Source: Verrucomicrobiota bacterium
Lineage (GTDB): Bacteria; Verrucomicrobiota; Kiritimatiellia; SS1-B-03-39; UBA6053
NCBI GenBank assembly: GCA_020831625.1
Contig: JAFIGD010000011.1
Coordinates: 1 to 64,000, forward strand
DNA: 64,000 bases
Direction: 5' to 3'
Numbering within the stretch: the first letter of the stretch is position 1; every line of letters begins with the position of its first letter. Positions 1-64,000 of this stretch are shown in pieces. The position numbers and the translations under genes are program-made. The notes below the pieces were generated by a model. That model was given only the letters and a program-made list of their open reading frames with translations. It had not been told where the DNA came from and ran no database searches.

Positions 1-40
1 TCCGTTTGCGGGCTGGGAATCGGGTTCATCCGATGGAACG

Positions 41-188
41 CGGGCTGAAAGTCCGCGCAAATCACGGCCGCACACAGGTGCCGGGAATCTGTGCGGACCT
101 ACAGCCCGCGCCCCTGTGTTTCTTCTCAAACCCAGCCCGGACGCAGGTTCCGCTTGCGCGGCTCCTGTGTCCGGACTGGGCTGGTATC
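41..188. repeat. REP-like inverted repeats
   Basis: Two long imperfect palindromes lie side by side. The first pairs 41-56 (unit CGGGCTGAAAGTCCGC) with 93-108, where the partner is the reverse complement apart from two changes; an inner pair GCACA/TGTGC extends the hairpin. The second pairs 131-147 with 164-180 (CCCGGACGCAGG against CCTGTGTCCGG). I see no convincing gene in bases 1-259. The structure resembles REP or BIME elements; the origin is inferred. Confidence 0.55.
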
Positions 189-259
189 GGCTCGGACCTT
201 CGGCCCGAAACGGTTCAGAATCTGGTTGGTCCGTTCCCGGCAATCCGATTGATTATAAT

Positions 260-889
260 TTATCTGATAATATACTGAATCCAATCTTTAATATAGATTG
301 GGTCAATCGAATATTCACGGCATAATTTTAAAATATAAATAAGGTCTTCGTGTCTGGCTTTGGGATCCGCTGAAAGAACAACCCGTGCCCTGTCGCCTCC
401 AGACAGGCTTTTAAAATGTTCATTGATCTCATTAATTGAACGGACCTCTGTTTCGATCAGCACTCCATCAGGAAGGAGTCGAACATTCGTTCCCGCATCC
501 GGGTGTATGCGTATGTGCTCACTTTCGTTGTCAAAAAAAGAATGCCATTTCCATTCATTCGTCCAAGGGCTCATAATCGGATAGAGAACTGAATCCTCTC
601 CAATCCGACTGACCGAATAGATGTTACCCAACCTCTCTTCGCGAGTGACGAGGGCGACATTTTGGAAATCAATGACTGTCACTTCGCCGCTTGTTGTTAT
701 CCATACTGGCAGATCCCCGAATTCCCTTCGAATTTTACGAATTTCATCCCGGAATGAATTCAGATTGTCCACCATACTTCCATTCAAAGTAATCGAATTT
801 TCTTCAGATATAACGATCTCTACCCGCGAGGGGGCTTTTGAACATGCGTTCAGGTAAAACAAAGTGAAAATCAGCACTAATTTTTTCAT
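260..889 (-). CDS. Lipoprotein with two ExbD/TolR-like halves
   Basis: A 209-aa protein beginning MKKLVLIFTLFYLNACSK, a clear lipoprotein signal with its lipobox at Cys16, so it should be membrane-anchored outside the cytoplasm. I do not recognise a named family. The N-terminal half (about 22-95) and the C-terminal half (about 135-205) each look like the periplasmic fold of ExbD/TolR: a strand with ITLNG or VLIET, an amphipathic helix, a strand such as VWITT or VVLSAD, then a helix and a closing strand. No ExbD transmembrane helix is present. It lies 54 bp downstream of another secreted protein on the same strand, in a stretch more AT-rich than the pyr genes nearby. Function unknown; the ExbD resemblance is my reading of the pattern. 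Confidence 0.7.
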   Translation of the reverse strand: MKKLVLIFTLFYLNACSKAPSRVEIVISEENSITLNGSMVDNLNSFRDEIRKIRREFGDLPVWITTSGEVTVIDFQNVALVTREERLGNIYSVSRIGEDSVLYPIMSPWTNEWKWHSFFDNESEHIRIHPDAGTNVRLLPDGVLIETEVRSINEINEHFKSLSGGDRARVVLSADPKARHEDLIYILKLCREYSIDPIYIKDWIQYIIR

Positions 890-943
890 GGGAAAACGTT
901 TATCCGCACCGTTTAGTTCGGGGGTGGGAATAGTTCGGATTTC

Positions 944-1501
944 TCATTCAGTTGAAGCTACAATTTTGAAAAACACAGAACCTGGACTATAAGAATAGGA
1001 TGTTCCATACGAGAGTTGGCCCTTCGCAGTGGGAATAGAGAAAACAGGCGTCCATGAATTCAAATCAGTAGATCTAAGGATTGTCATGCGTGTGCCTCCT
1101 TGACCATTAAATCTATATGTTATTCTTTTGTCTTCAATGTTGAAGTCAACACTCAAATGAGGAGGCTCCAGTGGTGTTCGGGCATGGAGTATGATATTTT
1201 GAACGAGAGGAATTCCCTCCTCAAGAATTATTAGATAATCTTCCAAAGGGGCATACCCCCATTCACTTATCTGATCCGTGTCTGCTGTGATTGCCCAAGT
1301 ACCTTCAGATAATGTTACTGAGAAATTTCCGCTGCGATCGGCGGAAAACGAAGTCTGCTCCCCCGTCTCAGCTTTTGTGGCGACAAGAGAAGTGAACCCA
1401 ATAAAGTTGTTGAATTTATTTCTAACTGAGCCGGAAAACTCTATCGCGAACCCTCTTGGAAGTAGAAATAAAATTATAATATATATATAGATTTTTTTCA
1501 T
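944..1501 (-). CDS. Secreted protein, carboxypeptidase-regulatory-like domain
   Basis: A 185-aa protein with a signal peptide (Lys pair, long hydrophobic stretch, cleavage probably after GFA). Residues about 22-110 look like a carboxypeptidase-regulatory-like beta-sandwich (GSV....G...VATKAETGEQTSFSADRSGNFSVTL), a fold used in surface adhesion modules. The C-terminal part (about 115-185) resembles the beta-rich tail seen on many verrucomicrobial exported proteins, with RSTDLNSWTPV. The gene is strikingly AT-rich, especially its start, and precedes the lipoprotein gene on the same strand, so the two may be co-transcribed. No catalytic motif is visible. Confidence 0.65.
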   Translation of the reverse strand: MKKIYIYIIILFLLPRGFAIEFSGSVRNKFNNFIGFTSLVATKAETGEQTSFSADRSGNFSVTLSEGTWAITADTDQISEWGYAPLEDYLIILEEGIPLVQNIILHARTPLEPPHLSVDFNIEDKRITYRFNGQGGTRMTILRSTDLNSWTPVFSIPTAKGQLSYGTSYSYSPGSVFFKIVASTE

Positions 1502-1652
1502 AATTTATATTTTTGAATTTCAGAATTTTAATGATTTCACGGTTTATTTTTCTGTTCATCTTGCGGGATTTGGAGGATGTTGGCAAGTGAAATCAGGTTT
1601 GAATGAGTTTCGAACGGTTGTGTCCGCATTTGCCATGAAACATTCACTTGCA

Positions 1653-1746
1653 CCCCGTCCGGGGGCACCTGACGTTTCTCGACGTTATCCCAAGGCTGCG
1701 GTCGTGCCTCCCTTGCCTTGGGCTGTGCGCTTTGCCCCCTCCGGGG
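1653..1746. repeat. Nested inverted repeat in intergenic region
   Basis: The outer arms 1653-1667 (CCCCGTCCGGGGGCA) and 1733-1746 pair almost completely, and the inner arms CCCAAGGC (1689-1696) and GCCTTGGG (1715-1722) pair exactly, giving a cruciform-like element of about 94 bp. It sits in the 426-bp gap between the AT-rich patch and the hexamer array downstream of pyrC'. I see no gene in that gap. Confidence 0.5.
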
Positions 1747-1790
1747 ACGTGAAGATTTCCGCCGTTTTTTTCAGCCGTTTGACGGTGTGT

Positions 1791-1907
1791 TCGTAATCGT
1801 AATCGTAATCGTAATCGGGATCGGGACCGGGATCGATTAGATTACGATTACGATTACGATTACGATTACGATTACGATTACGATTACGATTAAGATTAAG
1901 ATTAAGA
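1791..1907. repeat. Inverted hexamer arrays (TCGTAA / ATTACG, ATTAAG)
   Basis: About four and a half copies of TCGTAA run up to 1817. After a GC-rich centre (1817-1849), about eight copies of ATTACG and then three of ATTAAG follow to 1907. The two arrays are reverse complements, so the whole can fold into a hairpin with a stem of roughly 25 bp. It lies just beyond the pyrC' stop codon at 1928 and could end or stabilise the operon transcript. Confidence 0.75.
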
Positions 1908-1927
1908 TGTGGAGTCGGAAAACGTTT

Positions 1928-3196
1928 CTATTGATCCCGGGGGAGGTAGAGGGCGGTGACGCGGCCGTGGAGGGTCCGGTTGAGCCAGGGGGTGTTGAAG
2001 CTGCGGGATTTGAGGGCTGCGCGGGTGATGGTGTTCTCGGCGGCGGGGTCGAAGAGGGCCGCTTCGAAGGGCTGTCCGGGCTCCAGGGCGATGGGCGCGA
2101 GGTTGAGGAGGCGGCGCGGGGCGTCGGAGAAGAGTCGGCAGAGTTGGGCCCAGGTGAGTTTGCCGGTCTGGATGAGGTGGGTGTGCAGGGCGGGGAGGGC
2201 GGTCTCGAGGCCGATGATGCCGAAGGGGGCGTGGTTGAAATCAAGGTTTTTGGCGAAGTCGGTGTGGGGGGCGTGCCCGGTGGCGATCATGTCAAGGGTT
2301 CCGTCGAGCAGGCCTTCGAGCAGGGCCTGCTGGTCGGCCTCGGTGCGCAGGGGCGGCATCATTTTGAAATGGGTGTTGTAATTGCCGAGCTGCGTGTGGT
2401 TGAGGAGCAGATGGTGGGGGGTGGTTTCGGCGGTGACCTGCACGCCCCGGGCTTTCCAGCGGCGGATGGAGTCGACGCCTTCGGCGGTGGAGACGTTCTG
2501 AATGTGGATGCGTCCGCCGACGGCGGCGGCGACGCGGAGATCGCGTTCGATGCCGATTTCCTCGGCCATGGCGGGGATGCCGGGGAGGCCGAGGCGGAAG
2601 GATTCGGCCCCTTCGTGCATGACGCCGCCTTTGGAGAGGGCGGGGGTGTCGGGATAGACGCCGACGACCATGTCGAAGTGGCGGGTGTATTCGAGAGCGC
2701 GGCGGAGGACGTAGGCGTCCTGGAGGGCGTGGTTGCAGTCGGTGACCATGACCGCGCCCTGTTCGGCCATGTCGGCGATTTCGGCAAGTTTGGCGCCTTC
2801 GCGGCCTTTGGTGAGGCAGCCGGCGACGGAAACGGGGATGCGGGCGCGGCGATCGGCCATGCTTTGGATGAAGCCGACCATGCCGCCGGTGTCGATGGGC
2901 GGGTCGGTGTTGGGCATGGCGAGGATGCGGGAGAAGCCTCCGGCGGCGGCGGCTTCGGTGCCGGATTCGATGGTTTCGGCGTCCTCCTGGCCGGGTTCGC
3001 GGATGTGAACGTGGGCGTCGCAGAGGGCGGGGAGGAGAATGCCGCCGCGGCAGTCGATGCGTTCGTCGCCGGGTTCGGGGGCGATGCCGGGGGCGACGGC
3101 CTGAATGACGCCGTCGACGACGCGGAGGTCGAGGGCCTGCGGATCGCTTTGGCCGGGAACGACGATGTGTGCGTTTTGGAACAGCCGGGCACTCAT
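1928..3196 (-). CDS. pyrC': Dihydroorotase-like pseudoenzyme PyrC'
   Basis: A 422-aa protein of the class I dihydroorotase family, full length. Active enzymes close carbamoyl-aspartate to dihydroorotate in pyrimidine synthesis using a metal centre. Here the first motif is intact (DAHVHIREPG, His62, His64, Arg66), but the others are not. The HCED motif reads VYPD (residues 180-183), the HxxHxS motif reads HIQNVS (Asn234), and the catalytic TDHAPH reads TGHAPH (Gly307). I checked these three codons on the DNA strand. This matches the inactive PyrC' of Pseudomonas, which is needed to assemble aspartate transcarbamoylase. The start codon overlaps the pyrB stop by 4 bp, which supports a structural role beside PyrB. 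A working dihydroorotase must then be encoded elsewhere. Confidence 0.9.
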   Translation of the reverse strand: MSARLFQNAHIVVPGQSDPQALDLRVVDGVIQAVAPGIAPEPGDERIDCRGGILLPALCDAHVHIREPGQEDAETIESGTEAAAAGGFSRILAMPNTDPPIDTGGMVGFIQSMADRRARIPVSVAGCLTKGREGAKLAEIADMAEQGAVMVTDCNHALQDAYVLRRALEYTRHFDMVVGVYPDTPALSKGGVMHEGAESFRLGLPGIPAMAEEIGIERDLRVAAAVGGRIHIQNVSTAEGVDSIRRWKARGVQVTAETTPHHLLLNHTQLGNYNTHFKMMPPLRTEADQQALLEGLLDGTLDMIATGHAPHTDFAKNLDFNHAPFGIIGLETALPALHTHLIQTGKLTWAQLCRLFSDAPRRLLNLAPIALEPGQPFEAALFDPAAENTITRAALKSRSFNTPWLNRTLHGRVTALYLPRDQ

Positions 3197-4155
3197 GCGG
3201 TTTCCTCCGTGTCGTGGGAGCGGGATTTGACTTCGGGGGTGAGGTGATAGAGTACGGCCATGCGGGTGGCGATGCCGTTTTCGACCTGGGTGTTGATGAG
3301 GGTGCGCTCGTAGGTCATGACGTCGTCGACGAGTTCGACGCCGCGGTTGACGGGGCCGGGGTGCATGATGTGCATGCCGCGTTCGCGGATTTGGCGGAAA
3401 CGTTCGTCGGTGACGCCGTAGACGCGGTGGTATTCGCGCATGGAGGGGAAGAAATTGGCGGTTTGGCGTTCGAGCTGGAGGCGGAGGAGGTAGAGAACGT
3501 GGGGATCGAATTCGAGGACTTCTTCGAAGCGGGTGAAGACGTTGACGTAGTCGGGAATGGTGGGGGGGATGAGGGTGGCGGGTCCGAAGGTGCCGACTTC
3601 GACACCGAGGAGGTGCATGAGCTGGAAGACGGAGCGGGCGACGCGGGAGTGGAGGATGTCACCGGCGACGACGATGCGTTTGCCCTGGAGGTCGGGATAA
3701 ATTTCGCGGAAGGTGAAGGCGTCGAGCAGGGCCTGGGTGGGGTGGGCGTGGTGGCCGTCGCCGGCGTTGATGACGGAGGCTTTGGTGTGGCGGGCGATGT
3801 ATTCGGGCACGCCGCTGACCCCGTGGCGGACGATCATGTAGTCGACCTGCATGGCCTGAAGGGTGTCGATGGTGTCGAGAATGGATTCGCCTTTGACGAC
3901 GCTGGAGGTGGAGACGGCGAAGTTGGTGACATCGGCCGAGAGGCGTTTGGCGGCGATCTCGAAGCTGGTGCGGGTGCGGGTGGAGGGTTCGTAGAAGAGA
4001 TTGAGAACGGTCTTGCCGCGGAGGGTGGGGACTTTTTTGACGGAGCGGGTGAAGAGGTCTTTGAAGGGTTTGGCGGTGTCGAGGATGGCGAGGGCCTCTT
4101 CGCGGGTCATGTTGTCAAAACTGAGGAGGTCTTTGCGGTGACTGACGGATTTCAT
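3193..4155 (-). CDS. pyrB: Aspartate carbamoyltransferase catalytic subunit
   Basis: A 320-aa protein that joins carbamoyl phosphate to aspartate, the committed step of pyrimidine synthesis. It carries the carbamoyl-phosphate motif STRTRTSFE (about 58-66), HPTQ (138-141) and the closing HPGPVNRGVE motif. The frame is open upstream to 4320, but the ATG at 4155 gives the normal length and overlaps the pyrR stop by 4 bp (ATGA), so I use it. No regulatory chain (pyrI) is present. The neighbouring inactive PyrC' suggests the PyrB-PyrC' type of complex seen in Pseudomonas. Confidence 0.96.
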   Translation of the reverse strand: MKSVSHRKDLLSFDNMTREEALAILDTAKPFKDLFTRSVKKVPTLRGKTVLNLFYEPSTRTRTSFEIAAKRLSADVTNFAVSTSSVVKGESILDTIDTLQAMQVDYMIVRHGVSGVPEYIARHTKASVINAGDGHHAHPTQALLDAFTFREIYPDLQGKRIVVAGDILHSRVARSVFQLMHLLGVEVGTFGPATLIPPTIPDYVNVFTRFEEVLEFDPHVLYLLRLQLERQTANFFPSMREYHRVYGVTDERFRQIRERGMHIMHPGPVNRGVELVDDVMTYERTLINTQVENGIATRMAVLYHLTPEVKSRSHDTEETA

Positions 4156-4688
4156 GCGGGGTCCCGGGAGTAGTGGATGACATCGTCGACGCCGTCGGTT
4201 TCTTTGAAATGGACGCGGAGGTAGTCGTCGCGGCGGGTGGGGATGTGAATGCCGGTCCAGGTGGCGGCGATGGGGAGTTCGCGGTGGCCGCGGTCGGCGA
4301 GGACGGCGAGCTGGATGCACTTGGGGCGTCCGTAGTCGAGGAGCACGTTCATGGCGGCGCGGATGGTGCGTCCGGTGTAGAGGACATCGTCGCAGAGGAG
4401 GATGGTGGCGCCTTCGACCTCAAAGGGGATGTCGGAGCCCTCGATGGAGGGGAGGGCGGCGAGGTTGTCGAGGTCGTCGCGGTAGAGGGAGATGTCGAGG
4501 GTGCCCTGTTCGATGTTGCCGCGGCGGGTGCGGAGTTCGGCGACCAGGCGGTCGGCGAGGATGACGCCGCGGGTGTGGATGCCGACAAACGCGATGGGGG
4601 CGTCGCCGTGGGCGGCGTGGATCTCATTGGCGAGGCGTTTAACGGCTTCGGTGACGGCTTCCGGATTGAGAACAGGGTTTTCTTGCAT
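4152..4688 (-). CDS. pyrR: PyrR, bifunctional pyr regulator / uracil phosphoribosyltransferase
   Basis: A 178-aa type I phosphoribosyltransferase-fold protein. PyrR proteins bind pyr mRNA when UMP is high, and many also convert uracil to UMP. The PRPP-binding loop is clear (ILLCDDVLYTGRTIR, about 96-110), as is the earlier VGIHTRGV segment. The frame runs upstream, but the ATG at 4688 gives the family length and lies 4 bp after the dapF stop. I could not find a PyrR attenuator: the gap to dapF is too short, and the region before dapF is mostly short repeats. Confidence 0.95.
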   Translation of the reverse strand: MQENPVLNPEAVTEAVKRLANEIHAAHGDAPIAFVGIHTRGVILADRLVAELRTRRGNIEQGTLDISLYRDDLDNLAALPSIEGSDIPFEVEGATILLCDDVLYTGRTIRAAMNVLLDYGRPKCIQLAVLADRGHRELPIAATWTGIHIPTRRDDYLRVHFKETDGVDDVIHYSRDPA

Positions 4689-4692
4689 GGGG

Positions 4693-5502
4693 TTAGAGGT
4701 CGATTTCGCCTTTGAAGACATGTACGGCGGGTCCGGTGAGGGTGACGTTGGTGGCTCCGTGGTCTGTGGCCTCGTAGTTGATTTGGAGGACATCGCCGGA
4801 GGCGCAGGTGATGTTGACGGGGATGGAGACGAGTCCGAGCGAGCCGGCGACGAGTCCGGCGGCGACCATGCCGGTGCCACAGGCGAGGGTTTCGGCTTCA
4901 ACGCCGCGTTCATAGGTGCGGATGGCGAGGCTGTCGGGTCCGGTGATCTCGATGAGATTCACGTTGGTGCCGGCGGGCTGGAAGCGGCTGTGATAGCGGA
5001 TGGCGGCCCCGATGGTGGCGACATCGGCGTGGGAGAGGTCTTCGACCACGAGGACGACGTGGGGGACGCCGCTGTTGACAAAGTGGTAGGGGAGTTTTTG
5101 CTCCTCCATGTCGAGTTCGCCGTTGAGGGTCCAGTCTTTGGGGTCGGTCATGGTGAGCCGGACCTGATCGTGCTTGAGGACCTCGGCGTGAATGAGTCCG
5201 GCGACGGTGTCGAAGGCCATTTTGCGGGGCGCGGCGTCGATTTCGTGGGCGAGGCGTGCGACGCAGCGGGCGCCGTTGCCGCACATTTCGACTTCCCCGC
5301 CGTCGGGATTGTAGAAGCGCATGCGAAAATCGGCGGTTTCGCTGGGCTGAATCAGGATCACGCCTTCGCAACCGACACCGTATTTGGGGCGGGCGAGGCT
5401 GTGAATGAGGTCGTTGTCGGCGTCGGGGAAGGTCTGCTCACGATCGTCGATGAGGACAAAGTCGTTGCCGGCGCCGTGCATTTTCCAGAAGGGGGTATTC
5501 AT
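4693..5502 (-). CDS. dapF: Diaminopimelate epimerase
   Basis: A 269-aa enzyme interconverting LL- and meso-diaminopimelate for lysine and peptidoglycan. Both catalytic cysteines are in their usual settings: MCGNGARC (Cys74) and LACGTGM (Cys208). The N-terminus FWKMHGAGNDF is typical. It is the first gene of the minus-strand operon dapF-pyrR-pyrB-pyrC', whose junctions are 4 bp or overlapping. Coupling a cell-wall gene to pyrimidine genes is unusual and suggests a shared promoter in the repeat-rich gap upstream. Confidence 0.97.
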   Translation of the reverse strand: MNTPFWKMHGAGNDFVLIDDREQTFPDADNDLIHSLARPKYGVGCEGVILIQPSETADFRMRFYNPDGGEVEMCGNGARCVARLAHEIDAAPRKMAFDTVAGLIHAEVLKHDQVRLTMTDPKDWTLNGELDMEEQKLPYHFVNSGVPHVVLVVEDLSHADVATIGAAIRYHSRFQPAGTNVNLIEITGPDSLAIRTYERGVEAETLACGTGMVAAGLVAGSLGLVSIPVNITCASGDVLQINYEATDHGATNVTLTGPAVHVFKGEIDL

Positions 5503-5897
5503 AATTAGGTCAGAGGGTAGGGGTCAGGGAAGAGTTGAGAGATGAGTAATCTTTTTCTTTATCGTAATCGTAATCGTAATCGTAATCTTAATCGGTTTTA
5601 GAGCCTTATTAGAGGTCAAAGGTCAGAGGTCAGGGAAGAGGAGAGAGAGGGAGGGAGAGTTCGATTTGGGAGTTCGAGTTCGAGAGAGAGGGGGGAAGAC
5701 TGACTGTTGATAGGGTTTCGTGATGGAATCGGTGTTTGTTGTAAGATAAAATGATAAAATTTGCAATGCGGGACTGCGATAGAACTTTTCGCCAAGGGGG
5801 AGGACACGCGGGTGAAAATCTTGAGAACCTTTTATCTTTAATCGTTATCTAATCCCGGGTTCATCATAATCCCATAGGGTTTTACTAAGATGTCCGG
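5503..5897. repeat. Intergenic composite of short-unit repeats
   Basis: This 395-bp gap between the divergent dapF and prepilin genes holds hexamers TCGTAA/TCTTAA (5561-5594), AGAGGTC-type heptamers (5609-5633) and a GAGTTCGA-rich stretch (5655-5697). The same kinds of unit recur at 17069-17370. The right part (5700-5897) is AT-rich and should hold the promoter of the prepilin gene, but no clear -35/-10 pair stands out. Confidence 0.65.
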
Positions 5898-6689
5898 ATG
5901 ATTTCCATTCGTCCATTCAATACGTCATGTCCTGAACCCTCCCGCACGCAAAACGGCTTTACGCTGATTGAAATGCTGGTTGTGATTGCAATTATCGCCC
6001 TGATTTCGGCGATTATGATGCCCGCGGTCAATCGGGGCATTCAGTCCTCGCAGCACGCGGCGTCGATGAGCAATTTGCGTCAATGGGGCGTGGCGAATAT
6101 TTCGTATTTGGTGGATTCAAGAGGTCGGATGCCCTCCCGTGGCCCGGATCAGCAGCCGAACTGGGCGCAGGCGGCGCAGGATCCCGGTGCCTGGTACAAT
6201 GTGCTGCCGCCCTATGTGGATGAAACGCCGATTATGGAGGTGCCCGCGGCGGAGCGGGTCCGTTTTCTGCAGGGACGGAGTATGCACCGGGATCCGGCTG
6301 CGAATTTCAACACCGAGGCGCTGACAGGGCGGCCCCTGTTTTCATATACCTTCAACTCGCAACTCAACGTTTCGCGAACGCACGGCAATGTGATACCCGG
6401 AAGAGGGGACCTTCGGGGAGAACAACTGTTTATCGATTCGTATCGAACCCCCTCGAACACGGTCCTGTTTTTTGAGTCCCGTGTCCGGCGCGAGGATGGT
6501 CATTCTTCCGAAACGGCGAACAGTCAGATGGCCCGGGCTTACGGACACAGCCGGCATATCAGTTTCCGGTACGGGGGACGGGTCAATCTTCTCTTTCTCG
6601 ACGGAGGGGTCCGCCGTTTCAAAAGCAACGACCTGTTCAACGGACAGAATGTTGTGAATGATGTTGTGATTTGGGAGGGGCTGGAATGA
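5898..6689 (+). CDS. Prepilin-type N-terminal methylation protein (pseudopilin-like)
   Basis: A 263-aa protein with a class III (type IV pilin) signal: a long basic leader, then G-FTLIEMLVVIAIIA with cleavage expected after the Gly and a Glu at +5. The C-terminal HISFRYGG...NLLFLDGGVRR fits the H-X9-DG tail of planctomycete and verrucomicrobial prepilin-like proteins (DUF1559-like). Such proteins are numerous in this phylum and their role is mostly unknown; a pseudopilin role in a type II secretion-like machine is inferred. It stands alone, with no secretion genes beside it, and is followed by a PEP-CTERM gene in the same direction. Confidence 0.85.
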   Translation: MISIRPFNTSCPEPSRTQNGFTLIEMLVVIAIIALISAIMMPAVNRGIQSSQHAASMSNLRQWGVANISYLVDSRGRMPSRGPDQQPNWAQAAQDPGAWYNVLPPYVDETPIMEVPAAERVRFLQGRSMHRDPAANFNTEALTGRPLFSYTFNSQLNVSRTHGNVIPGRGDLRGEQLFIDSYRTPSNTVLFFESRVRREDGHSSETANSQMARAYGHSRHISFRYGGRVNLLFLDGGVRRFKSNDLFNGQNVVNDVVIWEGLE

Positions 6690-6797
6690 AAATTACCGCC
6701 GCCGGCTTTTACTCTTTTTCACATCCGACCCCTACACATTTTAACTGAACGCAACCGTAAATTTGGACAATCTCAGTACCAAAAACAAAGGAAAAAC

Positions 6798-7574
6798 ATG
6801 AACATGAAAAAAATGATGATGATCGCAGCCTTCGGGCTGGCCGGCGCAGTCGCGCAGGCAACCATTGTAACTCAATGGGACTTTTCGAATGGCGCTTTTT
6901 ATAACACGAACACGAACACTCCTGTTACCTCCACCGGAAGCGGATCGGCGAACATTATTGGACTGAATAGCCCCAATGCCGATTTTACCGGCACTGACGG
7001 GACAAACACATGGCGTTTACGCGGTGCAGGAGATGTGAGTGGAAATGGATGGGACCAAAATGCACCCAACAAGACTCAGGGGGCGGAATTTTTCACGTCC
7101 ACCACCGGGTTGTCGGATGTCGTTGTCTCTTTTGATTGGTGGACCACAAATAACGCCATCAAACATGGTCAGTTTCAATACACAGACAATGGAACGGATT
7201 GGAATGATTTCGGTGATATATTTGTTGCGGGAAATGCAACGGATTTCACCAATGGAGCTGAAACGTTCGCAACCGTTACCCGTGACTTGTCATCTGTAGT
7301 AAGCATCAATAACAACGCCAATTTCGGATTCCGGATTGTTGCAGCGTACAGTCCGGTGGCTTTTACGGATAACGCTCAAACCTGGGGCGCGAATGAAGCG
7401 TACATGGTTGCCCGGTTTGCTACAGATGGCGACACGCGCGCCTTTGATGGTGCCAGTGGGAATTGGCGTTTCAGTGATGTGACTGTCACCGCCATCCCTG
7501 AGCCCAGCACGATTGCGCTGGTTTTGTTGACGGGTCTGGCGGCACTGTGCGGTGTCCGTCGCCGGCGGAAATAA
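6798..7574 (+). CDS. PEP-CTERM sorting domain protein
   Basis: A 258-aa exported protein. It has a signal peptide (MNMKKMMMIAAFGLAGAVAQA) and a C-terminal sorting tag IPEPSTIALVLLTGLAALCG followed by RRRRK, the PEP-CTERM motif recognised by exosortase. The body is Asn/Thr-rich and beta-predicted, with no catalytic motif. It is less GC-rich than most neighbours. A purine-rich AAAGGAAAAAC ribosome site precedes the ATG, and a strong terminator follows at 7598. Such proteins are probably anchored at the surface or in exopolysaccharide. No exosortase is in this window. Confidence 0.9.
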   Translation: MNMKKMMMIAAFGLAGAVAQATIVTQWDFSNGAFYNTNTNTPVTSTGSGSANIIGLNSPNADFTGTDGTNTWRLRGAGDVSGNGWDQNAPNKTQGAEFFTSTTGLSDVVVSFDWWTTNNAIKHGQFQYTDNGTDWNDFGDIFVAGNATDFTNGAETFATVTRDLSSVVSINNNANFGFRIVAAYSPVAFTDNAQTWGANEAYMVARFATDGDTRAFDGASGNWRFSDVTVTAIPEPSTIALVLLTGLAALCGVRRRRK

Positions 7575-7597
7575 GGCCCGTTCATCGGAAATTCCGC

Positions 7598-7631
7598 AAA
7601 CGCCCCGCTGGTCGGGGCGTTTGTTTTTTTT
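7598..7631 (+). terminator. Rho-independent terminator after PEP-CTERM gene
   Basis: A 10-bp stem (AAACGCCCCG paired with CGGGGCGTTT) with a 5-nt loop is followed by a T-rich run. It lies 24 bp after the stop codon. Confidence 0.9.
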
Positions 7632-7644
7632 AGGGCCGTGTCTG

Positions 7645-7736
7645 TGGAGGGGCCGTTTTTCAGCGGCCCACCCGGTAACATTTGCGATTTTTTTGAAGCG
7701 TAGAAGATGTGCGGCTGGAAAGCCGCCCCTCCATGG
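7645..7736. repeat. Inverted pair of REP-like hairpins
   Basis: The left arm at 7645-7667 and the right arm at 7711-7733 are imperfect reverse complements. The right copy is a small hairpin, GCGGCT-GGAA-AGCCGC, followed by CCCTCCATGG. A single copy of the same element lies at 13515-13540. Confidence 0.6.
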
Positions 7737-7802
7737 TTTTTGCAATAATTTCTAACACAATAAACCTTGAATCCTTTGATGCGACAGGATTTTCTTCCTG
7801 TC

Positions 7803-8414
7803 ATGAGCCTGCTTGAACTTGAATTGAAGCTGAATCTGCCCCCGGATGTGCAGGAGGCCAAGCTGATTGCGGAGTTGGCGTCGGTTTTCGGGTCGATGCC
7901 CGAACCGGTGCGGTCGGTGTTGGCGGACGCGTATTGGGACACCCGCAATGGCGCGCTGCGGCGGGCGGGATGGAGTCTGCGCCTGCGGGAGGGACGGGGA
8001 CGGCGCAAACTGACTCTGAAGTCGCTGGAAACATTGGAGACGAATCTGGCCGTCCGTGAGGAGGCTCAGGTGAAGCTCCCGAAAAATCTGCCGTTTCCGC
8101 CGCTGCCCGATTTGCCGGGATTCGAGGAGGCGCGTGACCGTTTGGCCGGGGAGAACCTGGAAACGTTTATCACCCTGGAAAAAACGCAGACCGCCTGGGC
8201 GCTTTGTCTTGAAAACGACCTGACAGTTGAAATCACCTTTGACCGGGTGCGGGTGCGCGAACATCCGGAAGTGCCGACGTTTGCGGAACTGGAAGTGGAA
8301 CTGCTTTCGGGCGACCCGGAGGCGTTCCGCGTCCTTGCGCTGTCCCTCGAAAACGCTCTGGGCTATCCCGCTTCCACCGAAAGTAAACTGGCGAGGGTGC
8401 TTCGATTCGTGTGA
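7803..8414 (+). CDS. CYTH domain phosphohydrolase
   Basis: A 203-aa triphosphate tunnel metalloenzyme. The ExExK signature (ELELKL) lies within the first ten residues, followed by the expected alternation of Arg/Lys- and Glu-rich strands (DAYWDTRNGALRRAGWSLRLREGRGRRKLTLK; AELEVELLSG). CYTH enzymes hydrolyse triphosphates, often inorganic triphosphate. No CHAD domain is attached. The frame opens with TTG at 7767, but I prefer the ATG at 7803, which starts right at the domain; a small inverted repeat GACAGGA/TCCTGTC lies just before it. The exact substrate cannot be told. Confidence 0.85.
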   Translation: MSLLELELKLNLPPDVQEAKLIAELASVFGSMPEPVRSVLADAYWDTRNGALRRAGWSLRLREGRGRRKLTLKSLETLETNLAVREEAQVKLPKNLPFPPLPDLPGFEEARDRLAGENLETFITLEKTQTAWALCLENDLTVEITFDRVRVREHPEVPTFAELEVELLSGDPEAFRVLALSLENALGYPASTESKLARVLRFV

Positions 8415-8476
8415 GGCTCACAGACTTCTAACACTTTGTGGATTTTGTTTTTATTGGCATTTGATACTCAGAATGC

Positions 8477-9523
8477 ATGTCAGATCTTTCGATTGTCGGC
8501 GCTGAAATTATGCTGGGTGGAAAACCGATACTTCGCGGAATCGATGTCTCACTTCCGGCCGGGGAGTGTCTGGTGTTGCTGGGAGCGTCGGGCTGCGGGA
8601 AAACGACGTTGTTGAATTTGATTTCAGGGCTTTTGCGTCTGGACCGGGGGACGATCCGGCTGGGGGATTCGGTATTGGATGATCCGGCATCCGGCCGATT
8701 TGTGCCGATGGCGAAGCGGGGCTTCGCGATGGTGTTTCAGGATTTCAGTCTTTGGCCGCACATGACGGTGGGGGAGAATGTGGCCTTTGGTCTGAAGGTG
8801 CGCGGCTTGAACCGGGCCGAGCGTGACGCGGCGGTGCGGGACGCTCTGCGCAAAACGAGGATGCTGGAGATGGCGGACCGGAAACCCGGGTCGCTTTCCG
8901 GCGGTCAGCAGCAACGGGTGGCGATCGCCCGGGCCCTGGCGGTGAGTCCCAAGGTTCTGTTGCTCGACGAACCGCTGAGCGCGCTGGATGCGAAGTTGCG
9001 CGAGGAACTGAAGGCGGAACTCAAGCTGCTTCTGCATGAAAGCGGCCAGACGGCGGTGTATGTGACCCATGATCAGTCGGAGGCCTGTGCGCTGGGGGAT
9101 CAGGTGGCGCTGTTGCGGGAGGGGCGGATTGAGCAGTGCGGTTCTCCGGCGGAGATGTATCACCGGCCCGCCACCCCTTATGCGGCGGATTTTCTGGGGG
9201 CGGCCAATGTGTTGGGCCTTTCCACGTTTGAGGGGCGCAGGATGGTGGAGGGGCTGGGTGAACTGTCGGGGGAAAGATTCCCGGAGTCGGGGGCGTGTTT
9301 TCTCCGCCGGGAGGCGCTTTTGTTTGTCCGGGCGTCGGAGGGGGCGTCGGAGGGGGCGTCGATGGGAATTTGCCGGGTGAATCAGTTTTTAGGCGCGCAC
9401 TATCTGGCGAAAGTGGAGGCCGGGGACGGGAAAATCCTCTACGGCCTGGGCACGGCGGATGTGAAAGAGGGGGATGCGGTGCGGGCGGTGTATGATGCGG
9501 CGGACCTTGGGGTTTTCGGCTGA
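8477..9523 (+). CDS. ABC transporter ATP-binding protein (ferric iron/polyamine type)
   Basis: A 348-aa ATPase with Walker A GASGCGKTT (36-44), Q-loop at Gln88, signature LSGGQQQ (140-146), Walker B VLLLDEP (160-166) and switch His198. The region after about 240 is a short TOBE-like domain typical of importers of the FbpC, PotA and CysA group. Inside it a 12-bp unit is repeated, encoding GASEGASEGAS. The last bases overlap the start of the binding-protein gene (ATG at 9523), so translation is coupled. The substrate is not certain: Fe(III) fits the fused permease, but polyamine, thiamine or phosphonate importers look alike. Confidence 0.93.
   Translation: MSDLSIVGAEIMLGGKPILRGIDVSLPAGECLVLLGASGCGKTTLLNLISGLLRLDRGTIRLGDSVLDDPASGRFVPMAKRGFAMVFQDFSLWPHMTVGENVAFGLKVRGLNRAERDAAVRDALRKTRMLEMADRKPGSLSGGQQQRVAIARALAVSPKVLLLDEPLSALDAKLREELKAELKLLLHESGQTAVYVTHDQSEACALGDQVALLREGRIEQCGSPAEMYHRPATPYAADFLGAANVLGLSTFEGRRMVEGLGELSGERFPESGACFLRREALLFVRASEGASEGASMGICRVNQFLGAHYLAKVEAGDGKILYGLGTADVKEGDAVRAVYDAADLGVFG
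9331..9362 (+). repeat. 12-bp in-frame tandem repeat in the TOBE region
   Basis: Just over two and a half copies of GGGCGTCGGAGG encode Ala-Ser-Glu-Gly repeats. The unit is a multiple of three, so copy-number change would keep the frame. Confidence 0.7.
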
Positions 9524-10518
9524 TGCGCGCCGGATATCTTTTGCTGGTTGTGGTCCTGTGGGGCTGCGCGGATTCCGGGCGGGAGCGGTCGGACCGGCTG
9601 GTGGTGTATTCCGCCGGGCCGCGGGGACTGGCGGAGAAAATTTGCGCCGCGTTCACGGCGGAAACGGGCATTGAGGTGGATTTGTTTCAGGCCACGACGG
9701 GTCAGTTGATGGCGCGCCTGGAGGCGGAGCGCTACCGGCCCCGCGCGGATGTGGTGCTGTTTGCGAGCGAGGTCGCCGCCGCCGCGCTGAAATCTGAAAA
9801 CCGCTTGCGGCGTTTTGTGCCGGACTCCCCGGGTCCTTTGCGGGAAGACTGGTCGGATCCGGATGGATTTTACCACGCGAGCGCGGCGGCGCTGGTGGGC
9901 GTGGCGGTCCCGGGGGATCTGGAGACGGTGCCGGAAACCTGGGCGGAATGGCTGTCGGTTCCCGACGGGCTGCTGCTGACAATGCCCTCGCCCTCGCGCT
10001 CGGGTGCGGCGGGGGATTTCCTGGTGGCGTATACGGTGAATGTTCCGGAGGCGATGGATCAGTTTCACCGGGCCCGCGCGCGGGGGCTGGAGTTCGCGGC
10101 GGCCAACAGTCAGGCGATCAGCAGTCTGAACATGGGGGCGGCGCACGGGATTCTGGGCGCGGTGGATTATCTGATTTACCGTCAGATTGAGAACGGGGAA
10201 CCCTTGCGCATGGTGTTTCCCGCGGACGGGGCGGTGTTGGTGACCCGGCCGATCGCGATTTTGAGCGATGCGGCGAATCCGGAGGGCGCGGAGCGTTTTG
10301 TGACCTATTATTTCGGTGATTTCGCGCAGCGTGCGGCCGCGGCCGCACATCTGCTGCCGGGGCGGACGGATATCGCTCCGAGCCCGGTTCGCGATCCCGA
10401 ACCGGAGAACCTCCTGCGGGCCGATCCTGAAACGGCTCTGCGGCTGCAATCCTCCATCCTCCGCAATTTCCAGGTCCGGATTGAGCGCGCGGTGATCCCC
10501 CGGGAGGCGGGCCGGTGA
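9523..10518 (+). CDS. ABC transporter substrate-binding lipoprotein
   Basis: A 331-aa periplasmic binding protein. The N-terminus has a lipobox (VVLWGC, Cys18), so it should be lipid-anchored. The pattern LVVYSAGPRGLAEKICAAFTAETGIEVDLFQATTGQLMARLEAE is characteristic of the FbpA/FutA-type family (ligands: ferric iron, 2-aminoethylphosphonate, others). The iron-binding Tyr pair of FbpA is not clearly present; there is one TYY near residue 263. It overlaps the ATPase gene at its start and the permease gene at its end. Confidence 0.9.
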   Translation: MRAGYLLLVVVLWGCADSGRERSDRLVVYSAGPRGLAEKICAAFTAETGIEVDLFQATTGQLMARLEAERYRPRADVVLFASEVAAAALKSENRLRRFVPDSPGPLREDWSDPDGFYHASAAALVGVAVPGDLETVPETWAEWLSVPDGLLLTMPSPSRSGAAGDFLVAYTVNVPEAMDQFHRARARGLEFAAANSQAISSLNMGAAHGILGAVDYLIYRQIENGEPLRMVFPADGAVLVTRPIAILSDAANPEGAERFVTYYFGDFAQRAAAAAHLLPGRTDIAPSPVRDPEPENLLRADPETALRLQSSILRNFQVRIERAVIPREAGR

Positions 10519-12188
10519 GAAGGCTTCGCGCGTCCCCCGCGGCATTTGCTGCGATTTGTTTCCTGGGGTTGGCGGCCGGCTATCCGCTGGGGTTGCTGCT
10601 GATGCAGTCGGTGTTTCCCCGTTTTCTTGGCGGCGACTGGTCTGATGCTTTTGGCCCGTATCGCGCCATGGGACAGGCGGAGGACCTTCCGGCGCTGCTG
10701 CGGAACTCTCTGGCCTGGGCGGGCGCAACCACGGTGACCGCCTGGGGGCTCGGACTGCCCTGCGGGTTTATACTGGCCCGTACCCGACTGCCCGCCAAAG
10801 GTTTCGCGCGGCTGACGCTGCTGGCGCCGATCATGACCCCGCCCTATATCGCGGCGCTGTCGTATATCCTGATTTTTCAGCCGGGCGGATTTGCGGACCG
10901 GCTTTTCGGGTTGCCGGAAGAGATCCGGGGTTTCTTTTTTTCGTTTTACGGCGTGACCGCGGTGATGGCGCTGTCGTCGTTCGGGTACGTCGCCCTTGCG
11001 GTGGAGACCGGCCTGCGCGCGGTTCCACCCCGATTGGAGGACGCGGCCCGCCAGTTGGGCGCCTCGCGGGTCCGGGTGTTCGCGGCGGTGCTGTTTCCGC
11101 TCCTGCTCCCGGCGCTGCTGAACGCCGGGGTGCTGGTGTTTCTGGACGCGCTGTCCAATTTCGGGGTTCCGGCGGTGCTGGGCAGCCGCTCGAATCTCCC
11201 GCTGCTCCCGGCGGAAATCTATCACCTCATCACCAGTTGGCCGATGAATTTTCCGCTGGCCACAGCGTTGTCGGGTCTGCTGTGTGTTTTCGCTCTGATT
11301 TCGGTGTTCACCACGCGCTGGCTGACCCGTCACGCGCACGGCAAAGGACAGCGCGCGTTCCTGGCGAGGGAGACGTCCCTGCGTCCCTGGCAGGCCGGTC
11401 TGGCCTGGTTGTGGCTCGGAGGTCTGTTCGGCGTGAGCACGTTGCTTCCCTACGCGGCGATGATCGGCATGAGCCTGATCGAGCGCTGGGAGGCGGGGAG
11501 TCCGGTATGGACGGCGGCGCACTACGCCACGATTTTTTCAGAGGGATCGCCGGGGCGAGCGGCGCTGTTCACCAGTTTGCGTCTCAGTCTCGGGGCGGCG
11601 ACGCTGTGCGCGCTGGTGGGTGGCGGGATCGCCTACACCGCCGCCCGCGCCCGGGGAAGTGTGCGGGCCGTGATTGATCTCCTGGCGGTTTTGCCCCGGG
11701 TGTTGCCCAAAATCGTGATGGCGGTGGGGCTGATTCTGGCGTGGAACGCGCCCTGGATTCGCCTGGAACTTTACGGGACCGTCTGGATGCTGCTCCTGGC
11801 GTATGTGGTGATTTATATCACTGACGCACTGAATTTCGGCGCGTCCGCCATGTCCCGGATCAACGCCAATCTCGAAACCGCCGCTGAACAGCTCGGGGCG
11901 GGGCGGGTCCGGGTGTTTTGCGAAATCGTTCTGCCCCATCTGGCTCCCGCCCTGGCGGCGGCCTGGTTGACCACGTTCATTGTCTGCATGAGAGAACTGG
12001 TGGCCTCGCTGCTTTTGCTGCCGCCGGGGGTGGACACGACCGCGACCTTTGTGTTTAATCAGTTCGAGCAGGGCGATATCGCCGCCGCGATGGCGATGGC
12101 CGCGGTCACGATCGGATTCACCACCGCGGTTCTGCTGCTGTTTCAATTTTTTCAATTCCGGCATCGAAAACCCAAAATGAGTTCCTGA
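10515..12188 (+). CDS. ABC transporter permease, two fused membrane domains
   Basis: A 557-aa inner-membrane protein with about twelve hydrophobic segments in two similar halves. Each half has the EAA loop of importers: EDAARQLGASRVRVFAAVLFPLL (about 175-197) and ETAAEQLGAGRVRVFCEIVLPHL (about 455-477). This duplicated layout is the FbpB/HitB ferric-iron type. It starts 4 bp inside the end of the binding-protein gene and ends 3 bp before the beta-propeller gene. Together these genes make a complete importer. Confidence 0.93.
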   Translation: MRRLRASPAAFAAICFLGLAAGYPLGLLLMQSVFPRFLGGDWSDAFGPYRAMGQAEDLPALLRNSLAWAGATTVTAWGLGLPCGFILARTRLPAKGFARLTLLAPIMTPPYIAALSYILIFQPGGFADRLFGLPEEIRGFFFSFYGVTAVMALSSFGYVALAVETGLRAVPPRLEDAARQLGASRVRVFAAVLFPLLLPALLNAGVLVFLDALSNFGVPAVLGSRSNLPLLPAEIYHLITSWPMNFPLATALSGLLCVFALISVFTTRWLTRHAHGKGQRAFLARETSLRPWQAGLAWLWLGGLFGVSTLLPYAAMIGMSLIERWEAGSPVWTAAHYATIFSEGSPGRAALFTSLRLSLGAATLCALVGGGIAYTAARARGSVRAVIDLLAVLPRVLPKIVMAVGLILAWNAPWIRLELYGTVWMLLLAYVVIYITDALNFGASAMSRINANLETAAEQLGAGRVRVFCEIVLPHLAPALAAAWLTTFIVCMRELVASLLLLPPGVDTTATFVFNQFEQGDIAAAMAMAAVTIGFTTAVLLLFQFFQFRHRKPKMSS

Positions 12189-12190
12189 TC

Positions 12191-13486
12191 ATGCATGCTC
12201 TGTTTCAAAAAATTCCGACCGTTTGTTTCTTCGTGTTGATGTCTTTGGCGCATACAGACACCACTCTGTACTATGCGTTTCAAACCGACGCCGGCGGCGG
12301 AATCGCGCGGTTGCGCGCCGATCCCGTCAGCGGGGAGCTTTTGGAGCATGAGCGGCTGTTTGTGGACGCCCGCGCGGGTGCGATTAAAAAAGTGACGGTG
12401 AGCGGGAGCGGCCGGTATTTGGCCGCGAATATGGAGGAGGTCCGCCACAAAAACAATATGGCGGTGATGGATCTGGACACCGGTGAGGTGCGTTTTTTTG
12501 ATTTCCGCCGCGAAGTGGATCATGTGCAGTTTTTCGGAGAGAACCTGTACATCGGCACCACGGCGGGGGGGCTGTTCCGGTTGAATCCAGAGGCCGGGAC
12601 CTTTGAGGCGCACTGGGATTTTCGTGAGATTCTGGATCCCAGCGGGCGTCGGCCGGAAAATTTCTTTTTGGATGAGGAGGGCAATATTTTTTGGGTGAGT
12701 TTCCAGAAGGACAGCGACAGCCATAATCACCGCGGCAGCCGGATTGTGGGGATTGATTTGCACACGGATACTGTGATTTCGGATCTGCAGTTGCCCCGTG
12801 ACCGGCCGGAGCTGCATTACGATCCGGAGGTTCGGGGACGCGAGGCGGGTCCGTCCCCGGAGGTGCTGCACGTGTCGTCTGAACACAACCTGCTTTGGGT
12901 CACGCTGGATTTGTACGGGGGGATCGGGTTCGCGGATCTGGATGCGGCACGGCAGGGGGAACTGAAAAACTGGACGGTGCTTTCGACCGCGCCGGACGAA
13001 TCCTGGGGCACGGCGTTCCCGGACCGGGTGGGGCGGTTTCAGTTTATGAACCGGGAACTGCTGGCGGTCGCGAACGCCTCCGATCCGGGAGGCCTGGTGA
13101 TTTTTGATGTGGAAAGCCGGCGCATCGTGCAGCGGCTTGATGTGCCGGGCGGTCTCTCGACGCTTCATTTTCTTCCGGTCGTGAACCGGGTGGTTAGCGG
13201 CACCCCGGGAAAAATCAAGGCCCGGGGGCCGGACCGCCTGCTCAACGAATCCACTCCCCGGCCCTTATGGGCGCAGTTGATTTGGCGTGGCAGCGCGTTT
13301 GAGGCGGAGGTCCGTCCCATGGAGACGCTGATCCATCGGGTCGCGCCGTTGTCCGCGTCCGACAGTCCGCTGGTGTATCTCAATGTGGGGGATGACGCGG
13401 AGGTGTGGTGGGTGATTCATCCCGAAGAAACCGAGCCGCGTCAGCGGATTCCGGCGTTCGGGCGTGTGCAGCGGACGTCGCGGTGA
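12191..13486 (+). CDS. Secreted beta-propeller protein of the ABC operon
   Basis: A 431-aa protein with a probable signal peptide (FVLMSLAHT), then repeated beta-blade patterns: GSGRYLAANM, NLYIGTTAGGLFRLNPEAGT, NIFWVSFQKDSDSHNHRG, HNLLWVTLDLYGGIGFADLD and RELLAVANASDPGGLVIFDVESRRIVQ. It resembles YncE or lactonase-like seven-bladed propellers, but I cannot name a family. It begins 3 bp after the permease stop, so it is almost surely part of the importer operon. A periplasmic role in ligand capture or sensing is an inference. The His-rich loop DSHNHRG could bind metal. Confidence 0.7.
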   Translation: MHALFQKIPTVCFFVLMSLAHTDTTLYYAFQTDAGGGIARLRADPVSGELLEHERLFVDARAGAIKKVTVSGSGRYLAANMEEVRHKNNMAVMDLDTGEVRFFDFRREVDHVQFFGENLYIGTTAGGLFRLNPEAGTFEAHWDFREILDPSGRRPENFFLDEEGNIFWVSFQKDSDSHNHRGSRIVGIDLHTDTVISDLQLPRDRPELHYDPEVRGREAGPSPEVLHVSSEHNLLWVTLDLYGGIGFADLDAARQGELKNWTVLSTAPDESWGTAFPDRVGRFQFMNRELLAVANASDPGGLVIFDVESRRIVQRLDVPGGLSTLHFLPVVNRVVSGTPGKIKARGPDRLLNESTPRPLWAQLIWRGSAFEAEVRPMETLIHRVAPLSASDSPLVYLNVGDDAEVWWVIHPEETEPRQRIPAFGRVQRTSR

Positions 13487-13514
13487 CGTTTGAGGGGGGA
13501 TGGAAGCATGGTGG

Positions 13515-13540
13515 GCGGCAGGAATGCCGCTCCTCCATGG
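13515..13540. repeat. REP-like hairpin, single copy
   Basis: GCGGCA-GGAA-TGCCGC followed by TCCTCCATGG. It matches the element at 7711-7736 with a paired stem change (T-A to A-T). It lies between the convergent propeller and nhaA genes. Confidence 0.6.
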
Positions 13541-13542
13541 GG

Positions 13543-14859
13543 TTAGCCTTCATTCTCTGAAACGGCGGGCGCGAGGGCGCGGTAGGTGAGGGGGGCACCG
13601 ATGAGCATGGCGGTGATGGAGGCGGTGAGGATGCCGAGTTTGGCCTCCTGGAGGGTGGTGGACCCTTCGGGGAAGGCGAGCACGGAAATAAAGAGGGACA
13701 TGGTGAAGCCGAGGCCGGCGAGGAAGCCGACGCCGATCATGCTTTTCCAGTTCACGCCGTCGGGCAGGCTGGCCCAGCCGCGTTTGACCGCCCAGGTGCT
13801 GATGAAGAGGATGCCGAGCGGTTTGCCGAGCACGAGGCCGAAGAAGATTCCGATCACATGCGGTTTCAGGAACAGGCCGGGCCCGAAGTGGGTCGGCAGG
13901 TGGACGCCGGCGTTGAAAAAGGCGAAGAGGGGGACGATCAGAAAAACAACCCAGGGGTGAAGTTTGTGTTCGAAGCGGTGCAGCGGACTTTCGCTTTTGC
14001 GGATGATGCGCTCGAGCGCCTCGAGGTGGTGCTCTTTGATTTCGAAATCCCCGTCCAGAAAACTCATGCGGAACTGGTGATTGAGTTCGTCGAGTTCGTA
14101 GGTTTGTCGGATGGGGATGGTGAACGCCATGAGGACGCCGGCGATGGTGGAATGAATGCCGGATTCGAGGATGAAATACCAACAGGCGACCGCGAGCACA
14201 GTGAAAATCCATCCGTTGACGCCGCCCTTTTTGGCATAAATATAACTGACAAAGACAAAGGTCAGTGACATCAGCAGAGCCATGAAGTGGAAGTTTTCGG
14301 TGTAAAAGAGGGCGATCACGACGATGGCTCCGAGATCGTCCACAATCGCGAGGCCGGTGAGAAAGACTTTGAGCGCGGTGGGCACCCGGTTGCCGAGCAC
14401 GCTTAGAACGCCGATGACGAAGGCGATGTCCGTGGCCATGGGGATGCCCCAGCCGCGGGCGGAGTCGGGTGAGATGATGTTAAACAGGGTGTAGATCAGC
14501 GCGGGGGCGATCATGCCGCCGGCGGCGGCGAAAACCGCCAGCGAGGCTTTTCGGGGATCGGAGAGTTCGCCGACCAGGACCTCGCGTTTGATTTCAAGTC
14601 CGACGAGGAAGAAGAACAGGACCATGAGGCCCTCGTTGACCCAGTGGCTGAAGTCGAGGTCCAGTTCCCAGGGGCCGATTTGCAGGCTGGCATGAAGATG
14701 GGAGAAATGGTCATACGCCTCCCAGGTTGGACCGTTGGCCAGAATAAAGGCGATAATGGACACGATCAGCAGGATTGCGCCGCCGGCGGTCTGACTATGC
14801 AGAAAGGAGGCGAAGGCGCTGTCTTGGTGGGATTCTTTTCGGATCAGATCTTTCATCAT
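13543..14859 (-). CDS. nhaA: Na+/H+ antiporter NhaA
   Basis: A 438-aa inner-membrane antiporter that expels Na+ in exchange for protons, supporting pH and salt homeostasis. The ion-binding aspartates are in place: ATDIAF (Asp144) and AIVDDLGAIVVIALFYT (Asp174, Asp175), matching Asp133, Asp163 and Asp164 of the E. coli protein. It also has the typical VNEGLMVLFFFLVGLEIKRE segment. It is somewhat longer than the 388-aa E. coli protein because of a charged loop at about 255-290. The gene stands alone and converges on the ABC operon. Confidence 0.96.
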   Translation of the reverse strand: MMKDLIRKESHQDSAFASFLHSQTAGGAILLIVSIIAFILANGPTWEAYDHFSHLHASLQIGPWELDLDFSHWVNEGLMVLFFFLVGLEIKREVLVGELSDPRKASLAVFAAAGGMIAPALIYTLFNIISPDSARGWGIPMATDIAFVIGVLSVLGNRVPTALKVFLTGLAIVDDLGAIVVIALFYTENFHFMALLMSLTFVFVSYIYAKKGGVNGWIFTVLAVACWYFILESGIHSTIAGVLMAFTIPIRQTYELDELNHQFRMSFLDGDFEIKEHHLEALERIIRKSESPLHRFEHKLHPWVVFLIVPLFAFFNAGVHLPTHFGPGLFLKPHVIGIFFGLVLGKPLGILFISTWAVKRGWASLPDGVNWKSMIGVGFLAGLGFTMSLFISVLAFPEGSTTLQEAKLGILTASITAMLIGAPLTYRALAPAVSENEG

Positions 14860-15102
14860 AGTGGTGTAGATGTGTCCTATGAAGTATCAGTGGTCAAGAA
14901 GGATTTGCCTAAGACTTGTCTGAGATGGATTATGACGGGGCGTGGTTTGATGTTGTGATGGAAACGGGCTGTGTAGAGTCGGGATCTTGACCCTGAATTC
15001 GTTTCATCACAATCCTAACCGCAATTCTTTCACCTGAAAAATGGGGAAGATCATGCAGGATCACGGCTTGACCATTCCGCTTTCAGAAGTCAAGGAGGCT
15101 AT

Positions 15103-15846
15103 ATGCCAGAAATCTATATTGTGAATGCGGTGGTGGATGCGGTGGTCGGCGGGGGAAGTCCTGGACAGCGTGTGCTCGATTTGAGTTGCGGGGAGGGGGA
15201 TGTGATCGCGGCGTTGATTGAAAAAGGCTTTGAGGCGGAGGGCACGCACTTTAAGGAGGATGATTATATTCTCCGGAATCCGAATCCGGTGCTGCGGACG
15301 GCCCGGATTCATACAGGTGTGGATCTGGGCGGTCCTTTGCCGTTTGAAGACGCTTCGTTTGACGCGGTGCTGGCCACGGAGGTGATTGAGCATCTTGCGG
15401 ATCATCCGGTGTTTCTGCGGGAGGCGGGCCGGATTTTAAAACCCGGTGGACGGCTGGTGCTCAGCACACCGAATGTGCACCGGTTGAAGTCCAGGCTGAC
15501 TTTTTTCTGGACGGGGCGGCATGATCTGCTGGGTGGTCGGCTCGGGTGGGACACCCCGCCGGAGGATTTATATTCGACGCACCATCATCCGGTGGATTTT
15601 TCGATTCTGCACGCCATGCTGTTTCACAACCGTTTGCGTATAAACGCCCTGCGGATTACAAAAATAAATCCTGTTTCGGTGCTGTTGTTTCCGCTGTCAC
15701 CTCTGATCCACCTCTTTTCTCTGCTGAGCACGCGCCGGGTGGTTCGGGATCACCGGGAGGGGGGCATGGATCTCCGACGGTGGCTTCGGCACCCGGCACT
15801 GCTGCTGAGTGATCAGTTGCTGGTGGTGGCCGGGAAGGAGGCGTAA
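15103..15846 (+). CDS. SAM-dependent methyltransferase
   Basis: A 247-aa class I methyltransferase. Motif I is VLDLSCGEGDVIAAL (about 24-38), with later motifs FDAVLATEVIEHL and GGRLVLSTPNVHRL typical of the Methyltransf_11 group. The C-terminal half (about 150-247) carries hydrophobic helices suggesting membrane association. This pattern is common in enzymes acting on lipids, quinones or cell-envelope sugars, but the substrate cannot be told. The AAGGAGG site 7 bp before the ATG is near ideal. It converges with coaD. Confidence 0.85.
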   Translation: MPEIYIVNAVVDAVVGGGSPGQRVLDLSCGEGDVIAALIEKGFEAEGTHFKEDDYILRNPNPVLRTARIHTGVDLGGPLPFEDASFDAVLATEVIEHLADHPVFLREAGRILKPGGRLVLSTPNVHRLKSRLTFFWTGRHDLLGGRLGWDTPPEDLYSTHHHPVDFSILHAMLFHNRLRINALRITKINPVSVLLFPLSPLIHLFSLLSTRRVVRDHREGGMDLRRWLRHPALLLSDQLLVVAGKEA

Positions 15847-15852
15847 CTCTTT

Positions 15853-16377
15853 TCAACCGCCGGCTGCGGAACGGCGGGGGGTGTCGCGGGTTTCCTGGCG
15901 GGACTGGATTTTCGCGAGCAGCGCCTCGTGGGTTTTTGGGGTGACATAGCGGCGGATGTCGCCGTCCAGGGCCGCGATTTCGCGGACGCGGGAGGAGGAG
16001 ACATAGCTGTATTCCTCGGCGGGCATGAGGAAAAGGGTTTCGATGTCGGGGGCGAGTTTCCGGTTGATGAGCGCCATTTGCATCTCATATTCAAAATCGG
16101 AGAAGGCGCGCACCCCGCGGACAAGGACCGGGGCTCCGACCTTTTTCGCAAAATCAACCAGAAGGCCTTCAAAGGGCTGGACCCGGACGTTGGGGATGTC
16201 TTTGAAGGCGTCCTCGACGAGTTCGATGCGTTCTTCGATGCTGAACCAGACGTTTTTGGGGGTGCTGCGGGCCACGGCGACGATCAGGGTGTCGCACAGA
16301 GGCGCGGCCCGGGTGACCATGTCGATATGGCCACGGGTGACGGGGTCGAAGGTGCCGGGGTAGACTGCGGTTTTCAT
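15853..16377 (-). CDS. coaD: Phosphopantetheine adenylyltransferase
   Basis: A 174-aa enzyme of coenzyme A synthesis transferring AMP from ATP to 4'-phosphopantetheine. It shows the nucleotidyltransferase motif YPGTFDPVTRGHIDMV at residues 6-21 (T/HxGH type) and the ISSTxxR-like SSSRVREIA. Its last 15 residues form a basic tail beyond the usual end. The start overlaps the def stop by 4 bp, forming a def-coaD pair. Confidence 0.96.
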   Translation of the reverse strand: MKTAVYPGTFDPVTRGHIDMVTRAAPLCDTLIVAVARSTPKNVWFSIEERIELVEDAFKDIPNVRVQPFEGLLVDFAKKVGAPVLVRGVRAFSDFEYEMQMALINRKLAPDIETLFLMPAEEYSYVSSSRVREIAALDGDIRRYVTPKTHEALLAKIQSRQETRDTPRRSAAGG

Positions 16378-16919
16378 GCGCTGTATTGTTCCTTGAGTTT
16401 GCGGAGTTTGCCTTTGATGGCGAGGCGCTTGACCTGGCTGAGGTGATCAAGAAAGAGGACGCCGTCGAGGTGGTCGTTTTCGTGCAGGGCGCAGCGCGCG
16501 GCCAGGAAGGAAAGGTTCAGGGTGAGCGGTTTGCCGTCCAGGTCCTGATAATCGAGGGTCAGCGACAGGGGGCGGGACACGTTTCCGCGAATGTCGGGAA
16601 TGCTGAGGCAGCCCTCCTCCATCACTTCGGTCTTGGGCGCAAGATTCCGGATTTGGGGGTTGATGACCACCAGCGGTCCGTTCAGAAAAGGATTGGCGCG
16701 GTTGCCTTCATCGTCCTGATCCATGTCCGGGGGAATCTCCATGACAAATATGCGCAGGGATTGGCCGATTTGGGGTCCGGCGAGTCCAATGCCGCTCTCG
16801 GCGTGCATGGTGTCGATCATGTCGTCCGCAAGTTTCCGCAGGTTGTCATCGAAAATGGTGACGGGTTCTGCGGGTTTGCGGAGGACGGGCTGGCCGTAGT
16901 AGGAGAGGGGGAGGATCAT
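16374..16919 (-). CDS. def: Peptide deformylase
   Basis: A 181-aa metalloenzyme that removes formyl groups from new proteins. All three motifs are present: GIGLAGPQ (43-50), EEGCLS with metal-binding Cys104, and HENDH with His146, Glu147 and His150. In motif 1 a Gly replaces the usual second Ala. A heptamer array begins at 16922, directly upstream of the start codon. The leader is therefore pyrimidine-rich on the coding strand and has no Shine-Dalgarno-like sequence, which is odd for a housekeeping gene. coaD follows with a 4-bp overlap. Confidence 0.96.
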   Translation of the reverse strand: MILPLSYYGQPVLRKPAEPVTIFDDNLRKLADDMIDTMHAESGIGLAGPQIGQSLRIFVMEIPPDMDQDDEGNRANPFLNGPLVVINPQIRNLAPKTEVMEEGCLSIPDIRGNVSRPLSLTLDYQDLDGKPLTLNLSFLAARCALHENDHLDGVLFLDHLSQVKRLAIKGKLRKLKEQYSA

Positions 16920-16921
16920 GG

Positions 16922-17040
16922 GAATGGGGAGTGACGAGTGACGAGTGACGAATGACGAGTGACGAATGGGGAGTGACGAGTGGGGAGTGACGAATGGGGA
17001 ATGACGAGTGACGAGTGGGGAGTGACGAGTGGGGAGTGAC
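16922..17040. repeat. Heptamer array GAGTGAC/GAATGAC/GAGTGGG
   Basis: Seventeen contiguous 7-nt units of the form GARTGRS, alternating GAGTGAC, GAATGAC, GAGTGGG and GAATGGG with no break in phase. It starts 3 bp from the def start codon. Related units are found at 46999-47136 and, as GAGTGCG/GAATGCG, around the RAYT gene. Confidence 0.9.
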
Positions 17041-17068
17041 GCGTGAAGGGGAGTGAAGAGGTGGGAGG

Positions 17069-17370
17069 TGGAGAGTTCGAGTTTGGAGTTCGAGTTCGAG
17101 AGGAAGGGGTGGGGAGCTTAATCTTAATCTTAATCGTAATCTTAATCTTAATCGTATTCGGCGTTGGGTTTGTTTTTAGAGGGTAGAGGTCAGAGGGTAG
17201 AGGTCAGAGGGTAGAGGGTAGAGGGTGGAGGTCAGAGTTCAGTGAAGAGGTGAAAGGAATACGTTTGAAATCGAACGTCCAACTTTGAACGTTGAACATC
17301 GTAATCGGGGTCGGGGGATTAAGATTAAGATTAAGATTAAGAGTAAGATTAAGAGTAAGATTAAGGTTAG
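17069..17370. repeat. Composite short-unit repeats (hexamers and AGAGGTC heptamers)
   Basis: In order: GAGTTCGA-rich stretch (17069-17112), CTTAAT/CGTAAT hexamers (17117-17157), AGAGGGT/AGAGGTC heptamers (17176-17240), a TTGAACG-type stretch (17262-17300) and ATTAAG hexamers (17318-17370). The two hexamer arrays are inverted to each other. The 496-bp gap between def and the mannosyltransferase gene is thus almost wholly repeat; I see no gene in it. Confidence 0.8.
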
Positions 17371-17415
17371 GATGGGAATTTACAGGAGGGAGGTGGTTTT
17401 ATAAGGAAGTTGTTC

Positions 17416-18144
17416 ATGAATGTCCAGTCGAAGTCCCGGCAGATGCTGATTCTGATTCCCACGTATAATGAGCGCGAAAATATCGCGGCGCTGATTGGGG
17501 AACTGGCGGGGGCGGTTCCGGAGGCGGAGATTCTGGTGCTGGATGACGGCTCGCCGGACGGGACGGCGGATGTGGTGGAGGAACTGGAGGCGGAGCGTCC
17601 CAGGGTGCGGGTGCTGCGTCGGGAAGGGGTGCGCGGGCTTGGCCGGGCCTATCTGGACGGATTTCGGCTGAGTCTGGCGGACGGTTTTGACGTGACGGTC
17701 TGCATGGATGCGGATTTTTCGCATGACCCCGAAGTTGTTCCTCAGCTTGTGAAGTGTCTTCAGGACGGCGCGGATGCGGTCGTGGGCAGCCGCTATATTT
17801 CCGGGGGACGGATTCTGAACTGGCCGCTGAACCGTTTGCTGCTGAGCCGCGGGGCGGCGGTCTATACCCGTTTGGTGACGGGTTTGCCTGTGCGGGATCC
17901 GACCGGCGGCTTCAACGTGTATTCCCGCCGGGCGCTGGAGATGCTGCCGCTGGACCGGATTGATTCGGACGGCTATGCATTTCAGATCGAAATTAAATAT
18001 ACGCTCTGGAAATTGGGATGCAGGATCGATGAGGTGCCGATTGTGTTCACGGAACGGCGGGAGGGCCGATCCAAACTGCACCGCGGAATCGTGGGCGAGG
18101 CGATCGGGTTGGTGTGGCGGCTGCGGCGTGGTGTCAGGCGCTGA
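17416..18144 (+). CDS. Polyprenol-phosphate mannosyltransferase-like GT2
   Basis: A 242-aa family 2 glycosyltransferase resembling dolichol-phosphate mannose synthase. Motifs: ILIPTYNERENI, VLDDGSPDGTADVV, the metal-binding DADFSHDP and VGSRYISGG. Such enzymes move mannose or a related sugar from a nucleotide to a membrane lipid carrier at the cytoplasmic face. No C-terminal membrane helices are present, so this is the soluble form. I use the ATG at 17416, preceded by AAGGAAG. Its end overlaps the convergent oxidoreductase gene by 11 bp. Confidence 0.88.
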   Translation: MNVQSKSRQMLILIPTYNERENIAALIGELAGAVPEAEILVLDDGSPDGTADVVEELEAERPRVRVLRREGVRGLGRAYLDGFRLSLADGFDVTVCMDADFSHDPEVVPQLVKCLQDGADAVVGSRYISGGRILNWPLNRLLLSRGAAVYTRLVTGLPVRDPTGGFNVYSRRALEMLPLDRIDSDGYAFQIEIKYTLWKLGCRIDEVPIVFTERREGRSKLHRGIVGEAIGLVWRLRRGVRR

Positions 18145-19114
18145 GGATTCCGCTCGCGGCGGCGATGCCGGAGAGGAGCGCGCTTTCGATGCGGGCGTGC
18201 TGTTCGGGGGAGACATGTTCATCTCCGGCCATGAATCCGTCTCCGGCGGCCCGGAAATTCGTGGAGAGTTCGATAAACGGTTCGGGATGGCGGCGCACCG
18301 CTTCGGCGAATTTCCAGCCGTGAATTTGCACGGCGGTGATCGGGGATTCGACGATTTCCTGCAGTGCCGCGCGAAGAACACTGGCGGCGGTGGCGCGGTC
18401 GCGGTCGTACCATTCCAGACTGAAATCGGGCGTGGCCTGTGCGGTGACGGTGTCGGCCTCGGAAATTCCTTTGTGCACGTTATCGACAATCAATTTAAGG
18501 ATGCCGGATTCCGGGCGCAGACAGCCGGGTGCCTGGAGGCCGCTTGGACCGTCCAGTTTGGCCATGAGGGTGAGGTTCCGGTGATAGTGGATTTGTTTGA
18601 GGGCTTCGATGGCGGGAAGCTCAAAATGGGAGGCCTCAAGCAGGTCGATGAGCTGGGGGGCGGGGAGCGTGCTGATGATATGGGTGGCTGAGAAGGTTTC
18701 GCCGGATTCTGCCTGCACAGTCCATCCGTCCGGTGCGCAGGTGAGGGAGGTGATGCGGAGACTGTTGTGAATCTCCAGCCCGTTTGCAAGCGCCTTGGCA
18801 AAGGCATTGAAGCCTTCAGGAGAGATATGGCGATCAAGTCCGTCGGGTCCGGCGTGCCAGGGGGTGAGGACGTCGAGCGCGCCCCAGCGTTTCAGCGTGC
18901 TGAGCAGGGCGGGACTGCGGAAGGTAGCGAACTGGGCACCGTGATCCCAGCGGCCCCGGGGAGCGCTGCGGTCGCCCAATTTGCGGGTGGCGGCGCGTCC
19001 TCCGACCCCGCGGCCTTTGTCGATGAGGACGACGGGATGGTTTGAATCAGAGAGGGTTCTGGCTGCGGCCAGGCCGGATACGCCGGCGCCGAGGATGAGA
19101 GTGGTTTGTTCCAT
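18134..19114 (-). CDS. FAD-dependent amine oxidase/renalase-like oxidoreductase
   Basis: A 326-aa flavoprotein. The N-terminus has a Rossmann FAD-binding motif (LILGAGVSGLAAARTL) and the follow-on KGRGVGGRAATRK, a strong mark of the renalase-like NAD(P)/FAD oxidoreductases. Near the end, AAGDGFMAGDEHVSPEQHARIESALLSG is the second FAD-contact region. Length fits the family. Substrate unknown; bacterial renalases recycle misreduced nicotinamide forms, but assigning that here is only inference. Confidence 0.85.
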   Translation of the reverse strand: MEQTTLILGAGVSGLAAARTLSDSNHPVVLIDKGRGVGGRAATRKLGDRSAPRGRWDHGAQFATFRSPALLSTLKRWGALDVLTPWHAGPDGLDRHISPEGFNAFAKALANGLEIHNSLRITSLTCAPDGWTVQAESGETFSATHIISTLPAPQLIDLLEASHFELPAIEALKQIHYHRNLTLMAKLDGPSGLQAPGCLRPESGILKLIVDNVHKGISEADTVTAQATPDFSLEWYDRDRATAASVLRAALQEIVESPITAVQIHGWKFAEAVRRHPEPFIELSTNFRAAGDGFMAGDEHVSPEQHARIESALLSGIAAASGILSA

Positions 19115-19171
19115 AGTAACGATACGATAAGGAGAGAGTCAACTTACAGAGATTGCCAGGCGGATTGATTC

Positions 19172-20554
19172 TTAAAGCCCCTCCGGGCGTTCCAGGAGGG
19201 TGCCGAGGACGAGGAGGAGGCGGTAGGCGGCGAGGGAGGCGTCGGAGCGGGCGGTGAGTTCGGTGCGGATGGCGAGGGCGTGGGCGTCTTCGGCGTCGCT
19301 GAGGGTGACCGCATCGCCGCGTCCCATGCGGAAGAGGGCTTCGGAGAGTTCGAGTCTGCGGGCGCTGAGGTCGCGGTTGCGGGCGGTGATGGCGAGGTTG
19401 GACTGACTGCGGCGGTAGTCGCGGAGTTGTCGGCGCACATCGCGCTGGACGAAATGGTGGAGTTCCGCGACCTGGCGCTCGACCTGTTCCCGGCGCAATT
19501 CGGAGCGGGCGGCGCCGGCGCGCCGTTGAGTGGGATTGAAATCGGGTTCGATGGTGAAGCCGATAAACCAGGTTTCGTTTTGGAGGTCCGGGAAATCGCC
19601 GTCCGCCTCCAGGTCGCCGATGAGGCGGACATCGGGGAGGAGGTTTCGGCGGGCGATGCGGATTTGCCGTCCGGCGTCATCGAGGGCGTCGAGCGCCCGG
19701 GCGATATCAATGCGGTTGCGGAGGGCGAGGACGAAGGCCTCGTCGGGATCGGGCGGATCGAGTTCCAGCAGCGGCGGCGGGGAAAGGGTGAAGCGTTGCA
19801 GGGGATCGAGTCCGAGGAGCAGGGCGAATTCCTCGCGGAGGTTTTCGAGAACATCGCGGCTGTTTTGCAGGCGGGTTTCGGCTTCGCCGCGCTGGAGTTC
19901 CAGGCGCAGCACATCCACGCGGGAGACCTGTCCGGTTTCTTCGCGGGCGCGGGTGAGGGCGGCGAGGCCTGCGAGGCGCTCGAGACTGCTTTCGTCGGAA
20001 TCGACCTGTCGGGCGGCGCGGAGAATGGCGTCGTAAGCGACGGCGACTTCGAGGACGAGGGTTTGTTTGCGTTCAAAGGCGGCGCGGCGGGCGTCGGTGA
20101 GGCCGCGTTCGGCGCGGGTGAGCGGTTCCAGGGTCACCAGCGACCCGGCCTGGCGCAGCAGGGGCTGGCGGGCGTTGACGCGGAGGCGGGTTTGCTCCTG
20201 ATTGCCGTCGTAGACGATGCCGCCGAAGACTCGCACATCGCCGCCGGTGGTGAAGGCCTGACGGACTTCGAGTCCGGCCTCTGCCTGTTCGGAGTCGGGT
20301 CCTCGTCCGGCGGCGGTGCGGAGGCCGGGGGTGAGCCGGAAATCGGCGATCCGGGCTTCGCGTTCGAGTTCAGCGTCGGCAATGGAGGTTTGGACGTTGA
20401 GCAGGGAGCGGTTGTGGCGCAAGGCGGTGGCGATGGCGGCCTCAAGAGACAGCGGATCGGGGGACAGCGGGGCGGGGGACAGTGGATCGTCCGCCCGCGC
20501 CGGAAGGAGGAGCAGCAGCGCCAGAACTCCGGATGAAACGCCGCGTGTGCGCAT
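19172..20554 (-). CDS. TolC-family outer membrane protein
   Basis: A 460-aa protein with a signal peptide (LALLLLLPARA) and the repeated coiled-coil pattern of outer-membrane efflux proteins: LSLEAAIATALRHNRSLLNVQTSIADAELE at the start of repeat 1 and ALRNRIDIARALDALDDAGRQIRIARRNLLPDVRL at repeat 2. TolC-type trimers form channels through the outer membrane. No adaptor or pump gene is beside it. It is the last gene of the TonB operon (1-bp TGATG overlap with the TPR gene), an unusual context for this family. Confidence 0.88.
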   Translation of the reverse strand: MRTRGVSSGVLALLLLLPARADDPLSPAPLSPDPLSLEAAIATALRHNRSLLNVQTSIADAELEREARIADFRLTPGLRTAAGRGPDSEQAEAGLEVRQAFTTGGDVRVFGGIVYDGNQEQTRLRVNARQPLLRQAGSLVTLEPLTRAERGLTDARRAAFERKQTLVLEVAVAYDAILRAARQVDSDESSLERLAGLAALTRAREETGQVSRVDVLRLELQRGEAETRLQNSRDVLENLREEFALLLGLDPLQRFTLSPPPLLELDPPDPDEAFVLALRNRIDIARALDALDDAGRQIRIARRNLLPDVRLIGDLEADGDFPDLQNETWFIGFTIEPDFNPTQRRAGAARSELRREQVERQVAELHHFVQRDVRRQLRDYRRSQSNLAITARNRDLSARRLELSEALFRMGRGDAVTLSDAEDAHALAIRTELTARSDASLAAYRLLLVLGTLLERPEGL

Positions 20555-21798
20555 CAGCGTTCACTCATGCGGCGCAATTGTTCGAGGGTTTGCCGGAGAC
20601 CGGGGAGATCCTCGATGCGGCGGGCGCCCTCCAGCAGTTCGATGGCCCGGGGGATTTCTCCGGCGCGGGCGAGGGCGATGCCCTGATACCAGAGCCCGCG
20701 GGCCTCCTGGCCGGATTGGCGCGCGAGCCGTTCAAAGTGCGGCACGGCGTTGAGCGGCCGGTCGGCCTGCAGCCAGGCTTCTCCGGTGAGGCGAAGCAGA
20801 TCGATGTCGAGCGGGGCCTCGCGGAGCGCGGTTTCCAGGAGGGCGGCGGCTTCGGAGGCCTTGTCCTCCAACAGCAGGAGCTGCGCCTGAACGCGGGTGA
20901 AGCGGAGCTGATCGGCCGATGTCGGAAGCGGTTCGGGCAGATCGGTCAGCAGTTCGCGGGCGGGGTCGGTGTGGCCGAGTCCGAGCAGGCCTTCGGCGAG
21001 CCGGAGGCGGAAGGGGGGATCGTCTTTCAGGCCGGGATTGGCGCGGTAAATCCGGAGAACCTCCAGGGGACGGTCGAGGACCATATAGAGTTCGATGAGG
21101 CGTTTGAGGTCGGTTTCTTCGGCGCGGTTCAGGCGGACGGCGGTTTCGAGGCGTTGAATGGCGACCTCGTATTCCTGGCGGGACTGGGCGAGATCGGCGT
21201 AGAGGCGCCAGAGTCCGGCGCGGGAGGGATTGCGCTTCAGGAGGGTGCGCACCAGGGGATCGGCTTCGGCGAAGCGCTGTTGGGCGATGAGGGTGCGGGC
21301 GAGGCCTTCGCGGGGGGAAAGCGCTTCGGCATCCAGGAGAATTGCCTGCCGGTAGGCGTTTTCGGCGAGGAGCAGGTCGTCGGAGGCTTCGGCGATGACC
21401 GCGAGGGCCTCGTAGAGACGGGGATCCTTGATGTCGCGCTGGAGGGCGGCCTGAATGAAGGGCATGGCGCGGGCGGGCTGATCATCCGCGAGGGCGGCCT
21501 GGGTGAGGTTGATGAGCACGTCGCGGTAGGTGGGGAGTTCCTTGAGCGCGGCTTCGTAGGCGTTGATGGCGGCACTCCAGTTTTCGTTGGCGGCGCGGGT
21601 GTCGCCGATCCAGCGCCAGAGCTGCGGGTCGCGGTCGGGGATGGGGATGTCCAGGGCCTCTTCGAGCGCGGCCCGCGGGTCGTTTTCGGCCCGGGTGAGA
21701 ATACGGTTGAGCCGTTCCTGCTGGGCGCGGGTGGGTTCGGGCTGCAGTTGTTGCGCCCACAGGGGAAAGACGAGAAGAAGGAGGGGAAGAAATTTCAT
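20554..21798 (-). CDS. Tetratricopeptide repeat protein of the TonB operon
   Basis: A 414-aa exported protein (signal peptide MKFLPLLLLVFPLWA) made mostly of TPR-type helix pairs, for example NWSAAINAYEAALKELPTYRDVLINL, PARAMPFIQAALQRDIKDPRLYEAL and PLNAVPHFERLARQSGQEARGLWYQGIAL. Such scaffolds bind other proteins; TPR proteins accompany the TonB2-type systems of Vibrio and Shewanella, where they help iron uptake. Its start overlaps the tonB stop by 4 bp and its stop overlaps the TolC-like start. Confidence 0.9.
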   Translation of the reverse strand: MKFLPLLLLVFPLWAQQLQPEPTRAQQERLNRILTRAENDPRAALEEALDIPIPDRDPQLWRWIGDTRAANENWSAAINAYEAALKELPTYRDVLINLTQAALADDQPARAMPFIQAALQRDIKDPRLYEALAVIAEASDDLLLAENAYRQAILLDAEALSPREGLARTLIAQQRFAEADPLVRTLLKRNPSRAGLWRLYADLAQSRQEYEVAIQRLETAVRLNRAEETDLKRLIELYMVLDRPLEVLRIYRANPGLKDDPPFRLRLAEGLLGLGHTDPARELLTDLPEPLPTSADQLRFTRVQAQLLLLEDKASEAAALLETALREAPLDIDLLRLTGEAWLQADRPLNAVPHFERLARQSGQEARGLWYQGIALARAGEIPRAIELLEGARRIEDLPGLRQTLEQLRRMSER

Positions 21799-22478
21799 TG
21801 GAGTTCGAAGGTGATGCGTTGGCGGACCCGCACCGCGACGGGGCGGTTTTGGTGTCGGCCGGGGTTAAAGCTCCAGCGGGCGGCTGCCTGAACGGCGCTG
21901 CGGTCGAAGGTGTCCGCCGGGGAGGCGTCGATGACGCGGATGTTTTCGACGGCGCCTTCGGGCGTGACGGTGAATTCGAGATCGACCCAGCCCTCGATGC
22001 GGTGGAGGCGTGCACGGGGCGGATAAAGGGGGCGGAGCTGGGAGCGGGGCGCGGGCGGGGTGTCGATCTGACCGACTTCAAAAACCGCGGGAGTGACCGG
22101 GGACAGGGACTGGACGGTCAGCGGATCGGTGCTCCAGGTCGGCGGGGTGAAGAGGGTTGGCATGGAGACGGAGGGTGTGGCCGGGAGCAGGGGCGGCGGA
22201 GCGGGGAGCTGGAGTTCCGGTGCGGGAACCGGTTCGCTCGGGGCCCGGGCGGGCGGGGTTTCGGGCAGGGTGAGCGGCGGGGGAGGCGGCGGCGGCGGTT
22301 CGGTGACGATGGGGAGGGACCGGGGCTGCAATTGAGGGGCGAGATTGAGGTTGCGCAGGGTTTCGAGCATGGGCACCGCCAGAAAGAGCGCGAGGGTGCA
22401 GGCGGTGGAGGCGAGCACCACCCGCCAGGTCCAGCGGGGGGCGGGGGGGGCGAAGCGGGACGCATTCAAATCCGCCAT
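21795..22478 (-). CDS. tonB: TonB energy transducer
   Basis: A 227-aa protein with an N-terminal membrane anchor (about 17-37), a Pro-rich periplasmic spacer including a run of eight prolines, and a C-terminal TonB domain: YPPRARLHRIEGWVDLEF, VTPEGAVENIRVIDASP, FDRSAVQAAARWSFNPG. TonB passes energy from the ExbB-ExbD motor to outer-membrane receptors. The start overlaps exbD by one base. No TonB-dependent receptor is encoded in this window. Confidence 0.95.
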   Translation of the reverse strand: MADLNASRFAPPAPRWTWRVVLASTACTLALFLAVPMLETLRNLNLAPQLQPRSLPIVTEPPPPPPPPLTLPETPPARAPSEPVPAPELQLPAPPPLLPATPSVSMPTLFTPPTWSTDPLTVQSLSPVTPAVFEVGQIDTPPAPRSQLRPLYPPRARLHRIEGWVDLEFTVTPEGAVENIRVIDASPADTFDRSAVQAAARWSFNPGRHQNRPVAVRVRQRITFELQ

Positions 22479-22888
22479 CAGAGGCCCTCCCGGCCGGCGG
22501 AGATAAGAATTTGTTCGGCGCCGCCGCGTTTGGCTTCGTCGTAGACTTCAACCAGCCATCCGGTTTGGGCGGCGCGGTCGGCCTGGATGAGCACCGGCAC
22601 GGGCCGGGCGCGCATGCGCTGCTGTACCAGGGCGCGGACGCTGTTGAGGGGGATGTCCTGACCGCCGTGCACGATGCGTCCGTCGCGGGTGATGGCGATT
22701 TGGAGGCTGAGGCGGTCCGCGTCGCGGGCGCTGAGGGCGCGTGGCGTTTCGATGTCCACGCCGGTCTCCTGCACGAAGACGGCGGTGACCAGAAAGAAAA
22801 TCAGCAGCAGGAAGACCACATCGATGAGGGGCGACAGATTGATGTCGACCGGGCGTTCCTCCTGGAGAGCGTAGCCGCGGCGTTTCAT
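22478..22888 (-). CDS. exbD: ExbD/TolR biopolymer transport protein
   Basis: A 136-aa inner-membrane protein: short cytoplasmic end, one transmembrane helix with the proton-path Asp (NLSPLIDVVFLLLIFFLV), then a periplasmic domain ending in the usual strand-helix pattern (VLIQADRAAQTG...VYDEAKRGGAEQILIS). It pairs with the two ExbB-like proteins encoded just upstream, with 4-bp overlaps. Confidence 0.95.
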   Translation of the reverse strand: MKRRGYALQEERPVDINLSPLIDVVFLLLIFFLVTAVFVQETGVDIETPRALSARDADRLSLQIAITRDGRIVHGGQDIPLNSVRALVQQRMRARPVPVLIQADRAAQTGWLVEVYDEAKRGGAEQILISAGREGL

Positions 22889-23358
22889 GGCAACCGGGCC
22901 TCGTGGCGGGCGGTGATGAGGGCGACATCGACATCGCGGGCGAGCCGCTGCAGGCGGGCGAGCCCGAAGACGCCGGGAATGGCGATGAGGAGGCCGAACT
23001 GGGTGGTGACGAGGGCCTGGCGGATGCCGCCGGCCATGCGTCGGCCGGGTTCGCCGGCGATTTCCGAGACGGCGTCGAAGGTTTCAACCATGCCCAGCAC
23101 GGTGCCGAGGAGCCCGACCAGCGGGGCGGCGGCGGTGAAGGCGGCGAGGATGCCCAGATCGCGCCGGGCGAGGGTTTGCCAGCGTTCGGCCTCGGGGTCG
23201 GGGAGCGCCTGACCGGCGGCGTGCAGGTGGAGGCTTCTCAGACTGTGCTGGGTCCGGAAATAATAGGCCCAGATGCCGAAGGCGATGACCGCCAGCAGCG
23301 CCAGCAGCGGACCGCCGGCGATCCAGTAGGCCTGGACAGCTTCGCGGGCGGCGTTCAC
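22885..23358 (-). CDS. exbB: ExbB/TolQ proton channel protein (short)
   Basis: A 157-aa membrane protein of the MotA/TolQ/ExbB family, shorter than E. coli ExbB (244 aa), with three hydrophobic stretches. The family core is clear: LGILAAFTAAAPLVGLLGTVLGMVETFDAV, then IRQALVTTQFGLLIAIPGVFG. In TonB2-type systems this is the genuine ExbB, working with the larger TtpC-like protein encoded upstream. Confidence 0.93.
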   Translation of the reverse strand: MNAAREAVQAYWIAGGPLLALLAVIAFGIWAYYFRTQHSLRSLHLHAAGQALPDPEAERWQTLARRDLGILAAFTAAAPLVGLLGTVLGMVETFDAVSEIAGEPGRRMAGGIRQALVTTQFGLLIAIPGVFGLARLQRLARDVDVALITARHEARLP

Positions 23359-24716
23359 GCGGGCTCCTCCCCGTGATGGCGGGCCTGAATGAACATGGCA
23401 ATGCTCTGTTCGAGTTCGCTGATGATTACCCGGACCCGGCGGGAGAGAAAGGCGTGGGCGAGGAGCACGGGCACCGCGATAATGAGGCCGGACATGGTGG
23501 TGACGAGGGCTTCGGAAATGCCCTGGGAGAGAATGCGTTCGTTGCCGGAGCCGAAGAGGGTGACCAGTTCGAAGGTGTGGATCATGCCGGTGACAGTGCC
23601 GAGCAGGCCGAGCAGGGGGGCGACCCCGCCGAGCACCGCGAGGGTGCCGAGGTGGCGGTCGAGGCGGGGCATGAGGCCGAGCATGCGTTCGTGAAGGAGT
23701 TCCTCCAGTTCCTCCGCGTTGGCGCGGGGATGGGCGAGGGCTCCCTCCAGCAGGGTGCGCAGGGGCCGGGGCGCGGCGGTGACGGATTCGCGGGCGGCTT
23801 GCGGGTCGTCCCGCCGGAGGGCCGCGGCCACGTTGCGGACGCGTTGCGGATCGAGTCCGCGGACGTTCCAGAGCGCGATGGTTTTCCAGACCACCAGGAG
23901 GATGGAGGCCAGGGCGGTGAGGACGAGGGGAATCATGGTGAGTCCGCCGTCGCGCAGGCGGTCGTGCCAGGGACGGCGGGCGCCGTCCATTTCCAACGCC
24001 CGGCCGTCGGTGAGATCGAAGGGCAGTTCGGCGGATTCGTTTTGCAGGGTCTGTGGCGCGGGCATGTTGGCCAGCGGATGGAGGCGGGGAAGGGGGCGGT
24101 TCGGTCTGTCCTCCAGTAATCCGGCGTTCAGCAGGATCTGATCGGCGAAAAACCAGCTCAGGGGGCCGATATGCAGGGACTGGCCGCCGAGTTCGAGACC
24201 TCCGGGACTGAGCGCCCGGGCCGGAGCGAAGTACGGCTGCGCGAGGAGGGGGTGAAGTTCGGCGTAGAGAGTCAGCAATGTCTCCAGGGCGGCGGCGGGG
24301 CGGTTTTCCCGCAGGTCGGTGTCGACCGCTGCGAAGGTCTCCTGGAAGCGGGCGGCGGTGATACCGGGGAGCATGGCCTCGAGGCTGCGGCGGGCTTCGC
24401 GAACCATGGCGAGCAGATCCGCGTCCTGCTGCCGGAGGGTGTGCAGTTCCTGCCGTTGACGGCGGGCCTCGTCGATGCCCTGACGCTGGACGCGGCGGGC
24501 GCGTTCGACCTGTTGGCGGAGGGCGGTGACGCGGGCCTCGCGTTCGGCGAGTTCCTGCTGAAGGGCGCGGCGCTTTTCGCCGATTTCTTCGCGTTCACGG
24601 ATCAGGGCCATGGTTTCCTGTTGAATGTCACGCTGCACGCCGATGAGAGCCCGGTCGACAGACACTTCCGCGTGCAGGCAGGCAAGAGGTAAAAGAAGAA
24701 TGAGAAGCCGTTTCAT
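23355..24716 (-). CDS. TtpC-like long MotA/TolQ/ExbB protein
   Basis: A 453-aa protein with a cleavable signal (LLILLLPLACLHA), a periplasmic coiled-coil region (about 20-110, ending in a VERARRVQRQGIDEARRQRQELHTLRQQ stretch), a globular part, then a TolQ/ExbB core from about residue 240 (LGGVAPLLGLLGTVTGMIHTFELV; SEALVTTMSGLIIAVPVLL). This two-part build matches TtpC of the Vibrio TonB2 complex. The frame is open far upstream, but the ATG at 24716 places the signal peptide at the start and overlaps the DUF3450 stop by 4 bp. Confidence 0.92.
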   Translation of the reverse strand: MKRLLILLLPLACLHAEVSVDRALIGVQRDIQQETMALIREREEIGEKRRALQQELAEREARVTALRQQVERARRVQRQGIDEARRQRQELHTLRQQDADLLAMVREARRSLEAMLPGITAARFQETFAAVDTDLRENRPAAALETLLTLYAELHPLLAQPYFAPARALSPGGLELGGQSLHIGPLSWFFADQILLNAGLLEDRPNRPLPRLHPLANMPAPQTLQNESAELPFDLTDGRALEMDGARRPWHDRLRDGGLTMIPLVLTALASILLVVWKTIALWNVRGLDPQRVRNVAAALRRDDPQAARESVTAAPRPLRTLLEGALAHPRANAEELEELLHERMLGLMPRLDRHLGTLAVLGGVAPLLGLLGTVTGMIHTFELVTLFGSGNERILSQGISEALVTTMSGLIIAVPVLLAHAFLSRRVRVIISELEQSIAMFIQARHHGEEPA

Positions 24717-25465
24717 TGCGCGCCCTCCGCATCCGTGTGTTCGGGAATGTGCACCGGCAGCCGGATCAGAGCGGGCGGGGCGTCCTGCCGGTGGATGCGC
24801 AGGGCCTGGCGGACGCGGGGGGCGATGGTGAGGGCTTCGGTCCATGCCCATCCGTCCGGGCCGGGGGTGCCGACGGCGGCAAGGGTGGCGTCTCCGTTGA
24901 CCGCGAAGGCTTTGGCGGCGCCAATCCACAGCACTTCCATTTCCCGGCGGGCGCCGGCCAGGTCCATGACCATCGAATCGGCGTGCAGGGCCGTTTGCAG
25001 TTGGAGCCACTGATTGTGAAGTCCGAGGAGGGCGCGGACACGGGGAAGCAGATCCTCGCCCGCCGCATCCGCTGAGGCGCGTTCATCCTCGAGACGGCGC
25101 AAAAGCGGCGGCGGGAGGGCTTCGGTGGTTTCCAGCGCGGTGGACAGGGCCCGCTGAACGAGAGGCGTGAGGGTGTCCCGGAGGGATTGGCGCAGCTCCA
25201 AGTCTTCGATCAAATCCGCCTGTTCGGTTTCGGTTTCGCTTTCCTCCGCGCGCAGGGAGTCCAGCTCCTCGTTCAGGTGGTCCTCCGCGTCTTCGAGCAG
25301 GCGGAGTTCCATGCGCAGCCGGGCCTGTTCCTTCTGCCAGGTTTCGGATTCGCGGGCGCGTTCGGTGCGCAGGCGGATCCATTCCCCGGTCAGGGATTCA
25401 AGCGATGTGAGGTCTCCGTGGAGCGCAACGGAGGTGAACAGGATGAGAATCAGGCAAATACGCAT
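24713..25465 (-). CDS. DUF3450 family periplasmic coiled-coil protein
   Basis: A 250-aa protein with a signal peptide (MRICLILILFTSVALHG) and a long charged coiled coil (about 25-105). It continues with LLGLHNQWLQLQTALHADSMVMDLAGARREMEVLWIGAAKAFAVN, which fits DUF3450. Members are found next to TonB2-type gene sets; their function is unsettled, probably a structural partner of the TtpC coiled coil. It is the first gene of the seven-gene operon. The ATG at 25465 is chosen because it opens the signal peptide. Confidence 0.85.
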   Translation of the reverse strand: MRICLILILFTSVALHGDLTSLESLTGEWIRLRTERARESETWQKEQARLRMELRLLEDAEDHLNEELDSLRAEESETETEQADLIEDLELRQSLRDTLTPLVQRALSTALETTEALPPPLLRRLEDERASADAAGEDLLPRVRALLGLHNQWLQLQTALHADSMVMDLAGARREMEVLWIGAAKAFAVNGDATLAAVGTPGPDGWAWTEALTIAPRVRQALRIHRQDAPPALIRLPVHIPEHTDAEGAQ

Positions 25466-25658
25466 GGGGGGTCCATACGATATCTTCCGCCATCTGGCAA
25501 GGCGGGGAACCCTCATGATGAGGTAAAGATAGCGGATTTGAACATGAAACATTTGCTCCTGATTCCCTTAAAGGGGGCCGTTGGACGCAAATCAAAAGCA
25601 GATTAATTGAGGATGCCACATGCGGTCGGAATGAGGACAAGGATCCTGATGCTATGGA

Positions 25659-28600
25659 TTAAGGATGCGTCAGTTTAACTCCGAAGCGCAAAAAGCGGAT
25701 GGTTTCGGCGGACAGCGGCACCATACTGCGGATTCGGAGAGAGTCCGGTTCATCGTCCATAATCTTGATATGATCCGGGCCGCCCAGCCATTCGAGAAGA
25801 TCTACGCTGGTCTGTACGTGGAATTTGATGTCACGGGCGTCCGGGTTGCGGTCGATTCGCAGGGTCCAGTAGGTCTCGTTTCCGATCTCGATGAATCCGG
25901 TCAGAGCCCGGGGCGCGGTATAGGGCTGAAGCGGATCGCCTCCCAAGGCGTATTCGAGAATGTTCGGCACGCCGTCCCCGTCAGGATCGGCTTCCCAGGC
26001 GGCGTCTCCCTCTGGAGTCGTGGTTCCGAAATGATTGAACCGCCACGATGTTGACGGTGGGAAGAGAGGCGGGGCTTCATCATCCAGAATGCGAATCGCG
26101 CGGGTCGCCGTTTTGCCTCCGTAAAGGTCGGCGAACTCGGCGGCGACGCGGATTTCATCGAACCCATCGGTTGTGCTGCGCCCGGCAATATCCAGACGAC
26201 TGATGCCGGATAATTCTTCCCGCATATCCAATGTGGCGCGGCCAAGCCAATTCGAAGGTGCAACGGTGTCCACATCCGGGTTGAGCCAGGCGTGAATTTT
26301 GCGTGCGTCGAAATCAAACTGCATGACAAGAAAGAGCGTATCCGGTGCCGGGTTGTCATTGAGCAAGGTGACAGAATTTCCACCTGATGATTCCAAGAGC
26401 CATTCGTTACTATACCGTACCCTTGCCCAATCCCCCCCCCCGAACGTTTCGCGCAAAATCATCTGAACGCCAAAATCATTGTGCTGGCGATAAATCAGTG
26501 TGGAGACCCATATGCTGCCCTGGGACAATTTTTCGGAAAAAATGCGGCGTCCTTCTCCCAGAATGTCTGAGGCGGCCAATCCGGCAAAGCGGCTGTCCTG
26601 CGTGCCGATGGTTCCGTTTTGAGTGTAATGAAGGGCTGGTTCCCTTAGCCTTGGACTGGCATTGACATGATACCACGCCCCGCCCCATCCCCAGCCGGTG
26701 TTCTGTCCGGCGAGTTCTGTATCGGCGTCGCCGCTGAAGGATTCACCGACAAGAGCGGCGGGCGCAAAGGCCTTTAGGGTGGTGCTGTCGTCGGAATTGA
26801 CGGTATCATCATCGTTCACGTTCACGGTGACATCAACGGAGGATTGGCCATCGGGTATGATGATATACCGCGGCACGCTCAGGCGTTTGTTGCTCGCGAT
26901 GAGGCGGATGACCTGATCGCCATTGTTACCGGTGCGGTGAAGGGTCGCGATAAAATGGCCAGCCGTTTCATCAACTGTGTTCGGCACATTGAGCATAAGA
27001 TCTCCCGCCGGGTTTGTTGTGCCCTGAGCGGAACCGCGCGGGCTATCCCCACCGGCATTGGAGGCCCAGACCCTGTAGATATAGGTGGTATCCGGACTCA
27101 ACCCGGTGTCGGTGTACGAGGCGGCGCTTGACGGCAGATACACCAACGGGGTCCATGGTCCGTTTTCGCTGATGCCGCGTTCAATGTACTGGTGACCGGC
27201 GGTGTCGGGAGGTTCCCAGTTGATCCGCAGGTCGTTTGCGGACACGGTGGTCACCCCCACACTTGCAGGGGCTTCGGGGGGGAAGACCGTATCTTCCAGG
27301 GCAATCGCAAGCGGGGCGGAGGGATCTCCTGTCAAATCGCTGTCGAAGGCGGTCACACGGTAGTCAAAACTGCCGAAAGTTCCTACAGGGTCCCGATACG
27401 ATCGGTCCCCGAAGGGCACAACGGCGATGACGGACCAATTTCCCATAGGCGAGAGGCGGCGTTCGATGAAAAAACGGTCGGTGTTGGGGCCGGTATACGC
27501 CCAGGAAAGTTCAATTTCGTAAAAGGGATGTATCACGGCCTGCACATCGACGGGCGCGACGGGCTCGTTGCCCGCCGAAGCCGTTCCGAAAGGGGAGTCG
27601 CCGTGATCATTGAAGGCGAATACGCGGTAATAGTAGCGGGTGGTGTCCGCCGAAACGACACCGGTATCTGAGTGGCTTGTTGAATCGGCGGCAAGGGTAG
27701 CCACCGGGGCAAAGGGTCCGTCGGGTGCGAGACTGCGCTCGACCCGGAACCCGGTTTCGTTGGGCGAACGGTCGGTCCAGGTGAGATTAATTCGGTCTGG
27801 TGAAATGCGGGTGGCGGCGAGCGCGCCGGGTGCGGCGGGTGGCTGATCCCCCGCGACGGTCAGCAACACCGGGATTTGGCGAGTGGATCCGTCGTTTGTG
27901 TCCGTAAGCGTGATGGTGTCGGAAAATTGCCCCGGCAGGATGTTTGTGGCGTCGAGGGTCAGCATGATGGAAACGCTTTCACCGGGCTGAAGGGTCACCG
28001 ACTGCTGATCCAGGGTAAGGAATTGTACGGGGGCCCATGTGTGCACCGTGAAGTCCACCTCTTTCCCCTTGGGGACAAAAGTGCCTGCACTGCTTTCCGC
28101 GTTGTGGGACATTTGCAGGGCCTGACTGTTTTCGTGGTCCTGAATGCCGACGGTGTAGAGGATGGTGTTGCCGCCGAAATCAAAGTCTTTATAGCGGAAG
28201 GTCATGCTGCCGTCGCATCGCAGGACGGCCTGAAAGGTGGCGGTGTGTTGAACGCCCTGCCCCATGATCCCCACTTGATTCCATTGGACGATAAACGTGT
28301 TCGCATCGGTCTGTTCCCAGAACATGCCTCCGCCGTGGGAGGCCTGAATTCGGAAGTTGGACCAGAGAGGAAAGATAGCGTCGTAGGGGACTTTATGACT
28401 GGGCAGCGGCTCGTTGACGGTGCCGGTTGATTCATCGATCAGTTCGGAGCCATCCCCGAAGTAGAGAAAACCATTAATATGGGCGGTTACGTGTGTTTTG
28501 GTCTTTCCGTGGAAGGGGAACTCGAAGCCGATGGGGATTTGAACGGGCATGGCGACGCCATAGGCTGCAGACCCACTATAGCTATTGGGCGATGTCGCAG

Positions 28601-31600
28601 TGGGCGAGGTGGAGAGGTCGAACCAACTGAAGGCGGGCACGAGGGATTCTCCGGTGAGGTTGTTGCTGCTGTTCCAGGTGTAGCCGCTTTCGGCGGTCAG
28701 TCCGGAGAGGGTGTAGGTGCGCGCGTCGGGGTGGGGATTGGCGAGTCTGAGTTCAACCTGCCGCGTGTGGCCGGGTTCTATGGATTCGTTGACGGCGCCG
28801 GGGGAGAGGGCCTCGTCATCCCGGATGGTGATCACGGCCCCCGTCTGATCGAGGTCATAGGCCGGATCGGGGTGAAGGGTGAGGACAACGGTTCTGTCCG
28901 CCTCCAGAACCGGATTGTCCAGTATTTCCATATAGATCACTGCTTCGCTCTCTTCGGCGGCCAGGGTCACCGATTCGGTCACGGAGGGGATGTAGTCTAC
29001 TCCGGGAACCGCGGTGCCGGTTAGGGTGAACGAAACCGTGACCGGCAAGCCGTAGTTTTCACTGCGTTCAAGCCTGAAATAAGGGATGTCCCCGCTGTTT
29101 TCCCGCACGCAGGCGGTTGATCGACGAACCGTGATCAGGGGTTTTTCCGGAATGGTTTCGCCGGCGTGCGCGCGGTAGGCGTTGAGATCGACGGTGTAGT
29201 CGCCCGGCTGGGTGGGGTCGAAGGAGAGGGTGCGCTCGATGCCGCCATAAGTGATGCGCATGCGGTTGTTGCTGATCCGGTCCACCTGCGGAGCGGTGTC
29301 TCCGGAGGGCCAGGCCAGCAGTGCGGTCATGAGCTGCCAGCGGGCGGCGGGTTCCGCGTTCTGCACCCAGAGCGTATTCTGGGTGCGCTGGTGCTCGGCG
29401 TATTCGGCTTCACTGAAGTAGTAGCGTTTGGAACCGGCAAAACTGCCGCTGCCGTCGGTGCCGTCAAACAAGGCAATAACAGAGGGTAATAGACTTTCAC
29501 CGGTGACCGGATTGTAAAAGACATTGTCGCCGCCGATATCCGGCGCCCAGCCGGAGCCGGAGATGTAATTGGGGTCGGGGATCGCGCCGGTTCCGGACAG
29601 ATGAATGATTTCCAGATCGGCGGTGTCGCGGCTGAAGGCCACCCGCGCATGCACTCCGTTCTGGGTCCAGCCGAACTCATTTCCGCTCACGTTGACATTT
29701 GCCGGCGGCGGGCGGTCTGCGTGAAGCAGCCATGAGAAGCGGGCCGGGGCCGCGCCCTCGTTCATTTCCAGGTCGTCATAGATGATGAAGTACGACTGAT
29801 CGACAAAGATCACATGGCGGTGCCAGCGCCGCAGGCCGGCGCCGGGCAGGGTGCGGTAGGCGTTGGAGGCGTCGCCGACCCAGTGCACATACGAGCCGCC
29901 GTTGGGCAGGCCGCCTTCGGTGTAGGCGAGGATCCGCCCCATGAAGGGTTTGGCGGGCCAGTTCGGATTGATCCAGTTTTGCCCCTGTCCGTCGATCAAC
30001 ATGCTGTTGTGGCTCATGGTGTGGCGTGAATAGGGATCGGGATAGCGCCGTGACCCGCCGCCGGCGGCCAGGGGTTCGCCGAACGCGTGCCAGGAGAAGG
30101 CGTTTTCAGCGAGGTAGCTGTGACTGAGCCCTCCGCGGGGCCGACTCTGGAAAATCATGCGCGGTCCGGTGTCCGCCAGCGTTTTGTCGGTGGGGGGCTC
30201 CGAACCCGCCATCACCCAGCCGCTTTCGGGAAAGAGGGCGTTGTTGGATTCCGGTTCCGGAGTGACGTACGCGTTCTCGTGTTTATGCTGGTACGCCAGC
30301 ATCAGGGTCCACGGCCGGCTGAAGGCATGGTCTTCCAGGCGGTCGCCCTGCGCGGCGGCTTCGGCGGCCCAGCGCGTTTTGGCTTGCGGGTTTCCGGTCA
30401 GCAACGTGAGCGCCTGTTGATTTTGAAGCACCTGCTCCGCGGCATTGTAGCTCCATTGATCTCCGAATGGAGAACGCTGGTATCCGTCGAACAACACATG
30501 GGAGAACCACTTCTGGTACCCGGCCAGGAAAGGGTTTTTGGCCTGATCCAAGTCGAGCAGCACTTCCGCCATGAGCGCGGTTCGGAGCAGGGTCCCCTGT
30601 TTTTCACCGCCGTATCCGACTCCTTCATTGATGGCTCCATCATCGGGGCCGTACAAACCACCGGCGGTCACGCCGGTCAGGAAATCAATCGTGAGCGGCA
30701 GCAGCGTTTCCGCCGCCATGGTCGCATCGCTGACGGGATTATCGCCCGCGAGCAGGAGCAGACCGGGCATGGCCCAGAAAAAATTCTGATAGTGGTGGCT
30801 GCCGCTTCGAATTCCCACCCCGTTGTGATAGATCGCGTCCGCACTGCGCCAGGAACGGCCTTGAAGAAACACCTGTTGCACCCGGAGCGCCACCCGGTCG
30901 CGCAGAAGTCCGCGCTGTTCGGGGGTCAGATCGTCGTAATACCAGTCATAGATCAGGGCCAGATATTCGGTGATGGCGGTGGTCTGTTTGGTGGTGGCTC
31001 CGTGAAATTCCGGCCAGGACAGGGAATGCCGGTCGGGGGTATGCGGAAATGCGGCCACGTTCAATAACAGGTCTTTGGCCCCGGCGTAATTTGGATCTCC
31101 GGTGACCTTATGGGCAAAGGCCACCATCGCCAACTGCTGGGCCATGCGGCCGTAATCGTTGCTTTGCCAGGTCGCGGTGCCGGAGCCGGTGCTGAACGAG
31201 ACCTTGCCGTCCACCGCGCCGTCGGCATCCAGGGGCCCGCCGTCCTCGTCTGTTGGCGGAAAATGGGTTGCGGCGTTCACATACCAATCGCGTCCCGCAA
31301 ACCCCGCGGCTCCCACAATGCGGTTCGCGTGTGTGCGAAGCTGATTGAGCCAGTCCTGCCCGCGCGGGGTGCTTTCCAGAAAGGTTTTGAACGCGGCCCA
31401 GTCGCCATCGACCGGACCGAAACGCGGCCGCGGGGTGTTCGAAAGCGCGCTGTGGGCATTGGAATGGCCCGAACGGTCCCATGCCGGTTCGGCGCCGTCG
31501 ACAATGAAACTCCGGACATCGCTCCATTCGTCCACGGTGCCGTTCGCGTTGTGATCGTATCCGACCCGCCAGAACCAGGTGCCGGGAGGAAAGGGGGCGA

Positions 31601-31967
31601 GACGATTATAGAAATTGTAATCGACGGTAACCTTCACGACCGGATCATTGAAGAGGCTGTTGTCCGCGACTTGAAAGTGGAAAAGGCGGATTGGCTCATC
31701 GGTGTTTCCGCGAATTCCGGGACGGTGCGGCCATGAGAACCGGGGGGGATTCACGTCCGCCGCGCGGCCGTCGGCGGGGCGAAACCCTAGGAAATGAGGG
31801 TAGAGCCAGCGGGGATCCGGCTCCAGGAAGTCCTGCGCCAGGAGACGGGGGGCACACAGCAGGCAGGCCAGGGTGAAGAGAAAGACAGATGAAGCCCTTT
31901 TAAACGGGCGGGCGTTGGACGGGGACGGGAAAAGCATCTGTCGGCTTGAGAGCGGAATATACATCAT
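25659..31967 (-). CDS. Giant secreted heparinase-like lyase with Calx-beta and FN3 modules
   Basis: A 2102-aa exported protein. After the signal peptide come a DUF4962-like N-terminal module (residues about 50-160), an alpha-barrel region (about 200-560) and a heparinase II/III-type beta-sandwich with MSHNSMLIDGQGQNW (about 655-670), suggesting a polysaccharide lyase for uronic-acid glycans. Next are a Calx-beta domain (about 950-1040), a large beta region, three fibronectin type III repeats (about 1370-1640), a second Calx-beta-like segment, a concanavalin-like region, and a tail with DPDGDGVPNILEYALGGDP, a common verrucomicrobial end piece. A run of ten G lies in the coding strand at 26432-26441. 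The exact substrate is unknown. Confidence 0.85.
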   Translation of the reverse strand: MMYIPLSSRQMLFPSPSNARPFKRASSVFLFTLACLLCAPRLLAQDFLEPDPRWLYPHFLGFRPADGRAADVNPPRFSWPHRPGIRGNTDEPIRLFHFQVADNSLFNDPVVKVTVDYNFYNRLAPFPPGTWFWRVGYDHNANGTVDEWSDVRSFIVDGAEPAWDRSGHSNAHSALSNTPRPRFGPVDGDWAAFKTFLESTPRGQDWLNQLRTHANRIVGAAGFAGRDWYVNAATHFPPTDEDGGPLDADGAVDGKVSFSTGSGTATWQSNDYGRMAQQLAMVAFAHKVTGDPNYAGAKDLLLNVAAFPHTPDRHSLSWPEFHGATTKQTTAITEYLALIYDWYYDDLTPEQRGLLRDRVALRVQQVFLQGRSWRSADAIYHNGVGIRSGSHHYQNFFWAMPGLLLLAGDNPVSDATMAAETLLPLTIDFLTGVTAGGLYGPDDGAINEGVGYGGEKQGTLLRTALMAEVLLDLDQAKNPFLAGYQKWFSHVLFDGYQRSPFGDQWSYNAAEQVLQNQQALTLLTGNPQAKTRWAAEAAAQGDRLEDHAFSRPWTLMLAYQHKHENAYVTPEPESNNALFPESGWVMAGSEPPTDKTLADTGPRMIFQSRPRGGLSHSYLAENAFSWHAFGEPLAAGGGSRRYPDPYSRHTMSHNSMLIDGQGQNWINPNWPAKPFMGRILAYTEGGLPNGGSYVHWVGDASNAYRTLPGAGLRRWHRHVIFVDQSYFIIYDDLEMNEGAAPARFSWLLHADRPPPANVNVSGNEFGWTQNGVHARVAFSRDTADLEIIHLSGTGAIPDPNYISGSGWAPDIGGDNVFYNPVTGESLLPSVIALFDGTDGSGSFAGSKRYYFSEAEYAEHQRTQNTLWVQNAEPAARWQLMTALLAWPSGDTAPQVDRISNNRMRITYGGIERTLSFDPTQPGDYTVDLNAYRAHAGETIPEKPLITVRRSTACVRENSGDIPYFRLERSENYGLPVTVSFTLTGTAVPGVDYIPSVTESVTLAAEESEAVIYMEILDNPVLEADRTVVLTLHPDPAYDLDQTGAVITIRDDEALSPGAVNESIEPGHTRQVELRLANPHPDARTYTLSGLTAESGYTWNSSNNLTGESLVPAFSWFDLSTSPTATSPNSYSGSAAYGVAMPVQIPIGFEFPFHGKTKTHVTAHINGFLYFGDGSELIDESTGTVNEPLPSHKVPYDAIFPLWSNFRIQASHGGGMFWEQTDANTFIVQWNQVGIMGQGVQHTATFQAVLRCDGSMTFRYKDFDFGGNTILYTVGIQDHENSQALQMSHNAESSAGTFVPKGKEVDFTVHTWAPVQFLTLDQQSVTLQPGESVSIMLTLDATNILPGQFSDTITLTDTNDGSTRQIPVLLTVAGDQPPAAPGALAATRISPDRINLTWTDRSPNETGFRVERSLAPDGPFAPVATLAADSTSHSDTGVVSADTTRYYYRVFAFNDHGDSPFGTASAGNEPVAPVDVQAVIHPFYEIELSWAYTGPNTDRFFIERRLSPMGNWSVIAVVPFGDRSYRDPVGTFGSFDYRVTAFDSDLTGDPSAPLAIALEDTVFPPEAPASVGVTTVSANDLRINWEPPDTAGHQYIERGISENGPWTPLVYLPSSAASYTDTGLSPDTTYIYRVWASNAGGDSPRGSAQGTTNPAGDLMLNVPNTVDETAGHFIATLHRTGNNGDQVIRLIASNKRLSVPRYIIIPDGQSSVDVTVNVNDDDTVNSDDSTTLKAFAPAALVGESFSGDADTELAGQNTGWGWGGAWYHVNASPRLREPALHYTQNGTIGTQDSRFAGLAASDILGEGRRIFSEKLSQGSIWVSTLIYRQHNDFGVQMILRETFGGGDWARVRYSNEWLLESSGGNSVTLLNDNPAPDTLFLVMQFDFDARKIHAWLNPDVDTVAPSNWLGRATLDMREELSGISRLDIAGRSTTDGFDEIRVAAEFADLYGGKTATRAIRILDDEAPPLFPPSTSWRFNHFGTTTPEGDAAWEADPDGDGVPNILEYALGGDPLQPYTAPRALTGFIEIGNETYWTLRIDRNPDARDIKFHVQTSVDLLEWLGGPDHIKIMDDEPDSLRIRSMVPLSAETIRFLRFGVKLTHP
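26432..26441 (-). repeat. Homopolymer run of ten G (coding strand) in the giant lyase
   Basis: Ten consecutive C on the + strand read as three Gly codons plus one base (FGGGDW). Slippage by one base would shift the frame and cut off the last quarter of the protein. Confidence 0.8.
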
Positions 31968-32153
31968 ACTTCTGAAACTACCCGCCGCTTATATTTTTCT
32001 TCATACCGAATTGCCGACGAGTCTGTAAACACGTTGACTTTTTTCTCCGTGTTTGCCGTTGAAATGCAGAGCACTGAAGGTGCGGCTCAATCGGTATGAA
32101 GCATTGGGAATGAGCGATCACCCATTCCGGGATGCGCCCCCGGTTCGGGAATA

Positions 32154-33253
<1,100 letters not shown>

Positions 33254-33257
<4 letters not shown>

Positions 33258-33532
33258 GATTCGTCGGTTTGAAACGGTTCTGTGGTGATTTCGCCGTCTT
33301 TTTTGACGAGTTTTTCGATACGGCGTTCAACTTCATTCAGCCGTTTTCCACAGATGTCAACCAGATTGGATCCTTCTTCGAAGTGCGCGATCATTTGATC
33401 GAGGCTGAGGCTGCCGGCCTCCATCTCGGCGACGAGGGTTTCCAGGCGCTTGAGCGCCTCCTCAAACGCGGGAGGCGGTTGAGGAGGCGTTTCGGGAGAG
33501 GTGTCTTCTTTTTTTGCAGGCATCATGCCCAT
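33254..33532 (-). CDS. xseB: Exodeoxyribonuclease VII small subunit
   Basis: A 92-aa protein with the XseB core: FEEALKRLETLVAEMEAGSLSLDQ, then a second helix to KRLNEVERRIEKL. It joins the XseA subunit to degrade single-stranded DNA; xseA is not in this window. An acidic Pro-rich leader precedes the core, and translation could also begin at the inner ATG at 33523. It sits between the 1298-aa lyase and htrA, with a 1-bp gap upstream. Confidence 0.92.
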
Positions 33533-33533
33533 C

Positions 33534-36500
33534 TTATAGTGCGGGAACCGTGCCGGTGTCGAGCAGGATATGCTCCTGTCCGTTGCGGCGGATCACTGCC
33601 TGGCCCGGCACGGTGTCGCCGGGATCGGTGTTGAGGAAGATGTCCTCGGTTTGTCCGTTCACGGTGACGCGGACCCCTTTGCCGTCCTCGAGGGTTTCAA
33701 ACGCGGGCGGTTCGGTGCCGCGGGGGTAGGGGTAGAGGACCCAGAGGACGGGGGTGCCGGGACGGGTGTTGAGCCGGACCCATTGCTGATATTCGCCGAA
33801 CATCCAGGGGCCGGTCCAGCCTTCGGGCGGAATCATGGCTTTGCCGTCGGTTTCCTGAAGAAGTTTCTGCCAGGCCAGACCGGGTTCGTTCCAGTCCCGG
33901 GGTCGGTACTGCGCCCGCCAGCCGGGGAGGGGAAGGGTGTCGACGTTGTGTTCGGCTTTGAACGCTTTCATGCGTTCGGCCCATTCGTCCATGCTTTCGC
34001 CGGGGCGGATGGTGTATTCGTCGCCGGGGCCGATGATCCAGGTGTCGGAGTACCACCAGTGGCGGACATCGATCTCCAGATCGGCGGCGTCTGCGACATA
34101 GAGGGCCATGTCCATTTCGCCCTGGCCGCGGGCGAGTATGAGGTTTCCGTCCACGGTGAGATCGCGGGAAAGGAGGTGGATGTTCACAGCCTGTCCCTCG
34201 CGGTTCACGGTTTCGTCCCGGACGACAAGGTAGTCTGTGACGGGGCTGTCCTCCGGTTGTTTGACCATGGAAATATAGCGGCGGTGGGTGATGGGGTGGA
34301 CTTCACGTTCGCCGTAATTCCGCTGAAATTCGTGGTCTTCAGGGTAAATCGGTGTGAGATGAACGGTGCTGGATTTCCGTTCCGCCACAAACACGTCCAT
34401 TTCCGGGGCGCCGGCGAAGGCGAGTTTATGGGCGGTGCTGAAGATCTGTTCCATGGCGGGCACGCGTTCTTCACGGGCGTTGTGCAGGACCGTGCCTTCT
34501 CGTCCGAAGGTCATGGAGTTGTGCAGCGCGGCATGATCGCCCCGGGGGGTGTAGCTGCAGTTGTAGTCCAGGCTGATCGGCTGGCCGTGGGAGTAGAAAT
34601 GATAGGTCAGCTCGTCGTTGTGATAATGGCCGCGGGTGGGGCCGGCCTTGACGGTGAGGAAGCTTTCGCGGCCGGTGCCAAAATTGTTTCGGAAGATTGC
34701 CCCGAAGCCGTGGAAGGTGTCGCTGCTCCAGTCCATGTCCATGGGATCCATGGCGGGAATGGACGGATCGGCGTCGATGAGTTGGGTGCGCAGCGGATTG
34801 CGGATTTGGAGACCGTTGTCGGTCAGCAAGCGCCAGGCGCCCATCATTTCCTCGGCGAATTCGGGGTCTTCGTCACTGTAGAAGGTGGCGAGCATGCCAA
34901 AGCCGTGTCCCAGACCGGAATCCCAGCGGTGGGTGTCGCCGATAGGGGCGGTGTGGCGGCGCTGGAGGCGCTCATTGTAAGGGGTGATCAGCTTGCGGTG
35001 CCAAATGCCGGAGCCTTTGAAGAGCGGGTTGTCGGTCACGGGATTCGTGAATCCGACGTTGGTGAAGATCCGGGCGAGGTCCAGTTGAAGTTTCAGGGCG
35101 TATCCGGCGTATCCGGGGCATTCGTATCCGACGCCGTCGGGTTCGAAAAGCACTTTTTGGAGATCCTCCTGAAAATTGGCCCAGCCGTATTGGAGCCAAT
35201 CGTCGCTGTGGGGGTGGTCGCGCATGGCGGCGGCAATATATATGGCGCCCATGTATTTATCGGTGTGGAAATTGGGGTTGCCGGGCGACCAGCCCTGATG
35301 CCAGCCCGGCCAGGCGTCGAGATCGGTTTTGACATAGCCCAGGGCGGCGTGCAGCGGACCTCCGACGGGGCTTCCGCCGGCGAACAGGTCGGCCTCGGCG
35401 TACAGCTTCACGTTGCGGGTGGCGCGCGAGGTGGGATTGAGGAAATCATCCTGATAGCGCCGTTCCAGCCAGAGTCCCGCGTCCTGCGGTTCCACAGTCC
35501 GGCTGAAATCGGGATCGGTGATGAGTTGCAGGATATGCATATCCGGGCTGTCCAGCCGGTTTTCGAGGCCGCGGAGTTCCTGATTGCGTTCCCGGTGCTC
35601 CTTGTTGGCCCGTTCCCGTTCCTCCTGGGGAAGAGACCGGTCGCTGCGGGTTTCATTCAGGGCGCTGACGACCTCTCTGAGTTCGTCTCGTTCATCCCGC
35701 AGCGCTTTGAAGGCGTCCAGTTCCTCCGCGAAAATTTCGGCTTCCGCTCCCGCGCCGCTCCGGTAGGCGCTGCGGAGTTCCTCAAGTCTTTCGCGGGTGA
35801 TGAACAGGTTGGGGCCGGCCAGTTCGGGATCCCGGTCCCATTCCAGAATGTATTTGTTCATGAGCGCGACCAGGGTCCAGTCGGTGTGACGGCGGACGAG
35901 GTCGTTGAGCCAGGTGAATTCAGAGCGGGGGCCGATACAGATGGCGAAGGCACGCTGGCCGTAATGCATTTGACTGCGTTCGCCGTCGATCAGGGGGAAG
36001 CGGGCCCGTCCGCGGTTTTCGTCGTGGGCGTAGGCGGCGATGGTGGCCGGGAAGGGGCCGACCCATTTGGAAGGGAAGGCGGCGACGATGCCGACGGCCG
36101 GGTTGTCGCCGCTGTAGCCGGGTTCAGGCAGGTTGAGATCCACCTCCAGTTCCCGGCCCACTTCGGCAATGGCCTCAAAGCGTTCACGATCCCCGCGGGT
36201 GGTGTCGGTGGCGATTTCGAGCCATGCGTCGATTCGTGCCTTTTGTTCGGCTTTCTCCTCATCCCGCTCAGCGTCGCGGTTGAGATCGCGCAGCGCCCGC
36301 TGCAGCGGACGGTTGATCATGTGTTGGATCGAGTCGGGGTTGGGGCCGCCGGAGGTCAGAAAGAAATCCTGGGCTCCGCCGCCGCCCTGATTCCAACGGG
36401 GACGCAGCAGGGCGAAGGGACGGCCGCGCTGGTCGTCACGGGGACGGGCGGGAACGTAATGCTGCGTAACGTTTCCTCCGAACTGGTCGTAGAGAAACCA

Positions 36501-37430
36501 GCGGACCCAGGTGACAGTGTCGACGGGCATTTGATCCTCCGGGCTGAATCCGGGAACGTCGGGGGCATCGGCGGGCTCGCCCCAGTTGATCCAGTGCTGG
36601 TGCACGCCAAAGGGGCCCGCCGCCTCACTGCGGGGCAGATGATAGCGTTCGTTGACTTCGATCCAGGGGGCGCCCATGACCAGACGGATCCGCAGTTCAT
36701 AGGCGTGGTCCAGTTTGGGAATGTCCTCGCGGGGCGGGGTGTTCGGTTCCCAGGTGTGGGTCTGTTTGCCCAGGTCAAGTGGGAGGGCCGGGGTGGTGCC
36801 GTCGGTTTCGGCGACAAAGTCGTAGGTGACGGAGAGATCGATGAAAACGGGGCCCTCCTGAAGGATTTCGGTGCGGATCCCGCTGACCAGCGCGTCGCCG
36901 TCGAACCAGGCGCGTCCGTCCCATTCGGATTGCCCTTTGACGCGACCGCCGCCGAACCAGTGGGGGGCTTTATGAAACGGGATCGGTTCATCGAAGGTTT
37001 CCGATTGGCGGATGCGCACTTCGTACGTGCCGTTGTCGATGACATGAAACGGGCCGGATTCCGAGCGGTGAATGCCCGGACGAATGCTGCCGGAGCGAAG
37101 GGTGAGGGGGGCTTCACGGATCACGCCCTCGGTGTTTCTTCCCCGGTCATCGGTGAACTGTTCCCGCTGATCAATTGTCGCCACGAACCAGGCCCGCGAA
37201 ACGGATTCACCGTTCCGGGAGAGGGTTTCGATTTGAACGGGGCGGATATGACCGGAGAGTTCCGCGATGGTCAGGTCTTCCGCCTGTGCCGCGGGCACCT
37301 CAATGTGGGTTAAGTCCCAGGGCCATCTTTGCCGCAGCGGGTTCTGAACGGTATGAGTGATTTCCGCCGCGGACGCGGAGAGAACGGTCCCGGTCAACAG
37401 GGTCAGAAAGTAGAATCGGTGGAAACGCAT
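33534..37430 (-). CDS. Large secreted heparinase II/III-like protein
   Basis: A 1298-aa exported protein (signal peptide ending SASAA). The N-terminal 550 residues are beta-rich. A charged coiled coil follows (about 560-620, rich in Glu and Arg), then a helical barrel (about 640-900). After that comes a heparinase II/III-type segment with RGHYHNDELTYHFYSHGQPISLDY and HAALHNSMTFGREG, placing it near polysaccharide lyases. The end is again beta-rich. No family name is certain; probable role, cleavage of acidic polysaccharides. The opposite strand also has a very long open frame, which I treat as a codon-bias shadow. Confidence 0.75.
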   Translation of the reverse strand: MRFHRFYFLTLLTGTVLSASAAEITHTVQNPLRQRWPWDLTHIEVPAAQAEDLTIAELSGHIRPVQIETLSRNGESVSRAWFVATIDQREQFTDDRGRNTEGVIREAPLTLRSGSIRPGIHRSESGPFHVIDNGTYEVRIRQSETFDEPIPFHKAPHWFGGGRVKGQSEWDGRAWFDGDALVSGIRTEILQEGPVFIDLSVTYDFVAETDGTTPALPLDLGKQTHTWEPNTPPREDIPKLDHAYELRIRLVMGAPWIEVNERYHLPRSEAAGPFGVHQHWINWGEPADAPDVPGFSPEDQMPVDTVTWVRWFLYDQFGGNVTQHYVPARPRDDQRGRPFALLRPRWNQGGGGAQDFFLTSGGPNPDSIQHMINRPLQRALRDLNRDAERDEEKAEQKARIDAWLEIATDTTRGDRERFEAIAEVGRELEVDLNLPEPGYSGDNPAVGIVAAFPSKWVGPFPATIAAYAHDENRGRARFPLIDGERSQMHYGQRAFAICIGPRSEFTWLNDLVRRHTDWTLVALMNKYILEWDRDPELAGPNLFITRERLEELRSAYRSGAGAEAEIFAEELDAFKALRDERDELREVVSALNETRSDRSLPQEERERANKEHRERNQELRGLENRLDSPDMHILQLITDPDFSRTVEPQDAGLWLERRYQDDFLNPTSRATRNVKLYAEADLFAGGSPVGGPLHAALGYVKTDLDAWPGWHQGWSPGNPNFHTDKYMGAIYIAAAMRDHPHSDDWLQYGWANFQEDLQKVLFEPDGVGYECPGYAGYALKLQLDLARIFTNVGFTNPVTDNPLFKGSGIWHRKLITPYNERLQRRHTAPIGDTHRWDSGLGHGFGMLATFYSDEDPEFAEEMMGAWRLLTDNGLQIRNPLRTQLIDADPSIPAMDPMDMDWSSDTFHGFGAIFRNNFGTGRESFLTVKAGPTRGHYHNDELTYHFYSHGQPISLDYNCSYTPRGDHAALHNSMTFGREGTVLHNAREERVPAMEQIFSTAHKLAFAGAPEMDVFVAERKSSTVHLTPIYPEDHEFQRNYGEREVHPITHRRYISMVKQPEDSPVTDYLVVRDETVNREGQAVNIHLLSRDLTVDGNLILARGQGEMDMALYVADAADLEIDVRHWWYSDTWIIGPGDEYTIRPGESMDEWAERMKAFKAEHNVDTLPLPGWRAQYRPRDWNEPGLAWQKLLQETDGKAMIPPEGWTGPWMFGEYQQWVRLNTRPGTPVLWVLYPYPRGTEPPAFETLEDGKGVRVTVNGQTEDIFLNTDPGDTVPGQAVIRRNGQEHILLDTGTVPAL

Positions 37431-37543
37431 AAGGAACTCCGTGGTAAGACTAATGTGAAGTTGGAAATAATGAATAACTGAAACTTATGTGTACAGAAAA
37501 TGACCCGAAATAAAAGGAAAAAGGCCTGAAAATGACAAACAGA

Positions 37544-38665
37544 CTATTTTTTCTTAACATAAGGCGTATGCAGGAGGACGGTGCGGGCCAGCAGGTCGTC
37601 GGTGCGTTTCATGGGGCGGTCGTAGTGGGTGGCGATGCGTTGATTTTTGGGATGCCGAAAGGCGTCCCATTCCGGGTGGGTGCCGCCGCGCTGACTGTTC
37701 ACCACATCCCAGGCTTTGTAGACATGGCGGCCGCTGTTGATGGGGCGGTGGACGGTGTGTCCGGCCGCGGCCAGGTCTTTTTCGACCGCTTCGGCGCGCC
37801 CGGGGGTCGGGGCCTGAATGAGCAGGCAGACTCCGCATTGTCCCTCCTCGTCGTGGGTGCGGATAAACGCGCAGTCGTCGGGAATCTCAAGGGTTTGCAG
37901 CAGTTCGGCCCGCTTTTTACGGAGGCGTTTGAGGATTTTGTCGAGTTTTTTGATCTGCACCCGGAGCATGGCGGCGTTGAGTTCGTTGAAGCGGAAATTT
38001 CCGCCGCAGAAAAAGGCCTGGCTCATGGTTCCGGTTTCGGGCCAGACGCTGCAACTGCCGTCCTGGGCCATGTACAGGCGTTCGGCGATGCCGGGATCGG
38101 AGGTGACACAGGAGCCACCTTCGCCGCAGGAGATGATTTTGAACTGATTGAAACTGAATCCGCCGACCGCGCCCCAGCTTCCGAGGCGTTTGCCTTTGTA
38201 GCTTCCGCCGTCGGCCTGACAGCAGTCCTCAAACACGGGAATTCCCTTTTCGGCGGCGATTTCGAGGATGGGTTCCAAATCACAGGGCATGCCCTGCATG
38301 TGCACCGGCATGACGCAGCCGGTGTGTTTGCGGATTTTTTTGCGGAGATCCTCCGGATCCATGGTGAGCGACTCATCCACCTCCACGTAGAGCGGAATCG
38401 CCCCCACGGCGGTGACCGCCAGGGCGGTGGAGATGAAGGTGTATCCGGGGAGCAGGACGGACTGACCCGGCCCCACCCCGAGCGCCTGGAGCCCGGCGAT
38501 GAGCGAGGCGGTGCCGGAGGTGACCATGACGGCGGTGTCCGCGCCGATTTTTTCGGCCCATTCTTTTTCCGCCGCCACGACTTCTCTGCCGCCGTAGCGG
38601 AAGAAGTGACCGGAGTCGACCGCCCGTTTGAGGGCTTTAAGTTCGCGTTTTCCTATGTCGTACAT
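37544..38665 (-). CDS. DegT/DnrJ/EryC1/StrS-family aminotransferase
   Basis: A 373-aa PLP enzyme. It shows FEDCCQADGGSYKGKRLGSWG (Asp147 region), then FSFNQFKIISCGEGG, where Lys176 is the PLP-binding residue. Family members transaminate keto-sugars to amino-sugars for surface polysaccharides or antibiotics. Length is normal. No other sugar-nucleotide gene is adjacent; the next gene downstream on the strand is the giant lyase, 113 bp away. Substrate unknown. Confidence 0.9.
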   Translation of the reverse strand: MYDIGKRELKALKRAVDSGHFFRYGGREVVAAEKEWAEKIGADTAVMVTSGTASLIAGLQALGVGPGQSVLLPGYTFISTALAVTAVGAIPLYVEVDESLTMDPEDLRKKIRKHTGCVMPVHMQGMPCDLEPILEIAAEKGIPVFEDCCQADGGSYKGKRLGSWGAVGGFSFNQFKIISCGEGGSCVTSDPGIAERLYMAQDGSCSVWPETGTMSQAFFCGGNFRFNELNAAMLRVQIKKLDKILKRLRKKRAELLQTLEIPDDCAFIRTHDEEGQCGVCLLIQAPTPGRAEAVEKDLAAAGHTVHRPINSGRHVYKAWDVVNSQRGGTHPEWDAFRHPKNQRIATHYDRPMKRTDDLLARTVLLHTPYVKKK

Positions 38666-38682
38666 TGATTTTAAGTAAGGGG

Positions 38683-38904
38683 TTATGCGTATTCGTAGAC
38701 GGGGGTCTGGATCATTTTGTCAGGCGGTTGATTTCCCAAAACAATCGATTGAATCCGGTCAACCGTTTCCGGTGAAAAGTACTGCTCACCGGTTTCTTTG
38801 CAAACCCTTGCAGGAACATGTTCAATGACGTATAAGCTGCCATTGATTTCCAAAGTGTATGTCACTTTGGTTTCAATCATGGTTTCTTTCATGTTGGCTC
38901 TCAT
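38683..38904 (-). CDS. Small YgiT/MqsA-like antitoxin-type protein lacking CxxC
   Basis: A 73-aa protein with ...LYVIEHVPARVCKETGEQYFSPETVDRIQ, which matches the second half of YgiT-type antitoxin modules (VPA.VC..CGE.Y). The paired CxxC zinc ligands of that family are absent: only one Cys remains, in CKETGE. No toxin gene lies beside it (38905-38963 is empty; the next gene is a lipoprotein-sorting-like one). Translation may begin at the inner ATG at 38892, which has a GAGAG site. Function unknown; an orphan antitoxin-like regulator is inferred. Confidence 0.6.
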   Translation of the reverse strand: MRANMKETMIETKVTYTLEINGSLYVIEHVPARVCKETGEQYFSPETVDRIQSIVLGNQPPDKMIQTPVYEYA

Positions 38905-38963
38905 TACAAATTATATCAGACATAATCTTCCTAAAGTCCAGCTCATAGACTTTTATAGAAATG

Positions 38964-39671
38964 TTACTTTTTTAAAATCTCCACATCCTCAAACCTTACG
39001 CCCATGCGGCGGTTGTTGGCGAAATCGCGGATGATGAGGTCTTTGACCATCCAGACATCGGGTTCGATCTCGACGATGCTGTCGACATCGATGCGCTTGA
39101 GGCGTTCGCCGTCCGGTCCGAGGATTTCGGCGCGGACGACGAGGAGCGCGGAGGTGTCGATCCAGAGGCGCACGCCGCCGAGTTCGGGATGATGGGGCGG
39201 GGCGGGGATGCGGACCACATGGGAGGCGCGGGTGCGGACCCGTTCCCGTCCTGTGACTTCGGCTTCGGGCCACCAGAGAAAATCAAGGCTCAGATCGCTC
39301 CAGGTCAGTCCGGTTTCGGCGATGTCATCGGAGAGGCGGGCGTTTTCGACGGGTTCCTCGTTTTCATCATAGAGGGTAAAGTGCGCGGTGCCGTCCGGCC
39401 AGGCGATGCGGGCGGTGGCGACGAGGCTGCCGAAGGCGTCCATCACCTGATAGCGGATGTGGGGAACCGGGGAGCCGAAATGGAGTTCGCTGATCAGGCC
39501 CCGGTCCACGTCCCGGCGGCCGTTGCGGGTGCGGATAAAGCCGGTGAGGCGGACCGGCTCCGGCGGCAGGCGGGCGCGCACCTCCTCCATGAGCTGTTGG
39601 CCGGTCAGTTCTTCGGCGACCAGCGGCGCGGCGGCGAGGGTGAACACGGTCAGCAGGATCAGCCGGAGCAT
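38964..39671 (-). CDS. Outer membrane lipoprotein-sorting-like protein
   Basis: A 235-aa exported protein with signal peptide MLRLILLTVFTLAAAPLVA. The pattern after it (LTGQQLMEEVRARLPPEPVRLTGFIRTRNGRR, then alternating beta strands, then LWIDTSALLVVRAEILGPDGERLKRIDVDSI) fits the LolA/LolB-like lipoprotein-sorting fold. The frame is open to 39752, but the ATG at 39671 gives the signal peptide and lies 1 bp after the PFP stop, so the two are probably co-transcribed. Confidence 0.8.
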   Translation of the reverse strand: MLRLILLTVFTLAAAPLVAEELTGQQLMEEVRARLPPEPVRLTGFIRTRNGRRDVDRGLISELHFGSPVPHIRYQVMDAFGSLVATARIAWPDGTAHFTLYDENEEPVENARLSDDIAETGLTWSDLSLDFLWWPEAEVTGRERVRTRASHVVRIPAPPHHPELGGVRLWIDTSALLVVRAEILGPDGERLKRIDVDSIVEIEPDVWMVKDLIIRDFANNRRMGVRFEDVEILKK

Positions 39672-39672
39672 G

Positions 39673-40875
39673 TCAGGCGCCTTTGAGCCGCCCCATGGCC
39701 GGGAGTTTCCCGACAACGGGTTTGACGTAATCGATAAAGGCTTTGGTGACATCGTTTCCGGCTTTGTTGATATAGGAGGCGGGCATGTGGCGGGTTTCTT
39801 TGGCGACCGATTTGAGGGGGACGCGTTCGAAGCTCACCGCATAGGCTTTGGTTTTCTTGCGTTGAATGGCGATACTGCCGTTCTCAAAAGATTTGACCGC
39901 GCAGCGGACGCCGTGTTCACCGACTTTGCGCGCTTCTTTGGCGTCGGTTTCGGAAACCACGCCGGGAAAGGAGCGCTGGAGGTAGCCGAAGGTGTCGGCG
40001 CGGACGCGTTTGATGCCGGTGCGGGATTTGAGTTCTTCGGCGAGGAGATCGCCGAGGGCGCCGTTGCCGGAGAGCTGGAGGTTGCCGTGGCTGTCGACCT
40101 CTTTGGAGTGGGCGGCGATAATGGGGGTGCCGTTTTTATCGCAGATGCCTTCGCTGACGGCGATGACGCAGCGGCCGGTTTTTTCCATCACCGCTTTCAC
40201 GTCCGCGCAGAAGCGGTCCATGGAGAAGGGGCGCTCGGGCAGATAGATGAGGTGGGGGCCGTCGTCGGGGTAGACGCGGGCGAGGGCGGAGGCGGCGGTG
40301 AGGAAGCCGGCGTGGCGGCCCATGATGATGTTGATTTTCACGCCGCCGAGGGCGCGGTTGTCCTGGTTGTCGCCCATGAAGGCGGAGGCCACGAATTTGG
40401 CGGCGCTGCCGAAACCGGGGGTGTGGTCGTTCTGCCGCAGATCGTTGTCGATGGTTTTACAGAGATGGAAGCAGCGGAAGTCGTAATTGGCTTTGCGGGC
40501 GTGCTCGTGGATGATGTGGGTGGTTTCGGCGGAGTCGTTGCCGCCGATGTAGAAGAAATAGCGGATATTGTGCTTGCGCAGGACCTCGAAGATGGCGGCG
40601 CAGTCTTCGGCGGTGGGTTTTTTGCGGACCGAGCCCAGCGCGGAGGAGGGGGTGTCGGCGACCCGTTCGAGGTTGGCGGGGGTCTCTTTGCCCAGGTCGA
40701 GGAAGACTTCGTCGAGAATTCCCTGAATTCCGTGCATCGCTCCGTAGACCTTTTGGATTTCGGGGTGTTTGCGGGCCTCGAGCACGGCACCGACCAGGGT
40801 TTGATTGATCACGGCGGTGGGGCCGCCGCTTTGGGCGATGAGCATGTTGCCTTTGAGGGGGGCTTGTTTGGGCAT
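39673..40875 (-). CDS. pfp: PPi-dependent 6-phosphofructokinase
   Basis: A 400-aa glycolytic enzyme that makes fructose 1,6-bisphosphate. The motif GGNDS (111-115) has Asp114 where ATP enzymes have Gly, and KTIDND (140-145) has Lys140; both are marks of the pyrophosphate-dependent type, whose reaction is reversible. The C-terminal part (MGRHAGFLTA, then PERPFSMDRF) is intact. I use the ATG at 40875, which gives the family start. A PPi-dependent enzyme fits a fermentative or energy-saving metabolism. Confidence 0.93.
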   Translation of the reverse strand: MPKQAPLKGNMLIAQSGGPTAVINQTLVGAVLEARKHPEIQKVYGAMHGIQGILDEVFLDLGKETPANLERVADTPSSALGSVRKKPTAEDCAAIFEVLRKHNIRYFFYIGGNDSAETTHIIHEHARKANYDFRCFHLCKTIDNDLRQNDHTPGFGSAAKFVASAFMGDNQDNRALGGVKINIIMGRHAGFLTAASALARVYPDDGPHLIYLPERPFSMDRFCADVKAVMEKTGRCVIAVSEGICDKNGTPIIAAHSKEVDSHGNLQLSGNGALGDLLAEELKSRTGIKRVRADTFGYLQRSFPGVVSETDAKEARKVGEHGVRCAVKSFENGSIAIQRKKTKAYAVSFERVPLKSVAKETRHMPASYINKAGNDVTKAFIDYVKPVVGKLPAMGRLKGA

Positions 40876-40955
40876 GGAAGTCTCCGAATTGAATTTAAAG
40901 AATGGGTCTTCTACACCATGCCGAACCCGCTTTTGCAAGTCCGCATTCTATCCGT

Positions 40956-42554
40956 TTACCAGGCCGGCATTGTGTGATCCAGGGTTTCCCCCAGACTGCA
41001 GCGGGGCGATTCTCCGATGGTGCCCAGTTCGTATGCGCCTCCAGCGGGACAGACGGGCAGCTGTCTGTCATGGAAATATTTCAACAGGTCCTCCCGGGTC
41101 ACAGGATCACCCGATCTCCGATTCGTTTCAATGGCCCACTGGTCTTTGGCGGAGTCAATGATCCGCAAATTATTGATGCAGGCGTTGCGTTGGGCGGACT
41201 GTCGCGCGCGGGAAAAGCTCGGAAGCGCGATGGCCGCAAGCATGCCGGTGGTCATGGGGGCTGTCATCATCATCGCCTGGTTGTTCCCGCCGGTCAGCAT
41301 GGGCCGGGCGTGCATCAACACCGTTTGCCGGAAATCCCCGCGCGCTTCCAGGATGATGTTGGTGTTGTACATGTCGGTGATAAAGGTTGTCCATCCCTGA
41401 AGCATGGTCATGGGATTTATGCCCATCGGCATATCTCCGGCCATGGCGGTGGACATGTGGAGGGAGGCGCTCATCAGGTTGGTCAGCAGATCCTGAAACT
41501 CCCGGGTGCTGATCCATGCGCCCACCGCTTCATCGGGAGTGCCTTCCGGCAAACGGGCCAGCAGGGGACGGTCGCCCTCTCCGGCGAGGCTGGTCATCAG
41601 TGCCTCCATTAATTCAGGGGAGGTGGTGATCGCCACATGACCGTCCATATGCGCCAGGGTCAGGATCTGTGGCGTGGGGGCGGGGACGGGAAGCGGGAGT
41701 GTCTGAACCTCCGCACCCTGAATCTCCATCGTCTGCACGGGGAACGGCGCGTCCTCTTGAATCCGGGCGAGGATCAGGGAAAACAAACGAGCCTCCGCGT
41801 CGGGAATCCGCACGATCAATCCCGGTTCGGAAACCGGCTCCATTCCCGGCAGCGGCAGCGGCCATTGGTTTTCGGGATTCAGGGTGACGCCAAGGGTGAT
41901 CCCTTCATTCAGTGCGGTCATGATGTCTCCGGCGAGTTCCCGGTTTTCGGAAAGGAGGGTTGTCACTTCGGCCATCGCCTCGGGGGGGACGCCCATCTCA
42001 CGGCTCAGTTGAAGCCCGCGCCGCACGGCTGTGGGCGCGTTGAATCCAATGCGCATCATCGCGGCGGTGGTTGGGGGCAGTTTGCGGATTTCGTCCTGAA
42101 GCTGGAACGGTTTGCCATGCAGGCTCCAAATCAGTCCGCCCGCGTCCGGTTGCAACAACTGGACGTTCCGGGTGAGATATCCGCCGCCGGGAAGCGCGCG
42201 TGTGCTGACGCCGTTGGCCAGAATTTGATTCAGCCCCAGAAACGCCGGCAGGTTGTCCATGGCTTCCGTCAAATTGGGCGGGAACGCCCCGGTGGTGTCC
42301 ATGGCGGCCATCATGGAAATCATTCCGGGGAATATCTCAAAAATCCAGGACACCGCCTCCCATTGGTAGGTCCCGTCCGTCAGTTGAAAAACGGGGCCGC
42401 CCAGGTCCAATTCTCCGGCCACACGGGCCATGGGACTGTCGGCGGCGTGACCCGCCGCCGTTCCGTCGGCGGCGGCCGCCGGGGCAACGGTGAACGAAAT
42501 GAAAAAAAGAAGGGCGGAGGTCAAGGCGCGGATGGAGGGGCTGATAAAGTTCAT
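40956..42554 (-). CDS. Exported protein with C-terminal pilin-like segment
   Basis: A 532-aa protein with an N-terminal signal peptide and a large unrecognised body (about 40-430). Near the C-terminus, GMLAAIALPSFSRARQSAQRNACINNLRIIDSAKDQWA (about 440-477) looks like the transmembrane start and first strand of a type IV pseudopilin, with two Cys (NACINN and PVCPAG). The usual pilin leader with FTLIE is missing, so this segment sits at the far end of an exported protein instead of at its start. Function unknown. Confidence 0.65.
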   Translation of the reverse strand: MNFISPSIRALTSALLFFISFTVAPAAAADGTAAGHAADSPMARVAGELDLGGPVFQLTDGTYQWEAVSWIFEIFPGMISMMAAMDTTGAFPPNLTEAMDNLPAFLGLNQILANGVSTRALPGGGYLTRNVQLLQPDAGGLIWSLHGKPFQLQDEIRKLPPTTAAMMRIGFNAPTAVRRGLQLSREMGVPPEAMAEVTTLLSENRELAGDIMTALNEGITLGVTLNPENQWPLPLPGMEPVSEPGLIVRIPDAEARLFSLILARIQEDAPFPVQTMEIQGAEVQTLPLPVPAPTPQILTLAHMDGHVAITTSPELMEALMTSLAGEGDRPLLARLPEGTPDEAVGAWISTREFQDLLTNLMSASLHMSTAMAGDMPMGINPMTMLQGWTTFITDMYNTNIILEARGDFRQTVLMHARPMLTGGNNQAMMMTAPMTTGMLAAIALPSFSRARQSAQRNACINNLRIIDSAKDQWAIETNRRSGDPVTREDLLKYFHDRQLPVCPAGGAYELGTIGESPRCSLGETLDHTMPAW

Positions 42555-42604
42555 GACGTGAAAAAAGACTCTGGAAAATCAAATGTCAAACCTTAATCGC
42601 CCCT

Positions 42605-44248
42605 TTACTCGGGCCGGATCCAGTGGTTGGAGCGGACCATGCGGCCGTTTGTCTGGATGGCGCGGGCCTGGAGGCGGAGGGGGCCTTCGCCGGTGAGGGC
42701 TCGGGGGAGGGTGAAGGTGTGGCTTTTCCCGCGGGGCTCGGCCTGATCGATGCGGCGGTTGCCCTGCCAGAGTTCGAGCTGGGCGAGGTCGTGACTGCCG
42801 GAGACCTCGAGGCGGAGGGCGTCGCGGGGCTGACGGCGGGGGGCGGTGAGGGTGAGGGTGCGGGGAACGGGCGAGGGAATGGTTTTGCGGAGGTGAACCA
42901 GTTCGGGCGGGGCCCAGAGGCGGCGGACGTGGAGGAGGACGTCGAGACTGGGGCCGGTGGTTTCGGGATGGGCCTCCCAGGTCCATTCAGGCCCGTTGCC
43001 GGGAATGCGGACGCCGTCGAGGTAGAGATGGGCGTCGGTGCCGGGGCCGGTGCGGACGCCGCTCAGCGTGAGGGTGAGGGTGTTGCCTTCCCAGGCGGCT
43101 TCGAGCCTGGCGTTGGCGGGGGTGTTTGCCCAGGGGCGGCAGAAGGGGTCGCCGATGGCGAGGGACTGCCAGGGGTGGCCGTGGGACTGCATGAGGGCTT
43201 CGAGCAGGGTGTTGCCGAGGGCGTAGCGTTCGAAAATTTCGGCGACGGGAAATTTGGTCCAGATGGAGAGGGGCTCGTCCACGGTGCCGACGGTTCCGGC
43301 GGCGCCGGCGGCGATCCATTCGGTCATTTTGGTTTGCTGCCGGTTGTGGAGGGCACCGGCGAAGCTGGTGAGGTGTTCGGCGAAGGCCCCGGGCACAAGG
43401 CGGCCGCGGTAGCGGGCGACCGGCACGGTGGCCGCGCCTTCGAGGGCACCGATAATCTGATCGGGGAGCGGGGTGTCGCGTTCGGCGAGATGCACGGGAA
43501 TGCCGCGGGCCTCGAGACGCTCTTTGGCGGGTTCGAACTGGTGGATCCGGGCACGGGTGCGCACATCGGTGTTGGTGATGATGGCCACGGAGCCGGCGGG
43601 GGAGGTGAAGTCGGCATCGCGGCTGCGGGTGAGCGCGGTGATGATGCTGTCGGGATCGAGCGGTTCTTGAAACACACCGAGCATCATGGCGGGGTGGAGA
43701 GAGGTGTCGCGGAGGGCGGGCGAGGGGTAGCGGGGCAGGGGACGGCCCTGGGCGCGTTCTTCGGGGGTGACGAACCAGGGGGAGCGCGCCTGACCGTTTT
43801 TGATGTGTTCCTCGGGGGGGAGTTCGCCCCGGGAGGCGATGTAGGCGGTGACGCTGACGGGCGTGCCGTCATCGTGCCGGGTGTGAATCGGCCAGTCGGG
43901 CGAGAAAATCAGGGCGGTGGGGGCGGGATCGTCGAGTGCGTTGAGTTTGGCGAGCACGGGTTTAAGGAGCTGATCGTTGACGGCCACGCGGTTGACGCGC
44001 CAGCGGGTGGTTTGATTTTCGCGGAAAAACTCCTCCGGCGGGGTGAGGACGAGAACGCGGTCGTCGGGGATGTGGCGCAGGGCGATGAAGTGGTTGGCGA
44101 CCTTGAGGGCGTCGGGTGAGGAGCCGTTGACGATGAGCAGGCTTTCCGAGGGAAGCTGGGCGTTGAGGCGAAAGCCGGACAGAAGGCTGAACAGAAGGCT
44201 GAACAGAAGGCTGAACAGAAGGAAGGGCGTGAGCGGACGTGTTTTCAT
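42605..44248 (-). CDS. TIGR03790 family protein
   Basis: A 547-aa exported protein. The core after the signal peptide, LLIVNGSSPDALKVANHFIALRHIPDDRVLVL, matches the TIGR03790 family (unknown function, common in PVC bacteria and Acidobacteria). The body is about 450 residues of alternating strands and helices, with a beta-rich Ig-like end (about 400-547). The signal peptide contains three repeats of LLFS, encoded by a 12-bp tandem repeat at 44180-44223. A divergent phosphatase gene begins 51 bp away. Confidence 0.8.
   Translation of the reverse strand: MKTRPLTPFLLFSLLFSLLFSLLSGFRLNAQLPSESLLIVNGSSPDALKVANHFIALRHIPDDRVLVLTPPEEFFRENQTTRWRVNRVAVNDQLLKPVLAKLNALDDPAPTALIFSPDWPIHTRHDDGTPVSVTAYIASRGELPPEEHIKNGQARSPWFVTPEERAQGRPLPRYPSPALRDTSLHPAMMLGVFQEPLDPDSIITALTRSRDADFTSPAGSVAIITNTDVRTRARIHQFEPAKERLEARGIPVHLAERDTPLPDQIIGALEGAATVPVARYRGRLVPGAFAEHLTSFAGALHNRQQTKMTEWIAAGAAGTVGTVDEPLSIWTKFPVAEIFERYALGNTLLEALMQSHGHPWQSLAIGDPFCRPWANTPANARLEAAWEGNTLTLTLSGVRTGPGTDAHLYLDGVRIPGNGPEWTWEAHPETTGPSLDVLLHVRRLWAPPELVHLRKTIPSPVPRTLTLTAPRRQPRDALRLEVSGSHDLAQLELWQGNRRIDQAEPRGKSHTFTLPRALTGEGPLRLQARAIQTNGRMVRSNHWIRPE
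44180..44223 (-). repeat. 12-bp tandem repeat inside a signal peptide
   Basis: Slightly over three and a half copies of the + strand unit ACAGAAGGCTGA encode repeated LLFS residues in the hydrophobic core. Length change keeps the frame and would lengthen or shorten the signal peptide by four residues. Confidence 0.8.
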
Positions 44249-44299
44249 GCGCTTACGCTACGAATCCAGTTTTCATTGTCAAACCCCGCTTGATCTTCT

Positions 44300-44851
44300 A
44301 TGAAAGAAGGTATGCATCTTCTTATTCCTTTTTTTGCCGGATTTTTTTTGTTGGCGGCGCTGAGCTATGCCTGGTGGCAACTGGTGGAGCGCCGTTTCAC
44401 GGTGGTGACGCCCGGTCAGGTGTACCGCTCGGCGGCGATGAAGCCGGACCGCCTGCGGCGCGTGGTGGCGAAGCGGGGCATCCGCACGGTGTACGATCTG
44501 CGGACGGAAACCGAGGGGGATGTGGCGGCGGAGCGGGCGGCGCTGGAGGCGGCGGGGTGCCGGTATGTGAATTTAAAATCCAAGCAGGTGCCCGACGACG
44601 CGACCCGGGCGCGGTTTCTGGAGGACATCGGCGATGACGGGCACCGTCCGGCGCTGATTCACTGCACCCACGGGGAGGGGCGGGCGGTTCTGTTCGGGGC
44701 CCTGTGGCTAATCGAATTTAAAGGCGTTCCGCCGCCGAAAGCCCGGAAAATGTGCAGGATGATCACCACCAAGGGATCGACATTTGATTTGAATCGGGAA
44801 AAAGGACAGTTTTTGGAGGGGTACGCAAAGCATTTTAAAGGTGTAGAATAG
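44300..44851 (+). CDS. Dual-specificity phosphatase-like protein, membrane anchored
   Basis: A 183-aa protein with an N-terminal membrane helix (about 8-26) and a cysteine phosphatase core: VYRSAAMKPDRLRRVVAKRGIRTVYDLRTETE, then the CX5R active-site loop HCTHGEGR (Cys122, Arg128). The residue after Arg is Ala, not the usual Ser/Thr, which may lower activity. Such enzymes remove phosphate from Tyr/Ser/Thr or phosphoinositides. The hairpin at 44839-44860 overlaps the stop codon. Confidence 0.85.
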   Translation: MKEGMHLLIPFFAGFFLLAALSYAWWQLVERRFTVVTPGQVYRSAAMKPDRLRRVVAKRGIRTVYDLRTETEGDVAAERAALEAAGCRYVNLKSKQVPDDATRARFLEDIGDDGHRPALIHCTHGEGRAVLFGALWLIEFKGVPPPKARKMCRMITTKGSTFDLNREKGQFLEGYAKHFKGVE

Positions 44852-44860
44852 AATACACCT
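44839..44860. terminator. Palindrome at convergent gene ends
   Basis: AGGTGTA (44839-44845) pairs with TACACCT (44854-44860), placed between the ends of the phosphatase and RACo-like genes. There is no long T-run, so a bidirectional terminator role is only likely. Confidence 0.5.
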
Positions 44861-44874
44861 AACCTTTGGCCGGT

Positions 44875-46326
44875 TTATACCAGCCCCAAACTGTCGATGA
44901 AGTGGTCTTCGAAGCTTGTGATTTGGTTGAGTTCGATGAGTTTAATCCCGGCTCGGACTGCTTCCATGCGGGGGAGGGCGTTGGCGGTGAGGAGGGAGAG
45001 GGTGGCGCCGGCGAGGGAGGCGTTGCCGACGAGGTGAACACGGTCGGGGGAGACGGGGGGAATAAGGCCGATGGATTGGGCGTGGGCGGGGGTCAGGTGA
45101 TAACCAAAGCCGCCGGCGATGTAGACGTGTTGCAGATCCTGCGGAGAGATTCCCGCGCATTCGCAGAGGGTGGTCCATCCCGCCTGAATTGCGGCTTTGG
45201 CCTGGAGCAGTTCCGCGATGTCGGCTTCGGTGATGACAACGCCGGGGGCGGGGTTGATTCCGTGGATGCTCTGAAAGCGTCCGGACGCGCTGAGCCATCC
45301 GGCTTCCCGGGCGAGGGCGATGGCATCGACATAGGCGGCGCCGGAAATGGCGTGGCCTGATTGGCCGCCGGAAAGTTCGGCGAGGGTGTTGAAGCGGGAG
45401 ATGACGCCGGGTCCGGCGGCGGCACCGCATTGGAGTCGTCCGCCTTCGAAGGCGGGTCCGGCGGCGGTGGCGGTCGCCCAAAGTCCGTCGCGGGTCTGCA
45501 ACAGAATTTCGCCGTTGGTGCCGAAGTCGATCAGCAGTGCGGGCGGTTCTGCGTCCAGACAGCCGCAGGCCAGCGCCCCTGCAAGCACATCGGAGCCGAC
45601 GAAGGGGCCCGGGGAGGGCAGCAGGGTGAATTCCAATCCCTCGATCTCAACACTGCGGGAATCGAGAAAGACGGGCTTGAAGGGCCAGGAGGAGAGGCCT
45701 TTCAGAGATTCTCCCGCGAGAATGTGGAGCATGACCGGATTGCCGGTCACGGTCCACGTTTCCGGTACTTCGCCGCCACAGACATCACGGAGCAGCGGAA
45801 GGATACCCTCCCGCAAAAGGGTTTCGCGGAGGATAGCCAGGCCTTCCGGCTGATCGAGCGTGAACTGAATCCGGCTGACCACGTTGTCGCCGTGGGCCCG
45901 CTGCGGGTTGGCGCGGGTGGCAGTGCGGACACAGCTCGGGGGCGACCCCGTCCAGTAGGAAGCCGCCAGGGTGGTGGTGCCCAGATCCAGGGCCACGCCG
46001 TTGGCCCGCGGGAGCGGGTCCAGGGAATCCAGCAGCCGCGGCGGAATTTCGAAGGCGCTGACCCCGTGGATGGAGGCGTCGTGAAGGGAGGCTCTGGGCA
46101 GAAGGATGGTTTGATCCGCCAGGGTGTCCGCCGCGCATTGACAGGCCTTCAGTGTGCGGTTCTCCACACGCACTTCGCATCCCCGGCAGAGGCCGCGCCC
46201 GCCGCAGCGGGTGTTCAGCGGTCTGTCGTTCATTGCAAACCAGGCGCTCAGCGTCATGTCCTTGCGGGGATCAATCGGCATGGAAAGGACCGCCCCGCGC
46301 TCATCCACGACGTGGGGCGGGATCAT
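44875..46326 (-). CDS. RACo-like corrinoid-activating ASKHA protein (DUF4445) with 2Fe-2S domain
   Basis: A 483-aa protein. The N-terminus is a ferredoxin-like module with Cys ligands in RCGGRGLCRGCEV and KACQ. An actin-like ATPase domain follows: ALDLGTTTLAASYW, TGNPVMLHILAG, LIDFGTNGEILL and IAGGFG. This is the layout of RACo proteins, which use ATP to reduce Co(II) corrinoid proteins back to active Co(I). It is shorter than RACo (about 630 aa), with less middle region. I use the ATG at 46326, which overlaps the CobW-DUF1638 stop by 4 bp; the frame opens 30 bp earlier. No corrinoid protein is in this window. Confidence 0.85.
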   Translation of the reverse strand: MIPPHVVDERGAVLSMPIDPRKDMTLSAWFAMNDRPLNTRCGGRGLCRGCEVRVENRTLKACQCAADTLADQTILLPRASLHDASIHGVSAFEIPPRLLDSLDPLPRANGVALDLGTTTLAASYWTGSPPSCVRTATRANPQRAHGDNVVSRIQFTLDQPEGLAILRETLLREGILPLLRDVCGGEVPETWTVTGNPVMLHILAGESLKGLSSWPFKPVFLDSRSVEIEGLEFTLLPSPGPFVGSDVLAGALACGCLDAEPPALLIDFGTNGEILLQTRDGLWATATAAGPAFEGGRLQCGAAAGPGVISRFNTLAELSGGQSGHAISGAAYVDAIALAREAGWLSASGRFQSIHGINPAPGVVITEADIAELLQAKAAIQAGWTTLCECAGISPQDLQHVYIAGGFGYHLTPAHAQSIGLIPPVSPDRVHLVGNASLAGATLSLLTANALPRMEAVRAGIKLIELNQITSFEDHFIDSLGLV

Positions 46327-47933
46327 GCGAAAATCTCCGCGTTCCCGGAGGCGCACAGCGACTGACCCGGCGCAAGGGTCACAAAGCGTTTTTCGTCCCA
46401 GAGGCCGCTGAAAAAGTCCTCCAGCCAGCGGGTGTCCGCCTCCTCAGCGGTGAAGCGCCAGCCCAGATGGGCGGCGCAGCGCTTGCAGTAGGATTCGCCC
46501 TCCTCCGCAGCCGGGGTGCGGATAAACAAGGCCTGTTCATAGGGAGCAAAGGCTTCGCGGTCGGCTTCGATGAGTTCCCCGATCATTTCGTCATCAAATT
46601 TTTCCGCGTAGAGCTCCCGCAGCCAGTCGGCGCGGTCGGGCCCCGGCACCCTGCGCTCGCGAATCCAGCCGCGTGAATAGAAATAGGTGCCCGCGCAGGC
46701 CTTCTGAATCTGCTGGTGCCGTTCGTTGGAGCCGAGGAGCAGAGCGATGCAATCGTGGGCCCGGGGGAGAATCAGCGGACGCCGCCGGGCGGTGATACCG
46801 TCGAGTCCGCCCCCGCAAAGACCATACAGGAGCAGGACAGGATCATCGCCCGGCTCGGCATCCAGGGCGTCGACTTCTGCCTGAAGACGGCGGCGCAGTT
46901 CGTCGGGTCTGTCGTGAAGCCCCATCTCCAGCCAGCGCACAGGGGGCAGTGGAAGCGCAAGCGCCTGCAGTTCATCGCGGAAGACATCGCAGGCGAGGAG
47001 GAATGACGAGTGACGAGTGACGAGTGACGATTGACGAGTGACGAATGACGAGTGATGCGTGTCGAGAGACGCGATGCGGACCAATTGCGGTTGGCGCTTT
47101 ACATTCGTCATTCCACATTCATCACTCGTCACTCGAATCCCTTCCGGCGTGAGATCGATCTGCATCAGCGTGCCGCCGACGCGGGCGGTGCCTTTGACGC
47201 GGTGGGCGTCGCCGCACCAGGCCAGGAGTTCATCCTCATTGGCGAAGTCGGGCGGGGTGAGCGTTTCCGCCTGAAAGCGGAGGGCGCTGCACTTGCCGAA
47301 GGGTTCGTGGGGGAGGGGGACGGTCCGGGGAAGGTTGAGATCGGGGAGGTCCTGACAAAAGGAGGTCTCCACGACACGGGCGTGGGGACAGAGGGCTTGG
47401 ACGGTTTCCCGGCAGTCGTTGATTTGTTCGGGGCTGGCCAGATCGCATTTGTTGAGCAGGAGGGTGTCTGCGGCGCGGAGCTGGGCCTTCATCACCGGGA
47501 GCTTGCCGTGGAGTTTTCGGAAACTTTTCGGGGTCAGGACGGTGACAATGCTGCGTACTTGGAGTGCATCACCGTAGCCCGCTTTTTCGATCAGGGTGCC
47601 GATGGCGGAGGGGTCGGCAATGCCGCTGGTTTCGATGACGAGGGCATCCAAGGGCAGTATTTGATGGGCAGGCATAACCTCCTCACGCATCATTCGCAGA
47701 AAATCCGCAGCCTTGCATTCGCAGAAGATGCTGCCGCCGACCACGGAAACGGTGTCCGGTCCCGAATCCCGCAGCCGTCCCGCGTCCACATCCCGGCCCG
47801 CCAGTTCGTTTACCAGAAAGACCATGCGGAGATCGGAGCGGGTTTCTGCAATCCGCCGCAGCAGGGTGGTTTTGCCGCTGCCGAGGAAACCGGTGATCAG
47901 GATGACGGGGAGGGGAATATGCGTTTTGATCAT
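46323..47933 (-). CDS. CobW/COG0523 GTPase fused to DUF1638
   Basis: A 536-aa protein. Residues 1-260 form a CobW-like metal-chaperone GTPase: Walker A ITGFLGSGKTTLL, the FCEC cysteine pair after VVGGS, and LNKCDL. Residues about 313-536 form a DUF1638 domain: ACDVFRDEL, LLYGLCGGGLDG, PRAHDCIALLLGS, GTYFYSRGW and CKRCAAHLGW. DUF1638 proteins are linked to corrinoid methyltransferases. Between them, residues about 265-312 are low complexity (SSFVTRQSSLVTRHSSF) and come from a translated heptamer array. The frame opens at 47969, but the ATG at 47933 begins the GTPase core. Either a true fusion, or two genes joined by the repeat. Confidence 0.85.
   Translation of the reverse strand: MIKTHIPLPVILITGFLGSGKTTLLRRIAETRSDLRMVFLVNELAGRDVDAGRLRDSGPDTVSVVGGSIFCECKAADFLRMMREEVMPAHQILPLDALVIETSGIADPSAIGTLIEKAGYGDALQVRSIVTVLTPKSFRKLHGKLPVMKAQLRAADTLLLNKCDLASPEQINDCRETVQALCPHARVVETSFCQDLPDLNLPRTVPLPHEPFGKCSALRFQAETLTPPDFANEDELLAWCGDAHRVKGTARVGGTLMQIDLTPEGIRVTSDECGMTNVKRQPQLVRIASLDTHHSSFVTRQSSLVTRHSSFLLACDVFRDELQALALPLPPVRWLEMGLHDRPDELRRRLQAEVDALDAEPGDDPVLLLYGLCGGGLDGITARRRPLILPRAHDCIALLLGSNERHQQIQKACAGTYFYSRGWIRERRVPGPDRADWLRELYAEKFDDEMIGELIEADREAFAPYEQALFIRTPAAEEGESYCKRCAAHLGWRFTAEEADTRWLEDFFSGLWDEKRFVTLAPGQSLCASGNAEIFA
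46999..47136. repeat. Heptamer array with inverted arm, inside a coding gene
   Basis: A left arm of GAGTGAC/GAATGAC-type units (46999-47060) and a right arm of reverse-complement units (ATTCGTC, CACTCGT; 47101-47136) flank a 40-bp centre. The array is read in frame as part of the CobW-DUF1638 gene. Confidence 0.85.
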
Positions 47934-47948
47934 GGTGGTACTTTGCCA

Positions 47949-47968
47949 TGACATATATAATGTTGTCA
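47949..47968. promoter_or_regulatory. Candidate operator palindrome upstream of the CobW gene
   Basis: TGACATATATAATGTTGTCA has matching TGACA/TGTCA ends and an AT-rich centre. It lies 15 bp upstream of the chosen start. A metal-responsive repressor site is possible for a COG0523 gene, but no known box matches exactly. The 230-bp gap up to 48199 also holds a hairpin CCGGAGT/ACTCCGG near 48040. Confidence 0.35.
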
Positions 47969-48211
47969 ATTAACGCTTTGACATCTTCTTCAGGTCATCC
48001 ATCTCATTTTGTCGGAATCCAGACGGAATTGAATGCGAGCCCGGAGTCCATTAACTCCGGCGGAATCGTTTAGTCTGAAACGCAGGGTGGATGAAGTGCC
48101 GGACAGGGGTTTTGAAATTGCGCAAACAGAAAATAATTACAACGCAAATCTGTAGGGATTCGGGGGCTGGCGTCCTATACAGGAAATCGATGATCGGGTA
48201 TGATCTTCTGT

Positions 48212-51200
48212 ATGAAGAAGTTTAAATATAGCAAATCCCGCCAAGGCAGCGCATTGCTGGTGACGGTGTTGGTGGTGAGTCTTTTGCTGGTGATGGTGCT
48301 TTCATTGGTGGCGGTGGTTCGCATGGAGCTGCGCAAGGTCGTGGCGCATCAGGATATGCTTCAGGCCCGGGCCCACGCCCGTCTGGGCGCGGAGTTGGCG
48401 ATTGCGCACCTGCAGACATTGACGGGACCGGACACAAGAGTGACGGCCCCGGCAAATACAGGCGTCGGAGAGCCCCCGGTACGCCGCCTGATCGGGCACG
48501 CGGTGGATGCGGCGGCGTATCGTCCAGGCGGTCCGGGGGGGGGGCTGGCCTTCAACCCCGCTTACACGCAGACCCTGGGGTATTTTCTGTCGTATGATGT
48601 GAACCAGGGATTTGATTTAGGGGATTTTAATCCGTTTGATGATGACGGGTTTGTGCGGGAGGGGTTCGCGTCTCTGGTGGATGCCGGTTCGGTGGCCGTG
48701 CCGGAGGATCGGGTGGCCGCGCCCGAACTGCCGATTCACGGAGGCAACCTGGCGCGAACGGGGGAATATGCGTTCTGGATTTCGGATGAGGGCCTGAAAG
48801 CGCAAATCAATTTAACCGACCCGCTTCGTGACGCCACAGACGCGGCCGACCGGCGCGCGCGGCTCACCACCGCTCAAAGAACCGCCACCGAGCGGTTGCT
48901 TGCCAAGTACGATCCGGGCAACGACGTGCATAATCTATTTTTAGAGCGGGCTGTCCTGTCAACCCACTTGAATTTGACCGGTTACGGGGCCGCGGAGTTT
49001 GCGCAACAGTATTTTCATGATGTCACGTTACAGAGTTTGGGTTTGCCGACCAATCCCCGCCGGGGCGGGTTGAAACGTGATTTGACGGCGGTTCTGCGTG
49101 AAACGGAAAAGAACACCACCGGTTTGCCGGGGGGGAGCCAATACAATCAGTTGCTTTCCTATCAGGAGGGGAGAATCAACCGCTGGCGCCAGGAAACGGA
49201 AGCCCTGCCCGAAGAGAAACCCGCTTTGCTTTCCGACCGACACTGGAACGCGATGAATGTCTTCACCCTGCGCCCGGAGCAGGCCGACACCCGTTTCCGG
49301 ACAAACATGTTTCCGCCCCTGACCGACATGGATATTCAGTGGGATGCGGGAGGCGCGCCCTGGGAAAATTTGCTCACCTGGAACACGCTGCGTCAGCGCC
49401 GCACAACCGGCGGGGCCCTGACGGCCGCCCGCAGGTGGGAGGGCACCAGCGAGGTGGCTCCGGTGATTGCGAAGTTTGTCTTGTCGAATTATTTCACAGA
49501 GGACTGGCCGAATATGTCCATGCACTGGATTCCGGCGGTGGTTTTATGGAACCCCTATGATGTACCCATTCGCATGAATCCCGCCCAGGCCTGGTCCATT
49601 GGCTACCAGGTTGACACGGTCGTGATGGGGGATTTCTGGTTCCGGCTGAAAGTCCGCCACCCGAACTGGTCCGCGCCCAACACCTCTCATTTCAGCCATA
49701 TTCAACCCCGGGATGAGCTTTGGACGCCTAAATTCGGCTTCCAATGGGGCAGAGCGGAATTCCGGTTCAATATCCGGGACGCGAACGGAGGCACCAACGT
49801 GGTGATTCCTCCCGGAGAGGCGCGGATTTTCACCATGCATGAACGTCATGTGCAGGTGGCCGCGGACGCGAGCCCCGATTTCTACGGCCGCCCCGCCAGC
49901 AGTCCGGTGTCTGTCACCCTCTCGGAAGGCCTGGACCCTTCGGGGCAGTTCAGTCTGTATATCACCGATAATTTCAACGATTTTATTTTAAACTACAGCC
50001 GGAGCCGGATTAACACCCACATTTTCAATACCTATTCGGACGCGTCCGGGGGCTACAACCACTGGCACAGCACTCAAACACGAAGTATGACGTACGGGGG
50101 CATACAAACCCGGCACCTGCCTTATCCTTTCCCCCTCAACCCCGCCCGGCTGAACTCGGCGCATCTTCATCTGTTGGTCCCGCAAAATCAGGCGGCGGTT
50201 GAACATGATCCCACGATTGCCGTGAATGACAACGGGTTGAACGGCTGGCAGATTCTGGCCATCGGCGCCGAGCTTGGCCGGCATGACGAAGAAGGGAGCA
50301 ATCTCCGGAACATGCGGTTCCGATTATTCAATGGAAACGAAAACATGCCCATGGTGGAAGTGATGCACCCCAACCAGGATCTTCCCGCCGCCCTTCAGGC
50401 TGCCCGGTCATATGACGCGGACAACCCGTGGGCGACATACGGCCTGATCACCCCGGTGTGGGTGCCGATTCGGACCCCGTCCGCCACAGAGCCCTTTACC
50501 TCCGCAACTCCCGGATTTCCCGCCTGGGGATTTTCGTATGGCCTGCGGCTGCCGGACCACTCGTACGCTTTCAACAATACCACTTCCCAGGGCGAGGCGG
50601 TCGCCGCCCCGATCCGGTGGTTGCAGGATTTCAACCCGACCGACCCGTTTCCCGGCCGGGATCCGGCCTCACGGCTTCCAGAACCCGGCGGATGGCGGAA
50701 CAACCGGGGCGGTTTCAAGTCAACTCCCCTGTATGTCGGCGGATTTTTCATGGGGGACGACCGGTTCAGTGATTTATCCTGGAGCACCCCGAATGATTTG
50801 AACCAGTTTATCGGCCACAGTGACGACACCCTGCCGGGCTACGGCGCGGGGATGGTGCCCCGGGCCATTCTTCACCAGCTTCCGAGGAGCAGTGAGGATT
50901 TGGCCAGTATCGCCTCTTTCATGCATGCTCCGCTGGTTTCCACCCGCCATGAAGGGATGATTCCGATCATGCGGGACTGGCCAAGAAATCCGCTTGGGCA
51001 CTATGGAGCAGGTCCCAATCCCTCCTGGTCGCCCCGCGCGTTGGCCTGGTCCTCCTCCAACAACGGATTCATGCAGCCCGCGCATACCCTCGGCAATGCC
51101 CATGCACATTTCGCGGTTTCCCGTGAACGGGGTCACCAGGCGTTTTTCGCCTCGGTGAATGCCGGGAGTCCTGCGGAAAGCATCCCTTACTCCGAAGGGC

Positions 51201-52270
51201 GGAATCCAAACAGCTTCAGTTTTTCCAATTCATACACAGGGGCGGGCGTCCCCCCCACCTACACCGCCGCCTATGACGCCTCCTGGGTGTATAATGAATC
51301 GCTGTGGGACGATTTTATGCTGACACCGGACGCGAACACGCGCCTGCAATGGCAGCCCCCGTTTCATCTGCCCGGCACGCCGGCACACAATGACCGGCGG
51401 GACTTCACGCGTTCGGCGGAACGGGTGCTGATCTCCGGTGCCTTCAATGTGAATTCCCGGTCGATACCCGCCTGGGCGATGTTGTTGGAATCCCTGCTGG
51501 GCGTGCAAGTGGGTTCGGACGCGACCCCGAACGATGCCACTCCCTTCACGCGTTTTCTGGATCCGCCCGGGGGCGTTTTTGACGAGACCTATGACGATTA
51601 TATGTCTCCGGAGGCCTATACCGGATATCGGCGTTTGACCCGTGAGCAGATTTGGGACGACAACGGCACGCCGGGAGATTTTGAGGATGACAGCGGACTT
51701 GCGGTGGAAATTGTTCGCCAGGTCCAATTGCGGGGGCCCTTCCTTTCGCTTTCGGATTTTGTGAACCGGGCCTTGCTGCCTTCGAACAATGATCCTGATT
51801 TGATCGGTCTGGCCGGTGCCATTCAATCCGCCATTCAGGAGACGGGACTGAATGATCCCATGGGAACTCCCGCGGATGCGGATGCGTGGATCGAACCCGA
51901 GGTTGCTTACGCCGGCACCTATCAGGGAGAAAACGCCTTTATCGGAAACAGTCCGGAAAACGCGGTGGGACGGCGGAATGAGGGAGCCCCCGGGACCCTG
52001 ATGCAAGCCGATATTCTCGCGCGGATCGGGTCGGTCTTGCAGGCGCGTTCGGACACCTTCACGATTCGCGCCTATGGAGCCGTTGGCGGTCAGAACGCAC
52101 CGGCCGCACGGGCCTGGTGTGAGTTAACGGTGCAGCGTGTGGCCGACTATGTGGTTCCGGAGGCCAATGGACCGGGAGATCTTCCGGCGGCGCTTTCGCC
52201 CGTCAATGCCCGGTTTGGCCGACAGTTCCGCGTCATCGCCTTCCGATGGCTGGGTGAGGAGGAGATTTAA
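48212..52270 (+). CDS. Verru_Chthon cassette protein A-like giant protein
   Basis: A 1352-aa protein beginning KKFKYSKSRQGSALLVTVLVVSLLLVMVLSLVAVVRMELRK: a basic start, Gly-Ser-Ala before a long hydrophobic helix, then charged residues. This is the membrane/prepilin-like opening of the TIGR02600-type Verru_Chthon cassette A proteins, found in Verrucomicrobiota as sets of pilin-like proteins of unknown role. The rest is a long, Trp/Pro/Asn-rich, mostly beta body. A helix-hairpin-like segment (LSLSDFVNRALLPSN) lies near the end. An upstream ATG at 48200 is also possible. It has a G10 run at 48535-48544 and overlaps the next gene by one base (TAATG). Confidence 0.78.
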   Translation: MKKFKYSKSRQGSALLVTVLVVSLLLVMVLSLVAVVRMELRKVVAHQDMLQARAHARLGAELAIAHLQTLTGPDTRVTAPANTGVGEPPVRRLIGHAVDAAAYRPGGPGGGLAFNPAYTQTLGYFLSYDVNQGFDLGDFNPFDDDGFVREGFASLVDAGSVAVPEDRVAAPELPIHGGNLARTGEYAFWISDEGLKAQINLTDPLRDATDAADRRARLTTAQRTATERLLAKYDPGNDVHNLFLERAVLSTHLNLTGYGAAEFAQQYFHDVTLQSLGLPTNPRRGGLKRDLTAVLRETEKNTTGLPGGSQYNQLLSYQEGRINRWRQETEALPEEKPALLSDRHWNAMNVFTLRPEQADTRFRTNMFPPLTDMDIQWDAGGAPWENLLTWNTLRQRRTTGGALTAARRWEGTSEVAPVIAKFVLSNYFTEDWPNMSMHWIPAVVLWNPYDVPIRMNPAQAWSIGYQVDTVVMGDFWFRLKVRHPNWSAPNTSHFSHIQPRDELWTPKFGFQWGRAEFRFNIRDANGGTNVVIPPGEARIFTMHERHVQVAADASPDFYGRPASSPVSVTLSEGLDPSGQFSLYITDNFNDFILNYSRSRINTHIFNTYSDASGGYNHWHSTQTRSMTYGGIQTRHLPYPFPLNPARLNSAHLHLLVPQNQAAVEHDPTIAVNDNGLNGWQILAIGAELGRHDEEGSNLRNMRFRLFNGNENMPMVEVMHPNQDLPAALQAARSYDADNPWATYGLITPVWVPIRTPSATEPFTSATPGFPAWGFSYGLRLPDHSYAFNNTTSQGEAVAAPIRWLQDFNPTDPFPGRDPASRLPEPGGWRNNRGGFKSTPLYVGGFFMGDDRFSDLSWSTPNDLNQFIGHSDDTLPGYGAGMVPRAILHQLPRSSEDLASIASFMHAPLVSTRHEGMIPIMRDWPRNPLGHYGAGPNPSWSPRALAWSSSNNGFMQPAHTLGNAHAHFAVSRERGHQAFFASVNAGSPAESIPYSEGRNPNSFSFSNSYTGAGVPPTYTAAYDASWVYNESLWDDFMLTPDANTRLQWQPPFHLPGTPAHNDRRDFTRSAERVLISGAFNVNSRSIPAWAMLLESLLGVQVGSDATPNDATPFTRFLDPPGGVFDETYDDYMSPEAYTGYRRLTREQIWDDNGTPGDFEDDSGLAVEIVRQVQLRGPFLSLSDFVNRALLPSNNDPDLIGLAGAIQSAIQETGLNDPMGTPADADAWIEPEVAYAGTYQGENAFIGNSPENAVGRRNEGAPGTLMQADILARIGSVLQARSDTFTIRAYGAVGGQNAPAARAWCELTVQRVADYVVPEANGPGDLPAALSPVNARFGRQFRVIAFRWLGEEEI
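48535..48544 (+). repeat. Homopolymer run of ten G in the cassette-A-like gene
   Basis: Ten consecutive G encode part of PGGPGGGL about 110 codons into the gene. A one-base slip would truncate the protein early. Confidence 0.8.
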
Positions 52271-53091
52271 TGAAGTCTGTGTTTTTAACGGTTCTGTTTC
52301 TCTTTATGTTCAGGATGCTGTCCGCACAAGAGGGCTCCGCTCCCGTTCCAACGCCCGATTCCAGCCCGACACCGACACCCGCCCCCAGGCCCGAATCTCC
52401 TCCGGTCCAAGTGGAGTTTTCGGTATTCGTCTGGCCCACCGAAGGCATTCTGATGGAGGATTCCAGAATTTCGGCGCTGCCGAGAACGTTTTATCGCACG
52501 GCCGCCGGCCATGTGCCGGTCCGCTTAACCCGGAACAGCACCACGCCTTTATACACCTACAGAGGACCGTCCCCTCTGGTGCTTTATGATATTGAGGAAA
52601 TCTGGACCCCGCCGCCGGAGGATGCGCCGCCGGAAACGGAACCGACCGTGGAACTGCGGCCGGTTCCCGTCATCCGGGCAAATTTTCCCGGAAGCTGGAC
52701 CCGGGTGCTGCTGATTGTGTTTCCGGACCGAAAGGCCGATGACGGAACCCTGTTGACCATTCCGCTTCCGTACAACCTCGACCGGCTGCGGCCCGGGATG
52801 GCCCGGATCCACAATGGCAGTGACCGCACCCTGTTGGTCGAGTTTCCCGACACCGAACACCTGGTGACCTTGGAACCGTTTCAACCTGTTGATTTCAACC
52901 CCCGAGGGTTGAGCGGTTCCGGATTCACCCGGGTGTTTGTTCATCAGCGGAATGATCGCGGAGATATCGAAATGGTGCATACATCCCGGCTGTTTATGGA
53001 CCCCGAGACCACTAATTATTTTTTTCTCTATCCTCAGGGACGGCGCCGTATCCGCCTGCTGCGCGTGGCGGGGCATCCGGGAGAGGACTGA
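52270..53091 (+). CDS. Exported partner of the cassette-A-like protein
   Basis: A 273-aa protein with a signal peptide (VLFLFMFRMLSAQ), a Pro/Thr-rich linker (about 22-48) and a beta-rich domain (about 50-270) with VEFSVFVWPTEG, LVLYDIEEIW, VLLIVFPDRK and TRVFVHQRN. I recognise no family. It overlaps the cassette-A-like gene by one base, so the two are translated together and probably work together at the envelope. The body resembles small domains that bind a pilus or carbohydrate, but this is only a guess. Confidence 0.7.
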   Translation: MKSVFLTVLFLFMFRMLSAQEGSAPVPTPDSSPTPTPAPRPESPPVQVEFSVFVWPTEGILMEDSRISALPRTFYRTAAGHVPVRLTRNSTTPLYTYRGPSPLVLYDIEEIWTPPPEDAPPETEPTVELRPVPVIRANFPGSWTRVLLIVFPDRKADDGTLLTIPLPYNLDRLRPGMARIHNGSDRTLLVEFPDTEHLVTLEPFQPVDFNPRGLSGSGFTRVFVHQRNDRGDIEMVHTSRLFMDPETTNYFFLYPQGRRRIRLLRVAGHPGED

Positions 53092-53137
53092 GAAACAGGA
53101 TAACGTTAAACGGTTCCCCAAGGTTTTTATCGTTTAC

Positions 53138-54295
53138 ATGCGGAATAGAATGGTTTTCAATTTGCGCATGAGGCCTTCTTCTCATTTTAGAGTCTTGATC
53201 GCGCTGGAACTGACGGAAACCTATGCGCAGTCGATTCTGCGCGGGGTGTGCCGTCGGGGCGGACTGGAGCCGCGTCTGCGCATGAACACGGTGAAGCTTT
53301 TTCCCTGTGAGGATCTTCCTCAACGGCTGGAGCATTGCGACGGGGTGATCGCTTCCATTGTGAGTCAGGAGGTCGCGGAGATCCTCCGCCGCCGCAACCT
53401 TCCGATGGTCAATGTCAGCAACCGCGGCACTTCGTTTCATACGGTTTCCGTCATTTCCGACGTTCACGGCGCCTATGCCCGCGGGTTGCGGCATTTTCAA
53501 GAGCGGGGACTTTCCCATGTGGCCACGCTCGGGAAACCCGAAGCGGACGCGGCGCTGCCGGAGGCGTTTCGGGAAGTCTTCACGTTCCATGGCTGTGTGC
53601 CGTTTGGAGAGGGGCTGCGGCTGCTGGATGATGAGACGCTGGCGAACGTGGGTGCCTGGTTGAAGCGGACGCCACATCCGCTGGGCGTTTTCTGCAGCAG
53701 CGACGGGCTGGCGGCCCGTTTATCTGAACTCTGCGAACGCAACGGACTCGCCATCCCGGACGATGTGGCGATTGTGGGGTCCGGAAACGATGAGGTGGTT
53801 TGCCTTTCCAACCATCCGACCCTGTCTTCGGTGGACATGCAGTTTGCTGAGGTGGGGAATCAGGCTATTCAGCTTTTGCTGGAAATGCTGGAGGGAAAAA
53901 CGTCCGTCCCGCCTCTCCGGGTGGTGCCGCCGGGTCCGGCGGTGGTCCGGCAAAGCAGCAATCTTTACGAGGTGGAGGATCCGTATGTCTCCAGAGCCCT
54001 GAAGATCATGGATGCGCATTTGACCGAATCCCTGGATATCGGCACCCTCGCGGGGACGTTGAACATCAGCCGCCGGATGTTCGAGCACCGCTTTCAGCGG
54101 CAAATGAACGTCGCGCCCGCCGCCTATCTTCGCGCGAAGCGGCTGCGCCGGGCCAAAGAGCTGCTGGAGAGCTCGGATTTGCAAATTACGGAAATCGCCT
54201 ATGCCGTCGGCTTCGCCAACGCCGCGCATTTCTGCACGCTCTTCCGCAAAGACCAGGGTATGAGCCCCAAGCAGTATCGGGCGGGGCTGAAGTGA
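53138..54295 (+). CDS. XylR-family transcription regulator (LacI-like sensor + AraC HTH)
   Basis: A 385-aa regulator. Residues about 15-270 form a sugar-binding-protein-like domain of LacI/GalR type (RGVCRRGGLEPRLR, GVFCSSDGLAARLSELCERNGLAIPDDVAIVGSGNDEVVC, LSSVDMQFAEVGNQAIQLLLEML). The last 100 are an AraC helix-turn-helix pair (LDIGTLAGTLNISRRMFEHRFQRQM; LQITEIAYAVGFANAAHFCTLFRKDQGMSPKQYR). This is the XylR layout, usually sensing a sugar and activating its catabolic genes. The start could also be at 53150 or 53168. The RAYT element follows. Confidence 0.9.
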   Translation: MRNRMVFNLRMRPSSHFRVLIALELTETYAQSILRGVCRRGGLEPRLRMNTVKLFPCEDLPQRLEHCDGVIASIVSQEVAEILRRRNLPMVNVSNRGTSFHTVSVISDVHGAYARGLRHFQERGLSHVATLGKPEADAALPEAFREVFTFHGCVPFGEGLRLLDDETLANVGAWLKRTPHPLGVFCSSDGLAARLSELCERNGLAIPDDVAIVGSGNDEVVCLSNHPTLSSVDMQFAEVGNQAIQLLLEMLEGKTSVPPLRVVPPGPAVVRQSSNLYEVEDPYVSRALKIMDAHLTESLDIGTLAGTLNISRRMFEHRFQRQMNVAPAAYLRAKRLRRAKELLESSDLQITEIAYAVGFANAAHFCTLFRKDQGMSPKQYRAGLK

Positions 54296-54299
54296 CGAG

Positions 54300-54420
54300 T
54301 GCGGAGGAAATGTGACGCGCAGCGTCTTTGGAGTGCGCGTAGAGAGCACCGCGAAGCTACCGCTTTTGAGTGCGGAATGCGGAGTGCGGAATGCGGAGTG
54401 CGGAGTGCGGAGCGACGCGC
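54300..54420 (+). repeat. REP-like array, left of the RAYT gene
   Basis: One copy of the core (GACGCGCAGCGTC palindrome, then GGAGTGCGCGTAG and CCGCGAAGCTACCGCTTTT) is followed by six heptamers GAGTGCG/GAATGCG (54368-54409) and the start of another core. It matches the right-hand copies at 55049-55256. Confidence 0.85.
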
Positions 54421-54451
54421 ATTTATTCTATTTTCCCCTTGCATTTTTATG

Positions 54452-54470
54452 CGGATGATTAAAACATCCG
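54452..54470 (+). promoter_or_regulatory. Hairpin just upstream of the RAYT start
   Basis: CGGATG (54452-54457) pairs with CATCCG (54465-54470), ending 3 bp before the ATG. It replaces any Shine-Dalgarno site and could limit transposase translation or be bound by it. Confidence 0.5.
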
Positions 54471-54473
54471 TAT

Positions 54474-55025
54474 ATGAAAGAGATTGACTGGCATCATGCG
54501 CCTTTGCACCGGTTTGTGCCGAATGCGGTGCATATGATCACGGCGGCCACGTATGGAAAAAAGCACCTTTTCCGTGGGAACAAACGGTTGGCGTTTTTTC
54601 AGGAGACGCTGCTAAACGGCCTTGCGGAACACGGTTGGAAACCGCATGCCTGGGCCTGTTTGTCGAATCACTATCACGTGATCGTTAAGGCGCCCGGTGC
54701 GGGCGGTCTTTCGGAGCTGCTGCAAACCCTGCATTCCCGATTGGGGATGGGGCTCAACGAGCTGGACCACGTTCCCGGCCGTCAGGTGATGTATCAATTT
54801 TGGGACCGATGTATCACGTTTGACAAGAGTTACTATGCCCGCATGAATTATGTGATTCACAATCCCGTAAAACACGGTTTGGTTGAAGATGCCCGACTCT
54901 ACCCCTTTTGTTCCGCTGCCTGGTTTGAACGGAACAATTCCAAAAGTCTTTGCCGGCGTGTCTATTCCTACAAGTGGGACAAGGTGAAGGAACGGGATGA
55001 TTTTGATGTGCTATGGGAGCCGTAA
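54474..55025 (+). CDS. REP-associated tyrosine transposase (RAYT, Y1/HUH)
   Basis: A 183-aa IS200-like single-strand transposase. The HUH metal motif is NHYHVIVK (His66, His68), and the catalytic Tyr is probably Tyr126 in MNYVIHNPVKHGLV. Length and these motifs fit RAYT proteins, which act on REP hairpins without being a full insertion sequence. REP-like copies flank the gene on both sides, within 60 bp on the left and 30 bp on the right, which supports the assignment. No terminal repeats of an IS are seen. The N-terminus begins in a hairpin with no ribosome site. Confidence 0.92.
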   Translation: MKEIDWHHAPLHRFVPNAVHMITAATYGKKHLFRGNKRLAFFQETLLNGLAEHGWKPHAWACLSNHYHVIVKAPGAGGLSELLQTLHSRLGMGLNELDHVPGRQVMYQFWDRCITFDKSYYARMNYVIHNPVKHGLVEDARLYPFCSAAWFERNNSKSLCRRVYSYKWDKVKERDDFDVLWEP

Positions 55026-55048
55026 GCCATAGGATTGCGGAGGAAATG

Positions 55049-55256
55049 CGACGCGAAGCGTCTTTGAAGTGCGTGTAGCGAGCCCCGTTGAGTGCGGAAT
55101 GCGGAATGCGGAATGCGGAGTGCGGAATGCGGAGCGACGCGCAGCGTCTTTGGGTGCGTGTAGCGAGCTCCGCGAAGCTACCGCTTTTGAGTGCGGAATG
55201 CGGAATGCGGAATGCGGAGCGACGCGCAGCGAGCTCCGCGAAGCTACCGCTTTTGC
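55049..55256 (+). repeat. REP-like array, right of the RAYT gene (three direct copies)
   Basis: Cores at 55049-55089, 55133-55188 and 55220-55256 are separated by heptamer runs (six units 55090-55131; four units 55189-55216). The third core has lost an internal stretch of about 20 bp. Units are GAGTGCG/GAATGCG and each run ends in GAGCGAC. The 344-bp gap holds no gene. Confidence 0.85.
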
Positions 55257-55300
55257 GGAGGATATGACGGCGGCCAGGGCGTTTTTTTTGCCGACGGTTG

Positions 55301-55354
55301 GAAAGCGGTAGCTTCGTTGCACTCGCTACGCGCACTCCAAAGCGGCTTCGCCGC
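55301..55354 (-). repeat. Inverted REP-like copy
   Basis: A reverse-complement copy of the core (AAAGCGGTAGCTTCG, then CTCGCTACGCGCACTCC and a GCGGCTTCGCCGC hairpin). It faces the three direct copies, so the array has both orientations, as in BIMEs. Confidence 0.75.
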
Positions 55355-55369
55355 GCAGGTCCGCCGCGC

Positions 55370-56107
55370 TTAGAGGCTCCGCAAAAAACCGAGATCTTTG
55401 ACCGCGTGCTGGAACAGGGTTTCAGGAAGGTCTTCGGGTCCACCGCCGACGCCCAGGGTGAACTCGAGGGTGGCGGGGCCGTGATAGCCGAGGGTGTGCA
55501 GTTCCTCCAGCCGATCCCGCACAAAATCGGGGCACTCCTCCAGGCAGGCGCGTTTGCCGGTGGCGGGACTCTTCATTTGCAGATGCAGCAGGCGGACGCG
55601 GTCGGGGATGTGCGTGAAACAGGCCAGAGTAAAGTCATTGTTCTCGCCCAGCGGGTGCAAAATGACCCCGAAGCGCTCCGGCAGGGCTTGAAGCCAGGGG
55701 AGGGCGGCTGCGGGATCCTCCAGGGCGGTGCCGGGATGGCATTCGCAGAGCAGGTCCACCGCCGGAACGCTTTCCGCCAGTTTCAACAGCGCCGGAACGG
55801 CTCTGGCGGGTGCGTCCGGGTCTTTTCCCACATTGAATTTCAACGAGCCCGCCCCGGAGCGGTTCACCCGCGCCGCGAGATCCGCGAGTTGGCCGGGGGA
55901 GGCCTCCTCCGGAAGCAGATAGCTGTTGTACACGCGCACACCGCCTAAAGGCAGAGGCTGATCATGGAACTCCCACAGCTCCCAGCCGTCAAAGCCGGCG
56001 GACTTCATGCGGTCGGTCCAGTCGCGCAGATGGATGGAGGGCAGCCGGTCTTTGCTCCAGCGTTTGGGTTCCAGCAACACGGATCCAAGGTAGATTTCCG
56101 TAAACAT
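55370..56107 (-). CDS. Sugar phosphate isomerase/epimerase (xylose isomerase-like TIM barrel)
   Basis: A 245-aa protein of the AP endonuclease 2 / sugar isomerase fold. Segments: MKSAGFDGWELWEFHDQPL at the start, then VNRSGAGSLKFNVG, VDLLCECHPGTA, VRLLHLQMKSPATGKR and LGYHGPATLEFTLG. Metal ligands are probably the Glu, His and Gln/Asp of these strands. A strong AGGAGG site precedes the ATG but only 2 bp away. A candidate operator, ATTTCGCAAAAT, lies about 50 bp upstream. It ends close to the REP array. Substrate unknown. Confidence 0.85.
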   Translation of the reverse strand: MFTEIYLGSVLLEPKRWSKDRLPSIHLRDWTDRMKSAGFDGWELWEFHDQPLPLGGVRVYNSYLLPEEASPGQLADLAARVNRSGAGSLKFNVGKDPDAPARAVPALLKLAESVPAVDLLCECHPGTALEDPAAALPWLQALPERFGVILHPLGENNDFTLACFTHIPDRVRLLHLQMKSPATGKRACLEECPDFVRDRLEELHTLGYHGPATLEFTLGVGGGPEDLPETLFQHAVKDLGFLRSL

Positions 56108-56139
56108 GTCCTCCTACATAGTTCCCTGAATTCATCGGG

Positions 56140-56580
56140 TCAAACCCGCATCCGTGAATTTCGCAAAATGAGAAGAACGGTTCCGCAATTGTGAAATATC
56201 TTTTCAGGGGGGGCGGGTATTTCAACGCCGTGAAAGGTGAGGATGATCCAGTGGCCGCGGGCCACGGCCATGTCGACGAGGGTTTTGAGCGCGTCGAGGC
56301 TGAGTCCGTCGCCGCCGGGGGTGCCGAGGTTGCCGGGAGAGAAATTCGCGGGGTCGATGGTTTCATCGATGTCGCGTTTGGTGCCCCGGGCGGCGACGAA
56401 GCGGGGGAGCATGTGTTCGTCCATGCGTTCCATCAGGGTGGCGTTCACGGGAGTATAGAAGGTGCCGCGGAATCCGCGGGCCTCCAGGGCGGGGGCCACG
56501 AGATCGAGATGACAGTCCATGCAGTCGTCATAGGTCAAACTGACGGCGGCGCGGCGTCCGTTGAAGGGGAGGGGGGGCAT
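56140..56580 (-). pseudogene. Truncated polysaccharide deacetylase remnant
   Basis: A 146-residue frame. It begins like a deacetylase (AAVSLTYDDCMDCHLDLVAPALEARGFRGTFY), then runs straight into a piece typical of the C-terminal part of these enzymes (VAARGTKRDIDETIDPANF, GHWIILTFHGVE). The middle region with the metal-binding His pair is missing, and the last 20 residues are not deacetylase-like. The first motif also has TYDDC where TYDDG is usual. This reads as a gene with an internal loss and a cut end. Confidence 0.65.
56158..56169. promoter_or_regulatory. Candidate regulator site ATTTCGCAAAAT
   Basis: ATTT-N4-AAAT, located about 50 bp upstream of the epimerase start. It shares the ATTTNNNNAAAT form and a CGC core with the site at 57956-57969 near the second XylR-type gene. 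Confidence 0.35.
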
Positions 56581-56641
56581 GGGAGGTTTGGGGGTTGAGG
56601 GTTAGGGTGAGGGAAAAAGGGTTGGAATTCTCGAGGCAAAT

Positions 56642-56680
56642 ACGATTAAGATTAAGATTAAGATTAAGATTAAGATTATG
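56642..56680. repeat. ATTAAG hexamer array
   Basis: About six copies of GATTAA in a 172-bp gap between the deacetylase remnant and the second XylR-type gene. It is the same unit as the arrays at 1891-1907 and 17318-17370. Confidence 0.85.
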
Positions 56681-56752
56681 ATTTGGATGAGGATGCAAAA
56701 TGGCTGTTGTTGACACGGGTTTTGGAGAAATGTCAAGCGGGGAGGGGTCGGC

Positions 56753-57916
56753 CTACCGGGGGGATCCCGCGCGCGCCTGTCTGCGGTAGGCGAACGGAGT
56801 CATCCCGTGGTGGGCCTGAAACCGTTCGGTCAGCGACCGTCCGTTGGCAAACCCGCAGGTTTCGGCGATCTCCTCAATCGACATGTCTCCGCGTTGCAAC
56901 AGTTCCTCCGCGCGCTGCAGGCGGAGCCGGGTCAGCAATTCGTAGGGCGCGGGCAGCCTGGCGGCTTTTAATTTCATTTCCAAAGACCGGCGGGAAAGTC
57001 CCAGTTTCAGGGCGACGTTTTCCACATGAAAGGTGTCGGCCAGGCCGGACTGATAGAGCAGGCAGAGTTTTTGATACAGCAGCACCCCCTCACCCTGCCG
57101 CAGGGTTTTGCCAACGCGAACGCCCAGCGGCGGAACGGTCATACAGGATCCGGGCGTGAGGGCGGTTTCGTTTTGGCGGTTCGCATAAAGCCCCCGCACC
57201 GCCCTCCGTCCGATTTCGCGTCCATTTAATTCGATGCAGGCCATCCGGCGGTCCTCCTGCGGATTCTGGTCCATGACGAGCAGGCCCACTTCGGCGGGAA
57301 TCCGCAAGTGGGAATGATTATCGAAAACGCCTGAAAATTCAGAGGCGGCATTGCTTTGCACCGCCAGAATTCCGGTGCCCGGGAGGAGATCCTCCACCCG
57401 CGCCGCCAACGCCCGGCGGGTTTCCAGCAGGACATCCCCGAAGGTCTCCCCGGGCAGGGGCTTGGGCAGCGAAAGGTCGTGCACCTGCAAAGGCAGATTG
57501 TGTTTTTTCGCCACCTCCACAACCCCTTCACACCGAAGGCGGGCGTGATGAAGGTCCTGATTTTTCAGAATCAGCAGCCGCTCGTACCCCGCGTCCGCCA
57601 TAGCCTCCGCCGCGATCCGCCCCACGGCGTGATCATCGTTGACGATTCGCGCGAAGTCCGTCACGGCCTTGGCATTGCTGATCCCGATGACGGGGGTGTT
57701 TCGCGGCAGCCCCGGCAGCCCGTCCCAATCCCAGCTTGTGGTCACCACCGCGTCCGCCGAAACATATTGCAGCGCCGCCGCCGGAATCATCCGGTGTCCC
57801 TGCCAGGTCTGCAATTGGAACAGACTTTCTTTTTCCAGCGCATCGACAATCCCCAGGAGCACATCCTGAAAGTAGACGTTCGTTTTTTCACAAACATACG
57901 CGAGGCGGGGTAACAT
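56753..57916 (-). CDS. XylR-family transcription regulator (second)
   Basis: A 387-aa protein with a LacI-like sensor (AYVCEKTNVYFQDVLLGIVDAL; VNDDHAVGRIAAEAMADAGYERLLIL; AAEVGLLVMDQNPQED) and a C-terminal AraC domain (VENVALKLGLSRRSLEMKLK; MSIEEIAETCGFANGRSLTERFQAHHGMTPFAYR). The ATG at 57916 starts the sensor fold; the frame is open upstream to 58153, but that part overlaps the divergent PEP-CTERM gene. It is only distantly like the regulator at 53138. The palindrome at 57956 lies 40 bp upstream of the start. Confidence 0.88.
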   Translation of the reverse strand: MLPRLAYVCEKTNVYFQDVLLGIVDALEKESLFQLQTWQGHRMIPAAALQYVSADAVVTTSWDWDGLPGLPRNTPVIGISNAKAVTDFARIVNDDHAVGRIAAEAMADAGYERLLILKNQDLHHARLRCEGVVEVAKKHNLPLQVHDLSLPKPLPGETFGDVLLETRRALAARVEDLLPGTGILAVQSNAASEFSGVFDNHSHLRIPAEVGLLVMDQNPQEDRRMACIELNGREIGRRAVRGLYANRQNETALTPGSCMTVPPLGVRVGKTLRQGEGVLLYQKLCLLYQSGLADTFHVENVALKLGLSRRSLEMKLKAARLPAPYELLTRLRLQRAEELLQRGDMSIEEIAETCGFANGRSLTERFQAHHGMTPFAYRRQARAGSPR

Positions 57917-57955
57917 GCCGGAAGAGTATCCACTCCGGAACCAAACGCAATCCAT

Positions 57956-57969
57956 CATTTTCGCAAATG
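57956..57969. promoter_or_regulatory. Candidate operator CATTT-TCGC-AAATG
   Basis: A perfect 5-bp inverted repeat with a 4-bp spacer, lying between the XylR-type gene and the divergent PEP-CTERM gene. It is a possible autoregulatory site; a similar half-site pair occurs upstream of the epimerase. Confidence 0.45.
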
Positions 57970-58086
57970 CCTCATTTATATGCGTTCGGTCACGTAGATT
58001 TGAACCGGGCTTCGGGTGTATGATGTAAACGAAAATTCTTCTGGGCCTTCCTGCCGGTAGACACAAACCCAAAACTTGGAGAGAAA

Positions 58087-58917
58087 ATGAACCTGAAACT
58101 AAAAATAATACTGCTTTGCAGCTTGTTTGCCGGAGCCGCTTCTGTTGGCGCACAAGTTTTTGACCGTCTGTACCACCAGCAATTTGACTATGCCGCCGAA
58201 AATAACGGCAACAACTTCACGAACACGAATTTCCCCGGCGAAGGCTGGACCAGCAGCACAGGTGTGATCACCTATCAACACAACGCCGGTTTGACTTATC
58301 CCGGGCTCAAGCCCGCCGCAACCGGAGGTGCCATGGTATATGACTTTGACGGCAGCGCGGGCGGTCGCAGTGCACTCCAAACGGATGCATTTTTGGACTA
58401 TGGAGATTTTTCCGCGGGTCAGGTGTTCGAATTTTCCGCGCTCATGAATGTGGAACGCGCAGATTTCACGAATGCTCACATCGCTTTCAATGCAGGCGGT
58501 GCCGTGAACCGTGTAGAATTTGGTGTCACTGCAAGCAACATGTACGTCACCGCATGGATGAATGGTGGGACCAACACGGCAACCGGACCCGCCTTGTCGA
58601 TCGGTGAAACGAATGCTTTTCTGATGCGGGTGACGCAGGGAACCAGCACCTCTCCCACGAATTCGCTGGTGGAGATTTGGTTCAACCCGGATTACAGCAA
58701 CCTTGGGGCCGCTGATTTTGCCTCCACCTCCGACACCCGCATCGGCCGTTCCGGTGCATCGAATGCCTACACGGGTGTCACGTATGGCGGGAACGCCATT
58801 GGCGATGCCCGGGTGATCTGGGACGAGGTGCAGGTCGTCGCCATCCCCGAGCCCGGCACGCTGGTGCTGGTGGGGATTGCCCTGGGATCGCTGGTGCTCT
58901 TCCGGCGTCGCCGGTAA
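58087..58917 (+). CDS. PEP-CTERM sorting domain protein (second)
   Basis: A 276-aa exported protein with a signal peptide ending SVGAQ and a C-terminal IPEPGTLVLVGIALGSLVLFRRRR tag for exosortase sorting. The body is a jelly-roll-like beta domain (FSALMNVERADFTNAHIAFN, WFNPDYSNLG), reminiscent of concanavalin-like lectin domains. A GGAGA ribosome site precedes it and a terminator follows at 58946. The divergent XylR-type regulator may control it. Confidence 0.9.
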   Translation: MNLKLKIILLCSLFAGAASVGAQVFDRLYHQQFDYAAENNGNNFTNTNFPGEGWTSSTGVITYQHNAGLTYPGLKPAATGGAMVYDFDGSAGGRSALQTDAFLDYGDFSAGQVFEFSALMNVERADFTNAHIAFNAGGAVNRVEFGVTASNMYVTAWMNGGTNTATGPALSIGETNAFLMRVTQGTSTSPTNSLVEIWFNPDYSNLGAADFASTSDTRIGRSGASNAYTGVTYGGNAIGDARVIWDEVQVVAIPEPGTLVLVGIALGSLVLFRRRR

Positions 58918-58945
58918 GCGTTTCCCGAACATCGGAAAATCCAAC

Positions 58946-58979
58946 AACCCCGTTGCCGATGTCGGAAACGGGGTTTTTC
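58946..58979 (+). terminator. Rho-independent terminator after PEP-CTERM gene
   Basis: AACCCCGTT (58946-58954) pairs with AACGGGGTT (58967-58975), followed by a T-rich run. Confidence 0.85.
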
Positions 58980-59022
58980 TTGAGCTGTAAGGGAGAATTC
59001 TGCCTTATTCCCTAAAAATGGG

Positions 59023-59604
59023 GTGTGTCCTATGGGCTTATCGGTCCCCACCTCTTTATCAACAAGAATCCTGGCCGTCTTTTCATTTGCAATTCGGTTG
59101 TTAGTGGGTATTGATTTTATTGTGAAAATTTTATCGAATAAAAAGACGTTTGATCAGATGGATGCGGCGATCGCCTCGTGGATGGGCAAATACGGGGTGT
59201 TGTCGCTGCGGTGGACGCTGGGGATTATTTTTGTGTGGTTCGGGGCGCTTAAACCGTTGGGGATGAGTCCGGCGCAGGAACTGGTGTCCAACACTGTTTA
59301 CTGGGTGGATCCGGCCTGGTTTGTCCCTCTGTTGGGGTATTGGGAGGTGGCGATCGGGCTGGGTCTGATGTTTCGTCCGCTGATCCGGGCGGCAATCGCC
59401 CTGTTGTTTTTGCAAATGCCCGGTACCTTCATGCCGCTGGTGCTGCTGCCGGAGGTTTGTTTTACGGCGTTTCCGTTCGGTTTAACGATGGAAGGCCAGT
59501 ATATCGTGAAAAATCTGGTGCTGATCGCGGCGGCGCTGGTGGTGGGCGGAACCGTGCGGGAGCGGAAGGTGCAGGAAATCGGGGTTTTAGGGTTGAATCC
59601 GTGA
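59023..59604 (+). CDS. DoxX/DUF417-like membrane protein
   Basis: A 193-aa protein with four hydrophobic helices. The segment LRWTLGIIFVWFGALKPLG, then LLGYWEVAIGLGLMFRP and MPGTFMPLVLLP, resembles DoxX and YkgB/DUF417 families. Some members work in respiratory or redox stress responses, but no catalytic residues are known. The start could be 59023 or 59032. It is followed by the PUR-like gene. Confidence 0.75.
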   Translation: MCPMGLSVPTSLSTRILAVFSFAIRLLVGIDFIVKILSNKKTFDQMDAAIASWMGKYGVLSLRWTLGIIFVWFGALKPLGMSPAQELVSNTVYWVDPAWFVPLLGYWEVAIGLGLMFRPLIRAAIALLFLQMPGTFMPLVLLPEVCFTAFPFGLTMEGQYIVKNLVLIAAALVVGGTVRERKVQEIGVLGLNP

Positions 59605-59736
59605 TGATTTTCTGTAGTTTTTCACGAGTGTCTCTCATTGGGCATCCGTGGAACTGTTTCCAAGGTGGAAACTCGGGCCTGGAACGAGGACGTAAACAGA
59701 ATGGGGCTTTTGTTACGCCCCGAAGGAAGACATACT

Positions 59737-60054
59737 ATGGAACAAACTATTGCCAGTGAAAAAATTCAGATCGAACGGAAGGTTTTCTTTTTTGATTTGA
59801 AAGAAAATCAACGGGGAATTCTTCTCCGCATCACCGAGGATGTCCGCGGGCATCGCGACACGATCATCGTTCCGGCCACCGGGCTCAAGGACTTCGCGGA
59901 ATGTTTGAAGCGGATGGTGGATGTGATCGATCAGGAAAATCTCGACCCCACCGATCCGCTCGCCTACGAGGACGAGGACGGTGACGACGATGATTTGTAT
60001 GACGATGAGGCGGACGATCTGGGGGACGAGGACGATGAGGAAGACGATTACTAA
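59737..60054 (+). CDS. PUR-alpha-like nucleic-acid-binding protein with acidic tail
   Basis: A 105-aa protein. KVFFFDLKENQRGILLRITEDVRGHRDTIIVPATGLKDFAECL is the single PUR domain of bacterial PUR-alpha/beta homologues (Spirochaetes, Bacteroidetes, Verrucomicrobia), which bind single-stranded DNA or RNA. The last 30 residues are almost wholly Asp and Glu. The upstream frame is open to 59638, but the ATG at 59737 with GAAGGAAG before it begins the domain. The gene converges with the subtilase by 4 bp. Confidence 0.9.
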   Translation: MEQTIASEKIQIERKVFFFDLKENQRGILLRITEDVRGHRDTIIVPATGLKDFAECLKRMVDVIDQENLDPTDPLAYEDEDGDDDDLYDDEADDLGDEDDEEDDY

Positions 60055-61568
60055 TCGTTAGCTCCTGACCCCAAAAACCGCGCCCGGGCTTCTTCATCGA
60101 AGAGTCCGGGTGTTTCGTTTCCGGAGGAGTCCGTGAACCGGAGCGCGGTCCGGAGTTGCGCCACGGCGTCCTCTGCGGTTGCCTCCGGATGCTGATGGAG
60201 ATAAGCGGTCAGCGCGGCGGCGACCCAGGGGGTGGCCATGGAGGTGCCCCGAAGGACGGTTTGCAGATCGCCGTCGGTCAGCAGGGCGGTGCCGGGGGCA
60301 AGGAGGTCGAGTCCGGGAGCGTAATTGGAGTAAGGTTCGCGGGTGCCGTTCGGGGCGGCGGCGCCGACGGAGAGCACGGAGGGATAGGCGGCGGGAAACA
60401 TGAGCTGATTTCGTCCGTCGTTTCCGGCGCTGGCGAGGAGGATGAGTCCCTGATCGGCGGCCTGTTGAAAAGCATGGCCGAGAACCGCGCTTTCGGTGTA
60501 GGCGCCCCAGCTCATACTGATGACGCGGGCACCGGATTCGGCGGCGAAGGTCAGGCTTTCGAGAATACCGAAGCTGTGGGTGTTGCCGTCGGGATCGAAG
60601 CCGCGGATGGAGACCAGCGGCACCGCGCCGCCACCGGGCGCGTGTCCAGGGGTCGCGCTCAGGCCGGCGGCGATGAGGGCCATGTGGGTGCCGTGGCCGA
60701 CCGGATCCTCCAGCGGCAGATTGGCTCCGGTGACATCGCGGCTGGCGCGGAGAATGTCTTCCGGCAGGCGGCGGGGATCCAGACCGGAATCGATGATCGC
60801 CAGTGCCGGATGACCGGGGGCGGGCGGACGAAGGGCGGTTGGCGGGGCGGGGGAACCGGCGGTCAGCGTTTCCTGTCCGTGCGGCGGGAGAGCGGGATAC
60901 ACGAAATTGGGTTCGGCGACGGCGATGAGATCGTTTTGCGCGAGTTGATTGAGCAGGGCCGGGAGGTTGGTGTTTTGAGGGAGGCGGACGCGGTAGATTC
61001 CGGTTTGGGAATCGGCGGAGATGATTTGTCCGCCCATGTTGGCGAGAAGCCGGCGGAAGCGTTCCGCGTCACCGCCGGGGCGCACGCCAAGGAGCACTTC
61101 ATCGGCGAGATAGGCCTCGCCGGTCGGGAGGGCCAGAATCCGGCGGGGACCGGGGGCGATGCGTTGCATGGGATCCTGACCGGCCGGACCGGGGGCATAG
61201 ACCTGAATGCCGGACAGGACGCGCAGAAATCCGCGGCCATAGGGGATTTCCCGCCAGGTGGTGTTGTGAGGATGATGTTGAAGAATTTGATCCAGCGCGT
61301 CATCGATGCCTTTTTCGGTCAGGACTCCGTTAAACCGGGAGCGGATGCCGGGCTGGGCGTCGACGGTGATGCCGTAGGCGGCAAAAGCGGTCAGAATATC
61401 ATACAGACTGGCGTCCCGGGCCTGCAGCGTGAGGGTGGAGCCGTGCAGCATGAGTTCGACGGAAGCGGACAGCATGGCGGGAATGGAAACAAGAAGAACG
61501 CACACGAATGTCAGGTGACGTTTGACCCGGGCGGCTTTTTCGCGTAGGATTTGAGGTATGAGAAACAT
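60051..61568 (-). CDS. STN domain fused to subtilisin-type protease
   Basis: A 505-aa exported protein with a signal-like start (LTFVCVLLVSIPAMLSAS). It has an STN-like fold (LYDILTAFAAYGITVDAQPG, DDALDQILQHH; about 45-95), a middle region, and an S8 protease domain with Asp (AIIDSGLD), His (GHGTHMALIAAG) and Ser (GTSMATPWVAA). STN domains normally sit on secretins or TonB receptors, so this pairing is unusual. The ATG at 61568 is inside the divergent gene, overlapping it by 11 bp; no good alternative start is seen. Confidence 0.82.
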   Translation of the reverse strand: MFLIPQILREKAARVKRHLTFVCVLLVSIPAMLSASVELMLHGSTLTLQARDASLYDILTAFAAYGITVDAQPGIRSRFNGVLTEKGIDDALDQILQHHPHNTTWREIPYGRGFLRVLSGIQVYAPGPAGQDPMQRIAPGPRRILALPTGEAYLADEVLLGVRPGGDAERFRRLLANMGGQIISADSQTGIYRVRLPQNTNLPALLNQLAQNDLIAVAEPNFVYPALPPHGQETLTAGSPAPPTALRPPAPGHPALAIIDSGLDPRRLPEDILRASRDVTGANLPLEDPVGHGTHMALIAAGLSATPGHAPGGGAVPLVSIRGFDPDGNTHSFGILESLTFAAESGARVISMSWGAYTESAVLGHAFQQAADQGLILLASAGNDGRNQLMFPAAYPSVLSVGAAAPNGTREPYSNYAPGLDLLAPGTALLTDGDLQTVLRGTSMATPWVAAALTAYLHQHPEATAEDAVAQLRTALRFTDSSGNETPGLFDEEARARFLGSGAND

Positions 61569-62640
61569 TCGATTCGGATTTGTGATTGGTTTAGCGGTTG
61601 GGTTGCACCTGACTGTGTACCCGGAAGCATCCACGCGGCGGAGGCCTTTGTCAACTCCGCGTGTATATGATCAGGCACCCACGGTGCTGCCGGTGGATTC
61701 GCTTTTTCACGCAGCGCCAACCGGTGTGCGCGAGGAGAGTCCGGGGGAATCAATGCGGGATGCGGTTCCGCGGAACCGGGCACTGGACTTGCCCACGCAG
61801 CCGATCGCGCCGCTGATTCCGGTGCAGACGGAGACTGCTTCGGAGCGTGACCGCGAACGGGAAGAGGAGCGCAGCCGCTCCTGGCTGCGTCCGATGGATT
61901 TTCTGGGTGAGGATGATTTGCCGCGGACGGAGTCGGAGGAGCGTGAGCGGGAGGACCGCGAGGAGGAGGTGATTGATTGGGGATCTCTCCGGGAAATCAT
62001 GGCCACGAGGGAGATGGAGGCGGAAAATCTTCGGGACCGGGAACGGACCGACCGGGATTCAGGGGGAAACGGCGTTGAAACGGATGAAGCGGTGTTTTCG
62101 ATCCGGGACCGGACGGCGGAAGGCATTTCCATGGCCCCGGTACAGGGGGCGCGGGATCGACAGGCGGAGGTTGAAACCGGGGGGGCGTCTCCGGGAACGG
62201 GTTTGAATGAACGCCCCCGGCCCGCTCCGGTGCTTCAACCGGCGATGCGCATGGCTCCGGTCATGGGGGGCGGACCGTCCCCAATGGATTTTGATGCGGA
62301 ACGGACCCGTGAACGGCCCCGCGCCGCCGAGTTTGAGGCCGCGCGCCCCCGTTTTTCGGACCCGGGCGCGCCCGGGTCCGTCGGGACGTCCGAGAATCGC
62401 TGGGCTCCCCGGGAGCCGGTCCGGGTCGAACGTCCGGTCCGGCCTTCGCCGTCCCCGGTCGCATCGGGCTCCATCGTGCCGGCGGCCCGGAGTGAGCCGG
62501 CCGCTTTGCCCCAACTGCCGACCGCGTCTCCCGGAGCGGGCCCGCCCCGTCCGTCTCCCGCTGCAACCGGAATGGATATCCGCCGTTTCCGTCCCGAGGA
62601 ATTCACGATCCGTCCGAACGACCCCTGGTCCCGACCCTGA
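61558..62640 (+). CDS. Pro/Arg/Glu-rich exported protein
   Basis: A 360-aa protein with a hydrophobic start (IRFGFVIGLAVGLHLTVY), so probably exported. After it the sequence is low complexity: acidic-basic stretches rich in Glu-Arg pairs (about 95-180), then Pro/Ala/Arg-rich tracts. No domain is recognised. Such sequences often work as flexible linkers or bind polyanions. A GGAT ribosome site precedes the ATG, and the gene is 6 bp upstream of the glycosyltransferase gene. Confidence 0.7.
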   Translation: MRNIRFGFVIGLAVGLHLTVYPEASTRRRPLSTPRVYDQAPTVLPVDSLFHAAPTGVREESPGESMRDAVPRNRALDLPTQPIAPLIPVQTETASERDREREEERSRSWLRPMDFLGEDDLPRTESEEREREDREEEVIDWGSLREIMATREMEAENLRDRERTDRDSGGNGVETDEAVFSIRDRTAEGISMAPVQGARDRQAEVETGGASPGTGLNERPRPAPVLQPAMRMAPVMGGGPSPMDFDAERTRERPRAAEFEAARPRFSDPGAPGSVGTSENRWAPREPVRVERPVRPSPSPVASGSIVPAARSEPAALPQLPTASPGAGPPRPSPAATGMDIRRFRPEEFTIRPNDPWSRP

Positions 62641-62646
62641 GGCGGT

Positions 62647-63789
62647 ATGCGCATCCGCCATGTGATTGCCTCGCTGAATCCGCGGATGGGGGGGCTCCCG
62701 AAATCAGCGCTTTCGATGGCGCTTGCGCAACTGCGCTCGGGCGAAGATGTCGGGATATGCTACGGAACACGTGCCGGGGAGGAGCCTGAAATGATCAGGC
62801 ATTTTCAGTCTTTGCCCGGGTTCGGGGAGCTGAAGCGGATTCCGATTGGGGCTGAAGGGCTTAAGGGCATGCTGGACGCGAAACCTTACCTTCGGGCTTT
62901 GGAGGGGGAGCGCCCGGAGATTTTGCATGTGCATGGAGTGTGGGAACCGGTACTATGGGCGGTGCAGCGATGGGCCCTCCGGGAAAACATTCCGTACGTG
63001 ATCACTCCGCATTCGATGCTGCATCCCTGGCAGAATCGGCATCACCGTTTTGCAAAATTTCTTTTGCGCAGGGTAATGCGGGGAGAAGGGTGCTGGCGGG
63101 GGGCGGGCTGGTTTCACGCCCTGTCGGACGCGGAGAAGGATCACTTGCTTGCTCAGGGAATTCCCCGGGTCCGGGTGTTTCCGAACGGGGTGTTTCCAGA
63201 GGAGGATCTTGAGCCGGTGGGGGAGGAACTGCCGGGCCTGGCCGGCCGTCCGTTTTTGCTTTTTTTAGGGCGTCTGGACCGGGTGAAGGGTTTGTCGGCG
63301 CTGCTGGAGGCGTTCGGACAAATCGCGGAGTCACATCCGAATTTATTTTTGGTGTTTGCGGGGCCGGATTACGGGATGCGGGATGCGCTGGCGCGGCGCG
63401 CGGAGGAGATGGGGCTGACGGACCGGGTCGTATTCCCGGGGATTCTGCGGGGACGGGAGAAATGGGCGGCGCTGCATCACACGGTCTGTTTTTGTCTGCC
63501 GAGTTTATCGGAGGGGTGCAGTATGTCGGTCTTGGAGGCTGGACTGGCGGGCGCGCCCGTCGCGATCAGCACGGCCTGCGATTTGGAGGAATGGTTCACC
63601 GAGGGGGCGGCGGTCCATTTGCCGGAGGATCTGGACGTGATGGCGGAAACCCTGGCGTCTCTGGCGACACATCCGCAGCAGGGCGCGGTGATGGGTCGGA
63701 GGGCGCGGGCACTGATCCGGGAGCGCTATGACTGGACGGTTATCGCCCGGGCGCAGATTCGTGCATACGCCGAAGTATTAAACCAGTAA
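62647..63789 (+). CDS. GT4-family glycosyltransferase
   Basis: A 380-aa cytoplasmic enzyme of glycosyltransferase family 4. The N-terminus has the GGLPKSAL donor-fold start, and the C-terminal Rossmann half has FLGRLDRVKGLSALLEAF and the EX7E motif in SEGCSMSVLEAG. It would transfer a sugar from a nucleotide donor to a polysaccharide or lipid, probably at the envelope. The end overlaps the convergent membrane protein gene by 12 bp. Confidence 0.92.
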   Translation: MRIRHVIASLNPRMGGLPKSALSMALAQLRSGEDVGICYGTRAGEEPEMIRHFQSLPGFGELKRIPIGAEGLKGMLDAKPYLRALEGERPEILHVHGVWEPVLWAVQRWALRENIPYVITPHSMLHPWQNRHHRFAKFLLRRVMRGEGCWRGAGWFHALSDAEKDHLLAQGIPRVRVFPNGVFPEEDLEPVGEELPGLAGRPFLLFLGRLDRVKGLSALLEAFGQIAESHPNLFLVFAGPDYGMRDALARRAEEMGLTDRVVFPGILRGREKWAALHHTVCFCLPSLSEGCSMSVLEAGLAGAPVAISTACDLEEWFTEGAAVHLPEDLDVMAETLASLATHPQQGAVMGRRARALIRERYDWTVIARAQIRAYAEVLNQ

Positions 63790-64000
63790 GCCCACGAAAA
63801 TTCCAAGGGCCATACCCGCAAAGACCTCCAGCCGGGTGTGTCCAAGGAGTTCGGCGAGTTTCTGCTGGGAGAGATGATGCTCGGTGAGCAGCTCGTCGAC
63901 GATTTGATTCAGCAGCTTGGCCTGTTGGCCAGCGGCGCGCCGGACGCTCTGGGCATCAAACATCACAATCACCGCGAACAGGAGTGCCACCGCGAAGACA
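63778..64000 (-). CDS. Divergent PAP2-type membrane protein (DUF212), partial
   Basis: The C-terminal part of a membrane protein running past the window edge. DAQSVRRAAGQQAKLLNQIVDELL and LAELLGHTRLEVFAGMALGIFVGLLV are typical of DUF212/YuiD, the divergent PAP2 family. The family is about 150 aa; about half is present. The frame is open to base 64000, so the GTG at 63990 need not be the start. Confidence 0.85.
   Translation of the reverse strand, partial: VFAVALLFAVIVMFDAQSVRRAAGQQAKLLNQIVDELLTEHHLSQQKLAELLGHTRLEVFAGMALGIFVGLLV

Follow-up and report, generated by a model that had tools for sequence, protein, structure and literature searches.

Heptamer arrays translated within a CobW-DUF1638 fusion gene of a Verrucomicrobiota bacterium most likely entered after the fusion

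A gene of a Verrucomicrobiota bacterium that joins a CobW GTPase to a DUF1638 domain carries two arrays of short heptamers that are translated in frame. Judging from the comparison of related genomes, the gene was most likely fused already when the heptamers entered it, and they did not create the fusion. The gene lies at 46323-47933 (minus strand) of the window, that is, the whole stretch of 64,000 nucleotides that was analyzed, and its heptamers belong to a family, written here as GARTGNN, that is dispersed over the genome. The scenario in which the fusion came first, the arrays entered in frame, the encoded loops were tolerated, the units turned over and the protein serves in corrinoid reactivation is, as a whole, held with good confidence.

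The CobW-DUF1638 fusion gene

The gene is one open reading frame of 536 amino acids with orthologues in related genomes. Pfam places a cobW GTPase domain (PF02492) at residues 9-188 (47370-47909, minus strand; E 3e-32, 112.1 bits against a curated cut-off of 20.7) and a DUF1638 domain (PF07796) at residues 334-506 (46416-46934, minus strand; E 2.4e-36, 125.5 bits against a curated cut-off of 27), which confirms the initial annotation in describing a single gene that joins both. Homology to stand-alone DUF1638 proteins starts at residue 312 (nt 47000): several short stand-alone ORFs align with LLACDVFRDEL through their residues 9-17, close to their N-termini. The remark that the domain starts as a stand-alone protein would (ACDVFRDEL) was a fair one. 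Pfam gives no match to the CobW_C domain (PF07683) in the fusions, but their strands can be aligned with those of stand-alone homologues in which it is recognized.

In a fold search, the model of the orthologue from another genus of the same family (G005, 54% identical) matched YjiA, a solved relative, as well as HypB and UreG, in all cases through the GTPase half, and nothing appeared for the DUF1638 half among the matches listed. Two congeners of the window genome (G001 and G003, ~80% identical) also carry the gene. Ka/Ks between congeners amounted to 0.15-0.19 in CobW and to 0.07-0.11 in DUF1638, so purifying selection acts on both domains; the join is less constrained or saturated.

Layout of the arrays within the gene

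The unit search found a plus-strand array, antisense to the gene, at 47001-47056 (degenerate to 47071) and an opposite arm at 47100-47134; TRF reported the former as a heptamer array at 47004-47071 with 9.7 copies and a score of 94. The forward arm (47100-47134, minus strand) consists of five units in gene sense and occupies the turn preceding the last strand of CobW, at residues ~267-278. The inverted arm (47001-47071, minus strand), with about eight clear antisense units and further degenerate ones, encodes residues ~288-311 and stands in place of most of the last CobW helix and the connector. Between the arms lies a β strand of residues 283-289 (QLVRIAS; 47067-47087, minus strand), the last one of the CobW C-terminal region according to the alignment and the model. 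Its LVRI core aligns with LVFI of the G005 protein and with stand-alone CobW proteins and is native to CobW.

This layout modifies the earlier picture of a linker of about 48 residues made of heptamers and an inverted arm. The heptamers and the inversion are there, but they do not form a single block, as the native strand splits the array-encoded part into about 12 and 22 residues (~271-282 and ~290-311). The AlphaFold model of the window protein falls below a pLDDT of 50 only at residues 272-278 and 293-307, with a strand at 283-289, whereas the G005 fusion has no residue under that value, a short turn and an intact helix at 282-292; both models were built on shallow alignments of 22-23 sequences. 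The array-encoded loops are probably flexible, tolerated passengers with no function of their own.

Orthologues and order of events

Full-length matches to the fusion were searched for in 346 genomes of the class at E<=1e-45, a cut-off that could miss a very diverged fusion. Besides the window genome, only G001, G003 and G005 gave one; the copy in G002 is cut by a contig end. The comparison of orthologues that the initial annotation had proposed gave a graded picture: in other families of the class, the CobW and DUF1638 domains were found on separate ORFs; the G005 fusion has a connector free of heptamers; and both congeners have the fusion with heptamers. The reading frame is intact in all four fusion orthologues. 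Since two other assemblies have arrays at the same codon, a frameshift or assembly error as the source of the array, which had also been considered, is very unlikely.

Two origins had been left open at first: either the repeat entered a gene without breaking its frame, or it replaced a stop codon and the intergenic gap and so fused two genes. The former is favored, since G005 carries the same fusion without heptamers while three congeneric species carry it with them, frame and flanking domains being kept under purifying selection. This order, fusion and then repeat, is the parsimonious one; the heptamer-free fusion is known from one genome only, and loss of the array there is the alternative. 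According to that alternative, the array would have replaced the stop codon and spacer between neighboring genes, and G005 would have lost it later. The inverted arm does sit precisely where CobW ends and DUF1638 starts, and the latter begins as in stand-alone proteins. Nevertheless, in the G005 fusion the connector is ordinary and the last helix of CobW is intact, the forward arm lies inside CobW before the last strand, where no stop codon is expected, and GARTGNN arrays are also inserted in the middle of single-domain proteins. A fusion made by the array is for these reasons very improbable.

The forward arm begins 19 nt past the LTPE codon in all three congeners, in identical register, and the joins measure 165, 156 and 117 nt, all in frame. 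The fusion and the positions of the arrays are conserved between orthologues, but the linker sequence, whose conservation had been named as a point against the initial reading, is not, being of GAGTGAC type in one case and of GAGTGCG type in the other.

These join lengths also bear on whether the array could be a phase-variation switch, in which the gain or loss of 7-nt units shifts the frame and turns DUF1638 off. A slip of one or two units would indeed break the frame, since 7 is not divisible by 3. However, the joins differ between species by 9, 39 and 48 nt, which are multiples of 3 and not whole units, the imperfect units damp slippage, both domains are under purifying selection and the genes hit by arrays are not surface antigens. 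A switch of this kind is scarcely credible.

Returning to the favored order, genes for a CobW GTPase and for DUF1638 became one in an ancestor inside the family, as shown by the fusion being common to two genera while the domains were found on separate ORFs in other families of the class. Later, GARTGNN arrays would have entered the fused gene at two tolerant sites, one forward and one inverted; this step is placed in the ancestor of the genus because the forward arm has an identical start and register in the congeners. Once translated, the arrays would form flexible loops of low complexity, in which the exact sequence is of little weight, with selection keeping the frame and the flanking domains. 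Finally, the units would have turned over towards the prevailing type of each genome (GAGTGAC here, GAGTGCG in G001) via slippage and conversion between arrays.

A genome-wide family of GARTGNN arrays

In the 4.9-Mb genome, the three-unit pattern GARTGNNGARTGNNGARTG matches 785 times and its reversed control never, so heptamer arrays are present far beyond chance expectation. The same search gave 315 matches in G001, 15 in G002 and 23 in G003, and 10 or fewer (several times none) in the other relatives tested. In the window, an intergenic array of 17 units lies at 16922-17040 (plus strand; TRF and unit search), which TRF delimits at 16929-17046 with 16.9 copies. The initial annotation had already pointed to it as an occurrence of the same heptamer, which is borne out, yet it is one of a genome-wide family and not merely a second copy.

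In the window genome, 78% of the units are GARTGA, which creates a TGA codon in one of the three phases. Arrays in antisense stay open, and in-gene sense arrays are without GARTGA at the TGA phase. Several contigs of the assembly also begin or end inside heptamer arrays (C4:21, C7:5, C45:1, and the ends of C37 and C49); long arrays therefore probably interrupt the assembly and are under-represented in it.

Opposite arms are rare in this family. They were found within 250 bp in 2 of 58 array clusters, in a 1.15-Mb sample of the window genome partly chosen for arrays, and in 3 of 62 clusters in G001. This rarity could speak for the inverted arms of the fusion gene being kept as a hairpin in the mRNA (or DNA) with a role in regulating translation or in making the ribosome pause between domains during folding. 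Moreover, the two opposite arms are present in all three congeners, and their folding is strong, with energies of -54.2, -62.6 and -47.5 kcal/mol and z values of -5.3, -6.9 and -5.2. On the other hand, the hairpin follows from the inversion itself, as any inverted pair of one heptamer folds in this way; the arms vary in length and sequence between species, the G005 fusion works without them and other genes of the window genome carry single arms. A hairpin role is thus considered unlikely.

Other members of the family lie around a Y1-transposase-like gene at 54474-55025. GAGTGCG-type arrays (TRF and unit search) flank it at 54368-54409 and 55090-55216, both on the plus strand, and this region (54368-55216) holds, together with contigs C49 and C70, the only GARTGCG triples of the genome. 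Around the gene there are also inverted stretches and longer imperfect repeats, to which TRF assigns a period of 85.

With heptamer arrays and inverted repeats on either side of that gene, it could be proposed that a Y1/RAYT-type transposase spreads the arrays, as with REP elements, the array in the window being a REP-like insertion. But the gene reaches only 16.2 bits with PF01797, for which the cut-off is 23, and Y1_Tnp is equally common in relatives free of arrays: 19 Y1 matches and no arrays in G010 and 17 and none in G008, compared with 10 and 785 here. The transposase was rejected as the spreading agent, as PF01797 counts do not track array counts across genomes, and this explanation is improbable.

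Further simple repeats occur in the window. Hexamers of GATTAA/CTTAAT/TCGTAA type form a second dispersed repeat (1791-1908, 5546-5594, 17117-17156, 17317-17373 and 56644-56683), which in other contigs is translated as NLNLNRNRNR tails (L099:2412-4841; a 523-aa ORF at C80). A third repeat, the heptamer family TAGAGGG/AGAGGTC, adjoins the intergenic GARTGNN array at 17177-17242. In addition, a perfect 12-bp tandem repeat of 3.7 copies (44179-44222) encodes the hydrophobic core of the signal peptide, FSLLFSLLFSLL, of a 547-aa protein (42605-44248, minus strand).

Array insertions in other genes

Relative to orthologues, GARTGNN arrays are inserted in frame in unrelated genes. In the window genome, array-derived insertions were found in a sulfatase (~20 aa, absent from six homologues), in a YfhO-like protein (~45 aa, with a shorter insert of the other unit type in G002), in a DUF2298 membrane protein (~25 aa, absent from G001 and G003) and in a 1397-aa protein, whose counterpart in G001 shows only a short turn, DAPEGA, at this place. 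Conversely, one protein of G001 has an array insertion that its homologue in the window genome lacks. Simple heptamer arrays have been absorbed, with the frame kept, into conserved regions of several proteins for which heptamer-free homologues allow comparison.

Several other array-bearing ORFs were left out of consideration, since they are probably spurious or extend real genes upstream; among them are ORFs of 621 aa in C27, 717 aa in C2 and 358 aa in C4. The 225-aa gene of a C92-type peptidase (L065:7630-8307) was not retained as a clean empty-site case either, its sole close relative being a paralogue of the same genome with a different insert. These paralogues (L065:7630-8307; L147/L148, C110) are ~90% identical and carry unrelated in-frame inserts at the same loop, one heptamer-derived and the other a different stretch of ~60 aa. 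A TAGAGGG-like stretch is also translated in the 225-aa gene (GRGQRSEVRGQ).

Regarding annotation, HSSxVTR-like and SAECGVR-like peptides in GARTGNN-rich genomes should be read with caution, as they are repeat-derived.

Unit types in congeners

The first three units of the forward arm are GAGTGAC, GAGTGAT and GAATGTG in the window gene, GAGTGCG, GAGTGCG and GAATGCG in G001, and GAGTGCG, GAGAGCG and GAGTGTG in G003. The third one stands in the TGA-prone phase and is not GARTGA in any of the three; this reflects the kept frame and is no independent signal, because a stop there would end the ORF. A 680-aa gene (L106) behaves alike: at the same codon, and in the same register, it has GGAGTGACGAGTGTCGAGTGACGAGTGACGAGTGTC here and GGAGTGCGGAATGCGGCGTGCGGAGTGCGGAATGCGG in G001. 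Genome-wide, triples of GARTGAC type and of GARTGCG type number 498 and 13 here, versus 38 and 70 in G001.

These two genes suggest that the arrays were inherited and that their units turned over to the prevailing type of each genome, which best explains the shared sites; the alternative is independent insertion at the same nucleotide in congeners. It is conceivable, if rather less than probable, that dispersed heptamer arrays in this genus evolve in concert like eukaryotic satellites, being converted to one unit type genome-wide, translated arrays included. If so, orthologous proteins would swap a repeated peptide as a block (VTRHSSL-like to RTPHSAL-like; SDECRVT to SAECGVR) while the insertion site and frame stay fixed. 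A possible concerted turnover within coding sequence is the most interesting part of this work, and orthologous sites that differ in unit type make the spread and homogenization of dispersed short bacterial arrays testable.

Possible role in corrinoid reactivation

The 3' end of the fusion gene overlaps the downstream gene for a RACo/RamA-like corrinoid activase (44875-46356, minus strand; Pfam PF14574 and PF17651). In Phaeobacter inhibens, B12 reactivation has been linked by genetics to DUF1638 and to a RamA-like protein (PMC5764234; see also PMC12478193). DUF1638 is paired with such an activase here as well, but, unlike in P. inhibens, it is fused to a CobW GTPase, and UroD-type genes lie upstream of the fusion in G005. 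Based on the gene neighborhood and the published genetics, the fusion protein most likely has a role in corrinoid reactivation, in which it would help the neighboring activase to reactivate the corrinoid cofactor. The arrangement hints that a GTPase of metal-chaperone type works with DUF1638 in this process.

As a separate observation, the gene preceding the fusion in G005 (L123:1462-2874) is another unusual fusion, of URO-D with a thioredoxin-like domain whose match is slightly below the curated cut-off.

Comparison with known repeat systems

A limited literature search, including STRR and heptamers of Verrucomicrobia, found no description of the GARTGNN family. Three known systems are nevertheless close to it. 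The first are the TAACTGA heptamers of marine Beggiatoaceae, Cyanobacteria and Bacteroidetes (MacGregor 2015, PMC4679880), dispersed direct repeats that in part lie inside ORFs, mostly at protein edges, and that have stops in all frames in one orientation and are translated as a heptapeptide repeat in the other. GARTGNN shares with them the 7-bp unit, the head-to-tail arrays at many genomic sites and one stop-containing and one translated orientation. It works alike but is not that family: the unit is another one, the arrays are longer and more degenerate, they are seen inside conserved domains that have heptamer-free homologues, and the unit type differs between congeners at the same site.

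The second are the GGGAATC/GGGGAYT heptamers of Xanthomonas and Nostoc, which are spread genome-wide, lie in genes in 7-11% of cases in Xanthomonas and more often in Nostoc, and are not tied to insertion sequences (PMC4692102). GARTGNN arrays are likewise genome-wide and partly intragenic. However, the GGGAATC/GGGGAYT repeats form G-quadruplexes, while GGG runs are absent from the units GAGTGAC and GAGTGCG, and the effect on protein structure was not a subject of that study, in contrast to the present one.

Finally, the Rickettsia palindromic elements (RPE) invade unrelated genes with the frame kept and are translated, which the host protein seems to tolerate (reviewed in PMC10969869), and GARTGNN arrays resemble them in these features. 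RPE are defined palindromic units of ~150 bp, whereas GARTGNN arrays are simple tandem heptamers of variable length and usually single-armed; even in the window gene, which has one of the rare pairs of opposite arms, the core between them is native. Dispersed translated heptamers, intragenic heptamers and the in-frame invasion of genes are thus already known elsewhere, and GARTGNN is a further example with a unit of its own.
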